NCBI RefSeq assembly: GCF_017304635.1
Contig: NZ_JAFKMA010000001.1
Span: 744,001 to 808,000, forward strand
Origin: Sphingomonas sp.
GTDB taxonomy: Bacteria; Pseudomonadota; Alphaproteobacteria; Sphingomonadales; Sphingomonadaceae
Length of the DNA stretch: 64,000 nucleotides
Direction: 5' to 3'
Shown here: in pieces, positions 1 to 64,000 of the stretch
How the letters are laid out: the number at the start of each line of letters is the position of its first letter
How positions within the stretch are numbered: position 1 is the stretch's first letter
Program-made: the position numbers and the translations under genes
Notes under the pieces: generated by a model
What the model saw: the letters and a program-made list of their open reading frames with translations, nothing else
What the model was told of the DNA's origin: nothing
Databases searched by the model: none

Positions 1-528
1 GTTGAACCGCAACGTCGCCGCGAACACCAGCAATGCGAGCCCGGCGATCCGCCACACCGTCGCATGCCGCGACCCCTCGACCTGCGCCAGCGCGCCCGCC
101 GCCGCGAGCAACGCGCCCGCCATCAGGCAATCCTTCAGCACTTCCCCGGTCAGCGCGAGCGGGAACGGCAGGAACCCGCAGGCCAGGATCAGCGCCGCCA
201 ACCCGCCACGCCCGCGCGCCCAAGCCCAACCCGCCAGCAAGGCGAGCCCGACCCATTCGAGCGTCAGTTGCACCACCAGCATCGGCGCCGGCCCGGCATG
301 GATCGCGGTCAGTTGCCGCCACAGCCAGCCCATCGCCGGCGGATGCCAGTCGTCGAACTCCCCGGTCAGCGCCTGACCGTACTGCCGGATCGCATCCCAC
401 GTCATGAACCCGGGCCAGTAAGCGAGCGCGGTCAACGACGCGCCGAGAAGGGCGATGAGCGAGATGGCGAAGGGTGCGGCCGGTGGGGCGGTCCCGGGCT
501 TCGCTGGGGAGACCTCGTCGGAAGTCAT
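1..528 (-). CDS. Polytopic membrane protein, C-terminal part cut by window edge
   Basis: The frame is open from an ATG at 528 to the window edge, giving the first 176 residues. After a short Pro/Ala-rich cytoplasmic start there are several hydrophobic segments (about residues 20-38, 95-112, 117-133, 160-175). A periplasmic-type loop reads YWPGFMTWDAIRQYG and then DDWHPPAMGWLW. A WHP motif after a first helix and a T-x-D motif is typical of uncharacterised or glycosyltransferase-like membrane proteins (GT39/DUF6020-like), which may act on lipid-linked sugars. That assignment is inference from the loop pattern only; the C-terminal half is not visible. Confidence 0.6.
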   Translation of the reverse strand, partial: MTSDEVSPAKPGTAPPAAPFAISLIALLGASLTALAYWPGFMTWDAIRQYGQALTGEFDDWHPPAMGWLWRQLTAIHAGPAPMLVVQLTLEWVGLALLAGWAWARGRGGLAALILACGFLPFPLALTGEVLKDCLMAGALLAAAGALAQVEGSRHATVWRIAGLALLVFAATLRFN

Positions 529-553
529 GCGGCGCCCCCGCAACTTACCGCCA

Positions 554-650
554 CCCCGGCGAACGCCGGGGCCCAGTCGGGAAGGTGGTCGTGATATGGT
601 GGTTCGCCAGCCACTTAAGTCTCCCACCTGGACCCCGGCGTTCGCCGGGG
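554..650. repeat. Inverted pair of GC-rich palindromes (REP/BIME-like)
   Basis: Two copies of an 18-base palindrome lie in opposite orientation: CCCCGGCGAACGCCGGGG at 554-571 and CCCCGGCGTTCGCCGGGG at 633-650. Flanking bases are also mirrored (cccagtcggg after the first, cacctgga before the second). The same family recurs at 13843-13940. They occupy most of the 265-base gap between the divergent membrane-protein and peptidase genes. Such pairs are typical dispersed intergenic repeats and may form hairpins in RNA. Confidence 0.75.
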
Positions 651-793
651 TGATAACGATCGACGGTGGTGTCGAGTGCCTGGCTATTCGTCAAGCGCGC
701 CGGTGTGTCGCCCCTTTACGGCACCGCGTCGCCTCGCGATAAGCACGCTTCGCCGGCGGTTCCGCGGGCAACGTAACAAGGGCGGGAGAGGAT

Positions 794-3034
794 ATGCGGA
801 CATGGTTGGTCGGGCTGGCGATGGCGGCGGCGCCGGTGGCTCTGACGGTGGTGGGGAGCGGCGCGATGGCCGCTGATGCCGCGGCGCCCGCGCACCTGAC
901 GCTCGACCGCATCTTCGGCAGTCCCGATCTGTCCGGGCCGCAGCCGCGCGCGCTGCGGCTGTCGCCGGACGGGCGGTTGCTGACCTTCCTGAAGAACCGC
1001 GCCGACGAGAAGGACCGCTTCGACCTGTGGGCGCGCGACACCGCGACCGGCGAGGAACGGATGCTGGTCGATTCGAAGAAGATCGGGTCGGGCGCGGAAC
1101 TGAGCGAAGCCGAGAAGATGCAGCGCGAACGCGCGCGGATCGGCGCCGACAAAGGCATCGTCGCGTACAACTGGTCGCCCGACGGCAAGTCGATCCTGGT
1201 CCCGATCGACGGCGACCTCTACCTCGCGACGCTCGACGGGAAGGTGCGGCGGCTGACCGACACGCCTGGCGGCCAGCTCAACCCCGCGATCAGCCGCGCC
1301 GGCGGCTATATCAGCTTCGTCCGCGACCAGAATCTGTGGGTGCAGCCGCTCGCCGGCGGCGCGGCCCGCGCGCTGACGCAGGACGGCGCCGGCACCGTAC
1401 ACTGGGGCGAGGCGGAGTTCGTCGCGCAGGAGGAAATGGATCGCAGCGTCGGCTATTGGTGGTCGCCCGGCGACGCGCGCGTCGCGGTCGAGCGGTTCGA
1501 CGAGGCACGGGTCGGCGTCGTCACTCGCGCCGCGATCGGTGCCAACGGGACCAAGGTGTTCGACCAGCGCTACCCGGCGGCGGGCACGCCCAACGTCGCG
1601 GTCGAATTGTGGGTGATCGACCCCGCGACCGGCGCCCGGGTCAAGGTCGATTTGGGCAGCGACAGCGACATCTACCTCGCCCGCGTCAACTGGACGCCCG
1701 ACGGCAAGACGCTGCTGGTCCAGCGCGAGAATCGCGAGCAGACCGTGCTCGACGTGCTGGCGGTCGATCCGGCGACCGGCAAGTCGCGGATCTGGTTCAG
1801 CGAGAAGGCGCGGCCGAAGAGCTGGATCAACCTGACCGACGATTATCGCGTGCTGAAGGACGGCAGCCTGATCTGGAAGTCGGAGCGGGACGGCTATGCC
1901 CATCTCTACCACTTCGTACGCGGCAAGTGGGTGCAACTGACCAAGGGGCCGTGGGTGGTGACCGGGCTGGTCGGCCTCGACGAGGCGCGCGGCAGGATCT
2001 ATTTCACCGGGACCAAGGACGACGTGCTGGAGAACCAGCTCTACGTTCTCGACATGGCGCATCCGGGGGAGCCGGTGCGGCTGACCGAGCGCGGTTGGGT
2101 CAATCGCGCGGTGATGGACGGGGCGGCGTCGCGGCTGATCGTCACGCGCTCCAACCAGAACCAGCCGGCGCAGACCTACCTCGCCGACACGGCCGGCAAG
2201 CGGCTGGGCTGGATCAACGAGAATGCGGTGAAGCCGGGGCACCCCTATTATCCGTACCTCGCCAATCATCGCGAGCGGACGTTCGGCACGATTAAGGCCG
2301 ATGACGGCACATTGCTGTATTACGAGATGATTACCCCCAGGCTGGAGCCGGGCAAGCGCTATCCCGTGTTCTTCCAGCATTATGGCGGCCCGCACAGCCA
2401 GACCGTGACGCGCGCGTGGGAAAGTCCGCTCGAGCAATATATCGTCGACCAGGGCTATATCTTCTTCCAGATCGACAATCGCGGCTCGGCCAATCGCGGG
2501 ACGGCGTACGAGGACCAGATCTATCACGCGATGGGCACGGTCGAGGTCGCCGATCAGCTCGCCGGGGCGAAGTGGCTGAAGGCGCAGCCGTACGTCGATC
2601 CGGCGCGGATCGGCATCTACGGCTGGTCGTACGGCGGCTACATGACGCTCAAGATGCTGGAGGCCGATCCGGGCGTCTATGCGGCAGGCGTCGCCGGCGC
2701 GCCGGTCACGCGGTGGGAATTGTACGACACCCATTACACCGAACGCTACATGGGCAGCGATCCGAAGGGGCGCGACGCCAAGGCCTATGCCGCGTCGAAC
2801 GCAATCGACGGCGCGACCCGGATCGCCGATCCGCTGATGCTGATGCACGGCATGGCCGACGACAATGTCGTGCTCGACAATTCGACCGCCTTCGCCGCCC
2901 GGATGCAGGCGGCCAACCGCCCGTTCGAGATGATGTTCTATCCCGGCAAGACTCACGCCGCCGTGCGCGACGTCCATGTGTGGACGACGATCATGCGATT
3001 CTTCGACCGCACGGTGAAGAACGGCGCGCGGTAA
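794..3034 (+). CDS. Secreted dipeptidyl-peptidase IV-type serine peptidase (S9B)
   Basis: This is a 746-residue exported prolyl dipeptidyl peptidase. A signal peptide covers about residues 1-27 (cleavage near GAMAADA). The N-terminal beta-propeller (about 40-490) carries QEEMDRSVGYWW, the Glu pair that in DPP-IV enzymes binds the free amino terminus of the substrate. The C-terminal alpha/beta-hydrolase domain has the catalytic serine in GWSYGGYM (Ser612), the aspartate in HGMADDNV (Asp689) and the histidine in GKTHAAV (His721). The length matches bacterial DPP-IV. It stands alone, with repeats on both sides, and probably works in peptide scavenging in the periplasm. Confidence 0.93.
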   Translation: MRTWLVGLAMAAAPVALTVVGSGAMAADAAAPAHLTLDRIFGSPDLSGPQPRALRLSPDGRLLTFLKNRADEKDRFDLWARDTATGEERMLVDSKKIGSGAELSEAEKMQRERARIGADKGIVAYNWSPDGKSILVPIDGDLYLATLDGKVRRLTDTPGGQLNPAISRAGGYISFVRDQNLWVQPLAGGAARALTQDGAGTVHWGEAEFVAQEEMDRSVGYWWSPGDARVAVERFDEARVGVVTRAAIGANGTKVFDQRYPAAGTPNVAVELWVIDPATGARVKVDLGSDSDIYLARVNWTPDGKTLLVQRENREQTVLDVLAVDPATGKSRIWFSEKARPKSWINLTDDYRVLKDGSLIWKSERDGYAHLYHFVRGKWVQLTKGPWVVTGLVGLDEARGRIYFTGTKDDVLENQLYVLDMAHPGEPVRLTERGWVNRAVMDGAASRLIVTRSNQNQPAQTYLADTAGKRLGWINENAVKPGHPYYPYLANHRERTFGTIKADDGTLLYYEMITPRLEPGKRYPVFFQHYGGPHSQTVTRAWESPLEQYIVDQGYIFFQIDNRGSANRGTAYEDQIYHAMGTVEVADQLAGAKWLKAQPYVDPARIGIYGWSYGGYMTLKMLEADPGVYAAGVAGAPVTRWELYDTHYTERYMGSDPKGRDAKAYAASNAIDGATRIADPLMLMHGMADDNVVLDNSTAFAARMQAANRPFEMMFYPGKTHAAVRDVHVWTTIMRFFDRTVKNGAR

Positions 3035-3044
3035 TCCACGAGGT

Positions 3045-3116
3045 CTCCTGCAAGAGCAGGAGCCCGGAGCCAAACAGTGCGCCGCCCGTGATCCTGGGCT
3101 CCTGCTTTCGCAGGAG
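3045..3116. repeat. Paired hairpins downstream of the DPP-IV gene
   Basis: There are two identical 7-bp stems: CTCCTGC-AAGA-GCAGGAG at 3045-3062 and CTCCTGC-TTTC-GCAGGAG at 3099-3116. The flanks (GCCCGG on one side, CCTGGG on the other) are partly mirrored, so the two copies are inverted relative to each other. The first hairpin lies just after the stop codon at 3034 and could slow or stop transcription, but neither has a T-run. It is best described as an intergenic repeat pair. Confidence 0.6.
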
Positions 3117-3222
3117 CACGGGAATTAACGACGAATCCGCCCGCGCTAACCATCAATCCGCGCGTCGGACGCCTGGAAAGCGCGTAACTCCCGTCACTTG
3201 AAGTCACGTGACGAGGTCGACC

Positions 3223-4584
3223 ATGGTTAACGCACGGCAGGACGGCGCGGGGATCGCCCCGGTGCAGGGGAAAGCGCGGATCGAGGTGCTCGACGTGCTG
3301 CGCGGGCTCGCGATCCTGGGCATCCTGTTCATCAACGTGCCGTACATGGCGGCGCCCGTCGCCAAGTTTGCCAGCGACGTCCGTTCGATCGGCTGGACCG
3401 GCGCCGACCAGGTCGCGTGGAGCATCCAGTATCTGTTCTGGTCGGGGACGCAGCGGTGCGTGCTGCAATTCCTGTTCGCCGCCGGCATGATGGTGATCGC
3501 GCAGAAGGCGATGACGCCCGAGGGGCCGGTCGCCGTTTCCGACCTCTATTATCGCCGCAACCTCTGGCTGCTCGGGTTCGGGCTGGTCGACGTGTTCGTG
3601 CTGCTATGGCCGGGCGATATCCTGCACATCTACGCGCTGGCCGCTCTGTTCCTGTTTCCGTTCCGCCGGCTGAGCCCCAAATGGCTGCTCGCGCTCGGTA
3701 TGATCTGGCCGGTGATGGCGGCGGTGGGCATCCCCGAATACGGCGTGCGCGAATATGCCGAGCGCACCGCGCTGATCCAGCGCGTCGATGGCGTCGCGGC
3801 GAAGCTGCACGCTGGCGCCACGCTCCAGCCCGGCGACCGCGCGGCGATCGCCGACTGGCGCGACCAACTCGCGAAGATCGAACCGGGTGCGGCGACAGCA
3901 CAACGCATCGCCGACGAGCAGCGCGCGCATGCCGGCGGTGTCGTGTCCTACGTCAAGCATCAGTGGAAGGTGTGGGAGGGGCTGGTCTCCGACTGGCTGG
4001 TCTGGGCCGTGCTGGAGGCGTGGTGCACAATGATGATCGGCGTCGCCTTGTGGAAATGGGGCGTGATCCAGGGGCGGCGCGACCGCCGCTTCTATCTGGC
4101 GCTGCTCGCGGGCGGCTATGGCATCGGCCTGACGCTGCGTGGCATCGGGCTGAGCGAGGAGCTGGCCTTCTCGCCCGGCGCCAAGACGATCTGGTTCACT
4201 GGCGAGTTCGCGCGGATCGCGATCGGGCTCGGCCATGTCGGCCTGGTCAATTTCGCGATGCAGACGCGTGCGGGTCGCGCCGTGCTGGAGCCGTTCAAGG
4301 CGACCGGGCGCATGGCCTTCTCGCTGTATTTCCTCCAGCAGTTCATCGGCATGTGGCTGCTGTTCTCGCCGTTCGGGCTGCTCAAATGGGGGCAGGTCGG
4401 CTGGGCGACGACGACCGGCATCGCGCTGGCGATCATCGCGTTCGAAGTGCTGCTCGCGAACCTGTGGCTGCGCGTCTTCACCAACGGGCTGCTCGAATGG
4501 GCGTGGCGCTCGCTGTCGTATCTGCGCTGGATGCCGCTGCGCCGCCCGCGCGCCGCCGACGCGGGCGTGCCCGCCGCCGCCTGA
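3223..4584 (+). CDS. DUF418 family membrane protein
   Basis: This is a 453-residue inner-membrane protein. The N-terminus carries the family hallmark LDVLRGLAILGILFIN, and the C-terminal DUF418 domain ends with several helices around FKATGRMAFSLYFLQQF. About ten hydrophobic segments are visible, with a long hydrophilic stretch near residues 185-245. A GTG at 3208 is also in frame, but the ATG at 3223 has an AGG six bases upstream and is preferred. Members of the family are membrane proteins of unknown function, some suspected to be transporters or acyltransferase-like. No partner gene is evident. Confidence 0.85.
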   Translation: MVNARQDGAGIAPVQGKARIEVLDVLRGLAILGILFINVPYMAAPVAKFASDVRSIGWTGADQVAWSIQYLFWSGTQRCVLQFLFAAGMMVIAQKAMTPEGPVAVSDLYYRRNLWLLGFGLVDVFVLLWPGDILHIYALAALFLFPFRRLSPKWLLALGMIWPVMAAVGIPEYGVREYAERTALIQRVDGVAAKLHAGATLQPGDRAAIADWRDQLAKIEPGAATAQRIADEQRAHAGGVVSYVKHQWKVWEGLVSDWLVWAVLEAWCTMMIGVALWKWGVIQGRRDRRFYLALLAGGYGIGLTLRGIGLSEELAFSPGAKTIWFTGEFARIAIGLGHVGLVNFAMQTRAGRAVLEPFKATGRMAFSLYFLQQFIGMWLLFSPFGLLKWGQVGWATTTGIALAIIAFEVLLANLWLRVFTNGLLEWAWRSLSYLRWMPLRRPRAADAGVPAAA

Positions 4585-4651
4585 TCGACGGTTCCCTTTC
4601 GCCGCCCGCTTCTCTACAGGCACTGCGCCGTAGTTAGGGAAGGGCGTGGAC

Positions 4652-5680
4652 ATGGGGTATCGGGTGGTCGTCGCGGGCGCGACCGGCAATGTCGGGCGGG
4701 AAATGCTCAACATCCTGGCGGAACGCGAGTTTCCGGCCGACGAGATCGCCGTGCTGGCCTCCTCGCGCTCGACCGGCGACGTGATCGACTTCGGCGACTC
4801 CGGCAAGACGCTGAAGGTCCAGAACATCGATCATTTCGATCCGGAGGGCTGGGACATCGCCCTGTTCGCGATCGGATCGGACGCGACCAAGGTCCACGCG
4901 CCGCGCTTCGCCGCCGCCGGCTGCACCGTGATCGACAATTCGTCGCTCTATCGCATGGACCCCGACGTGCCGCTGATCGTGCCGGAGGTGAACCCGGAGG
5001 CGATCGACGACTATCGCGTCAAGAACATCATCGCCAACCCGAACTGCTCGACCGCGCAGATGGTGGTGGCGCTGAAGCCGCTGCACGATGCCGCGACGAT
5101 CACCCGCGTGGTGGTGGCGACCTACCAATCGGTGTCCGGCGCGGGCAAGGCGGGGATGGACGAGCTGTTCGAGCAATCGCGCAACATCTTCGTCGGCGAC
5201 CAGGCCGAGCCGAAGAAGTTCACCAAGCAGATCGCGTTCAACGTGATCCCGCACATCGACAGCTTCCTCGACGACGGCTCGACCAAGGAAGAGTGGAAGA
5301 TGGTGGTCGAGACGAAGAAGATCCTCGATCCGAAGATCAAGGTCACCGCGACCTGCGTCCGCGTGCCGGTGTTCGTCGGGCATTCTGAGGCGATCAACAT
5401 CGAGTTCGCCGACGAGATCAGCGCCGCTGAGGCCAAGCGCATCCTGCGCGAGGCGCCGGGCGTGATGCTGGTCGATAAGCACGAGGACGGCGGCTACGTG
5501 ACGCCGGTCGAATGCGTCGGCGAATACGCGACCTTCGTCAGCCGCGTGCGCGAGGATCCGACCGTCGACAACGGGCTGTCGTTGTGGTGCGTCAGCGACA
5601 ACCTCCGCAAGGGCGCCGCGCTGAACGCGGTGCAGATCGCGGAGTTGCTCGGGCGGCGGCACCTGCAGAAGGCGGCTTGA
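4652..5680 (+). CDS. asd: Aspartate-semialdehyde dehydrogenase
   Basis: Asd reduces aspartyl phosphate to aspartate semialdehyde, the branch point to lysine/diaminopimelate, threonine and methionine. The 342-residue protein starts with the NADP-binding loop GATGNVGREML. It has the catalytic cysteine in NPNCSTAQ (Cys132) and the substrate-binding histidine region near GHSEAI. An earlier GTG at 4646 is possible, but the ATG at 4652 sits eight bases after GGAAGG. The gene is free-standing, with the toxin-antitoxin operator starting four bases after its stop. Confidence 0.95.
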   Translation: MGYRVVVAGATGNVGREMLNILAEREFPADEIAVLASSRSTGDVIDFGDSGKTLKVQNIDHFDPEGWDIALFAIGSDATKVHAPRFAAAGCTVIDNSSLYRMDPDVPLIVPEVNPEAIDDYRVKNIIANPNCSTAQMVVALKPLHDAATITRVVVATYQSVSGAGKAGMDELFEQSRNIFVGDQAEPKKFTKQIAFNVIPHIDSFLDDGSTKEEWKMVVETKKILDPKIKVTATCVRVPVFVGHSEAINIEFADEISAAEAKRILREAPGVMLVDKHEDGGYVTPVECVGEYATFVSRVREDPTVDNGLSLWCVSDNLRKGAALNAVQIAELLGRRHLQKAA

Positions 5681-5683
5681 TGC

Positions 5684-5706
5684 AATGATAGCATAACGCT
5701 ATCATT
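5684..5706. promoter_or_regulatory. Palindromic operator of the toxin-antitoxin pair
   Basis: A perfect inverted repeat, AATGATAGC-ATAAC-GCTATCATT, lies six bases before the antitoxin ATG at 5712. It is AT-rich in otherwise GC-rich DNA, and its placement over the start region fits an autorepression site bound by the ribbon-helix-helix antitoxin (alone or with the toxin). No Shine-Dalgarno sequence is seen between it and the start codon. The binding role is inferred from position and symmetry. Confidence 0.7.
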
Positions 5707-5711
5707 TCGAC

Positions 5712-5957
5712 ATGGGACAGGTCCTGATCCGCAACCTCGATGACGGACTGATCGCCGATTACAAGCAGGCGGCGGCGAGTCATGGCCGCTCGCTCGAAGC
5801 GGAACTTCGCGAGGCGCTGGCGACGATGCGTCCACGCCCGCGGCTGAGCAAGGCGGAACTGATTGCTTTGTCCGAGCGATTGCGGGCGAACACGCCGCTC
5901 GCCGCCGCGGCAAGCGACAGCACCCTGTTGATCCGCGAAGACCGTGACAGTCGATGA
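5712..5957 (+). CDS. Ribbon-helix-helix antitoxin (FitA/VapB-like)
   Basis: This 81-residue protein has an N-terminal ribbon-helix-helix pattern (GQVLIRNLDDGLIADYK, then SHGRSLEAELREAL), the DNA-binding fold of FitA/VapB antitoxins. The C-terminal half (about 50-81) would wrap the toxin. The stop overlaps the start of the downstream PIN-domain gene by four bases, the usual antitoxin-first arrangement. It probably binds the inverted repeat directly upstream. Confidence 0.85.
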   Translation: MGQVLIRNLDDGLIADYKQAAASHGRSLEAELREALATMRPRPRLSKAELIALSERLRANTPLAAAASDSTLLIREDRDSR

Positions 5958-6364
5958 CGGTTTTCGACGCGAGCGTGATCGTCAAGACGCTCACCGAGGA
6001 GCCCTTATCGGCCAACGCCATTTTGTCCGTCGCCAGCGAACCCCATGCGGTCGCGCCGGACATCCTGACGTTCGAGGTAGCTAGCGCTTTGTCGAAGAAA
6101 GGGCGCTATTTCGATCTTCCGCGGGAAAAGATCGACGATGCGCTCGCGGCTCTTCCCGACATGGTGTCGGAGCAGGTCGCGTCGACCTTCTTGCTCGACA
6201 AGGCGATGAGCCTGGCGCTTGAGTTGAAACACGCCTTCTACGACTGCCTTTATCTTGCGCTCGCGGAGGACCGCGACTGCGACCTGGTGACGGCCGACCA
6301 AAAGTTCGCTGCCGTCGTGACGGCGTCGCGCTATGCAAAACGCATCAGGCTACTGACCGAATGA
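5954..6364 (+). CDS. PIN-domain toxin (VapC/FitB-like ribonuclease)
   Basis: This 136-residue PIN-domain protein is expected to be a Mg-dependent endoribonuclease held inactive by the product of the preceding gene. The acidic residues typical of PIN domains are present: Asp5 in VFDASVIV, Glu41 in LTFEVASAL, Asp97 in FYDCLYLALA and Asp115 in LVTADQKF. It looks intact. It overlaps the antitoxin by ATGA-type coupling. The RNA target cannot be read from the sequence. Confidence 0.88.
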   Translation: MTVFDASVIVKTLTEEPLSANAILSVASEPHAVAPDILTFEVASALSKKGRYFDLPREKIDDALAALPDMVSEQVASTFLLDKAMSLALELKHAFYDCLYLALAEDRDCDLVTADQKFAAVVTASRYAKRIRLLTE

Positions 6365-6395
6365 TCGCCAGTCGAACGAAGATGGAGCCCTCGGT

Positions 6396-6830
6396 TTGAG
6401 CATCACCGGCCGATGCCGCTGCGGCGCATGCACCTACGAAATCGCTGCGGATGATCTGCCGCGGGTCTACGCCTGCCATTGCCATATCTGCCAGCGTGCA
6501 TCGGGTAGTGCGTTCAGCGTGCAGGCTTTGGTGCGCGAGGACAGGCTGCGCGTCGCCGGCCCAATCGTGATCCGGGAAATCACCACCGAGGATCGCGTTT
6601 CGATGCAGCGTTTCTGCGGCGAGTGCCTGGCTCGCGTCTACAATACCAACTCTGCCCGGCCCGGGATCGCGGTGATCCGCGCCGGAACGCTCGACCGGTC
6701 GGAGGAGCTCGCCTGCCGCGCGCACATCTTCACCGCGTACAAACAGGCATGGGTCACGCTCCCCGACGATGTGCCTCACTGGCCCGAGGCAGCGCCGCCC
6801 GACCAGTTCATCGCCGCGCTGATGCGCTGA
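6396..6830 (+). CDS. GFA/CENP-V domain zinc protein
   Basis: This 144-residue protein of the GFA (glutathione-dependent formaldehyde-activating) family carries the zinc-binding cysteine pairs CRCGAC, CHCHICQ and CGEC. Members bind zinc in a fold first seen in Gfa; most have no proven activity, and annotation as a formaldehyde enzyme is often unsupported. The start is a TTG at 6396 with GGAG upstream; no ATG fits. A second, different GFA protein is encoded at 10049-10492. It converges with the efflux operon, three bases apart. Confidence 0.85.
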   Translation: MSITGRCRCGACTYEIAADDLPRVYACHCHICQRASGSAFSVQALVREDRLRVAGPIVIREITTEDRVSMQRFCGECLARVYNTNSARPGIAVIRAGTLDRSEELACRAHIFTAYKQAWVTLPDDVPHWPEAAPPDQFIAALMR

Positions 6831-6833
6831 CGC

Positions 6834-8426
6834 TTACTCGGCGTGGACCACCGACACTTTGCCCTTGGGCCGACGTAGCAGCAGCACCAGCGGCAGCACC
6901 GCGACCGAGATCCACGCCATCAGGTAGAAATCGTCGATATAGGCGATCATCGCCGCCTGCTGGTTGACCATCGCGTCGGCCATCCCGAACACCGCGTCGG
7001 ACGCCACGCCCAGCTGGTCGAGCTGGCTGACGTTGACGCCGGGGATCGTCTTTTCGGTGATGTGCTGGACCAGGTCGGCATGGCTCGTCTGGATGTTGCG
7101 CGCCAGGAACACGGTGACCATCGAGATGCCCGCCGACTGCCCGATCGAGCGGAACAGGTTGAGCAGGCTCGACCCGTCGGTGCGATAGCGCTGGTCGAGC
7201 GTCGCGAAGGCCAGGCTGTTGAGCGGCATGAACACCAGGCCCATGCCCAGCCCCTGGACGAAGCCGGCGATGATGACCGGCCAGAAATCCATCTCCAGCG
7301 ACCACGCCGCCATCTGGCGCAGCGACCAGGCGAAGATGACCAGCCCGACCGCGATCATGATCCGCGTGTCGATCTTGCCCATCAACTGCCCCGCCAGCCA
7401 CATCGTGAACAGCACGCCGACGCCGCGCGGCGCCATCATCATGCCGGTGTCGACGACCGGATAGCCGAACAATTGCTGGAGCATCGGCGGCAACAGCGCC
7501 ATCGGCGCCATGGTCGAAATGCCGATGATGACCATGAACAGCATGCCCATGACGAGGTTGCGGTTCTTGAACAGATGGCGGTCGAACAGCGGCTTGCCCG
7601 CAGTGGCGAGGTGGACGACGGCGATCCACAAAGCGGCGACGGCGATCAGGCCCTCGATCACGATTTCCCAGCTGCTGAACCAGTCGGCGTTCTGGCCGCG
7701 GTCGAGCATCAGCTGGAAACTGGCGACGGCGATGCCGACGAACGCGAAGCCGATGAAGTCGAACTTGCGCTCGCCGCGCGGCCGCGACGGCAACAGGAAC
7801 CACAGGATCGCGAAGGTCAGGATGCCGACGGGCACGTTGACGTAGAAGCACCACCGCCAGCTGAAATTGTCGGTCAGGTAGCCGCCGATCACCGGCCCCA
7901 GGATCGGCCCGACCATCACGCCCATCCCCCATACCGACATCGCCTTCGCCTGTCGCTCGGGCGGGTTGATGTCGATCATCGCGGTCTGCGACAGCGGGTT
8001 GATGAACGCGGCGGTGATGCCTTGCAGGATGCGGAACCCTACCATCTCGCCGAGCGACACCGCGGTGCCGCACAGCATCGAGGCGAAGACGAACCCGCCG
8101 ACCGCGATCAGGAACAGGTTGCGGCTGCCCAGCCGCTCGCTCAGCCAGCCGGTCGCGGGCAACGCGATCGCGGTGGCGATGATGTAGCTGGTCAGGACCC
8201 AGGTGATCGTATCGCTGGTCGCGCCCAGCGCGCTGGTCATGTGCGGCAATGCGACGTTGGCGATCGTCGTGTCGAGGATCTGCATCACCATCGCGGCCAT
8301 GATGCCGACGGTCAGCAGGCCCTTGTTCGATGCGGCGAGCAGCGGCTTGCCCAATGTCGGGGTCGCCGGCACCGCGGCCGGGCCGGCGCTCGACGCGTCA
8401 CTGGCCGGCGCGGCGGTGCTAGCCAT
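6834..8426 (-). CDS. DHA2-family multidrug efflux MFS transporter (EmrB-like)
   Basis: This 530-residue major-facilitator protein with about 14 transmembrane segments belongs to the drug:H+ antiporter-2 family. The motif GPILGPVIGGYL (helix 5 motif C) and the loop WLSERLGSRNLF (motif A) are visible. The N-terminal 35 residues are Ala/Pro/Ser-rich and cytoplasmic. Its start overlaps the end of the membrane-fusion gene by eight bases, so the two form the inner-membrane pump plus adaptor of a tripartite exporter. An outer-membrane TolC-like gene is not in the window. The substrate is unknown. Confidence 0.92.
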   Translation of the reverse strand: MASTAAPASDASSAGPAAVPATPTLGKPLLAASNKGLLTVGIMAAMVMQILDTTIANVALPHMTSALGATSDTITWVLTSYIIATAIALPATGWLSERLGSRNLFLIAVGGFVFASMLCGTAVSLGEMVGFRILQGITAAFINPLSQTAMIDINPPERQAKAMSVWGMGVMVGPILGPVIGGYLTDNFSWRWCFYVNVPVGILTFAILWFLLPSRPRGERKFDFIGFAFVGIAVASFQLMLDRGQNADWFSSWEIVIEGLIAVAALWIAVVHLATAGKPLFDRHLFKNRNLVMGMLFMVIIGISTMAPMALLPPMLQQLFGYPVVDTGMMMAPRGVGVLFTMWLAGQLMGKIDTRIMIAVGLVIFAWSLRQMAAWSLEMDFWPVIIAGFVQGLGMGLVFMPLNSLAFATLDQRYRTDGSSLLNLFRSIGQSAGISMVTVFLARNIQTSHADLVQHITEKTIPGVNVSQLDQLGVASDAVFGMADAMVNQQAAMIAYIDDFYLMAWISVAVLPLVLLLRRPKGKVSVVHAE

Positions 8427-9522
8427 TGGGCTTGGTGTCGACCTTCACGTCGGTCGACAGCCCGGTGATGAGCGCGCGGCCGGTCTTGCAGGTGATCGCG
8501 ACTCGCACCGGCACGCGCTGCGTCACCTTGACCCAGTTACCGTTCGCGTTCTGCGCCGGCAGGATCGATTCCGACGAGCCGGTGCCCGCGCCGATCGACT
8601 GCACGCGCCCGCACAGCTTGAGGCCGGGATAGGCGTCGAAGGTCATCTCGACCGGCTGGCCGACGCGCATGTTGGCGAGGTCGGTCTCCTTGAAATTCGC
8701 GGTCACCCACGGATCCTGCGTCACCAGGCTGAGCGCCGGGACACCGGACGGGGTGATGTTGCCGACCTGGAGCCGGCTGGTCTGGCTGACGATGCCGTCG
8801 TGCGGCGCGCGAACGACGGTGCGGCTGAGGTTGAGGAGCGCCTTGTCGCGTTCGGCCATGGCGACCTGCACCGCGGCGGGGACGCCCGACCCGGCCGTCC
8901 CGCTGCCGACCTGCGCCTCCGCCTTGGCGACCGAGGCCTGCGCCGTCGCCAGTCGCGACTTGGCGGCGGCGACCTGTTGCGCGGCGGCGTCGAACGAGGC
9001 GCGCGTCGTGAATCCCTGCTTCATCAGCACGGCCTGGCGGTTGTAGGTCGCCTGGGCGAGTTTGATGTCGGCGTTCGCGCTTGCGACGTCGGCGGCGGCG
9101 CCACCGGCATCGGTCGCCAGCGTCGAGACCTGGACGCGCGCGCTGGCGAGCGCGGCGTTCGCCTGCTCGACCGCGTTCTGATACGGTTGCTGGTCGATCA
9201 CGAACAGCACGTCGCCGGCCTTGACTCGCTGGTTCTCCTTGACCCGCACCGCGACGATGCGGCCCGACACGTCGGGGCTGACCGAGACGACGTCCTGCCC
9301 GATATAGGCGTTGTCGGTCGACACGTAGCGGCCGCCGGTCAGGTAGAAATAGGCCGCCACGACGGCGATCAACAGCGGCACGGCGGCCATCAGCGCGAGG
9401 CGACCCCAGCGCCGCTTCTTCGGCGCGGGCGCCTCGACTTCCTCGATCACGTTGGCGGCGACGACGGGCGGCGCTTTCACATCGATCTTGCTGGTATCGA
9501 TCTTGGGATCGGCATCAGCCAT
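8419..9522 (-). CDS. HlyD-family membrane-fusion protein (EmrA-like)
   Basis: This is the 367-residue periplasmic adaptor of the EmrAB-type pump. It has one membrane anchor at about residues 42-62 (LALMAAVPLLIAVVAAYFYL), then the split lipoyl-like domain (DVSGRIVAVRVKENQRVKAG), an Ala/Gln-rich alpha-helical hairpin (about 115-215) and a beta-barrel domain (VVRAPHDGIVSQT). It overlaps marR upstream by eight bases and emrB downstream by eight bases, so all three are one transcript, read right to left. Confidence 0.92.
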   Translation of the reverse strand: MADADPKIDTSKIDVKAPPVVAANVIEEVEAPAPKKRRWGRLALMAAVPLLIAVVAAYFYLTGGRYVSTDNAYIGQDVVSVSPDVSGRIVAVRVKENQRVKAGDVLFVIDQQPYQNAVEQANAALASARVQVSTLATDAGGAAADVASANADIKLAQATYNRQAVLMKQGFTTRASFDAAAQQVAAAKSRLATAQASVAKAEAQVGSGTAGSGVPAAVQVAMAERDKALLNLSRTVVRAPHDGIVSQTSRLQVGNITPSGVPALSLVTQDPWVTANFKETDLANMRVGQPVEMTFDAYPGLKLCGRVQSIGAGTGSSESILPAQNANGNWVKVTQRVPVRVAITCKTGRALITGLSTDVKVDTKPNG

Positions 9523-9964
9523 GGGCGGCCTCCGGCGTGGCGGGCGTGGGTGCGGCGAGGTTGCCGCGGATGGTGTCGAGCGCGTCGGCCAGCGCGTCGC
9601 GCCGGGCTTGCGGCAATCCGTCGAGCATCTGCTCGAACAGATCGTCCGCCATCGAACGCAGATCGGCGAGGATCGGTCCCGCCTTGTCGGTCAGGAACAA
9701 TTGCCAGGCGCGGCGGTCGGCGGGATCGCGGCGCCGCTCGACCAGCCCCGATTCCTCGAGCCGGTCGATCATCCGGCAGAGCGTGATCGGCTCGACTTCG
9801 AGCAATTCGGCGAGCGCGCCCTGATTGACGCCCTCGTGCCGGCTGAGCGTGGTGAGGGTCCGCCATTGCGCACGGGTCGCGCCGACCTGACGCGCGCGCT
9901 CGTCGAACCGGCGGCGCATCAGGCGCGAAATGTCGCTGATAAGGAAACCGAGGGAATCGCTCAT
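9515..9964 (-). CDS. MarR-family transcriptional regulator
   Basis: This is a 149-residue winged-helix regulator. The recognition helix region (GVNQGALAELLEVEPITL) and the wing with the conserved RRRDPADRRAW are present at about residues 55-95. The ATG at 9964 (MSDSLGFLISD) fits the family length; in-frame ATGs at 9976 and 9985 lie inside the palindromic operator and are less likely. It is first gene of the emrAB-like operon, so it probably represses the pump and itself and is released by the pump's substrate. Confidence 0.9.
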   Translation of the reverse strand: MSDSLGFLISDISRLMRRRFDERARQVGATRAQWRTLTTLSRHEGVNQGALAELLEVEPITLCRMIDRLEESGLVERRRDPADRRAWQLFLTDKAGPILADLRSMADDLFEQMLDGLPQARRDALADALDTIRGNLAAPTPATPEAAHG

Positions 9965-9977
9965 GGACACGCACATA

Positions 9978-9991
9978 ATAAGCATGCTTAT
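9978..9991. promoter_or_regulatory. Candidate MarR operator
   Basis: The perfect 14-base palindrome ATAAGCATGCTTAT lies 14 bases upstream of the marR start and in the only gap between marR and the divergent GFA gene. On the minus strand it overlaps a TATAAG-type promoter element. Size, symmetry and AT content match sites bound by MarR dimers. The regulator-site pairing is inferred. The site could also influence the GFA gene starting at 10049. Confidence 0.65.
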
Positions 9992-10048
9992 ATAATCCAA
10001 GACCTGCCGCAGATATTTTTGCGCAGTGCAGCAATCGGGAGCGACCGG

Positions 10049-10492
10049 ATGACCGAGACGATGACCGGCGGATGCCAGTGCGGACGGATCCGCTACAGCG
10101 TGGAGGTGGACGATCAGGACGCGTATCTCTGTCATTGCCGGATGTGCCAGCGCGCCACCGGCGGCTTCGCCGGATCGCTCAAGCAGGTGAAGCACGACCG
10201 GGTGCGCTGGGAACGCGAGCCCGACCGCTATCGCTCGTCGCCGATCGCGCAGCGCGGGTTCTGCGCGGCATGCGGCACGCCGCTGACCTACGAAGGCGAC
10301 GGGTCGGACGGGCTCGACCTGACCGTCGGCAGTTTCGACGATCCGTCGCGCTTCCGCCCGGTCGCCCATGCCGGGGTCGAGAGCCGCAACGACAACTGGC
10401 TGGAATTGCACGGCCTCCCCGAATATCGCACCGAGGACATTCCCCACATCACGGAAAAGTGGATCGCCGCCTGTGGCAAGCTCCCCGATTAA
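10049..10492 (+). CDS. GFA/CENP-V domain zinc protein
   Basis: This is a 147-residue GFA-family protein with zinc ligands in GGCQCGRIRYS, CHCRMCQ and CAACGTPL. The fold is complete, through EYRTEDIPHITEKW near the end. The ATG at 10049 has a GGGAG-type site upstream. It is divergent from marR across the palindromic operator, and its last 20 bases overlap the next gene, so hydrolase and GFA protein are probably co-translated. The catalytic role is unknown; the family label does not prove formaldehyde metabolism. Confidence 0.87.
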   Translation: MTETMTGGCQCGRIRYSVEVDDQDAYLCHCRMCQRATGGFAGSLKQVKHDRVRWEREPDRYRSSPIAQRGFCAACGTPLTYEGDGSDGLDLTVGSFDDPSRFRPVAHAGVESRNDNWLELHGLPEYRTEDIPHITEKWIAACGKLPD

Positions 10493-11234
10493 ACCGAACT
10501 TCTTCGACAGTTTCGACGGCACGCGGCTGGCGTGGCGGGAAACGGGGGAGGGGCGTCCGGTCGTCCTGATCCACGGCTTCTTCTCCGACGCCGAGACCAA
10601 CTGGATCCGGTACGGCCATGCCGAGGCGGTCGCAGCGCGGGGCTTTCGCGTCGTCATGCCCGACCTGCGCGCGCACGGATCGAGCGCGAAGCCGCACGAT
10701 CCCGCCGCCTATCCGCCCGATGCGCTGGCGCGCGACGGGCACGCGCTGGTCGCGCATCTCGGGCTGAGCGACTACGACCTCGGCGGCTATTCGCTGGGCG
10801 CGCGGACGACGTGCCGGATGCTCGCGACCGGGGCGACGCCGCGGCGCGTGATCTTCTCCGGCATGGGGCTCGACGGCCTGACCCATGTCGAGCGCCGCGC
10901 CGGGCATTTCCGGCACATCCTGACCAACCTCGGCAACCACGAGAAGCACAGCCCGGAATGGTTCGCGGAGGCGTTCCTCAAGACGACCGACGGCGATCCG
11001 CAGGCGTTGCTCGGCGTGATCGACACCTTCGTCAGCACCCCGGCCGAGGAGATCGCGCGGTTCGCCTGGCCCGCGCTGTGCGTCAGCGGGGTGCAGGACC
11101 ACGACAATGGCAGCACCGCCGCGCTCGCCGACGTGCTGCCCGACGCGCGCTATGTCGAAGTGCCGGGCAACCATATGAGCGCGGTGCTGAAGCCCGAACT
11201 CGGCCAGGCGATCGCCGACTTCCTCGCCGCTTGA
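10473..11234 (+). CDS. Alpha/beta-hydrolase
   Basis: This alpha/beta-hydrolase of about 253 residues has the oxyanion loop LIHGFFSDAETNW, nucleophile Ser107 in GGYSLGAR, an acid in SGVQDHDNGS and the histidine in VPGNHMSAV. The most plausible start is the GTG at 10473, overlapping the GFA gene by 20 bases; the reading frame is open further upstream but there it only shadows the GFA gene. The substrate is not predictable; it may be an esterase or lactonase-type enzyme. The start is less certain than the gene. Confidence 0.85.
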   Translation: MASSPIKPNFFDSFDGTRLAWRETGEGRPVVLIHGFFSDAETNWIRYGHAEAVAARGFRVVMPDLRAHGSSAKPHDPAAYPPDALARDGHALVAHLGLSDYDLGGYSLGARTTCRMLATGATPRRVIFSGMGLDGLTHVERRAGHFRHILTNLGNHEKHSPEWFAEAFLKTTDGDPQALLGVIDTFVSTPAEEIARFAWPALCVSGVQDHDNGSTAALADVLPDARYVEVPGNHMSAVLKPELGQAIADFLAA

Positions 11235-11288
11235 CCGCCGCGCCCCCGCGCGCGCACTGTCGCGCCAAAGTTCGAGGGGAGTCGTTCA

Positions 11289-13115
11289 ATGATCCGTACC
11301 GCCATGGCGTCGGGCCTTGCGCTCGCGCTCGTCCTGACCGGTGCCGCCGCCCTTGCCGGTGGACCGGCCGCCGGCGCGCCGAGCGTGGCCGATGCCGATG
11401 CCTTCGTCGCCAAGGCGGAGAAGGAACTGAGCGACATGTCGATCCAGGGCAATCGCGCCGCGTGGATCAACGCGACCTACATCACCGACGATACCGACGC
11501 GCTGGCCGCCGATGTCGGCGCCCGCGCGACCGAATTGTCGGTCAAGCTGGCGAGCGAGGCGGCGAAGTACCAGAACGTCGCCGGCCTGTCGTTCGACACC
11601 AGGCGCAAGCTCGACCTGATCCGCAACGGCATCGTCCTGCCGGCGCCCTCGACACCGGGCGCGGCGGACCAGCTCTCCACGATCGCGACGCGGCTGCAAT
11701 CGTCCTACGGCAAGGGCAAGGGCACGCTGAACGGCCAGCCGATCAACGGATCGGACATCGAGGCGGCGATGGGCACCACCCGCGATCCCGCCAGGCTGAA
11801 GGAGATGTGGACCAGCTGGAACGACAATGTCGGCGCGCCGATGAAGGACGATTACGCGCACATGGTCGTGATCGCCAACCAGGGCGCGAAGGAGCTGGGC
11901 TATGCCGATGTCGGCGCGATGTGGCGCTCCGGCTACGACATGACGCCCGAACAGTTCGCGGCGATGACCGATCGGCTGTGGAAGCAGGTCGAGCCGCTCT
12001 ACAAGTCGCTCCACACCTATGTCCGCTGGAAGCTCAACGAAAAATATGGCGACGCCGTCCAACCCAAGACCGGCCCGATCCGCGCCGATCTGCTCGGCAA
12101 CATGTGGGCGCAGGAATGGGGGAACATCTACGACATCGTCGCGCCGAAGGGGGCGGGCGACATCGGCTACGACACCGGCGAGCTGCTGAAGGCGAAGGGC
12201 TACGACCCGCTGCGGATGGTGAAGACGGGCGAAGGGTTCTATTCGTCGCTGGGGTTCGCGCCGTTGCCGGCGACGTTCTGGGAGCGATCGCAGATCGTCA
12301 AGCCGCGCGATCGCGAGGTGATCTGCCACGCCTCCGCCTGGGACCTCGACAACAAGACCGACGTGCGGATCAAGATGTGCACGAAGGTTAATGCCGACGA
12401 CTTCGTGACGATCCACCACGAGCTCGGCCATAACTACTACCAGCGCGCGTACATGAACCAGCCGTTCCTGTACGAAAACGGCGCCAATGACGGCTTCCAC
12501 GAAGCGATCGGCGATTTCGTCGCGCTGTCGATCACGCCGGACTATCTGGTGAAGATCGGGCTGCTCGACCCGGCCAAGGTGCCGAGCGCGGACAAGGATA
12601 CCGGGCTGCTGTTGCGCCAGGCGATGGACAAGGTCGCGTTCCTGCCGTTCGGCCTCTTGGTCGATAAATGGCGCTGGGGCGTGTTCGACGGGTCGATCCA
12701 GCCGGCCAATTATCAGTCGGCCTGGGACAGATTGCGGCTGCAATATCAGGGCATCGTGCCGCCGGTGGCGCGCGATGCGACGCGGTTCGACGCCGGTGCC
12801 AAATATCACGTCCCGGCCAGCGTGCCCTACACCCGGTACTTCCTCGCGCGGTTGCTACAGTTCCAGTTCTACCAGGCGGCGTGCAAGCAGGCGGGATGGA
12901 CCGGACCGCTCCACCGCTGCTCGTTCTACGGCAACAAGGCGGTCGGCGAGCGGCTGAACGCGATGCTGGCGATGGGCCAGTCGAAGAAGTGGCCGGAGGC
13001 GCTGCAAGTGTTCACCGGCACCCGCGAGATTTCGGGGCAGGCGATGGTCGATTATTTCGCGCCGCTCAAGACGTGGCTGGATCAACAGAACAAGGGGAAG
13101 CCGAGCGGATGGTGA
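11289..13115 (+). CDS. M2-family metallopeptidase (angiotensin-converting enzyme-like)
   Basis: This is a 608-residue secreted zinc dipeptidyl carboxypeptidase of the ACE family. A signal peptide ends near residue 24 (ALAGGPAAGAPS). The gluzincin motif is HELGH at residues 377-381, and the third zinc ligand is Glu405 in NDGFHEAIGDF, 28 residues downstream as in ACE. The C-terminal substrate-binding region around YTRYFLARLLQFQFY is intact. It likely trims peptides in the periplasm, like the DPP-IV at 794-3034. Its stop overlaps the next start by seven bases. Confidence 0.94.
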   Translation: MIRTAMASGLALALVLTGAAALAGGPAAGAPSVADADAFVAKAEKELSDMSIQGNRAAWINATYITDDTDALAADVGARATELSVKLASEAAKYQNVAGLSFDTRRKLDLIRNGIVLPAPSTPGAADQLSTIATRLQSSYGKGKGTLNGQPINGSDIEAAMGTTRDPARLKEMWTSWNDNVGAPMKDDYAHMVVIANQGAKELGYADVGAMWRSGYDMTPEQFAAMTDRLWKQVEPLYKSLHTYVRWKLNEKYGDAVQPKTGPIRADLLGNMWAQEWGNIYDIVAPKGAGDIGYDTGELLKAKGYDPLRMVKTGEGFYSSLGFAPLPATFWERSQIVKPRDREVICHASAWDLDNKTDVRIKMCTKVNADDFVTIHHELGHNYYQRAYMNQPFLYENGANDGFHEAIGDFVALSITPDYLVKIGLLDPAKVPSADKDTGLLLRQAMDKVAFLPFGLLVDKWRWGVFDGSIQPANYQSAWDRLRLQYQGIVPPVARDATRFDAGAKYHVPASVPYTRYFLARLLQFQFYQAACKQAGWTGPLHRCSFYGNKAVGERLNAMLAMGQSKKWPEALQVFTGTREISGQAMVDYFAPLKTWLDQQNKGKPSGW

Positions 13116-13822
13116 CGGGATCGATCGGGCTGGCGATGCTGCTGGCCGCGCAACCGGCGGCAGCGCCCGTCACGGTGGAGATCGTCGCGATCGGCCATTC
13201 GGAGACGCCGGCGACGCGGTTCGTGCTGCCGGTCGAGGTGACCGCGACGGCGGATACCGAGGACAAGGCGAAGGCGGAGGTCGCGCGGATCAAGGCGGCG
13301 CTGGTCCAGCAACTCGCGGCGATCGGCGTGACGCCGGTGCCTGAGGATGCGGGCGGTGCTTCGTCCAAATTCTCGGTCCCAAACCTTGGCGTCGCGGAGA
13401 TCGACGACAAGACTCACAAGCCGCAGTCGAGCGACAGTTTCGGGATGGTCGGCGGGTCGCGGTCGGCGATCGATCGCGCGAAGGCGATCATCGCGCAGAC
13501 GACGGGCGTCAGCGCCAACCAATCACCGACGACCGCGATCACCGACACTGCCGCCGCCGCCCGCGCCGCCAAGCGCGACGCGATCGCGAAGGCGCGGCTC
13601 GACGCGCAGACCTATGCCGAAGCGCTCGGTTATGCCGATGCGACCGTCGTCAGCGTCAGCGAGCGCGGCGATTTCGGCACCGTGTTCTCGTACGCGATGC
13701 AGAGCTTCGGCGCGTCGCTCGGCGGACGCATGCGCCCCAACATGTTCGGGGCTTCGCATGGCGACACCGTGCCGATGGATGTGGCCGTGACGGTGATGTT
13801 CCGGCTCGACGGGCGGAAGTAG
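13109..13822 (+). CDS. SIMPL-domain (DUF541) periplasmic protein
   Basis: This is a 237-residue protein with an N-terminal hydrophobic leader (about 1-18, cleaved near AQPAAA) followed by a SIMPL/DUF541 domain. Typical features are the alternating strands and the repeated K-A-rich helices (DTEDKAKAEVARIKAAL and AAKRDAIAKARLDAQTYAEALG). ATG at 13109 follows AAGGGGAAG and overlaps the M2 peptidase stop, so the two are translationally coupled. Members of this family form periplasmic oligomers of poorly known function. About 50 residues around NQSPTTAITDT look like a low-complexity insert. Confidence 0.85.
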   Translation: MVTGSIGLAMLLAAQPAAAPVTVEIVAIGHSETPATRFVLPVEVTATADTEDKAKAEVARIKAALVQQLAAIGVTPVPEDAGGASSKFSVPNLGVAEIDDKTHKPQSSDSFGMVGGSRSAIDRAKAIIAQTTGVSANQSPTTAITDTAAAARAAKRDAIAKARLDAQTYAEALGYADATVVSVSERGDFGTVFSYAMQSFGASLGGRMRPNMFGASHGDTVPMDVAVTVMFRLDGRK

Positions 13823-13842
13823 GTCGGTTTACTCGAACCCCA

Positions 13843-13940
13843 CCCCGGCGAACGCCGGGGCCCAGTCGGGGGAGCGCTGATTAGCTGCGTTGCTGGCAGT
13901 TACGCTGGCCAGCCCAACTGGACCCCGGCTTTCGCCGGGG
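13843..13940. repeat. Inverted pair of GC-rich palindromes, second locus
   Basis: These are the same repeat family as at 554-650: CCCCGGCGAACGCCGGGG at 13843-13860 followed by cccagtcggg, and CCCCGGCTTTCGCCGGGG at 13923-13940 preceded by ctgga, in mirrored orientation. The pair fills the 196-base gap between two convergent genes. The second copy has one changed base pair in its loop region. Confidence 0.75.
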
Positions 13941-14018
13941 AGGCATTGAAGATTCGAATGATACCGCGCTGCCTCAAATGAAACCGTCGTTGAGCGTCGA
14001 TCTCCGCTTGGACGACGA

Positions 14019-14738
14019 CTACAGATCGATCTCGTCGGTATCGCGCTGGCGGTTGCGGAAGGTGAAGAACGCCGCGACTGCGCCGAGCGCACCGGCGATC
14101 CCCGCCGCGATGCCGCCGCGCTTGACGTAGGTCATCGCCGGACTCGCCGATGGCGCAGACGCTGGAGGTGTCGGCTTGCTGGTGGTGGGCTTGGCCGTGG
14201 CAGTCTTGGTTGTGGCCGGTTTGCTAGTCGCGGTCGGTGCGGGCTTGGTGGCGGCCGGTTTCGCTGCGGCGGGCTTGGCCGTGGACGGCTTGGTATCCGA
14301 TGACGCGGCACGCGGACGTTTGGCCGCCGGCTTCGCAGCGGTCGTCTTGGTCGAGGCGGTCGGCTTGGTCGATGCGGGCTTTGCGGTCTTGGCGGCGGCC
14401 GCGCGCTTGCGGGCCGGCGCGGGCGCGGGTGCGGCGGCAGCGGTGTCGGTCTTCATATCCTCCGCAGCGCTCACGGCCGGCGCCGCGGGGGCGGTCGATG
14501 CCGTCGTCGAGCCCTTCGGCCGGCCGCGCTTGCGCGGCGGTGTCGTCGTGGCGGCGTCGCCGGCGTTCTTCGCGACCGGCTTGGTCGCCGTCTTGCGCGC
14601 GGCCGGTTTTGCAGCCGGTGCCTCGGTAGGCGTGTCGACGGCAATGTCGGCGGCCGGCGTTGCAGTCGCGGCCTTGGCGCGAGGCTTGGCCGGCGCCTTG
14701 CGCGGCGTGGCGGTGGTCTTTTTGGGCGGCGTGGCCAT
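14019..14738 (-). CDS. Histone H1-like AT-hook protein with C-terminal membrane segment
   Basis: This is a 239-residue, strongly biased protein: about residues 1-200 are Ala/Lys/Pro/Thr repeats of the KPAAAKPA type seen in bacterial H1-like proteins. An AT-hook core RKRGRPKGS lies at residues 69-77. The last part has one hydrophobic, Gly/Ala-rich segment (208-227, GGIAAGIAGALGAVAAFF) followed by FRNRQRDTDEIDL. The ATG at 14738 has AGGGG six bases upstream; an ATG at 14744 is too close to it. It probably binds DNA and may sit at the membrane. The downstream-located gene at 16321 has a similar tail plan. Confidence 0.75.
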   Translation of the reverse strand: MATPPKKTTATPRKAPAKPRAKAATATPAADIAVDTPTEAPAAKPAARKTATKPVAKNAGDAATTTPPRKRGRPKGSTTASTAPAAPAVSAAEDMKTDTAAAAPAPAPARKRAAAAKTAKPASTKPTASTKTTAAKPAAKRPRAASSDTKPSTAKPAAAKPAATKPAPTATSKPATTKTATAKPTTSKPTPPASAPSASPAMTYVKRGGIAAGIAGALGAVAAFFTFRNRQRDTDEIDL

Positions 14739-14812
14739 GGTCATCCCCTGTAGTTCATCGGCCTTGAACGTCCCGACGGTCGTTTCGTTGCCGTGATAGC
14801 CCCGCCGCGCCG

Positions 14813-16264
14813 TCAGCGGAAGGGCGGCTCGTTGAACGCGCGCAGCTTGCGGCTGTGGAGCTTGGCGCCCTCCAGCCGCAATTGCTCGCAGGTCTGGATG
14901 CCGATCTGCATATGCTCGGCGATCGCGCGTTCGTAGAAGCGGTTGGCCTGGCCCGGCAGTTTGAGCTCGCCGTGGAGCGGCTTGTCCGACACGCACAGCA
15001 GGGTGCCGTAGGGCACGCGGAAGCGATAGCCCTGCGCCGCGATCGTCGCCGATTCCATGTCGATCCCGACCGCGCGGCTGAGCGAGAAGCGCAGGGCCGA
15101 CTGCGTGTAGCGCAGCTCCCAGTTGCGGTCGTCGGTCGTCACGATCGTGCCGGTGCGCAGCCGGCGCTTGAGTTCCTCGCCCGACTGGCCGCTGATGATC
15201 TCCGCCGCGCGCGCCATCGCGACCTGGACTTCGGCAATCGCCGGAACCGGGATCTCGGGCGGCAGCACGTCGTCGAGCACGTGGTCGTCGCGCAGATACG
15301 CATGGGCGAGGACATAGTCGCCGATCCGCTGGCTTGGGCGCAGGCCGCCGCAATGCCCGATCATCAGCCACGCCTCGGGCCGCAGCACCGCGAGGTGATC
15401 GCAGATCGTCTTCGCGTTGGACGGCCCGACCCCGATATTGACCAGAGTGATGCCGGTATGGTCGTCCGCCATCAGGTGATAGGCCGGCATCTGGTGCCGC
15501 CGCCACGCGCCGGTATCGGCCATCGCCGCCTCGACATCGTCGCCCGCTCGCAACAGCACGCCGCCCGCGCCCGACACGGCGGTGAAGCGCGAGGCGTTGC
15601 CATGTTCGTCGGGGCCGAGCTGGTCGAACGCCCAGCGGACGAACTCGTCGACATAGCGGTGATAGTTGGTGAACAGGACGTAGCGCTGGACATGCTCCGG
15701 CGGCGTGCCGGTGTAATGCCGCAGCCGCGCGAGGCTGAAATCGGTGCGCAGGCCGTCGAACAGCGCCAGCGGCCGCGCCTCGTTGGGCGTCGGCAGGCCG
15801 TCGGCGATCTCGTCGCCGATATAGGCGAGCTCGGTCGCCGGGAACCAGCGCGCCAGTTCGACCGCCGACACCTGGTCCAGGCTCAGCGCGTGGCCGGGAT
15901 CGAGTACGTAGGGGAAGGGGATTTCCTGCCGCCCCGGCACCGCCTCGACGGTGACGTCGTAATCCTCGATCAGCAGCGTCAGCTGTTCGGTGAGATAATC
16001 CGCGAAGATCGCCGGCTTGGTCACGCTGATGCGGTAATCGCCCGCCTCGCTCAGCCGCCCGAACGAGCGCAATGGGGCCGGGCGCTCGGCATCGCCGCGA
16101 TAGGTCAGCCGGATTTCGGGATAGGCGAAGGAACCGTCGGTGCGCGAGGTGGCATCGGGCTTCGCGCCCGTGGTCAGATACGCGGTCAGCGCCTGTTGCA
16201 GGCGGTCGACCGAGGCGGAATAGAGCCGATCGAGTTCGGCGACGATATTGGAAGCCAGCGTCAT
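14813..16264 (-). CDS. amn: AMP nucleosidase
   Basis: This 483-residue enzyme hydrolyses AMP to adenine and ribose 5-phosphate, controlling adenylate pools. The N-terminal half is the AMP-nucleosidase-specific domain (RLTYRGDAERPAPLRSFGRL). The C-terminal half is a nucleoside-phosphorylase fold with TLVNIGVGPSNAKTICDHL, WLMIGHCGGLR and the catalytic-region GIDMESATIAAQGYRF. The length matches bacterial Amn. It is flanked on both sides by Lys/Ala-rich proteins and read in the same direction as them. Confidence 0.95.
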   Translation of the reverse strand: MTLASNIVAELDRLYSASVDRLQQALTAYLTTGAKPDATSRTDGSFAYPEIRLTYRGDAERPAPLRSFGRLSEAGDYRISVTKPAIFADYLTEQLTLLIEDYDVTVEAVPGRQEIPFPYVLDPGHALSLDQVSAVELARWFPATELAYIGDEIADGLPTPNEARPLALFDGLRTDFSLARLRHYTGTPPEHVQRYVLFTNYHRYVDEFVRWAFDQLGPDEHGNASRFTAVSGAGGVLLRAGDDVEAAMADTGAWRRHQMPAYHLMADDHTGITLVNIGVGPSNAKTICDHLAVLRPEAWLMIGHCGGLRPSQRIGDYVLAHAYLRDDHVLDDVLPPEIPVPAIAEVQVAMARAAEIISGQSGEELKRRLRTGTIVTTDDRNWELRYTQSALRFSLSRAVGIDMESATIAAQGYRFRVPYGTLLCVSDKPLHGELKLPGQANRFYERAIAEHMQIGIQTCEQLRLEGAKLHSRKLRAFNEPPFR

Positions 16265-16320
16265 CCACCACGGCTAAGCCACGGGGATGACGCTGGCAAG
16301 TCAGGGGGTGGGGGTCGGCC

Positions 16321-16665
16321 TCAGCCCTTCTTGGCCGCGGCCTTCGCCGGCGGCTTGCGCGGCGCGCGCGGCTTGGCCGGGGGTTTCGGCCCCGACTTCA
16401 GCTTGGTCGCGGCGTAGGCGCCGCCCGCGATCGTCGCGGCGGCCCCGGCGGCGATGCCGGCGGCGAGCTTCGGATTGTCCTTCGCCGCCTGGATGGTGCG
16501 GCCGAGCAGCGCGGACGCCTCCTCCTGCGCCTTCGCCAGCAGCGACTTCGCTTCCTCCTGCGCGCCTTCGATCAGCGATTTCGCCTGTTCGGCGGCGGCG
16601 TCGATCTTGGCATGTGCCTCGGCATGGGCGTCATCGACGGTGGTGTTCAGGTCGGTATCGGCCAT
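16321..16665 (-). CDS. Small coiled-coil/membrane protein with Lys-Pro-Ala tail
   Basis: This 114-residue protein has three parts. Residues 10-60 are an amphipathic Ala/Glu/Lys helix with 11-residue-like repeats (EEAKSLLAKAQEEASALL). Residues 66-86 are a Gly/Ala-rich hydrophobic segment (LAAGIAAGAAATIAGGAYAA). Residues 90-114 are a basic KPPAKPRAPRKPPAKAAAKKG tail resembling H1-like DNA-binding sequence. ATG at 16665 is six bases after GGAGA; an ATG one codon earlier is too close. I do not recognise a family. The tail resembles the repeats of the protein at 14019-14738, with the order of parts reversed. Confidence 0.65.
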   Translation of the reverse strand: MADTDLNTTVDDAHAEAHAKIDAAAEQAKSLIEGAQEEAKSLLAKAQEEASALLGRTIQAAKDNPKLAAGIAAGAAATIAGGAYAATKLKSGPKPPAKPRAPRKPPAKAAAKKG

Positions 16666-16777
16666 CATCGTTCTCCGTAGAGTTGAAACGTCACGGCCAC
16701 GAAACGCCAGGCTTTGCCCAACCGTTCCGTGGCCGCGACGGTTTGTTACGTTGGCGCGACGATCAGTCGCTTCGGGT

Positions 16778-16859
16778 GCGGCGCCGGCCCATTCCCCCAC
16801 CCGACAGCCCACAGGTTAGAATAGCTGGGCGGTCGGGTGGGGGAATGGGCCGGCGCCGC
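16778..16859. terminator. Long perfect inverted repeat after the peroxiredoxin gene
   Basis: Arms at 16778-16805 and 16832-16859 are 28 bases each and exactly complementary (left arm begins GCGGCGCCGGCCC). After one mismatch, five more pairs extend the stem, leaving a loop of about 14 bases. It begins seven bases after the peroxiredoxin stop (16866, minus strand) and would form a very stable RNA hairpin. There is no T-run, so termination would be factor-assisted or the structure protects a 3' end. Confidence 0.6.
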
Positions 16860-16865
16860 GACCTG

Positions 16866-17348
16866 TCAGAGCTGCTCGAGCAGATGCTCGGCCGAGCTCA
16901 CCTTGAATTCGCCGGGTGCTTCGACGTTCAGTTCCTTCACCACGCCGTCGTCGACGATCATCGAGTAACGCTGGCTGCGCTCGCCCATGCCGAACTTGCT
17001 GCCGTCGAAGCTCAGCCCGACCGCGCGGGCGAAGTCGCCATTGCCGTCGGCCAGCATCGTCACCTTGCCGCCGGTCTCGTTCGCCTTGCCCCATGCGCCC
17101 ATCACGAACGAATCGTTGACGCTGGTGAAGGCGATCTCGTCGACGCCCTTCGCCTTCAGCTCCTCGGCCTTGTCGAGGAAGCCGGGCAGGTGGCGGGCGG
17201 AACAGGTCGGCGTGAACGCGCCGGGGACGGCGACCAGCGCGACCTTGCGGCCGGCGAAGAACTCGTCCGAGCTGACCGATTCCGGCCCGTTCTCGGTCGC
17301 CTTGACGATGGTGGTGGACGGAATCTTGTCGCCGACGGAAACGGTCAT
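16866..17348 (-). CDS. Peroxiredoxin (Prx5/AhpE-like redoxin)
   Basis: This 160-residue thiol peroxidase of the Prx5 type has the peroxidatic cysteine in PGAFTPTCSARHLPGF (Cys49). The FTPTCS form, the sequence SVNDSFVMGAWGK and the C-terminal region near ERSQRYSMIVDDG are typical of glutaredoxin- or glutathione-dependent bacterial Prx5 enzymes. No fused glutaredoxin domain is present. It is divergent from yqgE across a 109-base promoter gap. It reduces hydrogen or organic peroxides in the cytoplasm. Confidence 0.93.
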   Translation of the reverse strand: MTVSVGDKIPSTTIVKATENGPESVSSDEFFAGRKVALVAVPGAFTPTCSARHLPGFLDKAEELKAKGVDEIAFTSVNDSFVMGAWGKANETGGKVTMLADGNGDFARAVGLSFDGSKFGMGERSQRYSMIVDDGVVKELNVEAPGEFKVSSAEHLLEQL

Positions 17349-17457
17349 CGTGAATTCTCCCTTGGACGCGAAAAATGCGGTCGCCGCCGCACTTGGCACC
17401 TGTGCGGGTAATTTCAAGCAGTGACGAACCGCGATTCCGTCCGGTAGAAAGCAAGCC

Positions 17458-18018
17458 ATGGAGAGCGCGCGCTTTTTGGTCGGGCAATTTCTGCTGGCAA
17501 TGCCCGGCATCGGCGATCCACGCTTCGACCAGGCGGTGATCGCGATGTGCGCGCATGACGAGGAGGGCGCGGTCGGCATCGGGATCGGCGCGGCGATCGA
17601 CGGGCTCAGCCTCCACGACGTGCTGGCGCAGGTCGAGATCGATCCCGGCGAAGCCCCCGACGCGCCGGTCCATTTCGGTGGCCCGGTCGAGCCGAGCCGC
17701 GGCTTCGTGATCCATTCGAACGACTGGGGCGGGCAGGATACGATCGATGTCGCCGGGCGCTGGGCGCTGTCCGGCACGCTCGACGTGCTGAAGGCGATCG
17801 CGGACGGGAAGGGGCCGCGCCGCTGGGTCGTGTCGCTCGGCTATGCCGGCTGGGGCGAAGGGCAGCTCGACGGCGAGATGCTGCGCCACGGCTGGTTCAA
17901 CGTCCCCGGCGACGAGGCTTTGCTCTACGACCTGCCCGCCGCCGAGCGCTGGGCGGCGGGGTTCGCGAGCGCCGGAATCGACCCGCGCATGCTGGCGAGC
18001 GAAACCGGTCGGGCGTGA
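17458..18018 (+). CDS. YqgE/AlgH family protein
   Basis: This 186-residue protein of the UPF0301/YqgE/AlgH family has the N-terminal signature FLVGQFLLAMPGIGDPRFDQAV and the central VHFGGPVEP. The molecular function of the family is not established. The start ATG at 17458 fits the family length. It converges with a small lipoprotein gene, and a strong symmetric hairpin lies between the two. Confidence 0.9.
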   Translation: MESARFLVGQFLLAMPGIGDPRFDQAVIAMCAHDEEGAVGIGIGAAIDGLSLHDVLAQVEIDPGEAPDAPVHFGGPVEPSRGFVIHSNDWGGQDTIDVAGRWALSGTLDVLKAIADGKGPRRWVVSLGYAGWGEGQLDGEMLRHGWFNVPGDEALLYDLPAAERWAAGFASAGIDPRMLASETGRA

Positions 18019-18033
18019 GCGCTGGCGGCTAAA

Positions 18034-18068
18034 GATGCCGCCACCCCGGCAGAGGCCGGGGTGGCATC
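18034..18068. terminator. Bidirectional hairpin between convergent genes
   Basis: The stem CCACCCCGGC (18041-18050), loop AGAG, and GCCGGGGTGG (18055-18064) is flanked by GATG/CATC pairs. It lies between yqgE (+) and the lipoprotein gene (-), with no T-run. It is placed to end transcription from either side. Its core resembles the CCCCGGC repeat family at 554 and 13843, so it may be a derived repeat copy. Confidence 0.6.
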
Positions 18069-18101
18069 AGGAGTTGGGTTGCTCGCCCATCGCGCCGGCC
18101 G

Positions 18102-18452
18102 TCATTTGCATTTCGCCATCGGCGCCTTGTTCATCGCCGTCGCGCCCTTCGCGGTCGCCGTCTTGGTCAGGGTCAGCGTGCTGCCGCTGCTGGCATAGGT
18201 GTCGGTGACGTCGCCGTCGGGGCGCGTATAGGTCACCGCCAGCATGCCCCCGCTCAGCGTCGCCGCCTTCAGCGGATAGTCGCGCGCGGTCGGGAAACCG
18301 TGCACCGACTTTGCGTCGAACCGCACGTACGGCGCCATGCAATCGGCGCCCCAGCTGCCGAGGAACTGCGCCGGCATGCCGCCGTCGCCACCGGCCCCGT
18401 GGCTGCACCCGGCCAGCACGACCGCCGCTAATCCCATCATCGCCATCCGCAT
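18102..18452 (-). CDS. Small lipoprotein, function unknown
   Basis: This 116-residue exported lipoprotein has the leader MRMAMMGLAAVVLAGC, whose lipobox LAGC places the lipidated cysteine at residue 16. A Gly-rich linker follows, then a small domain with LGSWGADCMAPYVRFD and alternating strands. Two cysteines (CMAPY and the terminal AKCK) could pair. ATG at 18452 follows AAGG with good spacing. I do not recognise the domain; the start of the mature part suggests a small beta-barrel. Confidence 0.7.
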   Translation of the reverse strand: MRMAMMGLAAVVLAGCSHGAGGDGGMPAQFLGSWGADCMAPYVRFDAKSVHGFPTARDYPLKAATLSGGMLAVTYTRPDGDVTDTYASSGSTLTLTKTATAKGATAMNKAPMAKCK

Positions 18453-18497
18453 CGTATTGCCTTTCCGACGAGCACCGCCCGAGCAGCTCCGTTCACC

Positions 18498-18517
18498 ATA
18501 TAAAGAAATCTTTATAT
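18498..18517. promoter_or_regulatory. AT-rich palindrome upstream of ahcY, likely ArsR/SahR-type operator
   Basis: The perfect inverted repeat ATATAAAGA-AA-TCTTTATAT lies 70 bases before the ahcY start and stands out in GC-rich DNA. ArsR-family regulators that sense S-adenosylhomocysteine (SahR) control ahcY and methionine-cycle genes in several proteobacteria through AT-rich palindromes of this size. The link here rests on position and sequence style; no sahR gene is in the window. It may also serve the divergent lipoprotein gene at 18452. Confidence 0.6.
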
Positions 18518-18587
18518 TGCATTTGCATTCGCCCCGCCGAGCGGGTAGGGCGCGCGTCATCCATTCATCTGCCGGAGATTTTTTGCC

Positions 18588-20009
18588 GTGGCCAGCGTGC
18601 TCGACCGTTCGACCGATTACGTCGTCAAGGATATCAGCCTCGCCGATTTCGGCCGCGCCGAGATCAACATCGCCGAGACCGAGATGCCGGGCCTGATGGC
18701 GCTGCGCGAGGAATTCGGCGCGTCGCAGCCACTCAAGGGCGCGCGCATCACCGGCTCGCTGCACATGACGATCCAGACCGCCGTGCTGATCGAGACGCTG
18801 ACCGCGCTGGGCGCCAAGGTGCGCTGGGCGACGTGCAACATCTTCTCGACCCAGGACCATGCCGCCGCCGCGATCGCCGCGTCGGGGGTGCCGGTGTTCG
18901 CGATCAAGGGCGAGAGCCTGGCCGAATATTGGGACTATGTCGGCTCGATCTTCGATTGGGGCACCTCTGAAAATGAGGGGGAGACCTGCAACATGATCCT
19001 CGACGATGGCGGCGACGCGACGATGTTCGCGCTGTGGGGCGCCAAGCTCGAGGCCGGCCAGTCGTTCGCCGAACCCGAGAATGACGAGGAAGTCGAGATG
19101 CAGCGCGCGGTGAAGGAATTCATCGCTCGCAAGCCCGGCTATCTCACCGAGACGGTCAAGGCCATCAAGGGCGTCTCGGAAGAGACCACCACCGGCGTCC
19201 ACCGCCTCTACGCGATCGCCAAGAGGGGCGAGCTGCCGTTCCCGGCGATCAACGTCAACGACAGCGTGACCAAGTCGAAGTTCGACAACCTCTACGGCTG
19301 CAAGGAATCGCTGGTCGACGCGATCCGCCGCGGCACCGACGTGATGCTGGCCGGCAAGGTCGCCTGCGTCGCGGGCTTCGGCGACGTTGGCAAGGGGTCT
19401 GCCGCGTCGCTGCGCAACGGCGGCGCGCGCGTGCTGGTGACCGAGATCGACCCGATCTGCGCGTTGCAGGCGGCGATGGAAGGCTATGAGGTCGTGACGA
19501 TGGAGGAAGCGGTGACTCGCGCCGACATCTTCTGCACCGCGACCGGCAATGCCGACGTCATCACCGCCGAGCACATGGCCGGCATGAAGAACATGGCGAT
19601 CGTCTGCAACATCGGTCACTTCGACAGCGAGATCCAGATTTCGGGCCTGTCGAACTACAAGTGGACCGAGGTGAAGCCGCAAGTCGACCTGGTCGAGTTC
19701 CCCGACGGCAAGCAGATCATCATCCTGTCGAAGGGCCGCCTGGTGAACCTGGGCAACGCGACCGGCCACCCGTCGTTCGTGATGTCGTCGAGCTTCACCA
19801 ACCAGACGCTGGCGCAGATCGAGCTCTACACCAAGGCGGACGAGTACAAGAACGACGTCTACGTCCTGCCCAAGCACCTCGACGAGAAGGTCGCCGAACT
19901 GCACCTCGAAAAGCTGGGCGTGAAGCTGACCAAGCTGAGCCAGAAGCAGGCGGATTATATCGGCGTACCGGTCGAAGGGCCGTTCAAGCCGGATCATTAC
20001 CGGTACTGA
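18588..20009 (+). CDS. ahcY: Adenosylhomocysteinase
   Basis: AhcY reversibly splits S-adenosylhomocysteine into adenosine and homocysteine, relieving inhibition of methyltransferases. At 473 residues it is the long bacterial form with the extra loop near residues 150-190. The NAD-binding motif [10 protein letters not shown] starts near residue 263; NIGHFDSEI and the C-terminal PFKPDHYRY needed for cofactor binding across subunits are intact. Start is GTG with GGAG ten bases upstream. An AT-rich palindrome lies in its leader and a hairpin follows its stop. Confidence 0.96.
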
Positions 20010-20027
20010 TTAGCGAAGTTCCAGACG

Positions 20028-20061
20028 ACGGCCGCGCCTCCCGTTTTGGAGACGCGGCCGT
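20028..20061 (+). terminator. Hairpin after ahcY
   Basis: The stem ACGGCCGCG (20028-20036) pairs with CGCGGCCGT (20053-20061). Inside it, CTCC/GGAG-type pairs close a T-rich loop. It starts 19 bases after the ahcY stop, well placed as a terminator although no T-run follows. Confidence 0.6.
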
Positions 20062-20199
20062 TGGCGCGCGTAACAGGATCGGTCCTGCGCGCAACATCGT
20101 TTTGTGGAACCCCCCCTGAACGCACCGCCAGCCAGCAGCGCCGCAATTTTGCCTCCCGGCGCTAACCTAAATTTTACCTGACCTTGCCATGAGCAGGCA

Positions 20200-20793
20200 A
20201 TGTGCGGTGGGGAATCTTCGTCCGACTCCAAGCGAGCCTGGCCGTTTCGCGGCTGGTCGTTGCCGGCGCAGACGCGCGGTAGTGCGGCGATCCAGTTCGC
20301 GATGGTCGCCGCGCCGTTCTTCGCGTTGCTGATCGCCGGGCTGGAAGTCAGCCTGGTGTATTTCGTCCAGGAAGGGCTGGAAACCTCGGTCGAAGCCGCG
20401 GCCCGCAGCGTGATTACCGGATCGGCGCAGAAAGCCGACAGCACCGGCGCCAGCACCGGCATGACCCAGGCGCAGCTTCAGGCGCGTTTCAAGCAGAACG
20501 CCTGCAATGCCCTGCCGGCGTTCATGCAGTGCAGCAACCTGTATGTCGATGTGCGTAGCGCGGGCAGCTTCTCGTCGCTCGACACGTCCATGCCGACCTT
20601 CACGTTCGGGTCGAACGGTCAGGTCACCAACACCTTTTCCTACAACCTCGGCGCCTCCGGCTCGATCGTCTTGATCCGGTTGATGTACATCTGGCCCGTC
20701 CGCACGGCGCCGCTGGGGTTCGACATCAGTAATCTGTCCAACGGGCAACGGCTGGTCGTGGCGACGTCGGTCGCCAAGATCGAGAATTACTGA
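20200..20793 (+). CDS. TadE-like pilus assembly protein
   Basis: This 197-residue protein has a basic, hydrophilic start followed by the TadE motif GSAAIQFAMVAAPFFALLIAGLEV, in which a charged residue sits inside the single N-terminal hydrophobic helix (about residues 27-50). The rest is a periplasmic domain with paired cysteines (NACNAL, MQCSN). TadE-like proteins are pseudopilins of Tad/Flp pilus systems. It is followed after one base by a second TadE-like gene and then a TadG-like gene. No Tad ATPase or secretin gene is in the window. Confidence 0.82.
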   Translation: MCGGESSSDSKRAWPFRGWSLPAQTRGSAAIQFAMVAAPFFALLIAGLEVSLVYFVQEGLETSVEAAARSVITGSAQKADSTGASTGMTQAQLQARFKQNACNALPAFMQCSNLYVDVRSAGSFSSLDTSMPTFTFGSNGQVTNTFSYNLGASGSIVLIRLMYIWPVRTAPLGFDISNLSNGQRLVVATSVAKIENY

Positions 20794-20794
20794 C

Positions 20795-21340
20795 GTGCGC
20801 AAGTGGCTTGCCTTGCCTTCGTTCGTCGATGATCGCCGCGGCGCTGCGCTCATCGAGTTCGCGCTGCTGCTGCCGTTCCTGGTCCTGGTCTATCTGGGCG
20901 GATTCACGCTGTCCGACGGCTTTTCGTGCAGTCGCAAGGTGACCATCGCGAACCGCGCACTGGCCGATCTGGTCGCGCAGAACGTGACCGGGGCGACGAG
21001 TGCGAACGAAGTCGACAGCGAGCTGGCGGCGTCGACCCAAGTTCTGGCCCCGTATTCGGCGGCGAACGTGACCCAGCGCGTGACGGAAGTCTATACCGAC
21101 ATAAAGTTGCAGTCGACCGTCGTCTGGAGCCGGGGCCTCAACACCACCGCCTACAAGGCGGGAGCCGCGGTGACGGTGCCGCTCAATTTGCGGGTGCCGG
21201 GACTGTACGTGATCTACGCCGAAATCACCTATGCCTACCAGCCGCCGGTGACGTTCAACGTCGTTCAGCCGTTCACCCTGACGAGCAACCTGTTCATGCT
21301 TCCGCGGAACTCCAACAGCATCACGTGCGGGGATTGTTGA
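20795..21340 (+). CDS. TadE/TadF-like pilus assembly protein
   Basis: This 181-residue protein starts with GTG, one base after the previous stop. The typical TadE/F start is RRGAALIEFALLLPFLVLVYL, with the conserved glutamate inside the hydrophobic helix (about residues 14-37). The periplasmic part has few charged residues and ends CGDC. It is probably a minor pseudopilin, co-expressed with its neighbours on both sides. Confidence 0.82.
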   Translation: MRKWLALPSFVDDRRGAALIEFALLLPFLVLVYLGGFTLSDGFSCSRKVTIANRALADLVAQNVTGATSANEVDSELAASTQVLAPYSAANVTQRVTEVYTDIKLQSTVVWSRGLNTTAYKAGAAVTVPLNLRVPGLYVIYAEITYAYQPPVTFNVVQPFTLTSNLFMLPRNSNSITCGDC

Positions 21341-21341
21341 T

Positions 21342-22664
21342 ATGTTTGCGGCACTCAGGAAGGGTCTAAGCGCTAAGCTGCTGCGGAACCGGCGCGGCAA
21401 TGCGCTGATGATCTTCGGCTTCGCGCTGCCGCCGCTGATGTTCGCGCTTGGCATGGGCATCGACTATGCGCGCGCCATGCAGGCGCAGACGAAGCTGAAC
21501 GCGATTGCCGACACGTCCGCGCTGCTCGCGGTCAGCAAGAGCATGTTGTCCATTCCGGACTCCACCGCGACGGTCAACGCGACGGCGATGTTCAACAGCC
21601 AGTCCCAGACGCTGACGGCGAGCGGCAATATCGTCGTCGACAGCCTGACGGTGACGACTCCGACCGACTCGAACGGGCGTAGAACCGCGACGGTCACCTA
21701 TACGGGGCATTCGAACAATTTCTTTGCCGGCATTCTCGGCATGGCGTCGCTGAGCATCCACGGTACGTCGCAGACCACCAACGCGGCCGCGCCGAACATC
21801 GATTTCTACATGCTGCTCGATGTGTCGGGATCGATGGCGCTGCCGACGACGTCGGCGGGTCTCACGAAGGTCGCGAACAGCAACGGTCAGAGCTGCCAGT
21901 TCGCCTGCCATTCGACCAACGACATCAAGGGCACCAATGCGAGTGGTGGACAGAGCGATCTGTACGGCGTCGCGAAGTCCTACGGCTTGACGTTGCGCAT
22001 CGACGACGAAGGGACCGCGGTTTCCAAGCTGACCGCCGATGCCCAGAGCACGCAGAGCAAGAACGGTGCGAGCTATCGCATGGCGATCTCGACGTTTCGT
22101 GGTTCGGGCGGTTTCGCGACGTTGCAGGCATTGACCTCCGACCTGACCACGGCGGCGACCAAGACCACCAACCTGACGCCGTACCTCTATTATTCGAACG
22201 GTTGTCCCACCAGCGCGTGCAAGTCGACCGAGGTCGGCTGGAACGACCGCGACAGCGCCAGCAGCGATGCGCTGACGCAGATCAACACGTTGATGCCGAA
22301 CCCGGGGACCGGCGTGAACGGAAGCGCACCCCAGGCGATCATGTTCATCATCACCGATGGCATGCGCGACGAGTTGCGGTCCAACGGCCGGCCGGAAATC
22401 GCGATCGACACCACCAAGTGCGACGCGATCAAGGCTCGCGGCATCAAGATCGCGGTGCTCTACACCGAATATCTCGCGCAATCGCTCGCCAACGACGCGT
22501 GGTCGCAATCGAACGTGGCGCCCTATCTGTACCAGGTCGAGCCCGCGTTGCAGGCGTGCGCGTCCAACGGGCTCTACACGAAGGTGTCGACCGACCAGGA
22601 CATCTACACGGCGTTGGATCAACTGTTCCAGAACGCGGTGGCGACGGCGAAGATCACGCAGTAA
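21342..22664 (+). CDS. TadG-like protein with von Willebrand factor A domain
   Basis: This 440-residue protein begins with the TadG-type helix RRGNALMIFGFALPPLMFAL (about 18-37) and the sequence DYARAMQAQTKLNAIADTSAL. A VWA domain follows, with a metal-site motif LLDVSGSM (Asp160, Ser162, Ser164) and later MFIITDGMRDE. Ser/Thr/Asn content is high, as in surface proteins. It is last in the three-gene set. TadG proteins are thought to anchor or brace the Flp pilus in the envelope. Confidence 0.85.
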   Translation: MFAALRKGLSAKLLRNRRGNALMIFGFALPPLMFALGMGIDYARAMQAQTKLNAIADTSALLAVSKSMLSIPDSTATVNATAMFNSQSQTLTASGNIVVDSLTVTTPTDSNGRRTATVTYTGHSNNFFAGILGMASLSIHGTSQTTNAAAPNIDFYMLLDVSGSMALPTTSAGLTKVANSNGQSCQFACHSTNDIKGTNASGGQSDLYGVAKSYGLTLRIDDEGTAVSKLTADAQSTQSKNGASYRMAISTFRGSGGFATLQALTSDLTTAATKTTNLTPYLYYSNGCPTSACKSTEVGWNDRDSASSDALTQINTLMPNPGTGVNGSAPQAIMFIITDGMRDELRSNGRPEIAIDTTKCDAIKARGIKIAVLYTEYLAQSLANDAWSQSNVAPYLYQVEPALQACASNGLYTKVSTDQDIYTALDQLFQNAVATAKITQ

Positions 22665-22717
22665 CTTCGCCAGAGCCGTTTATCGCGACAGAAATCGGAG
22701 CAGGTCGTAAGCCACCA

Positions 22718-22756
22718 ATCGTCACCGCCGCCGCGTCGATGCGTGGCGGTGACGAT
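22718..22756 (+). terminator. Hairpin downstream of the tad-like genes
   Basis: ATCGTCACCGCC (22718-22729) and GGCGGTGACGAT (22745-22756) form a perfect 12-bp stem with a 15-base loop. It lies 54 bases after the TadG-like stop in the 226-base gap before the next gene. There is no T-run. It is a probable transcript end; nothing else is recognisable in this gap. Confidence 0.5.
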
Positions 22757-22890
22757 CGGTCGGGATCGTCGCCAAAACATCTTCGCCCGTTGCGTCATGC
22801 GCGGTACCAAGCGGCGGTGATGCGTGTCTCTTCTCTCGGACATCTGCCGGTCTGGCGCGCCAACCGTCTGACCATGGTTGGTCGGCCGTT

Positions 22891-23526
22891 GTGAGCGGCG
22901 ATCCTCTCCGTAAACTCGCCATCGGCTACGCACCGCCGGAGGCGCGTGCGGGCCTGGCGGCGTTGCTCGCGCTGGACGATGCGCTCGGGCAGGTGTTGCG
23001 GACGACGCGGGAGCCGATGGTCGGGCAGATGCGGTTGGCGTGGTGGCGGGAGGCGCTGGCGCGGCTCGACGAAACGGCGGTGCCCGGCGAACCCGTCCTC
23101 TCGGCCTTGGCGGCGGCGGTGATCCCACGTGGCGTCTCCGGCGAGCGACTGGCGACGATGGTCGACGGATGGGAGGTTCTGCTGGCCGAACCGGGCGAGG
23201 TCGGGTTCGAGCGCCATGCCGTTGCGCGAGGCGCCGGATTGTTTGCCGCCGCGGCGCGCCTGCTTGGGGTCGAGGGGTTCGACGTGGTGGAAGCGGGAAA
23301 GGGTTGGGCGCTTGCCGATCTGGCCGGCAATCTGAGCGACCGGGCACTGGCGGCGGTGGCCCGAACGCTGGCGGCGCCGTTGTTGACGAAGGCCACGCGT
23401 CGTCGCTGGCCGCGACGCGCCCGGGCGCTCGGCGCGATGGTCCATGCCGCGCGGCTGGGTCTTGCCGGGCCGTTGCGACCGACGAGCGTGCTGCGGCTCG
23501 GCTGGCATCGCTTGACCGGGGGCTGA
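22891..23526 (+). CDS. NDUFAF6-like squalene/phytoene synthase-family protein
   Basis: This 211-residue protein of the squalene/phytoene synthase superfamily carries the conserved QMRLAWWREAL. It lacks the two Asp-rich DxxxD metal motifs of prenyl synthases (the first is represented only by ALDDALGQVL, the second by ADLAGNLSD). It is also shorter than true synthases. This places it nearest the NDUFAF6 group, whose mitochondrial member helps assemble respiratory complex I; a bacterial role is not known. The GTG start at 22891 gives the family N-terminus. It is unlikely to be a carotenoid or hopanoid enzyme. Confidence 0.75.
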   Translation: MSGDPLRKLAIGYAPPEARAGLAALLALDDALGQVLRTTREPMVGQMRLAWWREALARLDETAVPGEPVLSALAAAVIPRGVSGERLATMVDGWEVLLAEPGEVGFERHAVARGAGLFAAAARLLGVEGFDVVEAGKGWALADLAGNLSDRALAAVARTLAAPLLTKATRRRWPRRARALGAMVHAARLGLAGPLRPTSVLRLGWHRLTGG

Positions 23527-23565
23527 CGCGGATTAGGCTGGGACGCAGGCGGCGGGAGAGTGGGG

Positions 23566-24057
23566 ATGTGGCGGTATCTGGCGGGGGCGGGCGCGGCGTT
23601 GCTGCTGGTGGCGTCGGGCATGATCCTGCAATCGATGCGGCCCGGATCGCCGGCCGCCCTGGCGGCGATGCCGGCCAACGTCGCCGACCCCGCGTCGCCG
23701 GTCGCACAGGACGCGGTCGCCGTTCCCGAAGCCACCGAGGCGACGCGCGAGCAGAAGCGCTTCAACCGCTATGACAAGGATCGCGACGGCTTCATCACGC
23801 GCGACGAATATCTGCTCGCGCGGCACAAGGCGTTCGCCAAGCTCGACAAGAACGGCGACGGCGTGCTGCAATTCGACGAGTGGGCCGCGAAGAGCGAAGC
23901 CAAGTTCGCCACCGCCGACCGCGACAAGACCGGCAAGCTGAGCCCGGCCGAGTTCGCCACCACCGCGGTCAAACGCAAGCCGCGCAAACCCTGCCCGAAA
24001 ATCACCGCCGCTCCGGCGCCGGCGGCCGAGGAGGGCAACAAGGACGACGACGGCTGA
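23566..24057 (+). CDS. Exported EF-hand calcium-binding protein
   Basis: This 163-residue protein has an N-terminal membrane anchor or uncleaved signal (about 6-22) and three EF-hand loops: residues 70-81 (DKDRDGFITRDE), 94-105 (DKNGDGVLQFDE) and 118-129 (DRDKTGKLSPAE). The first two have full ligand sets; the third has Thr at position 5 and may bind weakly. The tail is Lys/Pro- then Asp-rich. ATG at 23566 has GGAG eight bases upstream; a GTG at 23560 is less likely. It probably acts as a periplasmic calcium sensor or buffer. Confidence 0.85.
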   Translation: MWRYLAGAGAALLLVASGMILQSMRPGSPAALAAMPANVADPASPVAQDAVAVPEATEATREQKRFNRYDKDRDGFITRDEYLLARHKAFAKLDKNGDGVLQFDEWAAKSEAKFATADRDKTGKLSPAEFATTAVKRKPRKPCPKITAAPAPAAEEGNKDDDG

Positions 24058-24135
24058 GGGCGCTTGCCGGGCGGGGATATATAAAAGGAAGTGGCATCGC
24101 GGCACACCGTTCCGCGCAAATAGGGGGGAGTTCGA

Positions 24136-24825
24136 ATGCAGACCGACAGGAATATCGCGCTACGGCTCGGCGCCGTGTTGCTGGTGACGACCGCGCTGTT
24201 GAGTTGCAGCAAGAGCGGGGGACCGGCCCGGTCGTTCAACGAGCAACCGGCCGCGACGGATTTCTCCATCACGCCCGGCGAATATGAGACGACCTTCCGC
24301 GTGACGCAGGCTTCGCTGCAGGGCTTCCCGAAGGAGATGCAGGACGACCTGGCGCGGACGAAGGCCAAGCCCTACACCCAGCGCGGCTGCATGCCGATCG
24401 GTATCAGCCTGGAATCGGCATCGATCAAGAACCTGCGCTATGCCATTCCGAAGTTCGGCGGCTGCAACATCGGCGACATCTCGCAGGACGGCAGCTCGTT
24501 GCACGGTGCGCTCAATTGCGAGATCGCCAACCTGCCGCAAGGCCGCCCGGACTCGCCGCGCGCCCTGTCGATCAACGCCGACTGGTCCGGCGGCTATTCC
24601 GCCAATGCCTGGACGACGAAGTTCCATGCCGACTTCAAGGAGCCCGGCGGCTCGCGTCGGGGCAGCGCCGACGTGGAAATGACGGTGCGTCGCGTGGGTG
24701 ACTGCCCGGCCGGCACCAATCCGTTCGAGCCGGGCTTTCGGCCGCAATCGATGAACATGACCGAGCAGACGAACGCGACCGACGCGATGTCCGCTCCAGC
24801 CGAAGACGCGACGCCCGCGAAATAA
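24136..24825 (+). CDS. DUF3617-like lipoprotein
   Basis: This 229-residue lipoprotein has a leader ending LLVTTALLSC, so Cys24 is the likely lipidated residue. The mature domain begins ITPGEYETTFRV, resembling the I-x-PG-x-W/Y-E opening of DUF3617 proteins. It has spaced cysteines (GCMPIG, GGCNIG, NCEI, GDCPAG). An excellent AGGGGGGAG site precedes the ATG. Function is unknown; DUF3617 proteins are envelope proteins common in sphingomonads. The last 30 residues are low-complexity Thr/Ala/Met. Confidence 0.78.
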   Translation: MQTDRNIALRLGAVLLVTTALLSCSKSGGPARSFNEQPAATDFSITPGEYETTFRVTQASLQGFPKEMQDDLARTKAKPYTQRGCMPIGISLESASIKNLRYAIPKFGGCNIGDISQDGSSLHGALNCEIANLPQGRPDSPRALSINADWSGGYSANAWTTKFHADFKEPGGSRRGSADVEMTVRRVGDCPAGTNPFEPGFRPQSMNMTEQTNATDAMSAPAEDATPAK

Positions 24826-24875
24826 CGGGCCGGTAGATCGATCGAGAGCGTGCGTCCGCGCCGGTCGTTGGCGAG

Positions 24876-26183
24876 CTACTTGCCCAGCCAACCGGCCAGC
24901 GCGACGCGCGCGCGATCGGTGTACATCTTCTTGCGGTCGGCCTTCTTCGTCCGCCCCGGAATCGGCGGCATCAGCCCGAAATTGACGTTCATCGGCTGAT
25001 AGGTGTCGGCCGCCGCCGCGCCGGTGATGTGGTGGAGCAGAGCGCCGAGCGCGGTCTCGACCGGCGGCGGCGTCATGGCGTCACCGCGCAATTCGGCGGC
25101 GGCGAAGCGTCCTGCAAGCAGGCCGATCGCCGCGCTTTCGACATAGCCCTCGCACCCGGTGATCTGCCCGGCGAAGCGGATATTCGGCCGCGACTTGAGC
25201 CGCAGCGTCAAGTCGAGCAGTTCGGGCGAGCGGATGAACGTGTTGCGGTGCAATCCGCCCAGCCGCGCGAATTCGGCGTTCTCCAGTCCAGGGATCGTGC
25301 GGAACAACCGGACCTGTTCGGCATGCTTCAGCTTGGTCTGGAACCCGACGATGTTCCACAACGTGCCCGACGCATTGTCCTGGCGCAGCTGCACCGCCGC
25401 ATAGGGCCAGCGCCCGGTGCGCGGATCGTCGAGCCCGACGCCCTTCATCGGCCCGAACCGCAGCGTCTCCGGCCCGCGCTCCGCCATCACCTCGATCGGC
25501 ATACAGCCCTCGAAATAGGGCGTGTCCTTTTCCCAGTCGCGGAACTCGGTCTTCTCGCCGTCGACCAACCCCTGGACGAAGGCGTGGTATTGGTCCTTGT
25601 CGAGCGCGCAGTTGATGTAATCGTCGCCGCCCTTGCCCCAGCGCGCCTGGCGCCACGCGACGCCCATGTCGATGCTGTCGACATGCACGATCGGCGCGAT
25701 CGCGTCGAAGAAGGCGAGCGCGTCGCTGCCGGTCGCCGCACCGATGCTCGCGGCGAGACCGGGGCCGGTGAGGGGCCCGGTCGCGACGATCGTCGGTCCC
25801 TCGGGCAGCGCATCGACTCGCTCGCGCACGATCGTGACGTTGGGATGCGCCGACAGCCGCGCGGTCACGCCGGCGGAAAAGCCATCGCGATCAACCGCCA
25901 GCGCCGACCCGGCCGGCACGCGATGCCGGTCGCCCTCGTCCAGGATCAGCGAGCCCAGCGCGCGCATCTCGGCATGGAGCAGGCCAACCGCATTGTTGTC
26001 GGCATCGTCCGAGCGGAAGCTGTTCGAACAGACCAGCTCGGCGAGCCCATCGGTATGATGCGCCGGCGTCGTGTCGCCGCCGCCGCGCATCTCCGACAGC
26101 TTCACCGTGAACCCCGCCTCGGCCAACTGCCACGCCGCCTCCGACCCGGCCAGCCCGCCGCCGATGATATGAATGTCGTGCAT
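24876..26183 (-). CDS. trmFO: Methylenetetrahydrofolate-tRNA (uracil-5-)-methyltransferase
   Basis: This 435-residue FAD enzyme makes ribothymidine at position 54 of tRNA, taking the methyl group from methylene-tetrahydrofolate. The N-terminal FAD loop is [18 protein letters not shown]. The conserved [11 protein letters not shown] (Cys52) and the second redox cysteine in [15 protein letters not shown] are present, as is the C-terminal [14 protein letters not shown]. It is complete. It converges with the lipoprotein gene on one side and is divergent from the lysoplasmalogenase-like gene on the other. Confidence 0.95.
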
Positions 26184-26263
26184 GCCGCACGGGATGACGG
26201 GGCGGGGCGGCAACGTCAATGCGCGGACTTGCCCGCCCGGCCGGATCGCGGCATCCATGACGG

Positions 26264-26947
26264 ATGAACCCCGCGCCGCTCGGTCTGACGCATCGCTGGA
26301 TCTACGTCCTCGCGCTGTTCGCGGGGGCATCGTACTGGCTGGCGGTTCCGCCCGGTCTGCCGCCGGCGGCCTTGCTGGCGTGGAAGGGGAGTGCCGTCGC
26401 GTTGCTGGCGGCGTGGGCGGCGGTGAATACGCAGGGGCGGGACGGGTGGACGATCGCGATCGTGCTCGCATTCGGGGCGATCGGCGACGTGTTGCTCGAG
26501 GCGAGCCAGACCGCGGGAGCGCTCGCGTTCCTGGCGGGGCACCTGACCGCGGCGGCGCTCTATTGGCGGTATCGTCGGGCGACGCGCTCGCCGAGTCAGA
26601 CCGGGTTGGCGCTGGTGTTGCTGATCGCGACGCCGGTGATCGCATTCCTGTTGCCGAGCGATCGCGTCGCGGCGCCGGGCATCGCGATTTACGCGACCGG
26701 GCTCGGGCTGATGGCGGCGAGTGCGTGGGCGAGCCGGTTTCCGCGCTACCGCGTCGGGCTGGGCGCGGTGCTGTTCGTGGGGTCGGACCTGTTGATCTTC
26801 GCAAAGGCCGGACCACTGGCCGCGTCGCCGCTGCCGCACCTGCTGATCTGGCCGCTTTATGTCGCGGGGCAGGCGCTGATCGCGTTCGGCGTGGTGTCGA
26901 CGCTGCTCAAATGGAAGAACGATGACGATCTACACCATCGGCTATGA
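26264..26947 (+). CDS. YhhN/TMEM86 family lysoplasmalogenase-like membrane protein
   Basis: This 227-residue protein has about seven or eight transmembrane helices. The family's conserved acidic motifs AIGDVLLE (helix 3) and FVGSDLLIF (near helix 7) are present. Human TMEM86 proteins hydrolyse lysoplasmalogens; bacterial members are annotated by similarity and their substrate is not certain. Its last 26 bases overlap the start of the DUF488 gene, so the two are co-translated. Confidence 0.85.
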
Positions 26948-27353
26948 AGGCGCGACGATGGACGATTTCCTGGCGGCGCTACGCCGGGCCGGGGTCGAGC
27001 GCGTGATCGACGTGCGCGCGCTGCCGCTGTCGCGGCGGCCGGGGTTCTCGAAGAGCTCGCTGGCGGCGACGTTGCAGGACGCCGGGATCGAGTATGTCCA
27101 TCTGAAGGCGCTGGGCACGCCCAAGCCGGGGCGCGACGCCGCAAAGAAGGGCGACTGGCGGACGATGGAGGCGGTCTATGCCGGCCAGCTCGAACTGCCC
27201 GAGGCGCAGGCACAGGCGGCGCAATTGCGCGCGCTGGCGGCGGAGAAACGCTCGGCCCTGTTGTGTTTCGAGCGCGACCCGCAACATTGCCATCGCACGA
27301 TGCTGCTGCGCGAGGAAGGCGAGGGGGCACCGGTCGTCGACTTGACGCCGTGA
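26922..27353 (+). CDS. DUF488 family protein
   Basis: This is a 143-residue cytoplasmic protein of the DUF488 family. Diagnostic are the start [37 protein letters not shown], and the C-terminal LLCFERDPQHCHRTMLL with its Cys/His pattern. The biochemical role is unknown. It overlaps the lysoplasmalogenase-like gene by 26 bases. Confidence 0.9.
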   Translation: MTIYTIGYEGATMDDFLAALRRAGVERVIDVRALPLSRRPGFSKSSLAATLQDAGIEYVHLKALGTPKPGRDAAKKGDWRTMEAVYAGQLELPEAQAQAAQLRALAAEKRSALLCFERDPQHCHRTMLLREEGEGAPVVDLTP

Positions 27354-27403
27354 GGCGCGTGGCCGGCGTCGTTGTGAGCAATGCGCGGCGATATGCGCGT
27401 GGC

Positions 27404-27438
27404 TGGATTGCCGCGTCGCTCCGCTCCTCGCAATGACG
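27404..27438. repeat. Single dispersed intergenic repeat copy
   Basis: The stretch beginning TGGATTGCCGCGTCGCTC and ending CTCGCAATGACG has the look of the short interspersed element seen in many sphingomonad and rhizobial genomes (a TGGATTGC end and a GCAATGACG end, partly self-complementary). A degraded inverted half (gttgtgagcaatgcg, 27371-27385) lies just upstream. It sits between convergent genes. The identification is from memory of the motif and needs a genome-wide count. Confidence 0.5.
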
Positions 27439-27445
27439 GGGTGGG

Positions 27446-27792
27446 TCAGCCCGCGACGGGGAGCTTGACCGTACCGTCATCGTCGCGCTCGAGCGGGCCG
27501 TAGGCGATCACCGTTTCGAGCAGCAGCTTGCCGTAGATGTGCGGGAACAGCGCCCCGCCGCGCGATTCCTCCCATTTCAGGCTTGACCCGAACGACGTCA
27601 GGTCGATCGCGGCGACCCACAAGTCGCGTTGCCCGGCGAAATGCTTGTCGACCGTTTCGGTCAGTTGCTCGGCGGTCGAGAGGTGGATGTAGCCGTCCGC
27701 CTGATCGACCGGCGCGCCCGCGAACGTATCGGCCTCCAGCGCGCGCATCTGGTCGGCGGTCAGCACTTTGTAGGCGGTGGTGGGTCGGTCGG

Positions 27793-27796
<4 letters not shown>
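27446..27796 (-). CDS. DUF952 domain protein
   Basis: This is a 116-residue protein of the DUF952 family. The signature is the opening YKVLTADQMRAL, then DGYIHLSTAEQLTETVDKHF and LKWEESRGGALFPHIYG. Similar folds relate to ADP-ribosyltransferase/RES-like proteins, but no activity is known. Its start overlaps the gyrA stop by four bases, so it is translated from the gyrA transcript. Confidence 0.9.
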
Positions 27797-30561
<2,765 letters not shown>

Positions 30562-30688
30562 CGGTGACGCTTTCGACAGTGTTACGGGGTCGTGACTATC
30601 CTAGCGGAGCCGACCGCCGAAGACCACCCCGCAGACGCGACCGATCGGCGGTTCGCGCGAAGACGGTACGGTTCAGCCGGGCAAGGCC

Positions 30689-30844
30689 ATGCAGGCATCC
30701 GCGACGGTCCTGGCGTTGCCGAGCGACGGCAACGTGCGGGCGCGGGCATTCTACGAAAAGCAGGGCTTCGTGCCCGTCGGCCAGCGTCAGTATCAGGTCG
30801 GCGCAACCCTGTGCGACGACGTCATCCACGCCCTGACGCTCTAG
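30689..30844 (+). pseudogene. Remnant of a GNAT acetyltransferase (C-terminal end only)
   Basis: An open frame of 51 codons from ATG at 30689 to TAG at 30842-30844 encodes NVRARAFYEKQGFVPVGQ and then QYQVGATLCDDVIHALTL. This matches the end of a GNAT acetyltransferase: the A-x-x-F-Y-x-K-x-G-F helix/strand and the last strand. The upstream acetyl-CoA-binding part (RxxGxG/A) is missing and upstream codons do not resemble a GNAT. It lies between divergent gyrA and a convergent unknown gene, whose stop it overlaps. Probably a decayed gene fragment. Confidence 0.5.
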
Positions 30845-31458
30845 CTGGCCGGCTTGTCCGTCTTCCACAGCGCATCGATCCGCGTCTGCGAGCCGCCGCG
30901 TTCGTGCAGCCGCATGCCGCTGACGTTCAAGTCGCGACCGCGGACGAACGTGCCCAGCACGCCGTGCGCTTCCCACACGATGTCGAACACGCCGGTCGTG
31001 CTCATCGGCTTGTCGCCGTCCATATAGTTGACCGTCAGCAGGATCGGCAGCTTGCCGGTCTGGCGGCCGGGGCCGTCCTTCGTCGCCTTCAGCAGCGCCC
31101 CGCGATACCAGTCGCCGGCGATCGTCTGCGTCGCGCTCGTCTGCGTGCCGATGCCGAGATCGGTCGGGAACGTGACGCTGATGTCGCCGAGCTGATGGCG
31201 ATCGTCGGCCGTCAGCACGACATCCTTGCCGCGCATCTTCCAGCGCACGTCGTAGCGCGATCTGTCCTTCGCTTCGGCTGCCTGCGTCGCCTGTTTGTCG
31301 GCCTCGTCCGCCTTGCGATCGTGCCAGCTCAGCCACAGGCTGATCGCCGCGATGATAAGTCCCGCGACCGCGACGAACTCGCCGAGGTTGAGCCAGCGAC
31401 GGCGGGTAGCGGCCGCCTCGGCACGTTCGGCCGGGGTCGGGGGCAGGGGGTCGCTCAC
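30841..31458 (-). CDS. Unknown single-pass membrane protein
   Basis: This 205-residue protein has a basic N-terminus, one hydrophobic helix at about residues 28-45 (FVAVAGLIIAAISLWLSW), a short charged helix (DRKADEADKQATQAAEAK), then a soluble domain rich in beta-strand pattern (RYDVRWKMRGKDVVLTADD onward). I recognise no family. It starts with GTG overlapping the stop of the MmcQ-like gene (GTGA), so it is the last gene of the purM-purN transcript. Confidence 0.7.
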   Translation of the reverse strand: MSDPLPPTPAERAEAAATRRRWLNLGEFVAVAGLIIAAISLWLSWHDRKADEADKQATQAAEAKDRSRYDVRWKMRGKDVVLTADDRHQLGDISVTFPTDLGIGTQTSATQTIAGDWYRGALLKATKDGPGRQTGKLPILLTVNYMDGDKPMSTTGVFDIVWEAHGVLGTFVRGRDLNVSGMRLHERGGSQTRIDALWKTDKPAS

Positions 31459-31832
31459 CGCCCGCCAGCCTCGAGCAGACGACGCGGCGCGACCATTTCC
31501 CAGCTGATCGCGATCCGCTCCTCGATCCGCTCCCAGTCGGTGGCGTCGCCGATCAATTCCATCCCGACCCAGCCGGACGGACCGAGATAGGGCGGCACGT
31601 GGTAGAAATCCGGGTCCATCTCGACCAGCATCGCCTGCTCCTCGCGGCCGCTGGTCTTGACTATCACCGCGGTGTGGCCGTCGTTATGATGGTTGTGCCA
31701 GACATAGGCATACACCTTGCCCTTCTCGATGAAGAAGGCGGGCGACCCGTGCGACAATTTCTCCGCCGCTTCGGGATAGGCCAGGCAGATCGCGCGGACG
31801 CGGGCGAGGTCGGACTCGTAATTGGGGCTCAT
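31455..31832 (-). CDS. MmcQ/YjbR family protein
   Basis: This 125-residue protein carries the MmcQ/YjbR pattern: ICLAYPEAAEKLSHGSPAFFIEKGKVYAYVW and, near the end, WVGMELIGDATDWERIEERI. The family has a CyaY-like/DNA-binding-like fold; its function is not settled. ATG at 31832 overlaps the purN stop (ATGA) and its own stop overlaps the next GTG, so it is inside the purine operon by organisation rather than by known function. Confidence 0.85.
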   Translation of the reverse strand: MSPNYESDLARVRAICLAYPEAAEKLSHGSPAFFIEKGKVYAYVWHNHHNDGHTAVIVKTSGREEQAMLVEMDPDFYHVPPYLGPSGWVGMELIGDATDWERIEERIAISWEMVAPRRLLEAGGR

Positions 31833-32389
31833 CGCGCGGCGAACTCTGCCAGAATGCGGGGGTAAAGGCGATGCTCTTCCACGAGCACGCGCGCGGCAAG
31901 CGTGTCGGCATCGTCGCCGGGCAGGACGGGTACGCGCGCCTGGCCGAGCACCGCGCCGCCGTCGAGCTCCTCGGTCACGACATGGACCGAGCAGCCCGCC
32001 TCGGCATCGCCCGCCGCGATCGCGCGCGCATGCGTATCGAGCCCCTTGTAGAGCGGCAGCAGCGAGGGGTGGATATTGACGATCCGCCCGCGCCATTCGG
32101 CGACGAACGCATCAGAAAGCAGGCGCATGTACCCGGCGAGCGCGACGATCTCGACGCCGGCGTCACGCAGAGCGCCGGTCATCGCGGCCTCATAGGCGGG
32201 TTTGCCGATACCCTTCGGCGACAACGCGAACGTCGGAATCCCGTGCTCGCGCGCCCAGACGAGGCCGGGGGCGTCGGGTTTGTCGGAGGCGACCACCGCG
32301 ACCTCGTACGCGTCGCCGGCATGCTCGACGAGCGCCATCATGTTCGACCCGCGGCCCGAAATGAGGATGGCGACCTTCTTCACCGCCAC
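31829..32389 (-). CDS. purN: Phosphoribosylglycinamide formyltransferase
   Basis: This 186-residue GART transfers a formyl group from 10-formyl-tetrahydrofolate to GAR in purine synthesis. Motifs are AILISGRGSNMMAL at the start, and the catalytic-region NIHPSLLPLYKGLDTH followed by GCSVHVVTEELDGGAVLGQ. The start is GTG at 32389 (a second GTG two codons later is possible). It follows purM by 15 bases. Confidence 0.95.
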   Translation of the reverse strand: MAVKKVAILISGRGSNMMALVEHAGDAYEVAVVASDKPDAPGLVWAREHGIPTFALSPKGIGKPAYEAAMTGALRDAGVEIVALAGYMRLLSDAFVAEWRGRIVNIHPSLLPLYKGLDTHARAIAAGDAEAGCSVHVVTEELDGGAVLGQARVPVLPGDDADTLAARVLVEEHRLYPRILAEFAAR

Positions 32390-32404
32390 GCTGCCCCGGC
32401 TGAG

Positions 32405-33511
32405 CTACGCATGATGTGTGGACAACCAGTCGGCGCGCGCGCTCCACGTTTCGGTCGAGCCGCTGACGGTGCAGCCGCGCTCGCCGGTGACGATCTCGCC
32501 GACCGTGAAGACCGTCTCGCCCGCTGCTTCGAGCGCCGCGCGGACCGCGTCGGCCTGCTCAACCGCCACGATCGCGATCATGCCGATGCCGCAGTTGAAG
32601 GTCCGCGCCATCTCCTCCGGCTCGATCGCGCCCTGCGCCTGGAGGAACGCCATCAGCCGCGGCTGCGGCCAGCGATCGGCGTCGATGTTCGCATGCACGC
32701 CCGCCGGCAGCACGCGCGGGATATTCTCGAGCAGACCCCCGCCGGTGATGTGCGCGAGGCCCTTGATCTGCCCCGCCGCGATCAGCGGAAGCAGGCTCTT
32801 CACGTAAATCCGCGTCGGCGCCATCAGCGCGTCGATCAGGAGCGTGTCGGCGTCGAAGAGCGCCGGGCGGTCGAGCTTCCACCCCTTGTCCGCCGCCAGC
32901 CGCCGCACCAGCGAATAGCCGTTCGAATGCACCCCCGACGAGCGGAGGCCGAGGATGACGTCGCCCGGGGCGATGTCCTTCCCCGTCAGCACGCGATCGC
33001 GCTCGACCGCGCCGACGCAGAAGCCGGCGAGGTCGTAATCGCCGTCCGCGTACATGCCCGGCATCTCCGCCGTCTCGCCGCCGATCAGCGCGCAGCCGGC
33101 CTGGCGGCACCCCTCGGCGATCGACGCCACCACCGTCTCGGCGACGGCGTTGTCGAGCTTGCCCGTCGCGTAGTAATCGAGGAAGAATAGCGGTTCCGCA
33201 CCCTGCACGATCAGGTCGTTGGCGCACATCGCGACCAGGTCGATGCCGACGCCGTCGTGCCGCCCGCTGTCGATCGCGAGCTTCAGCTTGGTGCCGACGC
33301 CGTCGTTTGCCGCGACCAGCAGCGGATCGGTGAACCCCGCCGCCTTCAGGTCGAAGAACCCGCCGAACCCGCCGAGCTCGGCATCGGCGCCCGCGCGCCG
33401 CGTCGCCTTCGCCAGCGGGCCGATCGCGCGGACCAGCGCGTTGCCGGCCGCGATCGAGACGCCGGCATCGGCGTAGGTATAGGGGCCGTTCGAGGTGTCG
33501 CTGTCGCTCAT
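32405..33511 (-). CDS. purM: Phosphoribosylformylglycinamidine cyclo-ligase
   Basis: This 368-residue AIR synthetase closes the imidazole ring in purine synthesis. Family motifs include [37 protein letters not shown], and [16 protein letters not shown]. It is the first gene of the purM-purN operon and is divergent from the DUF2066 gene across only 63 bases. Confidence 0.96.
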
Positions 33512-33574
33512 GCGAGCCGCCTAGCGACAACGTGCTTGGATTTCCACGCCTGCTTCGCCAAAAGGGCGCCCGTC

Positions 33575-34822
33575 ATGCGCCGTGCCCGTCTTTTTTCCGC
33601 CTCGGGCGTCCTCGCGATGCTCGCGATCGTCGGCGCCGCCGGGATCGTCTGGGCCCAGGCGAGCGACACGATAGACATCAACGCGCCGAGCGATGTCGGC
33701 GGCAGCTTCGAGGTGGACGACGTCGCGGTCGACACGACCGGTCCGACCGCCGACGCCGCGCGTTTTGCGGGCTGGCGGCTGGCGCAGCGCAAGGCGTACA
33801 TGATGCTCGCGCGCAAGATGGGCGAGGGCGCCGGCGCGCCGTCCGATTCGGTGCTCGACCAGATGGTGACCGGAATCGTCATCCAGGACGAGCGGATCGG
33901 CCCCAACCGCTATATCGCCAAGCTCGGCGTGCTGTTCAGCCGCGCCAAGATCGCCGGGCTGCTCGGCGCGAGCGGCGCCGGCATGCGGTCGTCGCCGATG
34001 GTGCTGATGCCGGTGATGGTGACGGGCGGTGCGGGCGTCACCTTCGAGCAGGACAATCCGTGGAGCCAGGCCTGGGCACGCTTCCGCGCCGACGACAGCA
34101 CGGTCGATTACGTGCGGCCGGAGGGCAATGGGATCGACTCGTTGCTGCTCGATGTCGGCCAGGCGGAAAGGCGCGATCGCTATTGGTGGCGCAACGTGCT
34201 CGACCATTATGCGGCGGCCGACGTCCTCGTCGCGAGCGTCACGCTGGCGCGGCAGTGGCCGGGCGGGCCGGTGATCGGCACGTTCGAGGCGCGGCATGGG
34301 CCGGACAATCGCCTGCTCGGCCGCTTCTCGTTGAGCGTGCAGAGCGCGGACGGCATCACGGCATTGCTCGACACCGGCGTGAAGCGGATCGACGCGATCT
34401 ATCAGGCGGCATTGCTCGGCGGGTCGCTCGGGATCGATCCGAGCCTCGCCTATATCGCGCCGCCGATGCCGACGCCGACCGCGACGCCGACCCCGGTCGA
34501 GACCGCCACCGCCGCCAGCGACACGCCGGTCGCGGGCGCTACCGCGATCATGATCCAGTTCGATACGCCCAGCGCCGCCGCGGTGGCCTCGGCCGAAGCG
34601 ACGGTGCGCGGCATCCCCGGCGTCAGCGGTGCGTCGACCATCAGCCTGGCGATCGGCGGGGTGTCGGTGATGCGGCTCGATTATGTCGGCGATCCGGATG
34701 CCCTGCGATCGGCGTTGCAGGCACGCGGCTATGCGGTCGGGCGGAACGGCACGACGTTGCGGATGCGCCGCGCGAGCCTGCCGCCGCCCAACGTGCCGTC
34801 GGACGCCACGACCACCGGATGA
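33575..34822 (+). CDS. DUF2066 periplasmic protein
   Basis: This 415-residue exported protein has a signal peptide or anchor at about residues 1-27 (ending IVWAQ). The DUF2066 domain covers about 35-270, with DAARFAGWRLAQRKAYMML and RIGPNRYIAKLGVLFSRAKIAGLLG. A linker PPMPTPTATPTPVETAT leads to a small C-terminal domain (about 325-400) with GIPGVSGASTISLAIGG. ATG at 33575 is after AAAGGG. DUF2066 genes usually precede hda/dnaA-like genes in proteobacteria, as here; function unknown. It overlaps hdaA by four bases. Confidence 0.85.
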   Translation: MRRARLFSASGVLAMLAIVGAAGIVWAQASDTIDINAPSDVGGSFEVDDVAVDTTGPTADAARFAGWRLAQRKAYMMLARKMGEGAGAPSDSVLDQMVTGIVIQDERIGPNRYIAKLGVLFSRAKIAGLLGASGAGMRSSPMVLMPVMVTGGAGVTFEQDNPWSQAWARFRADDSTVDYVRPEGNGIDSLLLDVGQAERRDRYWWRNVLDHYAAADVLVASVTLARQWPGGPVIGTFEARHGPDNRLLGRFSLSVQSADGITALLDTGVKRIDAIYQAALLGGSLGIDPSLAYIAPPMPTPTATPTPVETATAASDTPVAGATAIMIQFDTPSAAAVASAEATVRGIPGVSGASTISLAIGGVSVMRLDYVGDPDALRSALQARGYAVGRNGTTLRMRRASLPPPNVPSDATTTG

Positions 34823-35445
34823 GCCAGCTCGGCCTGCCGCTGGCGTGGCCGCCCGGTCCCGGCGACGACGATTTTCTGGTGACCGCATCGAACGCGCAGG
34901 CTTTCCACCTGCTCGAACGTTGGGCGACATGGCCGGTCAAGACCGCTTTGCTGGTCGGCCCGCGCAAGTCGGGGCGGAGCCTGCTGGCGCGGCTGTTCGC
35001 GACACGGAGCAACGGCAGCGTGATCGACGATGCCGACCGGCGATCGGAAAAGGACCTTTTCCACGCCTGGAACACCGCGCAGGCGGACCGGCGCCCGCAA
35101 TTGTTCGTGGCGGAGACGGCGCCGCCTGACTGGCGCGTGTCGATCCCCGACCTCCGTTCGCGCCTTGCCGCCAGCCCGGTCGCGACCATTGGCCAGCCCG
35201 ACGACGACCTGATGCACGCGCTGTTGCAGCGCCAGTTCGATCGCCGCCAGCTCGATGCGCGGCCCGACCTCGTGACGTGGCTGGCGAAGCGGCTCGAACG
35301 CAGCTTCGTCGCGATCGAACGCGCGGTCGATGTGCTCGATCAGGACATGCTCGAACGTCGCAAACGCTTGTCGATTCCGCGCGCGCGCGCCACACTGGCC
35401 GACGCGGGAATCATCGGTCCCGTCGACGAGCACGGACCCCAATGA
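34819..35445 (+). CDS. hdaA: DnaA-related regulator HdaA (regulatory inactivation of DnaA)
   Basis: This 208-residue protein resembles the AAA+ part of DnaA. The N-terminus has a sliding-clamp-binding motif QLGLPL at residues 3-8, as in Hda proteins. The Walker A is degenerate, [12 protein letters not shown] (about 47-58), with Arg in place of Lys. The Walker B-like region is VIDDADR. The C-terminal lid includes [16 protein letters not shown]. With the beta clamp it promotes ATP hydrolysis by DnaA after replication starts. It overlaps ppk1 by four bases. Confidence 0.88.
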
Positions 35446-37616
35446 CTCGCCCCGCCCACCTCACCCGCCTGGCCCATCACGACGAAGACCCGTTCGAAAG
35501 CGGGGAGGGGGGCGAGCGCTTCTTCAACCGCGAGTTGAGCTGGCTCGCGTTCAACCGCCGCGTGCTGGAGGAGGCGTGCAATCCCGCGCATCCGCTGCTC
35601 GAACGGCTGCGCTTCCTGTCGATCTCGGGATCCAACCTCGACGAATTCTTCATGGTGCGCGTCGCCGGGTTGATGGGGCAGCAGAAGCAGGACGTCGAGC
35701 GCCGCTCGCCGGACGGGCTGACCACGCGCGAGCAACTCGCGGCGATAGTCGAGTCGGCCGATTCGCTGGTCGAGGATCAGCGCAGTATCTGGCGCGACTT
35801 GCGGCGCCAGCTCGCCGATGCCGGTATCCAGGTGCTCGGCTCGCGCCAGATCGACGACGCGGTGTCGCCGGAAGAGGCGGCGTGGCTGGAAGCGCATTTC
35901 CGCGACCAGATCTTCCCGATCCTGACCCCTCAGGCGCTCGACCCCGCGCATCCGTTCCCGTTCATTCCCAACAAGGGGCTGGCGGTGATCTTCGACCTGG
36001 TCCGCGCGTCGGACGGGGAGGCGATCCGCGAGCTGGTGATGCTGCCCGCCCCGATGGCGCGGTTCGTGCGGATGCCGGGCGAGAAGGCGCGCTACGTCGC
36101 GGTCGAATCGCTGGTGAAACGATTCTCGTCGATCATCTTCCCGGGCTATGCCGTCGCCGGCGCCGCAGAGTTCCGCGTGCTGCGCGACAGCGACATCGAG
36201 ATCGAGGAGGAGGCGGAGGATCTGGTCCGCTACTTCGCCAACGCGATCAAGCGGCGGCGGCGCGGGCGGGTGATCCGGCTCGAGCTCGAATCGGGCATGC
36301 CCGAGGGGCTGGGCGCGGTGCTGCGCGACGAACTGGCCGGGGGCGACGCCTTCGCCACCGAAAGTGGTGCGTTCCTCGGCCTCCACGACCTTGAAGCGGT
36401 GATCGACGAGAATCGCCCCGACCTGAAGTTCGTGCCCTTCGCGCCGCGTTTCCCCGAGCGGATCCGCGAGTTCGGCGGCGACTGCTTCGCCGCCATCAAG
36501 GCCAAGGACATCGTCGTCCATCACCCGTACGAGACGTTCGAGGTGGTGATCGAATTCCTGAAACAGGCCGCCGCCGATCCCGACGTCGTCGCGATCAAGC
36601 AGACGTTGTACCGCGCGGGCAAACAGTCGGCGGTCATCAACGCGCTGATCGCGGCCGCGGAAAGCGGCAAGTCGGTGACGGCGGTGGTCGAGCTGAAGGC
36701 GCGGTTCGACGAGGAGCAGAACCTGCTCTGGGCCTCCGCGCTCGAACGCGCCGGCGTGCAGGTGGTCTATGGCTTCTTCGACTGGAAGACGCACGCCAAG
36801 GTGTCGCTGGTGGTGCGACGGGAGGCGGGCGAGTATCGCACCTACTGCCATTTCGGCACCGGCAATTATCACCCGATCACCGCGCGCATCTATACCGACC
36901 TCAGCTTCTTCACCGCCGATCCGGAGATCGGCCGCGACGCCGCCCAGATCTTCAATTACGTGACCGGCTATGTCGAACCGACGCTGTCGCTGATCGGCAT
37001 TTCCCCGCGCGACCTGCGCCCGCGCCTGACCGCGTTGATCGATACCGAGATCGACAATGCACGTGCCGGCAAGCCAGCGGCGATCTGGGCGAAGATGAAC
37101 TCGGTGGTCGATCCCGCGATCATCGAGAAACTGTACGAGGCGTCCAATGCGGGGGTCGAGATCGACCTCATCATCCGGGGCATCTGCTGCCTGCGTCCCG
37201 GTGTGCCCGGCATGTCGGAGAACATCCGCGTCAAATCGGTGATCGGCCGCTTCCTCGAACACAGCCGCATCTGGTGCTTCGGCAACGGCAAGGCGCTGCC
37301 CAACGATGGCGCGAAGATCTTCATCTCCTCGGCCGACTGGATGCCGCGCAATTTCGACCGCCGCGTCGAATACATGCTGCCGATCCTCAACCCGACCGTC
37401 CACGACCAAATCCTCGATCAGGTGATGGTCGCCAACCTGATCGACAACGAACAGAGCTGGGTACTCAATCCCGATGGCAGCTACGACCGGCTCGAGCCGG
37501 AGGGCAAGCCGTTCAACCTGCATCGCTATTTCATGACCAACCCGTCGCTCAGCGGGCGCGGCGCGTCGCTGGAGGGCAAGGCGGTGCCCAAGCTGTCGCT
37601 GGCGCGGCGGTCCTAG
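35442..37616 (+). CDS. ppk1: Polyphosphate kinase 1
   Basis: This 724-residue enzyme makes polyphosphate from ATP. Domain order is the N-terminal domain ([19 protein letters not shown]), the head domain, and two phospholipase-D-like catalytic domains. The conserved THAK histidine (His451) corresponds by position to the autophosphorylated His435 of E. coli PPK1. The phosphate-binding motif [19 protein letters not shown] and the second domain's [19 protein letters not shown] are intact. ATG at 35442 overlaps hdaA; ppx follows after six bases, so synthesis and breakdown enzymes are co-transcribed. Confidence 0.95.
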
Positions 37617-37622
37617 CGCGAC

Positions 37623-39119
37623 ATGGCGATGCTCCTGTTCAGCAAGCCGCGCAGCGAGGCGGCCATTGCCGAGCCGCGCACCGCGATCATCGACATCGGG
37701 TCGAACTCGATCCGCCTGGTCGTCTATCAGGGGCCGGCGCGGTTGCCGGCGACCTTGTTCAACGAAAAGGTGATGGCGGGGCTCGGCAAGGGACTTGCCG
37801 AAAGTGGACGGCTGAGCGACGAATCCATCGCCATCGCGGTCGCGACGCTCGACCGTTTCGCCGCTTTGGCGCGCGAGATCGAGGTGACCAGCCTGCGCAC
37901 TGTCGCCACCGCGGCCGTCCGCGAGGCGGCGAACGGGCGCGTGTTGCTCGACGCGGCGGCGAAGATCGGCCTGCCGGTCGAGCTGATGTCGGGCGAGAAG
38001 GAAGCGATCGCCGCGGGCATGGGCGTGCTGTCGGCGATCCCGGAGGCGGACGGCATCGTCGGCGACCTGGGCGGCGGCAGTCTCGAACTGGTGCGCGTGA
38101 AGAAGGGCGAATTGCGCGACCGCGTGTCGTTCCCACTCGGCGTGCTGCGCGTTGCGGCTTTGCGCCAGAAGGGTAAGGGCGCGATCGATCGCCGCGTCGC
38201 CAAGCTGCTCGACCAGTCGGGCTGGGCGGGGAAGGGGAAGGGCCTGCCGCTCTACCTCGTCGGCGGTTCGTGGCGCAGCCTGGCGCGGCTCGACATGCAT
38301 GCGACTCGCTATCCGCTGCCGATCATCCAGCAATATGCGATGACGCCCGACACGATCGCGCGGCTGGTGCGGACAGTCAGCCATGTCGGGAAGGGCGTGT
38401 TGAAGGAAGTGCCCGGCGTGTCGTCGCAGCGCGCGCCGATGCTCAACGATGCGGCGGCGGTGCTGGCGGCATTGCTCCGTCACCTAAAGAGCGAGCGGAC
38501 GGTGGTGTCGAGCTTCGGTCTGCGCGAAGGACTGCTCTACGAAGCGCTCGACGCCGAGACGCGCGCGCAGGACCCGCTGATCGTCGCGGCGCGCGCCGAT
38601 GGCCAACGGCTGGGCCGCTTTCCCGAACATGGCGACCTGCTCGACCGCTGGATCGCGCCGCTGTTCGAGGATACGCCGGCGATGAAGCGCTTGCGGCTGG
38701 CGGCGTGCCTGCTCGCCGATGTCGGCTGGCATGCCAATCCCGAGTTCCGGGCCGAACGCGGGATCGAGATCGCGCTGCACGGCAATTGGGTGGCGATCGA
38801 CGCGCGCGGCCGGGCGATCGTGGCGCAGGCGCTGTGGACGTCGCTCGGCGGCGGCAACGACTCGCCGCCGGCCATCGCCGCACTGGCCACGCCCACCGAT
38901 CTCAAGCGCGCGGTGCAATGGGGGCTGGCGATGCGGCTCGGCCAGCGGCTGTCGGGCGGGGTCGCCGGCCCGCTCGAACGCGCGCGACTGGGGGAGGACG
39001 GGTCGGCGCTGACGCTGCACCTGCCGGGCGACGACGCCGCGCTGTATGGCGAGACCGTGCAGCGCCGCCACGTCGCGCTGGCCACCGCCTGCGACCGAAC
39101 GCCGGTGCTGACGCGCTAG
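37623..39119 (+). CDS. ppx: Exopolyphosphatase (Ppx/GppA family)
   Basis: This 498-residue ASKHA-fold phosphatase has nucleotide/phosphate loops DIGSNSIRLVVYQG (about 24-37) and GDLGGGSLELVRV (about 142-154), and an HD-like C-terminal half with LLADVGWHANPEF. It removes terminal phosphate from polyphosphate and may also act on pppGpp, as some family members do. It follows ppk1 after six bases and converges with rnd, nine bases apart. Confidence 0.93.
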   Translation: MAMLLFSKPRSEAAIAEPRTAIIDIGSNSIRLVVYQGPARLPATLFNEKVMAGLGKGLAESGRLSDESIAIAVATLDRFAALAREIEVTSLRTVATAAVREAANGRVLLDAAAKIGLPVELMSGEKEAIAAGMGVLSAIPEADGIVGDLGGGSLELVRVKKGELRDRVSFPLGVLRVAALRQKGKGAIDRRVAKLLDQSGWAGKGKGLPLYLVGGSWRSLARLDMHATRYPLPIIQQYAMTPDTIARLVRTVSHVGKGVLKEVPGVSSQRAPMLNDAAAVLAALLRHLKSERTVVSSFGLREGLLYEALDAETRAQDPLIVAARADGQRLGRFPEHGDLLDRWIAPLFEDTPAMKRLRLAACLLADVGWHANPEFRAERGIEIALHGNWVAIDARGRAIVAQALWTSLGGGNDSPPAIAALATPTDLKRAVQWGLAMRLGQRLSGGVAGPLERARLGEDGSALTLHLPGDDAALYGETVQRRHVALATACDRTPVLTR

Positions 39120-39128
39120 GGTCTGACC

Positions 39129-40298
39129 CTAGGCTTCGGTCCGCGTCATCTTGAGCTTGCCGCCCTTGACCGCGAACGCCAGCCGACCCTCGACGAGGTC
39201 GAGCGCGTCGTGGCCGAACTGGTCGTAGCGCCAGCCCTCCAGGATCGAGAGACCCTGGCGTTGTCCGGCGGCCAGCGCCTCCAGTTCCTCCGACCGGGCG
39301 AGCAGCCGCGAGGCGACGTCGATGTCGCGGCTCCTGATCTTGAGCAGCAGCTTGAGCAGGTCGGCGACCAGCGCGCCGTCCTTGCCCAGTCCCGGCTTGC
39401 GGTCGTCGCGCGGCGGCAGTTCGGCATCGGTCATCGGCTTGGCATCGGCGATCGCCGCCATCAGCCGCCCGCCGATATCGTTCCCCGCCCACGTCGCCGA
39501 CAGTCCGCGTACCTTCGCCAGATCGCCCTGTTTCTTCGGCGGGTGGCTGGCGAGATCGGCCAGCGTCTCGTCCTTGACGATGCGACCACGCGGCAGGTTC
39601 TTGCCCCGCGCCTCCGCCTCGCGCCACCGCGCCAGCGCCTTCAACCGGCCGAGCACCTCTGGCTTGCGCCCCGCGATCCGCACGCGCTTCCACGCCAGAT
39701 CGGGATCGTTGGCGTAATTGGCGGGGTCGGCGATCCGCTCCATCTCCTGATCGAGCCAGGCGCCGCGCCCGGTCTTCTTCAATCGCGCCAGCATCTTGGG
39801 GAAGATCCGCGCGAGATGCGTGACGTCGCCGATCGCGTAATCGACCTGCCGCGCCTCGAGCGGGCGCCGCGCCCAGTCGGTGAACCGCGCGCCCTTGTCG
39901 ATCGGGATCCCCAGCCAGCTGTCGACCAGGTTCGAATAGCCGATCTGCTCGCCTTGCCCCAGCGCCATCGCCGCGATCTGCGTGTCGAACAACGGGTGCG
40001 GCGTCTTGCCGGTCAGGTTGTAGATGATCTCGATGTCCTGCCCGCCGGCATGAAAGACCTTCAACACCTCTTCATTGTCGACCAGCAGGTCGAGCAGCGG
40101 CTGAAGATCGATACCCGGCGCCAGCGGATCGATCGCCGCCGCCTCGTTCTCGTCGGCGACCTGGATCAGGCAGAGTTCGGGCCAATAGGTCGATTCCCGC
40201 ATGAACTCAGTATCTACCGCGACGAAATCGGCTTGCGACAGCCGGGCGCACAGGTTGGCAAGCGCGGAACTGTCGGTGATGAGCGGCAAGATGTGCAT
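39129..40298 (-). CDS. rnd: Ribonuclease D
   Basis: This 389-residue 3'-5' exoribonuclease of the DEDDy type takes part in tRNA 3' maturation. Motifs are Asp29/Glu31 in FVAVDTEFMRES, the second aspartate in FHAGGQDIEIIYNL, and the Y-x3-D motif in VDYAIGDVTHL. An HRDC domain occupies about residues 210-290 (RLKALARWREAEARGKNLPRG) with a further helical tail. Complete and single. Confidence 0.95.
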   Translation of the reverse strand: MHILPLITDSSALANLCARLSQADFVAVDTEFMRESTYWPELCLIQVADENEAAAIDPLAPGIDLQPLLDLLVDNEEVLKVFHAGGQDIEIIYNLTGKTPHPLFDTQIAAMALGQGEQIGYSNLVDSWLGIPIDKGARFTDWARRPLEARQVDYAIGDVTHLARIFPKMLARLKKTGRGAWLDQEMERIADPANYANDPDLAWKRVRIAGRKPEVLGRLKALARWREAEARGKNLPRGRIVKDETLADLASHPPKKQGDLAKVRGLSATWAGNDIGGRLMAAIADAKPMTDAELPPRDDRKPGLGKDGALVADLLKLLLKIRSRDIDVASRLLARSEELEALAAGQRQGLSILEGWRYDQFGHDALDLVEGRLAFAVKGGKLKMTRTEA

Positions 40299-40552
40299 CG
40301 CGCAGCCTTAGCGGGAAAACCGGGCGGGGCAAGAATGTCGGAAGACTGCTCGCTGAGTCCAGAATTGACACATGGCGGCGGGTTTTTTTCTCAAGCGGGG
40401 GGATACATTTACGGCTGATTAACGTATTGGACTCGGCGGAGGGCTGGCCCGGATTCGTCCGGACAGGCCTTTAACATGGGTTCGCATCCAACACCCGGCG
40501 GCCAGCGGGAACAATCTGCCGATTGATGTAACCTTGTAAAAGGGGAATGAAA

Positions 40553-41239
40553 ATGAAGCGTATTGGACTTCTGGCGCTGGCTTCGAGCTTCGCCATCGCT
40601 GCGGCGGCTCCGGCCCACGCGGGTATCTTTATCGCCTACTCGACCAATGGCGGCACGACCTGGAACCTCCTGGCGTCGGACGGTGGCACGCAGACCTCGA
40701 CGGGTTCGGGTGCGGCGGGCTCGACCACCGTTGCGGCCGGCTATCAGTTCAACGTCGGTGCAACGGGCTATCCGTTCTCGGCGCAGCCGGACTTCCTGAC
40801 CAACTCGATCAACGTCCAGTCGGCGGGCAACGGCGCGTCGACCCTGCTGGTCGCGTTCACGCAGACCAACATGAACTCGTTCACCGGCACGCTGGGGAGC
40901 TCGTTCACCGCGAACTCGCTGATGGGTTCGGCGCAGAACGTGACGATCTCTTCGTACTACAGCGCCAGCAACGCGCTGTACGGCGGCACGCTGCTGCAGT
41001 CGAAGAACTTCACCACGGGCCCGAGCACGTTCGTCGGTACCAACGCCCTCGCGCTGACGGGTCCGTTCTCGGAGACGACGCTGTACACGCTGAACTTCGG
41101 CGCGGGCAACGGCACGTTCAACTCGACCGCGCAGCTGACCGCGGTGCCGGAGCCGGCCACCTGGGGCATGATGATCATGGGCTTCGGCCTGATGGGTGCG
41201 GCTCTCCGCAGCCGCAAGACCAAGGTTGCTTTCGCCTAA
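40553..41239 (+). CDS. PEPxxWA-CTERM secreted protein, first paralogue
   Basis: This 228-residue exported protein has a Sec signal peptide at about 1-22 (ending APAHA). The mature part opens IFIAYSTNGGTTWNLLASD and is rich in Gly, Ser, Thr and Asn, with almost no Lys or Cys. The end is a PEPxxWA-CTERM sorting tail: VPEPATWGMM, a hydrophobic helix IMGFGLMGAAL and basic RSRKTKVAFA. Such tails are processed by exosortase-type systems linked to exopolysaccharide. ATG at 40553 is seven bases after AGGGG; the ATG at 40547 is too close. It has its own terminator. The function of the mature domain is unknown. Confidence 0.85.
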   Translation: MKRIGLLALASSFAIAAAAPAHAGIFIAYSTNGGTTWNLLASDGGTQTSTGSGAAGSTTVAAGYQFNVGATGYPFSAQPDFLTNSINVQSAGNGASTLLVAFTQTNMNSFTGTLGSSFTANSLMGSAQNVTISSYYSASNALYGGTLLQSKNFTTGPSTFVGTNALALTGPFSETTLYTLNFGAGNGTFNSTAQLTAVPEPATWGMMIMGFGLMGAALRSRKTKVAFA

Positions 41240-41261
41240 TAGCGACGAGCTTCTTCAAGGA

Positions 41262-41293
41262 GGGTGTCGGCCGAAAGGCCGGCACCCTTTTTT
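41262..41293 (+). terminator. Intrinsic terminator
   Basis: The stem GGGTGTCGGCC (41262-41272), GAAA tetraloop and GGCCGGCACCC (41277-41287) has one G-U pair and is followed by six Ts. This is a textbook Rho-independent terminator 22 bases after the stop of the first PEPxxWA-CTERM gene. Confidence 0.95.
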
Positions 41294-41563
41294 GTTGCGC
41301 CGACGATGTCGCATGGATTTCCGTCGCGGCGATGGCCCGCGCGTCGTTTCACCGCCCATTTCAATACTTTGAGCAGCGCCGTCCCGCGATGAGACACGTG
41401 TCATCGTAATGCAGGAAAACTTGCCGCGCTCCGGCGGGAGCGTTTACCTTTTGTAAACGTATCCCCTTCGGCGACGCCCGATCTCGATCGACGGCGACGC
41501 CTGGGTTCGACGAGCGGCGGGGACTGGCCCCGGTTGCGGTCGGGTTCGAACAAGGGGAAAGTA
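41294..41563. other. Gap between the two paralogues; short palindrome
   Basis: The 324 bases between the two genes hold the terminator and, further on, a palindrome CGTTTAC-CTTTT-GTAAACG (41441-41459) about 100 bases before the next start. This is a candidate regulator site or promoter region for the second paralogue. No reading frame in the gap looks real. The ribosome-binding site AAGGGGAAAG directly precedes the second gene and matches that of the first. Confidence 0.5.
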
Positions 41564-42238
41564 ATGAAGCGTATCCTGCTCGCATCGTTGACGTCGAGCA
41601 TCGCCATCGCGGCGGCCATGCCGGCCGACGCGACGATCTTCATCGGCTATTCGCTGAACGGCGGCGCCATCACGCAGCTGGCCAGCGATACTGCGACACC
41701 GGGCGCCACGCGCTACACGGGCGTCGTCGGCAATTATCTGTTCAACCTCGGCGTTCTCGGCACGCCGATGCTGACTCAGCCATCGCTCATGACTCAGGCG
41801 ATGGTCACGCAGATCGACAATGGTCAGACCGGCCAGAACAACGTCGTCAGCATCTATTTCAGCAATACCGACCTCAGCGCCTTCAGCGGCGGCCTGATGA
41901 GTTCGTTCACGTCGAACCTGCTGTCGGGTTCGGCGCAATCGGTGATGATGTCGACCTATTACAATGCCGCCAACGCCGCCTATTCCGGCACGCTGATGAA
42001 GATGTCGACCTTCACCGGCCTCGGCGTTGCCCAAGGCGGACCGGCGATCAACGTGGCCGGTCCGTTTTCGACGACGGTCCGCTACGACGTGACGTTCGGT
42101 TCCGGCGCCGGCACGACCAACGATACCGTCAATCTCGTCGCGGTTCCCGAACCGGCCAGCTGGGCGCTGATGATCGTCGGTTTCGGGCTGATGGGCGGCG
42201 CGTTGCGTAGCCGCAAGACCAAGGTCGCGTTCGCGTAA
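41564..42238 (+). CDS. PEPxxWA-CTERM secreted protein, second paralogue
   Basis: This 224-residue paralogue of the preceding protein shares the same plan: signal peptide (about 1-21, ending MPADA), mature start IFIGYSLNGGAITQLASD, a Gly/Ser/Asn-rich body with SSFTSNLLSGSAQSV, and tail VPEPASWALMIVGFGLMGGAL plus the identical basic end RSRKTKVAFA. The bodies are clearly homologous but diverged, so the duplication is not recent. ATG at 41564 follows AAGGGGAAAG. It too has its own strong terminator. No exosortase gene is in the window. Confidence 0.85.
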   Translation: MKRILLASLTSSIAIAAAMPADATIFIGYSLNGGAITQLASDTATPGATRYTGVVGNYLFNLGVLGTPMLTQPSLMTQAMVTQIDNGQTGQNNVVSIYFSNTDLSAFSGGLMSSFTSNLLSGSAQSVMMSTYYNAANAAYSGTLMKMSTFTGLGVAQGGPAINVAGPFSTTVRYDVTFGSGAGTTNDTVNLVAVPEPASWALMIVGFGLMGGALRSRKTKVAFA

Positions 42239-42260
42239 ACGGCGAGCGCGATCGTGTACG

Positions 42261-42296
42261 GGGAGGGCGCGGCCACGGCCGTCGCCCTCCCTTTTT
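42261..42296 (+). terminator. Intrinsic terminator
   Basis: GGGAGGGCG (42261-42269) pairs with CGCCCTCCC (42283-42291), with further GGCC pairs inside, followed by five Ts. It begins 22 bases after the stop of the second PEPxxWA-CTERM gene, the same spacing as for the first. Confidence 0.92.
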
Positions 42297-42458
42297 CATG
42301 TCCCGAAGCCGAGCCGGATCGGCGCCGCGGTCGGCGCCACGGGTTGACAAATCGGGAGGGGCTGGGGAGAGCGCGCGCATCTGGGCCTCGTGCGAGCGAC
42401 GGCCGATCGCGCGCGATGCGGCTTCGCTCGGGCGCAAGCACACGGAAATGTACGAGCC

Positions 42459-44294
42459 ATGCACGCCTATCGCACCCACACTTGCGCCGCGCTGACCGCG
42501 GGAGATGTCGGCCAGGACGTCCGCCTGTCGGGCTGGGTGCATCGCAAGCGCGATCATGGCGGCGTGCTGTTCGTCGACTTGCGCGACCATTACGGCATCA
42601 CCCAGGTCGTCGCCGACAGCGACAGCCCGGCGCTGCCGATCCTCGAATCGCTGCGCGCGGAATCGGTGGTGACGATCGACGGCACCGTGAAGGCGCGCGC
42701 GGAGGGCACGGCAAACGCCAACCTCGCCACCGGCGCGATCGAGGTGTTCGCGAAAAGCGTCACCGTGCAGTCGCCGGCCGCCGAACTGCCGCTGCCGGTC
42801 GCGGGCGAGGCCGACTATCCCGAGGACATCCGCCTCCGCTACCGTTTCCTCGACCTGCGGCGCGAGCGGTTGCACGCCAACATCATGCTGCGCAGCCACG
42901 TCATCTCGTCGCTGCGTCGGCGGATGATCGACCAGGGTTTCACCGAGTTCCAGACCCCGATCCTGACCGCCTCCAGCCCGGAGGGCGCGCGCGACTATCT
43001 AGTCCCGAGCCGCGTCCATCCCGGCAAGTTCTACGCGCTTCCCCAGGCGCCGCAGATGTTCAAGCAATTGCTGATGGTCGCCGGCTTCGACCGCTACTTC
43101 CAGATCGCGCCCTGTTTCCGCGACGAGGATGCTCGTGCCGATCGCAGTCCGGGCGAGTTCTACCAGCTCGATTTCGAGATGAGCTACGTGACCCAGGACG
43201 ACGTGTTCGCCGCGATCGAGCCGGTGCTGCACGGCGTGTTCGAGGAATTTGCCGACTGGCAGGGCAAGGGCCGCACCGTGTCGCCGCTACCGTTCAAGCG
43301 CATCCCCTATCGTGAATCGATGCTGAAATACGGCAACGACAAGCCCGACCTGCGCAACCCGATCGTCATCACCGACGTGTCGGACCACTTCACCGGCTCC
43401 GGCTTTGGCCGTTTCGCGTCGATGGTCGAGGCCGGCGACGTCGTCCGCGCGCTGCCCGCGCCCGCGACGCATGACAAGAGCCGCAAGTTCTTCGACGACA
43501 TGAACAGCTGGGCGCAGAGCGAAGGCTTCCCTGGCTTGGGCTATGCCACGCAGAAGGACGGCGTGTTCGGCGGCCCGATCGCCAACAACCACGGGCAGGA
43601 GGGGATGAAGGCGATCGCCGACGCGATGGGCCTGGGCCCCAACGACGGCATCTTCTTCGCCGCCGGCAAGGAAGCGCAGGCTGCCAAGCTTGCCGGGCTG
43701 GCGCGAACGCGCGTCGCCGAGCAACTCGGGCTGATCGACGACAAAAGGTTCGAGTTCTGCTGGATCGTCGATTTCCCGATGTTCGAATATGACGAGGATG
43801 CGAAGAAGGTCGACTTCAGCCACAACCCGTTCTCGATGCCGCAGGGCGAACTGGAAGCGCTGGAGAGCAAGGATCCGCTCGATATCCTGGCGTATCAGTA
43901 TGACATCGTCTGCAACGGCGTGGAGCTGTCGTCGGGCGCGATCCGCAACCATCGGCCGGAGATCATGTACAAGGCGTTCGAGATCGCCGGATACAGCCAG
44001 GCGGACGTCGACACCAACTTCGCCGGCATGATTAACGCCTTCAAGTTCGGCGCGCCGCCGCACGGCGGGTCGGCACCGGGGGTCGATCGCATCGTCATGC
44101 TGCTCGCCGACGAGCCCAACATCCGTGAGGTCATCGTCTTCCCGATGACGCAGAAGGCGGAGGACCTGATGATGGGCGCGCCGAACTTCGCCACCAACAA
44201 GCAGTTGCGCGAGCTCAACATCCGATTGATCGAGCAAGACGATACGTTGAAGGCAAAAGCAGTAACGGGTTCAGTCGATCCCGCCGCGGGCTGA
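42459..44294 (+). CDS. aspS: Aspartyl-tRNA synthetase
   Basis: This 611-residue class II synthetase has the N-terminal OB-fold anticodon domain ([20 protein letters not shown]), motif 2 [17 protein letters not shown], the bacterial-type GAD insertion domain (about 300-430), and motif 3 [15 protein letters not shown]. The length and GAD domain mark the bacterial type. Whether it is specific for tRNA-Asp or also charges tRNA-Asn cannot be told by eye. ATG at 42459 fits the family start. Confidence 0.96.
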
Positions 44295-44303
44295 GGCTTG
44301 AGC

Positions 44304-44333
44304 ATGGCGCGATCCGGGCTAGGGTCGCGCCAT
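44304..44333 (+). promoter_or_regulatory. Hairpin covering the ppk2 start codon
   Basis: ATGGCGCGATCC (44304-44315) pairs with GGGTCGCGCCAT (44322-44333) with one G-U pair and a six-base loop. The 3' arm contains the GGG of the only ribosome-binding site and the first two bases of the ppk2 ATG. In RNA the fold would hide the start and could also act as the end of the aspS transcript. Regulatory meaning is inferred. Confidence 0.5.
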
Positions 44334-45105
44334 GACGATCGACCTCTCCGATTACGAAGCCGGCGCCACGTACGACGGCGATTACGACCACGACCTCGCC
44401 CATTTGCAGAAGCGGCTGGCGCACATCCAGGTCGCGCACATCGTTCATCAGCGGCGCGCGGTGGTCCTGTTCGAGGGCTGGGACGCCGCCGGCAAGGGCG
44501 GGATCATCCAGCGGATGACCGCCGAATGGGACCCGCGCAACTACAAGGTCTGGCCGATCAAGGCGCCGACCGAGGAGGAGCGCGCCCACCAGTTCCTGTG
44601 GCGCTTCTGGCAACGCCTGCCGGCGAACGGACATATCAGCGTGTTCGACCGCTCGTGGTACGGGCGCGTGCTGGTGGAACGCGTCGAGGAACTGACCCCC
44701 GAGACGGCATGGCGTCGCGGCTATGACGAGATCAACGAGTTCGAGGCGCAGCAGGCCGATTGGGGCACGACGATCGTCAAGCTGTTCGTCCATGCGACGC
44801 AGGCGGAGCAGGACGACCGGCTGAAGGCACGGCTCGACCATCCGTGGAAACGCTGGAAGACCGGCCTCGAAGACTATCGCAACCGCGCCAGACGTGCCGA
44901 TTATCTCGAGGCGATGGACGAGATGTTCCGCCGCACCGACACGCGCTGGGCACCGTGGATCGCGATCGACGGCAATGACAAGAAGGCCGCGCGGATCGCC
45001 GCGCTGACGGCGATCGCCGATCGACTGGAAGCCCATGTCGACATGACCCCGCCGCCGCTCGACCCCGAATTGGAGAAGGTGGCGAAGAAGGCGCTGGGGT
45101 TGTAG
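44332..45105 (+). CDS. ppk2: Polyphosphate kinase 2 family protein
   Basis: This 257-residue one-domain PPK2 uses polyphosphate to phosphorylate nucleotides (or the reverse). It has Walker A GWDAAGKGG (residues 49-57), Walker B FDRSWYGRVLVERVE (Asp106), and the lid region with RLDHPWKRWKTGLEDY. The subclass (acting on NDP or NMP) cannot be fixed by eye. It lies 37 bases after aspS and just before a small unknown gene. Together with ppk1 and ppx this gives the cell both synthesis and use of polyphosphate. Confidence 0.92.
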   Translation: MTIDLSDYEAGATYDGDYDHDLAHLQKRLAHIQVAHIVHQRRAVVLFEGWDAAGKGGIIQRMTAEWDPRNYKVWPIKAPTEEERAHQFLWRFWQRLPANGHISVFDRSWYGRVLVERVEELTPETAWRRGYDEINEFEAQQADWGTTIVKLFVHATQAEQDDRLKARLDHPWKRWKTGLEDYRNRARRADYLEAMDEMFRRTDTRWAPWIAIDGNDKKAARIAALTAIADRLEAHVDMTPPPLDPELEKVAKKALGL

Positions 45106-45114
45106 GAAGGCGGC

Positions 45115-45381
45115 ATGTTGGATCGCTATTTCCTTCGCCATCCGCGCAGCGTCGGCGAAAGCTATGGCGAGCATGCGGCCACGGCGTTCGGATTCGGCAT
45201 CCGGATGATCGGCGGCGGCCTCGCGGCGATGGTGCACGCGGTCATCCCGGCACTGTGCACCCGGACCGCGTCGGCGACGGTCAAGCGGCTGTACGACCAG
45301 ATGCGCGCGCGCCAGCCGGCCTTCGCCGAACAGCCGCCGGCGCATCGCGCGCCCGAATGGCAACTCGAATACGAAATCTGA
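45115..45381 (+). CDS. Small conserved protein (DUF6356-like)
   Basis: This 88-residue protein opens MLDRYFLRHPRSVGESYGEH, has one hydrophobic helix (about 24-47, including GFGIRMIGGGLAAMVHAVIPALC), then CTRTASATVKRLYDQM. The RHPRSVGESYGEH stretch is what I recall of a sphingomonad DUF6356-type family; that label is tentative. It starts nine bases after ppk2 and is followed seven bases later by a flavoprotein gene, so it is likely co-transcribed. It is probably membrane-associated; function unknown. Confidence 0.75.
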   Translation: MLDRYFLRHPRSVGESYGEHAATAFGFGIRMIGGGLAAMVHAVIPALCTRTASATVKRLYDQMRARQPAFAEQPPAHRAPEWQLEYEI

Positions 45382-45388
45382 CGCGACC

Positions 45389-46738
45389 ATGATGATCCGG
45401 CACGTCGCGATCGTCGGCGCGGGCTTTTCCGGCACGCTCCAGGCGATCAACCTGCTCCGCCACGACGGTCCGCGCGCGACCCTGATCGAACGAGCGGCGG
45501 AGCCGGGCAAGGGGCTCGCATACGGGGCGGCGCACCCCAGCCACGTGCTCAACGTCCGCGCCGGCAACATGAGCGCGCTGCCCGACGATCCCGGTCACTT
45601 CGTCCGCTGGCTGACCGAGCATGGCAAGGGCGATACGACCAGCTTCGCCGAGCGCGTGACCTACGGCGCATATCTCCGCGACATGCTCGACCAAGCGATC
45701 GCCGCGAGCGGCAACCGGCTCGAGGTGCGGCGCGGCGACGTCACCGACATCGCCTGCGACGACGGCGGCGCGCGGCTCACGCTGGCCGACGGCACGACGC
45801 TCGCCGCCGATGCCGCCGTGCTGGCGGTCGGCAACCTGCCGCCACACGATCCGCCGGGGTTCGGCGGCGCGCTGTCGCCCGACCGCTACAAGAGCGATCC
45901 GTGGGATCCCAGCGTGGCGACGGGGCTGGACGATGGGGATACCGTGCTGCTGATCGGTACCGGGCTGACGATGGTCGATATCGCCCTGATGCTGGAGGCG
46001 AGCGGCTATCGCGGCAGGATCGTCGCGCTGTCGCGGCGCGGGCTGCTGCCGCGCCGGCACGACGCGCCCGCGCCGGGGCCGGGCCTGCCCGAGCGTCCGA
46101 CCGAGTCGCCCGCCGATCTGCTCCGCCGCGTGCGGGCGCGGGGCGAGGCGATCGGCTGGCGGGCGGCGGTCGACGAACTGCGCCCCTACACGCAGGCGAT
46201 GTGGGCCAATGCCAGCGAAGCGGAGCGTGAGCGCTTCCTGCGCCACCTGCGCCCGTGGTGGGACGTGCACCGCCACCGCCTCGCCCCGCAAGTCGCCGAC
46301 CGGCTCGAGGCGATGCGAGACCGCGGACAACTCGAAGCGGTGGCGGGCAAGACCATCGCCGCCGAGGAGACGCCGGACGGTATCGCCGTCACCTGGCGCC
46401 GGCGCGGGAGCGAGACGGTCGAGCGCACAATGTTCCGCCGGATCGTCAACTGCACCGGGCCGCAGGGCGACCTCACGCGGACGACCGAGCCTTTGCTCGC
46501 GACGCTGCGCGATCGCGGCGTGATCCGCGCCGATCCGGCGCGGCTGGGGATCGATGTCGATGGCTGCGCCCGGACGATCGCGGCGGACGGCCTGCCCAAC
46601 GAGCGACTCTACGCGCTCGGTCCGATGACTCGCGGCGCGTTCTGGGAAATCGTCGCGGTGCCCGACATCCGCCAGCAGACGTGGAACCTCGCGCGGCGCC
46701 TGTCGAACGCGCAATGGGTGGGCGGCGAGGGGCTGTGA
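45389..46738 (+). CDS. FAD/NAD(P)-binding protein (HcaB-like oxidoreductase)
   Basis: This 449-residue flavoprotein has the dinucleotide-binding start HVAIVGAGFSGTLQAINLL, the family segment GKGLAYGAAHPSHVLNVRA, and a second NAD(P)-type loop VLLIGTGLTMVDIAL near residue 193. The C-terminal RIVNCTGPQGDLTRT completes the fold seen in the FAD-NAD(P)-binding group PF13454, whose members are mostly uncharacterised. It follows the small gene at 45115 closely. Substrate unknown. Confidence 0.85.
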   Translation: MMIRHVAIVGAGFSGTLQAINLLRHDGPRATLIERAAEPGKGLAYGAAHPSHVLNVRAGNMSALPDDPGHFVRWLTEHGKGDTTSFAERVTYGAYLRDMLDQAIAASGNRLEVRRGDVTDIACDDGGARLTLADGTTLAADAAVLAVGNLPPHDPPGFGGALSPDRYKSDPWDPSVATGLDDGDTVLLIGTGLTMVDIALMLEASGYRGRIVALSRRGLLPRRHDAPAPGPGLPERPTESPADLLRRVRARGEAIGWRAAVDELRPYTQAMWANASEAERERFLRHLRPWWDVHRHRLAPQVADRLEAMRDRGQLEAVAGKTIAAEETPDGIAVTWRRRGSETVERTMFRRIVNCTGPQGDLTRTTEPLLATLRDRGVIRADPARLGIDVDGCARTIAADGLPNERLYALGPMTRGAFWEIVAVPDIRQQTWNLARRLSNAQWVGGEGL

Positions 46739-46858
46739 GGCGAGTCGCGGTGCCGCTCGCCATGTAGGATTTCGTCTGTCACGGCGCGTCGGATGACGGC
46801 GACGCCAGCGGATATCCAGGACCGATCGAGGTGGGGCGGCTCTGCTACCCTTCCTTTC

Positions 46859-46954
46859 CGTCATCCCCGCGCAGGCGGGGATCCATTAACGCTGACCGCG
46901 CCCGGTCGATCGCCACGGCATCGCATCTGGATCCCCGCCTGCGCGGGGATGACG
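46859..46954. repeat. 27-bp perfect inverted repeat
   Basis: A 27-base unit (begins CGTCATCCCCGCGCAGGCG, ends GGATCCA) at 46859-46885 is repeated exactly in reverse complement at 46928-46954. Each unit itself contains a small hairpin (CCCCGC / GCGGGG). This is the familiar CGTCATCCCCGC-type dispersed element of alphaproteobacteria. The exact identity of the two arms suggests recent insertion or gene conversion. Confidence 0.8.
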
Positions 46955-47023
46955 AGAGGACTGAAACTGACGGCATTGATGAATGTCGATCCGGCCCAGG
47001 CGATGCGGTCCGGCCGCTACCCT

Positions 47024-47102
47024 CGTCAATTTCGTCAACTTTGGCGGCGCGCGATGACGCGCGAGGCCGATCCTTACCCCCGTCAATTTCGTCAAGTTTG
47101 GC
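47024..47102. repeat. Direct repeat of a 22-bp unit
   Basis: CGTCAATTTCGTCAACTTTG plus GC at 47024-47045 is repeated at 47081-47102 with one mismatch (C to G). Each unit is internally a near-tandem CGTCAA-TTT pair. The spacing is 57 bases. The meaning is unknown; it may be a second dispersed repeat family. Confidence 0.65.
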
Positions 47103-47105
47103 CGG

Positions 47106-47735
47106 TCAGACCGGCGCGAACTCGCCCGATTCGTCCATCACGTGCAGCACGCCGTCGCGGATCGCGAAATACGCCCCGCGCAGCGCCAGCTCCCCCGCCG
47201 CCTCGCGTTCGGCGACGAACGGAAAGGTGCGCAGGTTGGCGATCGACACGCGCACTGTCTCCAGTTCCAGCGCGCGCGTCGCTTCGGGGCCGGTGCCGTG
47301 CTCGCAGACCACCTTGGCGCGGGCATCGTGCAGCATGTCGACCCAGTGCGCGACGAACCCGCCTTCGCCCGGGGGAGCGCCGTCGAACACGCCGGTCAGC
47401 GACGCCTGGACGCCGCCGCACGAGCCGTGGCCCATCACGACGATCTCCGGCACTTCAAGCTGGGTGACGGCGAACTCGACCGCCGCCGACACGCCGTGCC
47501 GCCCGCCGCCGGTCTCGAACGGCGGCACCAGGTTGGCGATGTTGCGCACCGTGAAGATCTCGCCGGGCACGGTGTCGAAGATCTGCGCGGGATCGACTCG
47601 GCTGTCGGAGCAGGCGATCACCATCACGCGCGGGTTCTGGCCTTCGCGCAAATCGGACCAGCGGTCGTGGTGCCGGCGATACTCGCTGGTGCGGAAGCGG
47701 TGATAGCCGTCGATGAGGTCGTTGAAGTCGGTCAT
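47106..47735 (-). CDS. Beta-type carbonic anhydrase
   Basis: This 209-residue enzyme interconverts CO2 and bicarbonate. Zinc ligands are Cys42 in [11 protein letters not shown], His103 and Cys106 in VMGHGSCGG, with the Asp44/Arg46 pair beside them. The length and motifs fit plant/bacterial beta-class enzymes (clade B, Can-like). There is no signal peptide, so it is cytoplasmic. It is divergent from lipA across 65 bases. Confidence 0.95.
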
Positions 47736-47800
47736 GGCGCGGCTTTGCCAAGTGGCGAGGGGGGTGGCAAGGCGCGCTGCGCATCGCTATCTGCGGCGGC

Positions 47801-48724
47801 ATGAACGAAATATCGCCCGTCCTGCGCGAACCGCGCGTCCGCAAGCCCGACTGGATTCGCGTGAAGGCGCCCGGTGGCAGCGCGTTCGCCGAGACGAAAT
47901 CGCTGATGCGCCGGCTCAATCTGGCGACGGTGTGCGAGGAAGCGGCCTGCCCGAACATCGGCGAGTGCTGGACCAAGAAGCACGCGACGGTGATGATCCT
48001 GGGCGACACGTGCACGCGGGCCTGCGCGTTCTGCAACGTGAAGACCGGCATGCCACGCGCGGTCGACCCGCTGGAGCCCGAGCATGTCGCGGTCGCGGCG
48101 GCCGAGCTCGGGCTGGAGCATATCGTGGTGACGTCGGTCGATCGCGACGACTTGCCCGACGGCGGTGCGGCGCAGTTCGTCAAGGTGATCGAGGCGCTCC
48201 GCCGCAACACACCCTCGACCACGATCGAGATCCTGACGCCCGATTTCCGCAACAAGAGCGTGGCGGCAGTCGAGGCGATCGTCACGGCGCGGCCCGACGT
48301 CTACAACCACAATCTGGAGACCGTCCCGCGGCTCTATCCGACGATCCGGCCGGGCGCGCGCTACTACGCGTCGCTGCGTCTGCTGGAGAGCGTCAAGCGG
48401 CACGATCCGTCGATCTTCACCAAGTCGGGCGTGATGCTCGGCCTGGGCGAGGAGCGGCTGGAGGTGCATCAGGTGATGGACGACATGCGCTCGGCCGATG
48501 TCGATTTCCTGACGATGGGGCAGTATCTCCAGCCGACCCCGCGCCACGCCAAGGTGCAGGACTTCGTGACGCCGCAGGCGTTCGACGCCTATGCCGCGAT
48601 CGCGCGTGCGAAAGGCTTCCTGCTGGTCGCGGCCTCGCCGCTGACGCGGTCGAGCTATCACGCGGGCGACGATTTCGCCAAGATGAAGGCGGCGCGAGAG
48701 GCCCAGCTCGCGCGTCGCGGCTGA
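47801..48724 (+). CDS. lipA: Lipoyl synthase
   Basis: This 307-residue radical-SAM enzyme inserts two sulfur atoms into octanoyl groups to form lipoate. Auxiliary cluster cysteines are Cys45, Cys50 and Cys56 in [13 protein letters not shown]; the radical-SAM cluster uses Cys71, Cys75 and Cys78 in [10 protein letters not shown]. The C-terminal [10 protein letters not shown] serine ligand region is present. Its stop overlaps the start of the next gene by one base. Confidence 0.97.
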
Positions 48725-49200
48725 TGCCGCGCCACGCCGAAACGCGCCGGCTGCCCTACGCGCCGGAGCAGATGTTCGACCTGGTCGCCGACGTCGCGCG
48801 CTATCCGGAGTTCCTGCCCTGGGTCAGCGCGATCCGGGTGCGGTCGAATTCGACGACCGAGATGGTCGCCGACATGATCGTCGGCTTCAAGGGGCTGCGC
48901 GAGACCTTCACGTCGAAGGTGCGCAAGAGCCGGTCGGACAGCATTCATGTCGACTATCTCGACGGACCGCTCAAATACCTGACCAATGACTGGCAGTTCC
49001 GCGCGGCGCCGGGCGGGTGCGAGGTCGATTTCGCGGTCGACTTCGCCTTCAAGAACCGCGTGTTCGAGATGATGGCCGGGCAATTGTTCGGCCAGGCGCT
49101 GCGCAAGATGATCGGCGCGTTCGAGGAACGCGCGGCGATACTCTACGGCGCGGACGCCTCGGGCGGCATCAGAAGCTCCAGCGCGCACAGCGCCGCCTGA
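48724..49200 (+). CDS. RatA/COQ10-type START-domain protein
   Basis: This 158-residue protein has the polyketide-cyclase/START fold (YAPEQMFDLVADVARYPEFLPWV; later CEVDFAVDFAFKNRVFEMM). Relatives are COQ10, which binds ubiquinone, and E. coli RatA, reported to block ribosome association. In alphaproteobacteria beside lipA the ubiquinone-binding role is the more likely, but this is inference. The ATG overlaps the lipA stop. Its last 58 bases overlap the end of the convergent pncC-type gene. Confidence 0.88.
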   Translation: MPRHAETRRLPYAPEQMFDLVADVARYPEFLPWVSAIRVRSNSTTEMVADMIVGFKGLRETFTSKVRKSRSDSIHVDYLDGPLKYLTNDWQFRAAPGGCEVDFAVDFAFKNRVFEMMAGQLFGQALRKMIGAFEERAAILYGADASGGIRSSSAHSAA

Positions 49201-49664
49201 AGCCGCACTCCGCCGCGGCCGAGATCGCCGAAATCCCTGCGATCGGCGACCACTTCGGACGGATCGGCATCCCGCTCGGCGCGGGCGAAGACGACGGTCC
49301 CGACCGGCTTCTTGTCGCTGCCGCCTGCCGGCCCGGCAACGCCGGTGATCGCCACGGCCACGTCGGCCTGCGTTGCCTCCAGCGCACCCTGCGCCATCGA
49401 CCAGGCCGTCGCGATCGACACCGCGCCGAACGTATCGAGCACGTCGCTGCTGACGTTGAGCAGGTCGCGCTTCGCCTCGTTCGAATAGGTCACGAGCCCG
49501 CCCAGCAGCACCTCGGACGATCCCGGTATCTCGGTGATCGCCGCCGCGACCAGCCCGCCGGTGCAGCTTTCGGCCAGCGCGACGCGGCGACCGATGGCGC
49601 GATTGCCCTCGACCACGCGGCGCGCGGCCTCGACGAGTTCGGCAGGGAGGATGGTATCGGTCAC
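49143..49664 (-). CDS. pncC: CinA C-terminal family nicotinamide-nucleotide amidase
   Basis: This 173-residue stand-alone CinA C-terminal (PncC) domain hydrolyses nicotinamide mononucleotide to nicotinate mononucleotide in pyridine salvage. The catalytic serine is in VALAESCTGGLVA (Ser33), and TGVAGPAGGSDKKPVGTV is conserved. The GTG start overlaps the stop of the upstream small gene (GTGA). Its 3' end overlaps that of the convergent START-domain gene by 58 bases, so the C-termini of both should be read with care. Confidence 0.9.
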   Translation of the reverse strand: MTDTILPAELVEAARRVVEGNRAIGRRVALAESCTGGLVAAAITEIPGSSEVLLGGLVTYSNEAKRDLLNVSSDVLDTFGAVSIATAWSMAQGALEATQADVAVAITGVAGPAGGSDKKPVGTVVFARAERDADPSEVVADRRDFGDLGRGGVRLQAALCALELLMPPEASAP

Positions 49665-50200
49665 TTCGCCGCCGATATAGGGACGGCGGGGCAGATCGTG
49701 AACGGGGCGTCGTTGGCCTTGCCCTTGTCGCGCATCGCTTCCTGCGCGATCACGACGATCAGACTGGCGGTATTGGCCGGCGGCAACGGCGCGAGCTGAG
49801 TCGCGAGGCGATCGACCAGCACGCAATCGGCGGGCTTCATCTTGTCGGTCGCCATCTGCGCGATCATGGGCCCGATCATCGGTCGCAGCATCGCCGGGTC
49901 CACGCCCTTCATGTCGGCGCTACCGATCTTGGCGATCGCCAGGCTCGCCTGCGGCCACGCCGCGTCCGCCGCGACGCGATAGCGCCCGACCAGCGCGCCG
50001 AGGCCACCGCGCAGCGTCGCGTTCGGCGCGAGTTGCGCGGCGCACTTCTGACCCACCGCGTCGATCGCGTCGGGCGCCACGGCCAGGAACAAGGATTGCG
50101 CCTCGCTTTCGGTCAGGCACGGCGCCGTCGCCGCCTGCGCCGTCGTCGCGGCGATGCCGAGCCACAGCGTGGCAACTGTCGCGATCGTCTTCGTCCTCAT
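49661..50200 (-). CDS. Small exported protein, function unknown
   Basis: This 179-residue protein has a clear signal peptide (about 1-23, ending TTAQAA). The mature part is mostly helical with three cysteines (APCLTE, GQKCAAQ, ADCVLVD) plus one near the end (TICPAV), which could form two disulfides. ATG at 50200 follows GAGGG; an in-frame TTG at 50215 is less likely. It lies between ispDF and pncC with overlaps or short gaps, so it is probably co-transcribed. No family recognised. Confidence 0.75.
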   Translation of the reverse strand: MRTKTIATVATLWLGIAATTAQAATAPCLTESEAQSLFLAVAPDAIDAVGQKCAAQLAPNATLRGGLGALVGRYRVAADAAWPQASLAIAKIGSADMKGVDPAMLRPMIGPMIAQMATDKMKPADCVLVDRLATQLAPLPPANTASLIVVIAQEAMRDKGKANDAPFTICPAVPISAAK

Positions 50201-50211
50201 CTGTTTCCCTC

Positions 50212-51333
50212 TCAAATCCGTATCGTCACGATGGCTTGTGCCGCGATTCCTTCGCCGCGACCGGTGAAGCCCAGCCGCTCGGTCGTCGTCGCCTTCACGC
50301 TAATTTGGTCGATGCTCAGCCGCAACAACGCGGCGATACGCTGGCGGATCGGCTCGCGCCACGGGCCGATCTTGGGCGCCTCGCAAATGATCGTCAGGTC
50401 GACGAAATCGATGATGCCACCCGCAGCCGTGACCAGCGACGCGGCATGTCGCAGGAACTGGCCCGATTCGGCGCCGCGCCACTGCGGATCGCTCGGCGGG
50501 AAATGCGTCCCGATATCGCCCGCCGCGATCGTGCCCAGCACGGCATCGGTGACGGCGTGGAGCGCGACGTCGGCGTCGCTATGCCCCGACAGACCCTTGT
50601 CGTGCGGAATCCGTACTCCGCCGAGCCACAATTCCTCACCCGCGACCAGGCGATGGACGTCGTACCCGCTGGCCGTGCGAACGCGCATCCTTGTCCCCAA
50701 TCGAACCTCGGCGAGCGCAAGGTCGCCGGGATAGGTGATCTTGTCGAGCAACGGGTCGCCTGCCACCATCGCCACGGCCTGTCCGGCGTGGCGGAGAATC
50801 TGGGCGTCGTCGGTCGCCTCCTCATGCGACGGCCACGCATCGTGAGCCGCGACGATGGCGGCATAATCGAACGCCTGCGGCGTCTGCACGCGAGCCAGTG
50901 AAGAGCGATCGACGATGTCGCCGAGCGTATCGCCGGCCATCGCCAGCGTGTCGGCGACGGGGAGTACCGGGACTGCGCCGGGCGAACCGTCGAGGGCGTC
51001 GAGCAGCCGATCGATCACCGCCGTCGGCACCAACGGCCGCGCCGCATCGTGGATCAACACGCGCGCCGCGGTGCCGATCGCGACAAGGCCGTTCCGGACC
51101 GACTCGCGCCGGCTCGCGCCGCCGACCGCGGTTTCGCCGACGACCAGGGCTTCGTCGCCCGGCGCGACGACCGTCAGGACGCGGTCGATCCGCGGATGAT
51201 CGGCGAGCGCACGCCGGCTGTGTTCGACAAGGGATAACCCGTTGAGCAACTGGAACTGCTTGGGCACATCGCCGCCCGCGCGCCTGCCCTTGCCGGCGGC
51301 GACGATCAACGCGACGGTATCGGTGGACCCCAT
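50212..51333 (-). CDS. ispDF: Bifunctional IspD/IspF isoprenoid enzyme
   Basis: This 373-residue fusion carries two non-consecutive steps of the MEP pathway. The N-terminal IspD domain (about 1-212; [25 protein letters not shown]) makes CDP-methylerythritol. The C-terminal IspF domain (about 215-373; [50 protein letters not shown]) makes the cyclodiphosphate. Such fusions are common in alphaproteobacteria. ATG at 51333 is taken; a TTG six codons upstream is possible. Confidence 0.95.
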
Positions 51334-51411
51334 GCCGCCGCGCCTAGCCAAGTCGCGCGCGCCTTGCCAGCGACAACGTCAACCGCTATGCGCTGCCCGA
51401 TTTTTAGGCAC

Positions 51412-52410
51412 ATGACGAAACTCGCGCCCATTCAGGTCGGTCCGGTCCGGATCGAGACCCCCGTGATCCTCGCGCCGATGACCGGCGTGAGCGACCTGCC
51501 GTTCCGCCGGCTCGTCCGCCGCTTCGGCTCGGGACTCAACGTGACCGAGATGATCGCGAGCCAGGCCGCCATCCGCGAGACTCGCCAGTCGATCCAGAAG
51601 GCGATGTGGGACGCGATCGAGGAGCCGGTCTCGATGCAGCTCGTCGGCTGCACGCCCTACGAAATGGGCGAGGCGGCGAAGCTGGCCGAGGACAAGGGCG
51701 CGGCGATCGTCGACATCAATATGGGCTGCCCGGTACGCAAAGTGACGAACGGCGACGCCGGGTCGGCCCTGATGCGCGACCTGAAGCTCGCTGCGGCGAT
51801 CATCGAGGCGTGCGTGAAGGCGGTGCGCGCGCCGGTGACGCTGAAGATGCGGATGGGCTGGGACCACGACCGCCTCAACGCACCCGAGCTCGCGCGGATC
51901 GCCGAGGATCTCGGCGTCCGGATGGTCACCGTCCACGGCCGCACCCGCAACCAGATGTACAAGGGTTCGGCCGACTGGGCGTTCGTCCGCTCGGTCAAGC
52001 AGGCGGTGAGCGTGCCGGTCATCGTCAACGGCGACATCTGCTCGGCCGTGGATGCGGTGTCGGCGCTCGAGCAATCGGGTGCGGACGGCGTGATGATCGG
52101 CCGCGGATCGTACGGCAAGCCGTGGCTGCTCGCGCAGGTGATGGCGTACCTGCAATCCGGCCGCGACGTCACCGAGCCGTCGATCGGCGAGCAATATGAC
52201 GTGATCGCAGGGCATTACGCCGAGATGTTGGCGCATTACGGTAACGAGATCGGCGTCAACATGATGCGCAAGCATATCGGCTGGTACACCAAGGGCCTGC
52301 CCGGGTCGGCCGAGTTCCGCAACACGGTGAACCAGGAACCCGACCCGCGCCGCGTGCAGGCGATGCTCGCCGAATTCTATGCGCCCTGGCGAGCCCGCGC
52401 TGCTGCCTGA
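51412..52410 (+). CDS. dusB: tRNA-dihydrouridine synthase B
   Basis: This 332-residue flavoenzyme reduces uridine to dihydrouridine in tRNA. The FMN barrel begins [16 protein letters not shown]. The catalytic cysteine is Cys106 in [16 protein letters not shown], and the FMN-phosphate region is [16 protein letters not shown] at 51412 is four bases after AGG. It is first in the dusB-ntrBC-ntrYX order, typical of alphaproteobacteria, and overlaps ntrB by 32 bases. Confidence 0.95.
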
Positions 52411-53457
52411 GGCGCTGACCGCGCCCAGTTTCGGCGAGTTGTTCGCCGGACTGCCGATCGCGATCCTGGTGGTCGATCCCGACGGCCTGGTCCGCAACGC
52501 CAACGGCGAATGCGAGCTGCTGCTCAACCTGTCGGAGCGGGCGATGCGCGGCCTGCCGCTGACGCACGTGCTGACGCCGCCGCCGGGCGCGGGCAGCGAT
52601 GGCGAGGGGCGCGGGGTGTCGGCGTTCGATTACGATATCGGCACCGATCGGACCGGGCGGCTGCGCGTCGATTATATCGAGACCGCGATCGTCGATCGCC
52701 CCGGCTGGCGCGCGATCACGCTGCATCCCGCGGGCGGCGCGCGGCGCGTCGGGCAATCGGCGGAGCGCGGCGGCGCGCGCGCGGCGATCGGCGCGGCGGC
52801 GATGCTGGCGCACGAGATCAAGAATCCGCTGTCGGGCATTCGCGGCGCGGCGCAACTGCTGGCGGCGGAGGGGGCGGGGCACGAACTCACCTCGCTCATC
52901 ACGACCGAGGTCGATCGCATCGCCGCGCTGATCGACAAGATGCAGGACTTCACCGGCCGCGCACTCGCGCCGCAGCCGCACAACATCCACGCTCTGCTCG
53001 ACCACGCGCGCCGCGTGGCGGCGACCGGATTCGCCAGCGGTGTCGCGATCGAGGAGAGTTTCGACCCCTCGCTACCCCGCGTGCTGGTCGATGGCGATGC
53101 GCTGTTGCAGATCGTCATCAACCTGTTGAAAAACGCCGCGGAAGCGCTCGATGGCGTCACGGCGCCACGCATCCAGCTGCGTACCGCTTATCGTCACGGT
53201 CTCGCGGTCGATGCCGGTCCGGGCCAGCCGCGCCGTGCGCTGCCGATCGAGCTTTGCGTCGCCGACAACGGTCCCGGCGCGCCGGCCGACATCGCCGATC
53301 ACCTATTCGAGCCGTTCGTATCGGGCAAGCCGGAGGGGCAGGGGCTCGGTCTCGCGCTGGTCGACAAACTGGTCCGCGATATGGGCGGCGTGGTGCAATA
53401 TGCGCGGGAGGGCGTGCCGGAGATGACCGTGTTCCGTATCCTGCTGGCACGCGGCGA

Positions 53458-53461
<4 letters not shown>
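52379..53461 (+). CDS. ntrB: Nitrogen-regulation sensor kinase NtrB
   Basis: This 360-residue soluble histidine kinase has an N-terminal PAS domain (about 15-75, [19 protein letters not shown]). The phospho-accepting histidine is His145 in [18 protein letters not shown], and the ATPase motifs are [12 protein letters not shown] (N box), VADNGPGAP (G1) and [13 protein letters not shown] (G2). Under control of PII protein it sets the phosphorylation of NtrC. It overlaps dusB upstream and ntrC downstream. Confidence 0.95.
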
Positions 53462-54900
<1,439 letters not shown>

Positions 54901-54962
54901 GTCGCGACGACTTTCGCAATTATGTGTTTTCCTGGACACGCCGGCGTTGTAATCGTGCAACG

Positions 54963-57224
54963 ATGAGCGGCGTGCCGACCCTTGGCGAGCGAACGGCGTG
55001 GCGCCGTTTGCGTGTCACACCGGCGGTCGAACTGTTTGTGCTGGCGGTGGCGATCGGTATCGGGATCGTCACCTATTTTGCGGTACGGGGCGGGGCAACG
55101 CGGCAGCAGCTGTTGACGCCGCCGCTGGTCGCGCTGCTGCTGATCGCCAACCTTGCGCCGCTGGTCGCAATCATCATCCTGGTCGGGCGGCGGATCGCGC
55201 GGCATCGCGCAGCGCGATCGGATGCGCGGGGCGAGGGTCGCTTGCACGTCCGCCTGGTCGCATTGTTCTCGATCATCGCGACCGTTCCGACCATTCTGGC
55301 CGTGCTCTTCGCGTCGGTGATGTTCCAGTACGGCGTCGAGTTCTGGTTGTCGGACCGCGTCGCCGCGGTGTTGACCAATGCGCGCGATCTCGCCCGCGAG
55401 TCTTACGAACAATCGCTGTCGCGATGGAGCAACGAGGCGGTCGCGACGGCAGGTGACATAGCGGGAAACTTCGGCTCCACCCTCAGTAAGACGACCGACC
55501 CCGCCGCTCTCGTCAAGGCGCACGAGGCCCAATATGGCCTGACGCTGCCCGACTACCTGCTGCAACAACTCTACAATCGCAATCTGTCCGAAGGCGCGCT
55601 GTTCACCGTCGATGGCAGCAACGTGCAATTCATCGCGCGCGTCGATCCCTATGGTGACGCCGCGCAGCAGATCGATCCGGTCGGGGTGTCGTCGGTGCTT
55701 CACGACGGCAAGCCCGTCATCACCGTGAAGGGCAATCGCATCCGGATGCTGAGCCTGGTCCCCGGCAGCAAGCAGGTCCTGCTATACGTCGGCAAGGTCA
55801 GCGACGGCAGCATCAGCGATCGCCAGACCAAACGTTTCACCGACGTCGTGACCGACTTCAAGGCGTTGCAGGCGCGCGCGCGCGCGCTGCAGTTGCAGTT
55901 CAATGCCGCCCTGCTCGTCGTCGCGCTGTTGATCGTCATCATCGCGGTGTGGATCGCGCTGGTCGTGGCGGATCGCCTGGTACGGCCGGTGGGCGAGATG
56001 GTCGGCGCGGCGCGACGCGTGGCGGCGGGCGACCTGACGGCGCGTGTGCCCGACCGGCATACCAATGACGAGATCGGCACGCTGGCCAGCGCGTTCAACG
56101 CGATGACCGGGAGGCTGGAACAGCAGACCGGAGCCCTCGAAAGCCGGCGCGCGCTGATCGAGGCAGTGATGTCGGGCGTGTCGGCGGGCGTCATCTCGGT
56201 CGGTGGCGACGGCGCGATCCGGCTCATCAACGCGTCGGCGGCGGAGTTGCTGCGGCTCGACGCGACGCAGGCGGTTGGCGCGACACTCGACGTCGTGTCG
56301 CCCGACCTTGCCGAAGCGATGGCGAGCGGCACGCGCGATTCGATCGTCCAACTCACCGCCGGCGGCGAGGCGCGCACGCTGGCGGTGCGGATCACCGGCG
56401 ACGAGGACGGCCGCGTGCTCACGTTCGACGACATCACGCAGCAACTGCTCGACCAGCGCCGCGCCGCCTGGTCGGACGTCGCGCGGCGCATCGCGCACGA
56501 GATCAAGAACCCGCTGACCCCGATCCAGCTCGCCGCCGAACGCCTCCAGCGCCGCTACGGCAAGACGGTGGCGCCGGAGGATACCATCTTCGGCCAGTTG
56601 ACCGACACGATCGTCCGCCAGGTCGGCGACCTGCGGCGGATGGTCGACGAATTCTCTTCGTTCGCGCGCATGCCCAAGCCGGTGTTCCACGAGGAATCGT
56701 TGATCGACCTCGCGCGCCAGGCACTGTTCCTGCACGAAGTCGCGCACCCGGCGATCCGCTTCACGCTCGACACGCCCGACAGCGCGCCGCTGGTCTGCGA
56801 TCGCCGCCAGATCGGGCAGGCGCTGACCAACATCGTCAAGAATGCGGTCGAGGCGATCGAGGCGCGCGACGATGCCGCGGATGGCGAGATCGCCGTCACG
56901 CTGCGCACCGACACGCCCGACGCCAATCACCTGACGCTCGAGATCGCCGACAACGGCATCGGCCTGCCCGTCGAGCGCGACCGCATCGTCGAGCCGTACA
57001 TGACCACGCGCGCCCGCGGCACCGGGCTCGGCCTCGCGATCGTGAAGAAGATCATCGAGGAACATTGCGGCACGATCGCCTTTGCCGATCGCCCGGGCGG
57101 GGGCACGGTCGTGACGATTGTGTTCGACACCGCCGCGCTGACCGCTTTGCTCGACACCGCGCCCGAGCCCGCCGCCGGAACCGGCGACGGCGCACTCGCC
57201 ATTCTTACCAGGACAAGATCATGA
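54963..57224 (+). CDS. ntrY: Membrane sensor kinase NtrY
   Basis: This 753-residue histidine kinase has transmembrane helices near residues 20-38, 46-70 and 90-115, a periplasmic region, another helix near 315-335 and a HAMP domain (VADRLVRPVGEMVGAARRV). A PAS domain follows (AGVISVGGDGAIRLINASA), then phospho-accepting His512 in [18 protein letters not shown], and ATPase motifs VKNAVEAIE and GTGLGLAIVKKIIEEH. It works with NtrX in nitrogen, redox or envelope signalling. An upstream in-frame start is possible; 54963 fits best. Confidence 0.94.
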   Translation: MSGVPTLGERTAWRRLRVTPAVELFVLAVAIGIGIVTYFAVRGGATRQQLLTPPLVALLLIANLAPLVAIIILVGRRIARHRAARSDARGEGRLHVRLVALFSIIATVPTILAVLFASVMFQYGVEFWLSDRVAAVLTNARDLARESYEQSLSRWSNEAVATAGDIAGNFGSTLSKTTDPAALVKAHEAQYGLTLPDYLLQQLYNRNLSEGALFTVDGSNVQFIARVDPYGDAAQQIDPVGVSSVLHDGKPVITVKGNRIRMLSLVPGSKQVLLYVGKVSDGSISDRQTKRFTDVVTDFKALQARARALQLQFNAALLVVALLIVIIAVWIALVVADRLVRPVGEMVGAARRVAAGDLTARVPDRHTNDEIGTLASAFNAMTGRLEQQTGALESRRALIEAVMSGVSAGVISVGGDGAIRLINASAAELLRLDATQAVGATLDVVSPDLAEAMASGTRDSIVQLTAGGEARTLAVRITGDEDGRVLTFDDITQQLLDQRRAAWSDVARRIAHEIKNPLTPIQLAAERLQRRYGKTVAPEDTIFGQLTDTIVRQVGDLRRMVDEFSSFARMPKPVFHEESLIDLARQALFLHEVAHPAIRFTLDTPDSAPLVCDRRQIGQALTNIVKNAVEAIEARDDAADGEIAVTLRTDTPDANHLTLEIADNGIGLPVERDRIVEPYMTTRARGTGLGLAIVKKIIEEHCGTIAFADRPGGGTVVTIVFDTAALTALLDTAPEPAAGTGDGALAILTRTRS

Positions 57225-58591
57225 GCCTCGACATCCTCGTCGTCGACGACGAGCAGGACATCCGCGAACTCGTCGCCGGCGTGTTGCAGGACGAAGGCTA
57301 TGAGACGCGTGCGGCGGGCGACAGCGACGCCGCGCTCGACGCGATCGCGACGCGGCGGCCAAGCCTGGTGCTGCTCGATGTCTGGCTGCAAGGGTCGCGA
57401 TTGGACGGCCTCGACCTGCTCGACGAGATCAAGCGGCGCGATCCGTCGATCCCGGTGCTAGTGATCTCGGGTCACGGCAATATCGACACTGCGGTCGCAG
57501 CGATTCGACGCGGCGCGGTCGATTTCATCGAGAAGCCGTTCAACGCCGACCGCCTGCTGCTGATGGTCGCCCGCGCGACCGAGACCGAGCGGTTGCGACA
57601 GGAGGTAGCGACGCTGCGCGCGGCGACCGGCCGCGACACCGACCTGACCGGGAGTTCGGCCGCGATCAACACTGTCCGCGCGACGCTGAAGCGCGTGGCG
57701 GGGACCGGCAGCCGCGTGATGATCGTCGGATCGGCGGGCGTCGGCAAGGAAGTCGCCGCGCGTCTGCTGCATAGCTGGTCGACTCGCGCGCAGGGGCCGT
57801 TCATCGTCGTTAGCGCCGCGCGGATGACGCCGGAACGCGTCGAAGAGGAGTTGTTCGGAATCGAGGAAGCGGGCGACCTCGTCCGTCCCGGCCTGCTCGA
57901 ACAGGCGCATGGCGGGACGCTGTTCCTCGACGAGATCGCCGACATGCCGATTGCGACGCAGGGCCGTATCCTACGCGTCCTGACCGACCAGAGCTTCACT
58001 CGCGTCGGCGGCCAGCGCACGGTCAAGGTCGATGTCCGCGTCGTCTCGGCGACCGCGCGCGACCTGATGGCGGAGATCGCGGAGGGGCGGTTCCGCGAGG
58101 ACCTCTATTACCGCCTCAACGTCGTGCCGGTGCTGATCCCGCCGCTGACCGACCGGCGTGAGGACATTCCGGCGCTGGTCGAGCATTTCGTCGCGCACTA
58201 CGCCAACGAACGCCGCGTACCGACCCCCGAAGTCGCCGACGACGCACTGGTCGCGCTGCAAAGCTACGAATGGCCGGGGAACGTCCGCCAGCTGCGCAAC
58301 GTCGTCGAACGCACCATCATCCTCGCGCCCGGCGATCGCATCGGCCGGATCGACGTCGACCTGCTGCCGTCCGAAGTGTTGGGCGGGGCGGGCGAGGGGG
58401 CGGGAGCCTCGGCGATGATGGGGGCGCCGTTGCGAGAGGCGCGCGAGACGTTCGAGCGCGAATATCTTCGCGTCCAGATCCGCCGCTTCTCGGGCAATAT
58501 CTCGCGAACCGCGACCTTCATCGGGATGGAACGCTCGGCGCTGCATCGCAAACTCAAGCTGCTCGGCATCACCGATACGCGCGACGAGTGA
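57221..58591 (+). CDS. ntrX: Response regulator NtrX
   Basis: This 456-residue regulator has the receiver phospho-site Asp53 (LVLLDVWLQGSRLDG), an AAA+ domain with a Walker A variant GSAGVGKE, Walker B GTLFLDEIADMP, and C-terminal Fis-type helix-turn-helix SGNISRTATFIGMERSALHRKL. The loop that carries GAFTGA in NtrC reads FGIEEAGDLVRPG here, so the sigma-54 contact is missing. NtrX probably acts on ordinary sigma-70-type promoters. It overlaps the ntrY stop by four bases. Confidence 0.94.
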   Translation: MSLDILVVDDEQDIRELVAGVLQDEGYETRAAGDSDAALDAIATRRPSLVLLDVWLQGSRLDGLDLLDEIKRRDPSIPVLVISGHGNIDTAVAAIRRGAVDFIEKPFNADRLLLMVARATETERLRQEVATLRAATGRDTDLTGSSAAINTVRATLKRVAGTGSRVMIVGSAGVGKEVAARLLHSWSTRAQGPFIVVSAARMTPERVEEELFGIEEAGDLVRPGLLEQAHGGTLFLDEIADMPIATQGRILRVLTDQSFTRVGGQRTVKVDVRVVSATARDLMAEIAEGRFREDLYYRLNVVPVLIPPLTDRREDIPALVEHFVAHYANERRVPTPEVADDALVALQSYEWPGNVRQLRNVVERTIILAPGDRIGRIDVDLLPSEVLGGAGEGAGASAMMGAPLREARETFEREYLRVQIRRFSGNISRTATFIGMERSALHRKLKLLGITDTRDE

Positions 58592-58717
58592 TTCGCGCCG
58601 CTGGACGTAACGGTACCGACATCATACATTGCCACGGCACGTACCAAGTGGGTGCGCGTTCGGACGCCGGGAACCGGCGCCGTGCGGGGCACGTCCCGCC
58701 AAGAGCAAGGACCGATA

Positions 58718-59209
58718 ATGGCCGAAAAGCAGACTTCCCTCCAAGACCTCTTCCTCAACGCGCTGCGCAAGTCGAAAACTCCTGTCACGATGTTCCTCGT
58801 GAAGGGCGTCAAGTTGCAGGGCATCGTCACGTGGTTCGACAATTTCAGCGTGCTGCTGCGCCGCGACGGGCAGAGCCAGCTGATCTACAAGCACGCCATC
58901 TCGACCATCATGCCGTCGAACCCGATCGATATCGACGCGATCGTCGATGCGGTGGGCGAAGCGCAGAAGAAGACGCCGCTGTTGCAGGAGATTTTCCTCA
59001 ACGCGGTGCGCAAGTCGGACGACAGCGTGACCATGTTCCTGGTCAACGGCGTCATGTTGCAGGGGCATATCGCCTCGTTCGACCTGTTCTGCATGCTGCT
59101 CGAGCGCGAGGGCATGGCGCAACTGGTTTACAAGCATGCGGTGTCGACCATCCAGCCCGCGCGTCCGCTGAATCTGGCTGAAGACTCAAGCGATTCAGAC
59201 GATCATTGA
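58718..59209 (+). CDS. hfq: RNA chaperone Hfq with two tandem Sm domains
   Basis: This 163-residue protein is about twice the usual Hfq core. Domain 1 (about 5-68) reads [14 protein letters not shown], then [13 protein letters not shown] and [15 protein letters not shown]. Domain 2 (about 87-151) reads [15 protein letters not shown], then [13 protein letters not shown] and [16 protein letters not shown] 15-residue linker joins them and the tail is acidic (EDSSDSDDH). Both keep the YKH proximal-site motif. Domain 2 lacks the distal-face Lys (Met113) and has Asp-Asp where the rim is basic. AAGG lies eight bases before the ATG at 58718. A ring would need three chains rather than six. Confidence 0.93.
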
Positions 59210-60495
59210 CCACCGGATTTGAACGCGATCGCGACGATTTCGCGCGGGGCGCCCGCGCGATCGTCGTCCTGCCCGACCAGGGCAATGCTCGCCGCGACGC
59301 CGATGCGCGACTGGAGGAGACCGCCGGTCTCGCCGCCGCGATCGGCGTCACGGTAGCAGAAAAGCTCGCCTTTCGCGTCCGCGCACCCAAGCCGGCGACG
59401 TTGATCGGCTCGGGCCAGGTCGAGCAACTCGCCGCGCAGGTGCGGATGGAGGAGGCGGGGCTGGTCGTGTTCGACGCCAGTCTGACGCCGGTGCAGCAGC
59501 GCAACCTCGAAACCGCGCTCGAAGCAAAGGTGATCGACCGTACCGGGCTGATCCTCGAAATCTTCGGCGAGCGCGCGGCGACCGCGGAAGGGCGGTTGCA
59601 GGTCGAATTGGCGCATCTCGATTATCAGGCCGGGCGGCTGGTGCGCAGTTGGACTCACCTCGAACGCCAGCGTGGTGGCTTCGGCTTCCTGGGCGGCCCC
59701 GGTGAAACGCAGATCGAGGCCGACCGCCGACTGATCCGCGACCGCATGGCACGGTTGCGCAAGGAACTCGACCAAGTCAGCCGCACGCGTGGCCTGCATC
59801 GCGATCGCCGCCAGCGCGCGCCATGGCCGGTGATCGCGCTGGTCGGCTATACCAACGCCGGAAAGTCGACGCTTTTCAATCGCCTGACCGGATCCGACGT
59901 CATGGCGGAAGACCTGCTGTTCGCGACCCTCGACCCGACGCTCCGCCAGATTTCGCTGCCCGGCATCGACAAGGCGATCCTGTCCGACACGGTCGGCTTC
60001 GTCTCCGAACTGCCGACTCAACTGGTCGCGGCGTTCAAGGCGACGCTGGAGGAAGTGGTGTCGGCCGACCTGCTGATCCACGTCCGTGATATCGCGCATC
60101 CCGACAGCGAAGCGCAGCGCGCCGACGTCGAGGCGGTGCTGGCGGAGATCGGCGTCGCCGAGACGACCCCGCGGTTCGAGGCGTGGAACAAGCTCGACCT
60201 GCTCCACGGCGAAGCGCGCGACGACGCGCTGACCGATGCCGCGCGGCGCGACGACGTCGTCCCCATTTCGGCGATCAGCGGGGAGGGGGTCGAGGACCTC
60301 CGCCGCAAGGTCGCCGCCAAGCTGACCGCCGGCCACCGCCGCTACACGATCACGCTCGATGCATCGGACGGGGCGGGGGCGGCTTGGCTGCACCAGCATG
60401 GCGAGGTGCTGGGACAGGATGTCGAGGGCGACCGCGCGACCTACGACGTCCGCATGGCCGAGCGCGACTGGGATCGATTCCAGCAGCGCGACTGA
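59206..60495 (+). CDS. hflX: Ribosome-associated GTPase HflX
   Basis: This 429-residue GTPase splits or rescues stalled ribosomes. The N-terminal HflX domain includes [18 protein letters not shown] and the linker [20 protein letters not shown]. The G domain has G1 [18 protein letters not shown]3 [12 protein letters not shown], and G4-like WNKLDLL. The TTG start at 59206 overlaps the hfq stop by four bases, matching the usual hfq-hflX coupling and the family N-terminus ([17 protein letters not shown]). Confidence 0.94.
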
Positions 60496-60504
60496 ACAAC
60501 CGCT

Positions 60505-60833
60505 TCAGGCGATGCGAAGGTGCCGTGCCATCTTCGCGCGGAGCAATCGCACCAGGTCCGGGTCCATGAACGCGTAATCGTCTGGTATGTCGAGGCAGAC
60601 GATCCGCCGATCGCCGATCGCATCGCGGAAACGCGCCTGCACCTTGGTGCGATGCGCACGCTCCATCACGTAGATCGCATCCGCCCATTCGACGAGGTCC
60701 GCGGTCAGCGGTGTGTCCGCGTCGCGATTGGTGTCGGCGGACATGACCTCGATACCGGATGATCGGCAAAGACATGCTCGGCGGTCGGGCTGCGCGGCTT
60801 GTTCTGACTGCAAACGAAGAGAAGGCGTCTCAC
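60505..60833 (-). pseudogene. Frameshifted low-molecular-weight phosphotyrosine phosphatase-like gene
   Basis: Two frames join to one protein. The first, from GTG at 60833, gives LLFVCSQNKPRSPTAEHVF followed by ADHP, with the phosphatase P-loop C-x5-R-S. The second gives GIEVMSADTNRDADTPLT and continues through IYVMERAHRTKVQARF to the stop at 60505. The frame changes near 60755-60758; one added base (CCGG to CCCGG on the plus strand) restores FADHPGIEVMSAD and a 109-residue protein, exactly family-sized. GTG overlaps the mazG stop. Either a real one-base deletion or a sequencing error. Confidence 0.85.
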
Positions 60834-61615
60834 GCGGAAAGGGCGCCGGCTCGTTTCACACGCTGCCACAACGCTTCCTGCTCCTCGAGCGTGCGCGTGG
60901 CGAATGCCGTGTCGGCGGCTTCCATCGCGCGAAAACGGCGCTCGAACTTGTCGTTCGCGCCGCGCAATGCCGTTTCGGGATCGACGCCCAGCTTGCGCGC
61001 CCAATTGACGACGGCGAACAGCAGGTCGCCGATCTCCTCCTCACGCTCGGCATCGGTATGGGCGCCTTCGACTTCAACGACTTCCTCGTCGATCTTCCCA
61101 CGCGGACCATCGGCATCGGGCCAGTCGAACCCGGTCCGTGCGGCGCGCTTCTGCAGCTTTTCCGCGCGCATCAGCGCCGGGAGGCCGACCGCCACACCAG
61201 CGAGCGCACTGACCGGCTGCGGATCGGCCGAGCCCTTTACGGCGCGCTCGTCCGCCTTGATCTGTTCCCACAGATGATGGCCGCCCTCGACCGCGTCGCC
61301 GAAGATGTGCGGGTGGCGACGCTCCATCTTGTCGCTGATCGCGGCGATCACGTCGCCGAGCGCGAACGCGCCGGCTTCCTCGGCCATGCGGCTGTGAAAC
61401 ACGACCTGAAGCAGCAAGTCGCCGAGTTCGTCCTTCAGGTTGTCCATGTCGTCGCGCGCGATCGCGTCGGCGACCTCGTACGCTTCCTCGATCGTGTACG
61501 GCGCGATCGTCGCGAACGTCTGCACCGTGTCCCATTCGCAGCCGCGCTCCGGGTCGCGCAGCCGCGCCATGATCGCAACGAGGCGGCCGATATCGACAGG
61601 GTGGTCCCCGCTCAC
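60830..61615 (-). CDS. mazG: Nucleoside triphosphate pyrophosphohydrolase MazG
   Basis: This 261-residue all-alpha NTP pyrophosphatase cleaves (d)NTPs, including damaged ones, to monophosphates. It has two MazG domains: the first with CEWDTVQTFATIAPYTIEEAYE and DELGDLLLQVVFHSRMAEE, the second with KIDEEVVEVEGA and EEEIGDLLFAVVNWARKL. The GTG start at 61615 has AGGAG seven bases upstream, after an AT-rich promoter-like stretch. It couples to the frameshifted phosphatase gene downstream. Confidence 0.95.
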   Translation of the reverse strand: MSGDHPVDIGRLVAIMARLRDPERGCEWDTVQTFATIAPYTIEEAYEVADAIARDDMDNLKDELGDLLLQVVFHSRMAEEAGAFALGDVIAAISDKMERRHPHIFGDAVEGGHHLWEQIKADERAVKGSADPQPVSALAGVAVGLPALMRAEKLQKRAARTGFDWPDADGPRGKIDEEVVEVEGAHTDAEREEEIGDLLFAVVNWARKLGVDPETALRGANDKFERRFRAMEAADTAFATRTLEEQEALWQRVKRAGALSA

Positions 61616-61630
61616 CGTGCATCTCCTGGA

Positions 61631-61645
61631 ACGATAATATACATT
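61631..61645 (-). promoter_or_regulatory. AT-rich promoter candidate for mazG
   Basis: On the minus strand the bases read ATAATGTATATTATCGT, in the 39-base gap between the retropepsin stop and mazG. It contains TATATT/TATTAT-type -10 candidates about 15 to 25 bases before the GTG start. It stands out against the GC-rich background. No clear -35 is assigned. Confidence 0.3.
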
Positions 61646-61654
61646 ATGTAAAAC

Positions 61655-62257
61655 TCATTGTGGATTAGGAGTGAGGATGAGCGTGCCCCCCTCGACCCGC
61701 CACGATTTGAGCTTGGACAGGAAACTCATACCCAACACGTCGGTATTGCCGAACTCGCTCGCGACCGCGGCCGGCGCATCGCGCGCGGTGATCGATCCGA
61801 TCGTCAGCGTCGCGATCCGTGCCGGTTGCGCCGTGACCATGCCGTTGGCCGTGTCGAGCACCAGGGGCGGCCCGGATGCGTCGACCGCGACTTTCGCCGC
61901 GGCGGCGGTGTCGGTCGACAAACTGGTGTAGCTCGCGCCGCTGTCGACCATCAGCGATCGCTCGACGCCGTTGATGCCGGCGCGGACGTAGAAATGCCCG
62001 TCCTCCGCGATCGGGACGCGGACTTCGCCGCCGACGACCGACTGGTCGCGACCGAAGAACAATTCGTGCGCGCCCGACACCAGCCAGTCGTTGCGGTTGA
62101 CCAGCGCGATCACGCCGAGTCCGATCGCGAAGATCCCGATCCAGGCCGCCGCCATCACGCCGATCCGCCCGATCGGCAATCGTCGCGCGAGCAACGCCGA
62201 CAGCGGCAGGACCAGCAGCATGACGTAGAAGATCGCGTTCTCGGTCTGATCGTTCAT
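61655..62257 (-). CDS. Membrane-anchored retropepsin-like aspartic protease (TIGR02281-type)
   Basis: This 200-residue protein has two N-terminal transmembrane helices (about 7-25 and 34-52), then a periplasmic single-lobed aspartic protease domain. The catalytic aspartate is Asp105 in SLMVDSGASYTSLS, and the C-terminal ADVLGM-type strand reads TDVLGMSFLSKL. It would act as a dimer, as retropepsins do. Substrates of this clan AA family in alphaproteobacteria are unknown. It overlaps the metallohydrolase gene by four bases. Confidence 0.88.
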   Translation of the reverse strand: MNDQTENAIFYVMLLVLPLSALLARRLPIGRIGVMAAAWIGIFAIGLGVIALVNRNDWLVSGAHELFFGRDQSVVGGEVRVPIAEDGHFYVRAGINGVERSLMVDSGASYTSLSTDTAAAAKVAVDASGPPLVLDTANGMVTAQPARIATLTIGSITARDAPAAVASEFGNTDVLGMSFLSKLKSWRVEGGTLILTPNPQ

Positions 62258-63024
62258 CGGCCGACCTCGATTTCCAGTCCGTCATGCCCCGGCACGACGC
62301 CGGGCGGCAGCTCGGCGAGCAGCGTCGCATAGTCCATCGACTGGTCGAGATGCGTCAACACCGTCTGTCGGGGCGCGAGTTCGGCAATCCACGGCAAGGC
62401 CTGGGCGAGGTGCGGATGGCTGGGATGCGGTGCGCGGCGCAGGACGTCGACGATCCACACGTCGAGACCTTGATAAAGTGCATGCATGTCGGCTGTTAAA
62501 TCATGGAAATCCGTCGCATATCCGATCACGCCGCCATCGGCCATGAACCGCAGCCCGGCCGAGGTGATGTTCGCATGCGGCTGATCGACCACCGTCAGCG
62601 CGATATCGCCGATCGTCAGCCGGTCCGGCAGCAAATCGAGCGTCGCGGTCGGCGGATAGCCATCCTTGCCTTCGAACACGTAGGCGAAGCGATCGCGCAA
62701 CACCGCCGCCGTCTCCGCGCGCGCGAACCCACGGACGGGCGCTCGCATCGCGTGATAGATTTGCCGCAAGTCGTCGATGCCATGCGTGTGGTCGGCATGG
62801 TCGTGCGTCCAGATCACCGCGTCGACCTGATCGATTTCCGCGGCCAGCAATTGCTCGCGCATGTCCGGCCCGGTGTCGACCAGGATACGCGTCGTCGCGG
62901 TCTCGACCAGGATCGACGCGCGCGTTCGGCGATTGCGGGAATCCGCAGGGTCGCAGGCGCCCCAATCGTTACCGATCCGCGGCACGCCGGAGGATGTCCC
63001 GCAGCCGAGAATGCGGACCTTCAC
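62254..63024 (-). CDS. Metallo-beta-lactamase-fold hydrolase (PhnP-like)
   Basis: This 256-residue MBL-fold phosphodiesterase-like enzyme opens RILGCGTSSGVPRIG. The metal site is HDHADH (His74 to His79 region: WTHDHADHTHGID), with later ligands in GYATDFHDL and VLTHLDQSM. The N-terminus resembles PhnP and related cyclic-phosphate phosphodiesterases; in this metG-tatD context its substrate is unknown. It overlaps tatD by four bases. Confidence 0.9.
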   Translation of the reverse strand: MKVRILGCGTSSGVPRIGNDWGACDPADSRNRRTRASILVETATTRILVDTGPDMREQLLAAEIDQVDAVIWTHDHADHTHGIDDLRQIYHAMRAPVRGFARAETAAVLRDRFAYVFEGKDGYPPTATLDLLPDRLTIGDIALTVVDQPHANITSAGLRFMADGGVIGYATDFHDLTADMHALYQGLDVWIVDVLRRAPHPSHPHLAQALPWIAELAPRQTVLTHLDQSMDYATLLAELPPGVVPGHDGLEIEVGR

Positions 63025-63800
63025 GCCAGCGTTTTCGCGAACAATCGGTGGAAATTGGCGCGCGTCGCCTCAGCCAGCGCCTCGGGCTCCTCCCCCCGAA
63101 GCGCGGCCAGAAAACGACACGTGTCGGCCACGAAGGCGGGCTCCCCCGTCTTCCCCCGGTTGGGCACCGGCGCTAGGAACGGCGCGTCGGTTTCGATCAG
63201 CAAGCGATCGAGCGGCAGGCGCTTGGCGGTCGCTTGCAGATCGGTCGCGTTCTTGAACGTCACGATACCGGAAATGGATATATAAAGTCCTAATTCCAAT
63301 GCCTTGTCGGCAAACTCTCCACTCGCGGTGAAGCAATGGATGACACCCGGATAGGCGCCCTGCTCCATTTCGTCGCGCAGGATCGCGATCGTGTCGTCCT
63401 CGGCGTCGCGGGTGTGGACGACGATCGGCAGCCTGGTCTCGCGGCACGCAGCGATGTGCGCGCGAAAGCTCGCCTGCTGGCGGTCGCGGTCGGAATGGTC
63501 GTAATAATAATCGAGCCCGGACTCGCCGATCCCGACCACGCGCGGATGCGCCGCTCGCGCGATCAGCTTTGCCGTATCGATATGCGGATGCTGGTCCGCC
63601 TCGTGCGGATGGATGCCGACCGTCGCCCAGACATCCGGCTCGCGCTCGGCGACGGCGACGACGTCGTCCCATTCGCGTTCGCGGGTCGAGATGTTGAGCA
63701 TCGCGACCACCCCGCGCTCCCGCGCACGGGCGAGCACGGTATCCTGCTGCTCGGCCAACCCTTTGTAATTCATATGACAATGGCTGTCGGCAAGCTTCAC
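63021..63800 (-). CDS. tatD: TatD-family metal-dependent deoxyribonuclease
   Basis: This 259-residue TIM-barrel hydrolase has the metal motif ADSHCHMNY (His7, His9), with GIGESGLDYYYDHSD, VVHTRDAEDD, IHCFTASGEFA and the C-terminal IETDAPFLAP. TatD/YcfH proteins are 3'-5' DNA exonucleases linked to repair. The GTG start at 63800 overlaps the metG stop by GTGA, the classical metG-tatD order. Confidence 0.94.
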   Translation of the reverse strand: MKLADSHCHMNYKGLAEQQDTVLARARERGVVAMLNISTREREWDDVVAVAEREPDVWATVGIHPHEADQHPHIDTAKLIARAAHPRVVGIGESGLDYYYDHSDRDRQQASFRAHIAACRETRLPIVVHTRDAEDDTIAILRDEMEQGAYPGVIHCFTASGEFADKALELGLYISISGIVTFKNATDLQATAKRLPLDRLLIETDAPFLAPVPNRGKTGEPAFVADTCRFLAALRGEEPEALAEATRANFHRLFAKTLA

Positions 63801-64000
63801 ACCGCCATCTCCAGCCGCGGGAACACGCCGCTCGGCACCGGCAGCGCGATGCCGCTTTCGATCGGGCGATCGAGCGCGGCGAAGTCGCGAACGTCCGTCC
63901 CCTGCCCCAACAGGTCGAGCAGCTTGTCGGCACTCTCCGGCATCACCCAGCGGGTCATCAGCGCTAGGCGGCGGATCGCTTCGGCGGTGTAATAGAGGAT
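63797..64000 (-). CDS. metG: Methionyl-tRNA synthetase, C-terminal end (partial)
   Basis: The frame runs from the window edge to TGA at 63797-63799, giving the last 67 residues: ILYYTAEAIRRLALMTRWV, MPESADKLLDLLGQG and, near the end, SGVFPRLEMAV. This matches the end of the anticodon-binding helical domain of the shorter MetRS form, without the C-terminal tRNA-binding extension. Position before tatD supports the call. The rest lies outside the window. Confidence 0.9.
   Translation of the reverse strand: MLYYTAEAIRRLALMTRWVMPESADKLLDLLGQGTDVRDFAALDRPIESGIALPVPSGVFPRLEMAV

Follow-up and report, generated by a model that had tools for sequence, protein, structure and literature searches.

The hfq gene at positions 58718–59209 (+ strand) of the window, the 64 000-nucleotide stretch of a Sphingomonas genome analysed here, raises the question of how an Hfq ring is built when each chain carries two Sm domains, and what becomes of its RNA-binding faces when the two domains are not alike. 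The open reading frame runs from ATG to TGA without an internal stop and encodes 163 amino acids; AAGGA, 6 bases 5′ of the ATG (58707–58711, +), reads as a likely ribosome-binding site. The gene is the sole Hfq match that a profile search finds in the 3.18 Mb genome (completeness 99.9), and there is no PADLOC match that would point to a defence role.

Two Hfq domains in one chain

The profile PF17209 matches the protein twice (whole-protein score 196.6 bits, cut-off 27). The first match, domain 1 (D1; 108.2 bits), is at 58739–58927 (+; genome 802739–802927 minus 744000), and the second, domain 2 (D2; 91.7 bits), at 58982–59170 (+; genome 802982–803170, converted likewise). The gap separating the matches is the inter-domain linker (58928–58981, +), and D2 is followed by an acidic C-terminal tail (59171–59206, +). 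TIGR02383 also covers two stretches of the protein (182.9 bits, cut-off 61.7), and the double-length model NF010691/PRK14091.1 gives 292.9 bits (cut-off 270) over model positions 16–176 of 176. The original prediction of two complete Hfq domains in a single 163-residue chain is thus borne out, and because one uninterrupted reading frame holds two domains, and not the one Sm domain per chain of standard Hfq, the protein is filed under double-length Hfq rather than under the standard form.

Both halves of the window protein contain the pocket residues F/Y25, Q33, Q52 and T61 of the distal face and Q8, F42, K56 and H57 of the proximal face (E. coli numbering, as for all domain positions below). 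The roles of some of these residues are general background on Hfq. Those of others are taken from PMC4337610. D1 and D2 share 38 of 62 residues and 122 of 177 bases, which indicates an old duplication and not a recent duplication in the assembly.

The gene sits between ntrX (57065–58591, +; NF051870, 751.2 bits, cut-off 600) and hflX (59206–60495, +; TIGR03156, 458.9 bits, cut-off 216.75). Both neighbours are conserved: of 240 loci, 212 have ntrX on the upstream side and 238 have hflX on the downstream side, in a set that pools doubles, singles and a few duplicate loci, with short flanks in some. The listed start of hflX is a TTG, the true start being uncertain, and it shares four bases with the hfq stop (59206–59209); this overlap with a putative start suggests that translation of the two genes is coupled. 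Further along, near mazG, a clan AA aspartic protease of the TIGR02281 family is found at 61655–62257 (−).

Known double-length and single Hfq proteins

That sphingomonads have a double-length Hfq, as the original prediction stated, is correct and already on record. An earlier note on the matter was reportedly made by Sun, Zhulin and Wartell in 2002. The available text of Yang et al. (2010; PMC2877685) describes two Sm-like domains per chain in the Hfq of Zymomonas mobilis (ZMO0347), as in the window protein, and likewise in six other Sphingomonadales species, and poses as a test whether three chains suffice for a ring. Together with NF010691, which is an annotation family only, this makes the architecture and the three-chain hypothesis already known. 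A residue-level comparison of the halves was not found in the available text of that account, which concerns another organism. Titles and abstract beginnings in the open-licence literature revealed no other account of the fusion, and the same literature, as far as its available text goes, yielded no later structural or biochemical work on a double Hfq; nor did a search there and among solved structures bring up a structure, mass or binding measurement for one.

The sequence search of solved structures returned 35 sequences, the longest of 114 amino acids. The best is PDB 6gwk (116.3 bits to D1, residues 2–72), which we take to be the Hfq of Caulobacter crescentus and which, unlike the window protein, has a single domain (82 amino acids in the entry). 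E. coli Hfq (NP_418593) shares the pocket residues, likewise has hflX downstream of its gene, and is identical to D1 at 35 and to D2 at 33 of 61 residues; it differs from the double in having one domain, with N28 and K31 within the same subunit, and a Q at position 41. Hfq-dependent sRNA regulation has been reported in Sphingopyxis granuli, a report not tied to the double form.

Occurrence and origin of the fusion

In a survey of 397 genomes of the family, in which double and single forms were called by reading the profile scores of each genome, 335 have the double gene (320 above the NF010691 cut-off and 15 below it) and 47, in 15 genera, have a single hfq. The rest are five with short, degraded doubles of genus g12, one whose double is truncated at a contig end (G855) and nine without a match. 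Its presence in 335 of these 397 genomes excludes chance as the source of the two-domain gene. A survey of 196 genomes of the order gave 102 two-domain genes, all within the window's own family (113 genomes sampled), where six short two-domain forms of g12 and five singles were found besides; none of the 83 genomes of other families scores as double, 77 being single and six without a match. Only three genomes of a class sample of 240 and five of a phylum sample of 150 exceed the NF010691 cut-off, and all are of the same family; outside it there is none among 237 and 145 genomes, respectively (next best scores 147 and 145.7 bits), and it should be pointed out that all surveys outside the family are samples, whose scores would not single out a double decayed to the extent of the short g12 forms. 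As to the comparison with other Sphingomonadales and with rhizobia that had been proposed, the double form is common within the family, and the class sample has no double outside it.

Named carriers among 80 of 585 confirmed relatives include Sphingomonas, Hephaestia, Sphingobium, Sphingorhabdus, Blastomonas, Novosphingobium, Erythrobacter, Qipengyuania, Tsuneonella, Aurantiacibacter and Croceibacterium. The best named relatives are from Sphingomonas, and the family survey likewise places the double form in the Sphingomonadales. The loci of these 80 relatives are all two-domain, and the locus set as a whole divides into 192 two-domain and 31 one-domain loci. One contig titled Actinobacteria bacterium (L196) bears a sphingomonad-type double hfq and is probably mislabelled or part of a contaminated bin. 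In some doubles (L005, L011, L017, L020 and similar) the open frame extends 50–100 residues upstream of domain 1, and the stretch just before domain 1 has no Met.

A tree of HflX comprises 71 selected rows. Of these, 39 are doubles, with each genus code represented by one to five, 22 are family singles and 10 are outgroups. The doubles form one clade (support 97/97) and the family singles a grade outside it, in a tree that has several weak inner branches (e.g. 83/9) and one implausibly long branch (5.79), that of the single L239. In a tree of the domains themselves, built on 62 columns, the D2 sequences form a single clade (98/93) and the D1 sequences a single group (81/87); this tree carries long-branch warnings and an unsettled bootstrap. 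A single origin, by one fusion in place between ntrX and hflX, is strongly supported. The simplest account is that the fusion postdates the earliest branchings of the family and that the second half was never lost in the sample. Beyond the published picture, the present comparison supports a single origin, dates the fusion and marks its boundary within the family. The nearest single lineages retain N28 and K31, and the single Hfq of genus g348 ends in P-I-N-L-A-E, which resembles the window tail after D2, P-L-N-L-A-E.

Two other histories were considered. Horizontal import of the double gene is not supported, as the ntrX–hfq–hflX slot is kept and the hosts form one HflX clade. Loss of D2 in the single-Hfq genera is not supported either, as the singles lie outside the double clade on the HflX tree.

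The locus L239 is one of two single hfq matches (with L243) in a 2.9 Mb genome (G569). The two have equal scores and the same protein text and lie near both ends of one contig; the pair is perhaps the overlapping end of a circular assembly.

Differences between the two halves

Comparison of 166 distinct doubles (14 g12 sequences set aside) with 27 distinct singles reveals a regular difference between D1 and D2. Position 28 is K in all 166 D1 domains, whereas it is N in 165 of 166 D2 domains and in 27/27 singles; in the window, alignment places the lysine gained in D1 at K29 (58802–58804, +) and its D2 counterpart at N110 (59045–59047, +). Position 31 shows the reverse. The lysine of the singles (27/27) is kept in 165/166 D1 domains (K32 in the window, 58811–58813, +) and is replaced by M in every D2 (166/166; M113, 59054–59056, +). 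Position 41 is N in 166/166 D1 domains and 27/27 singles, and L in 158/166 D2 domains, the window codons being N42 (58841–58843, +) and L123 (59084–59086, +). Finally, position 63 is M in 165/166 D1 domains and in 27/27 singles, but Q in all 166 D2 domains.

The basic rim differs as well. N13 is retained in 166/166 D1 domains and in 41/166 D2 domains, and in most D2 domains R17 and R19 have given way to uncharged or acidic residues. At position 16 the R is present in 121/166 D2 domains, and thus the D2 rim is weakened and not erased. The mean net charge of the rim, computed over positions 16–19, 46a and 47, is +4.9 in D1, +0.5 in D2 and +4.9 in the singles (31 rows). On the other hand, Q8, F25, Q33, Q52, Y55, K56, H57 and T61 are invariant in both halves of the 166 doubles, and F42 is changed once.

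The contrasts K32/M113, RKSK/RKSDD and N42/L123 had been read correctly from the window protein. The reciprocal exchange K29/N110 had not been mentioned, and the predicted asymmetry at RNA-contacting positions is more regular across the 166 doubles than one sequence shows. This regularity, at positions 28, 31, 41 and 63 and in rim charge, is new here. A DNA pattern for the D1 motif K-G-[V/I/M]-K-[L/F]-Q-G matches 336 of the 397 family genomes, which by hand comparison are the 335 doubles and G855, with 0/47 singles and 0/5 short g12 forms; the positions compared, among the matches listed, fall in hfq.

Both halves are under purifying selection, which is stronger on D1. In 55 disjoint pairs, dN/dS is 0.08 for D1 and 0.16 for D2, and nonsynonymous changes are more numerous in D2 in 42 pairs and in D1 in six. 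The roughly twofold faster evolution of D2 fits relaxed constraint as well as it fits specialisation.

The linker, counted from T61 to Q8, is 19–28 residues long across the doubles, and 24–26 residues in 162 of 180. The tail is net negative in 178 of 180 distinct doubles (mean −5.9). This acidity fits the report, in the available text of PMC11005374, that the tail of Caulobacter Hfq touches the basic rim.

One of the 166 main doubles departs from the rule in both halves. The locus L218 (from 3001), of an Altererythrobacter xiamenensis metagenome-assembled genome (MAG), has Q31 in D1, the sole exception to K, and in its D2 a K replaces N at position 28. With K31 lost from D1 and K28 gained in D2, the number of lysines per chain is still two. 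As a sign that this number is held, the exchange may be read as only suggestive, being one case and from a MAG. The D2 pattern K-G-[V/I/M]-M-[L/F]-Q-G, used to look for further exchanges of this kind, gave one match in the 397 genomes, in G851 and outside hfq; the M31 state of D2 itself was established on 166 + 14 sequences, a smaller set than the 335 doubles.

Genus g12, with 14 distinct sequences (L042, L044 and L049–L060), is diverged in both halves. K28 of D1 and N28 of D2 are kept in 14/14; position 31 of D1 is R in 6/14, and D2 has lost M31 in 4/14 and Q33 in 7/14. Linkers are shortest, at 19 residues, in the six forms L055–L060, whose second domains are weak. It is possible that the g12 doubles represent a natural decay series.

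RNA-contact positions

The D1/D2 changes fall on contact positions of all three faces of Hfq. In simulations of Pseudomonas Hfq, according to the available text of PMC8121710, N28 and I30 form a weak distal N-pocket and K31 lies beside the A-pocket, with the N28 and K31 contacts running through backbone atoms. That the side-chain change N28K alters binding is our inference. The available text of PMC4337610 gives Q41 with Q8, K56 and H57 as the proximal uridine site and N13, R16, R17 and F39 as the rim.

The effect of such changes may be large or small. In E. coli, according to the available part of a preprint (PMC12262471), K31A lowers captured sRNA–mRNA pairs almost four-fold and R16A, with the strongest effect, nearly abolishes them, but for regulation K31 mutants are said to be only mildly affected or to work almost fully (PMC12262471 and PMC5348863, as far as the available text goes). 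Loss of K31 in half of the subunits may therefore matter little.

Proposed architecture of the ring

The best explanation, judged from the sequence pattern, is probably a ring of three chains in which D1 and D2 alternate and charge is asymmetric. One duplication of hfq in place, with fusion of the copies, in an ancestor of most of the family would have produced a chain with two Sm domains, and three such chains would close one six-domain ring. We infer the stoichiometry, the alternation and any division of labour; a linker of 19–28 residues does not force D1 and D2 to alternate. In known Hfq structures, A-rich mRNA and the U-rich ends of sRNAs occupy opposite faces. As the pockets are conserved in both domains, the ring should still bind both in this way.

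By sequence, D1 has K28, K31 and a full basic rim, and D2 has neither lysine and a near-neutral rim. Positive charge would then be placed at three of the six ring positions, giving three-fold rather than six-fold charge symmetry. In a ring of single-domain Hfq, each subunit contributes one lysine at positions 28/31, six in all; a double ring of three chains would also have six, all on D1. In a bolder and less certain extension, D1 would be the RNA-annealing unit and D2 scaffold-like, its contribution being base pockets and the acidic tail; the tail may brush against the rim, as has been reported for the Hfq of Caulobacter.

A serious competitor, although we lean slightly against it, accepts the alternating ring and so overlaps with the explanation just given. 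Here D2 would be a decaying spacer, the differences between halves drift and compensation, and the ring like an ordinary hexamer with fewer charges. A D2 that evolves at twice the dN/dS of D1 is in keeping with this, as are the mildness of E. coli K31A for regulation, as far as described, and the loss of Q33 from half of the g12 D2 domains, in a genus where D1 diverges too. But M31 and Q63 in every one of the 166 D2 domains and K28 in every D1 are too regular for a drifting spacer, and among 335 doubles the D1 motif has never gone back to the single-Hfq state.

It is unlikely that the chains form two joined homotypic rings, that is, a dodecamer of six chains in which a six-D1 ring and a six-D2 ring are held together by the linkers. 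The Sm core is kept in both halves, the linker has 19–28 amino acids, and D2 is changed at position 63 (M to Q, 166/166), at 54 (to A, 101) and at 51 (to V, 110), positions that presumably lie on Hfq subunit edges; these changes could mark a D2–D2 interface. However, the D2 ring would lack a 28/31 lysine in 165/166 doubles and have almost no rim charge, yet keep its base pockets invariant. In addition, the paired change in L218, one case, is easier to understand with D1 and D2 on a common face, and the single-domain ancestor is expected, from known Hfq, to have formed one ring.

That the chain is cut, or initiated internally, to give ordinary single-domain hexamers is very improbable. Nothing direct speaks for it; in-frame start codons do occur in linkers (ATG in 51/166, GTG in 88/166 and TTG in 83/166), but no linker start codon conserved across the 166 doubles was found, and an internal ATG start, possible in only 51/166, is not conserved. 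The narrow range of linker length also argues against it. A sequencing or assembly duplication, which the original prediction named among its refutations, can be dismissed, since the halves differ at 24 of 62 residues and the double gene recurs in 335 of 397 family genomes.

A possible ring with two kinds of subunit

Eukaryotic Sm/Lsm hetero-rings consist of seven separate, non-identical Sm proteins. They resemble the alternating ring proposed here in having non-identical subunits, and differ in that these are separate proteins rather than a fused pair. A more far-reaching reading of the alternating ring, which we hold with rather more doubt than confidence, is that it may be a bacterial hetero-ring in the making, the fusion having split six identical sites into two specialised sets. 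Three elements belong jointly to this tentative reading: the distal lysines and the basic rim would be concentrated on D1 and the D2 rim neutralised; RNA would be read with three-fold symmetry, as in an A-R-N-A-R-N period of six nucleotides combined with three strong annealing rims; and each chain would keep its count of 28/31 lysines at two.

If this is true, the double form would offer a natural way to test why Hfq requires six sites. A mutation in a homohexamer hits all six subunits, whereas in a ring with two separable kinds of subunit each half would be mutable separately, and the D1/D2 rule supplies the specific residues to swap.
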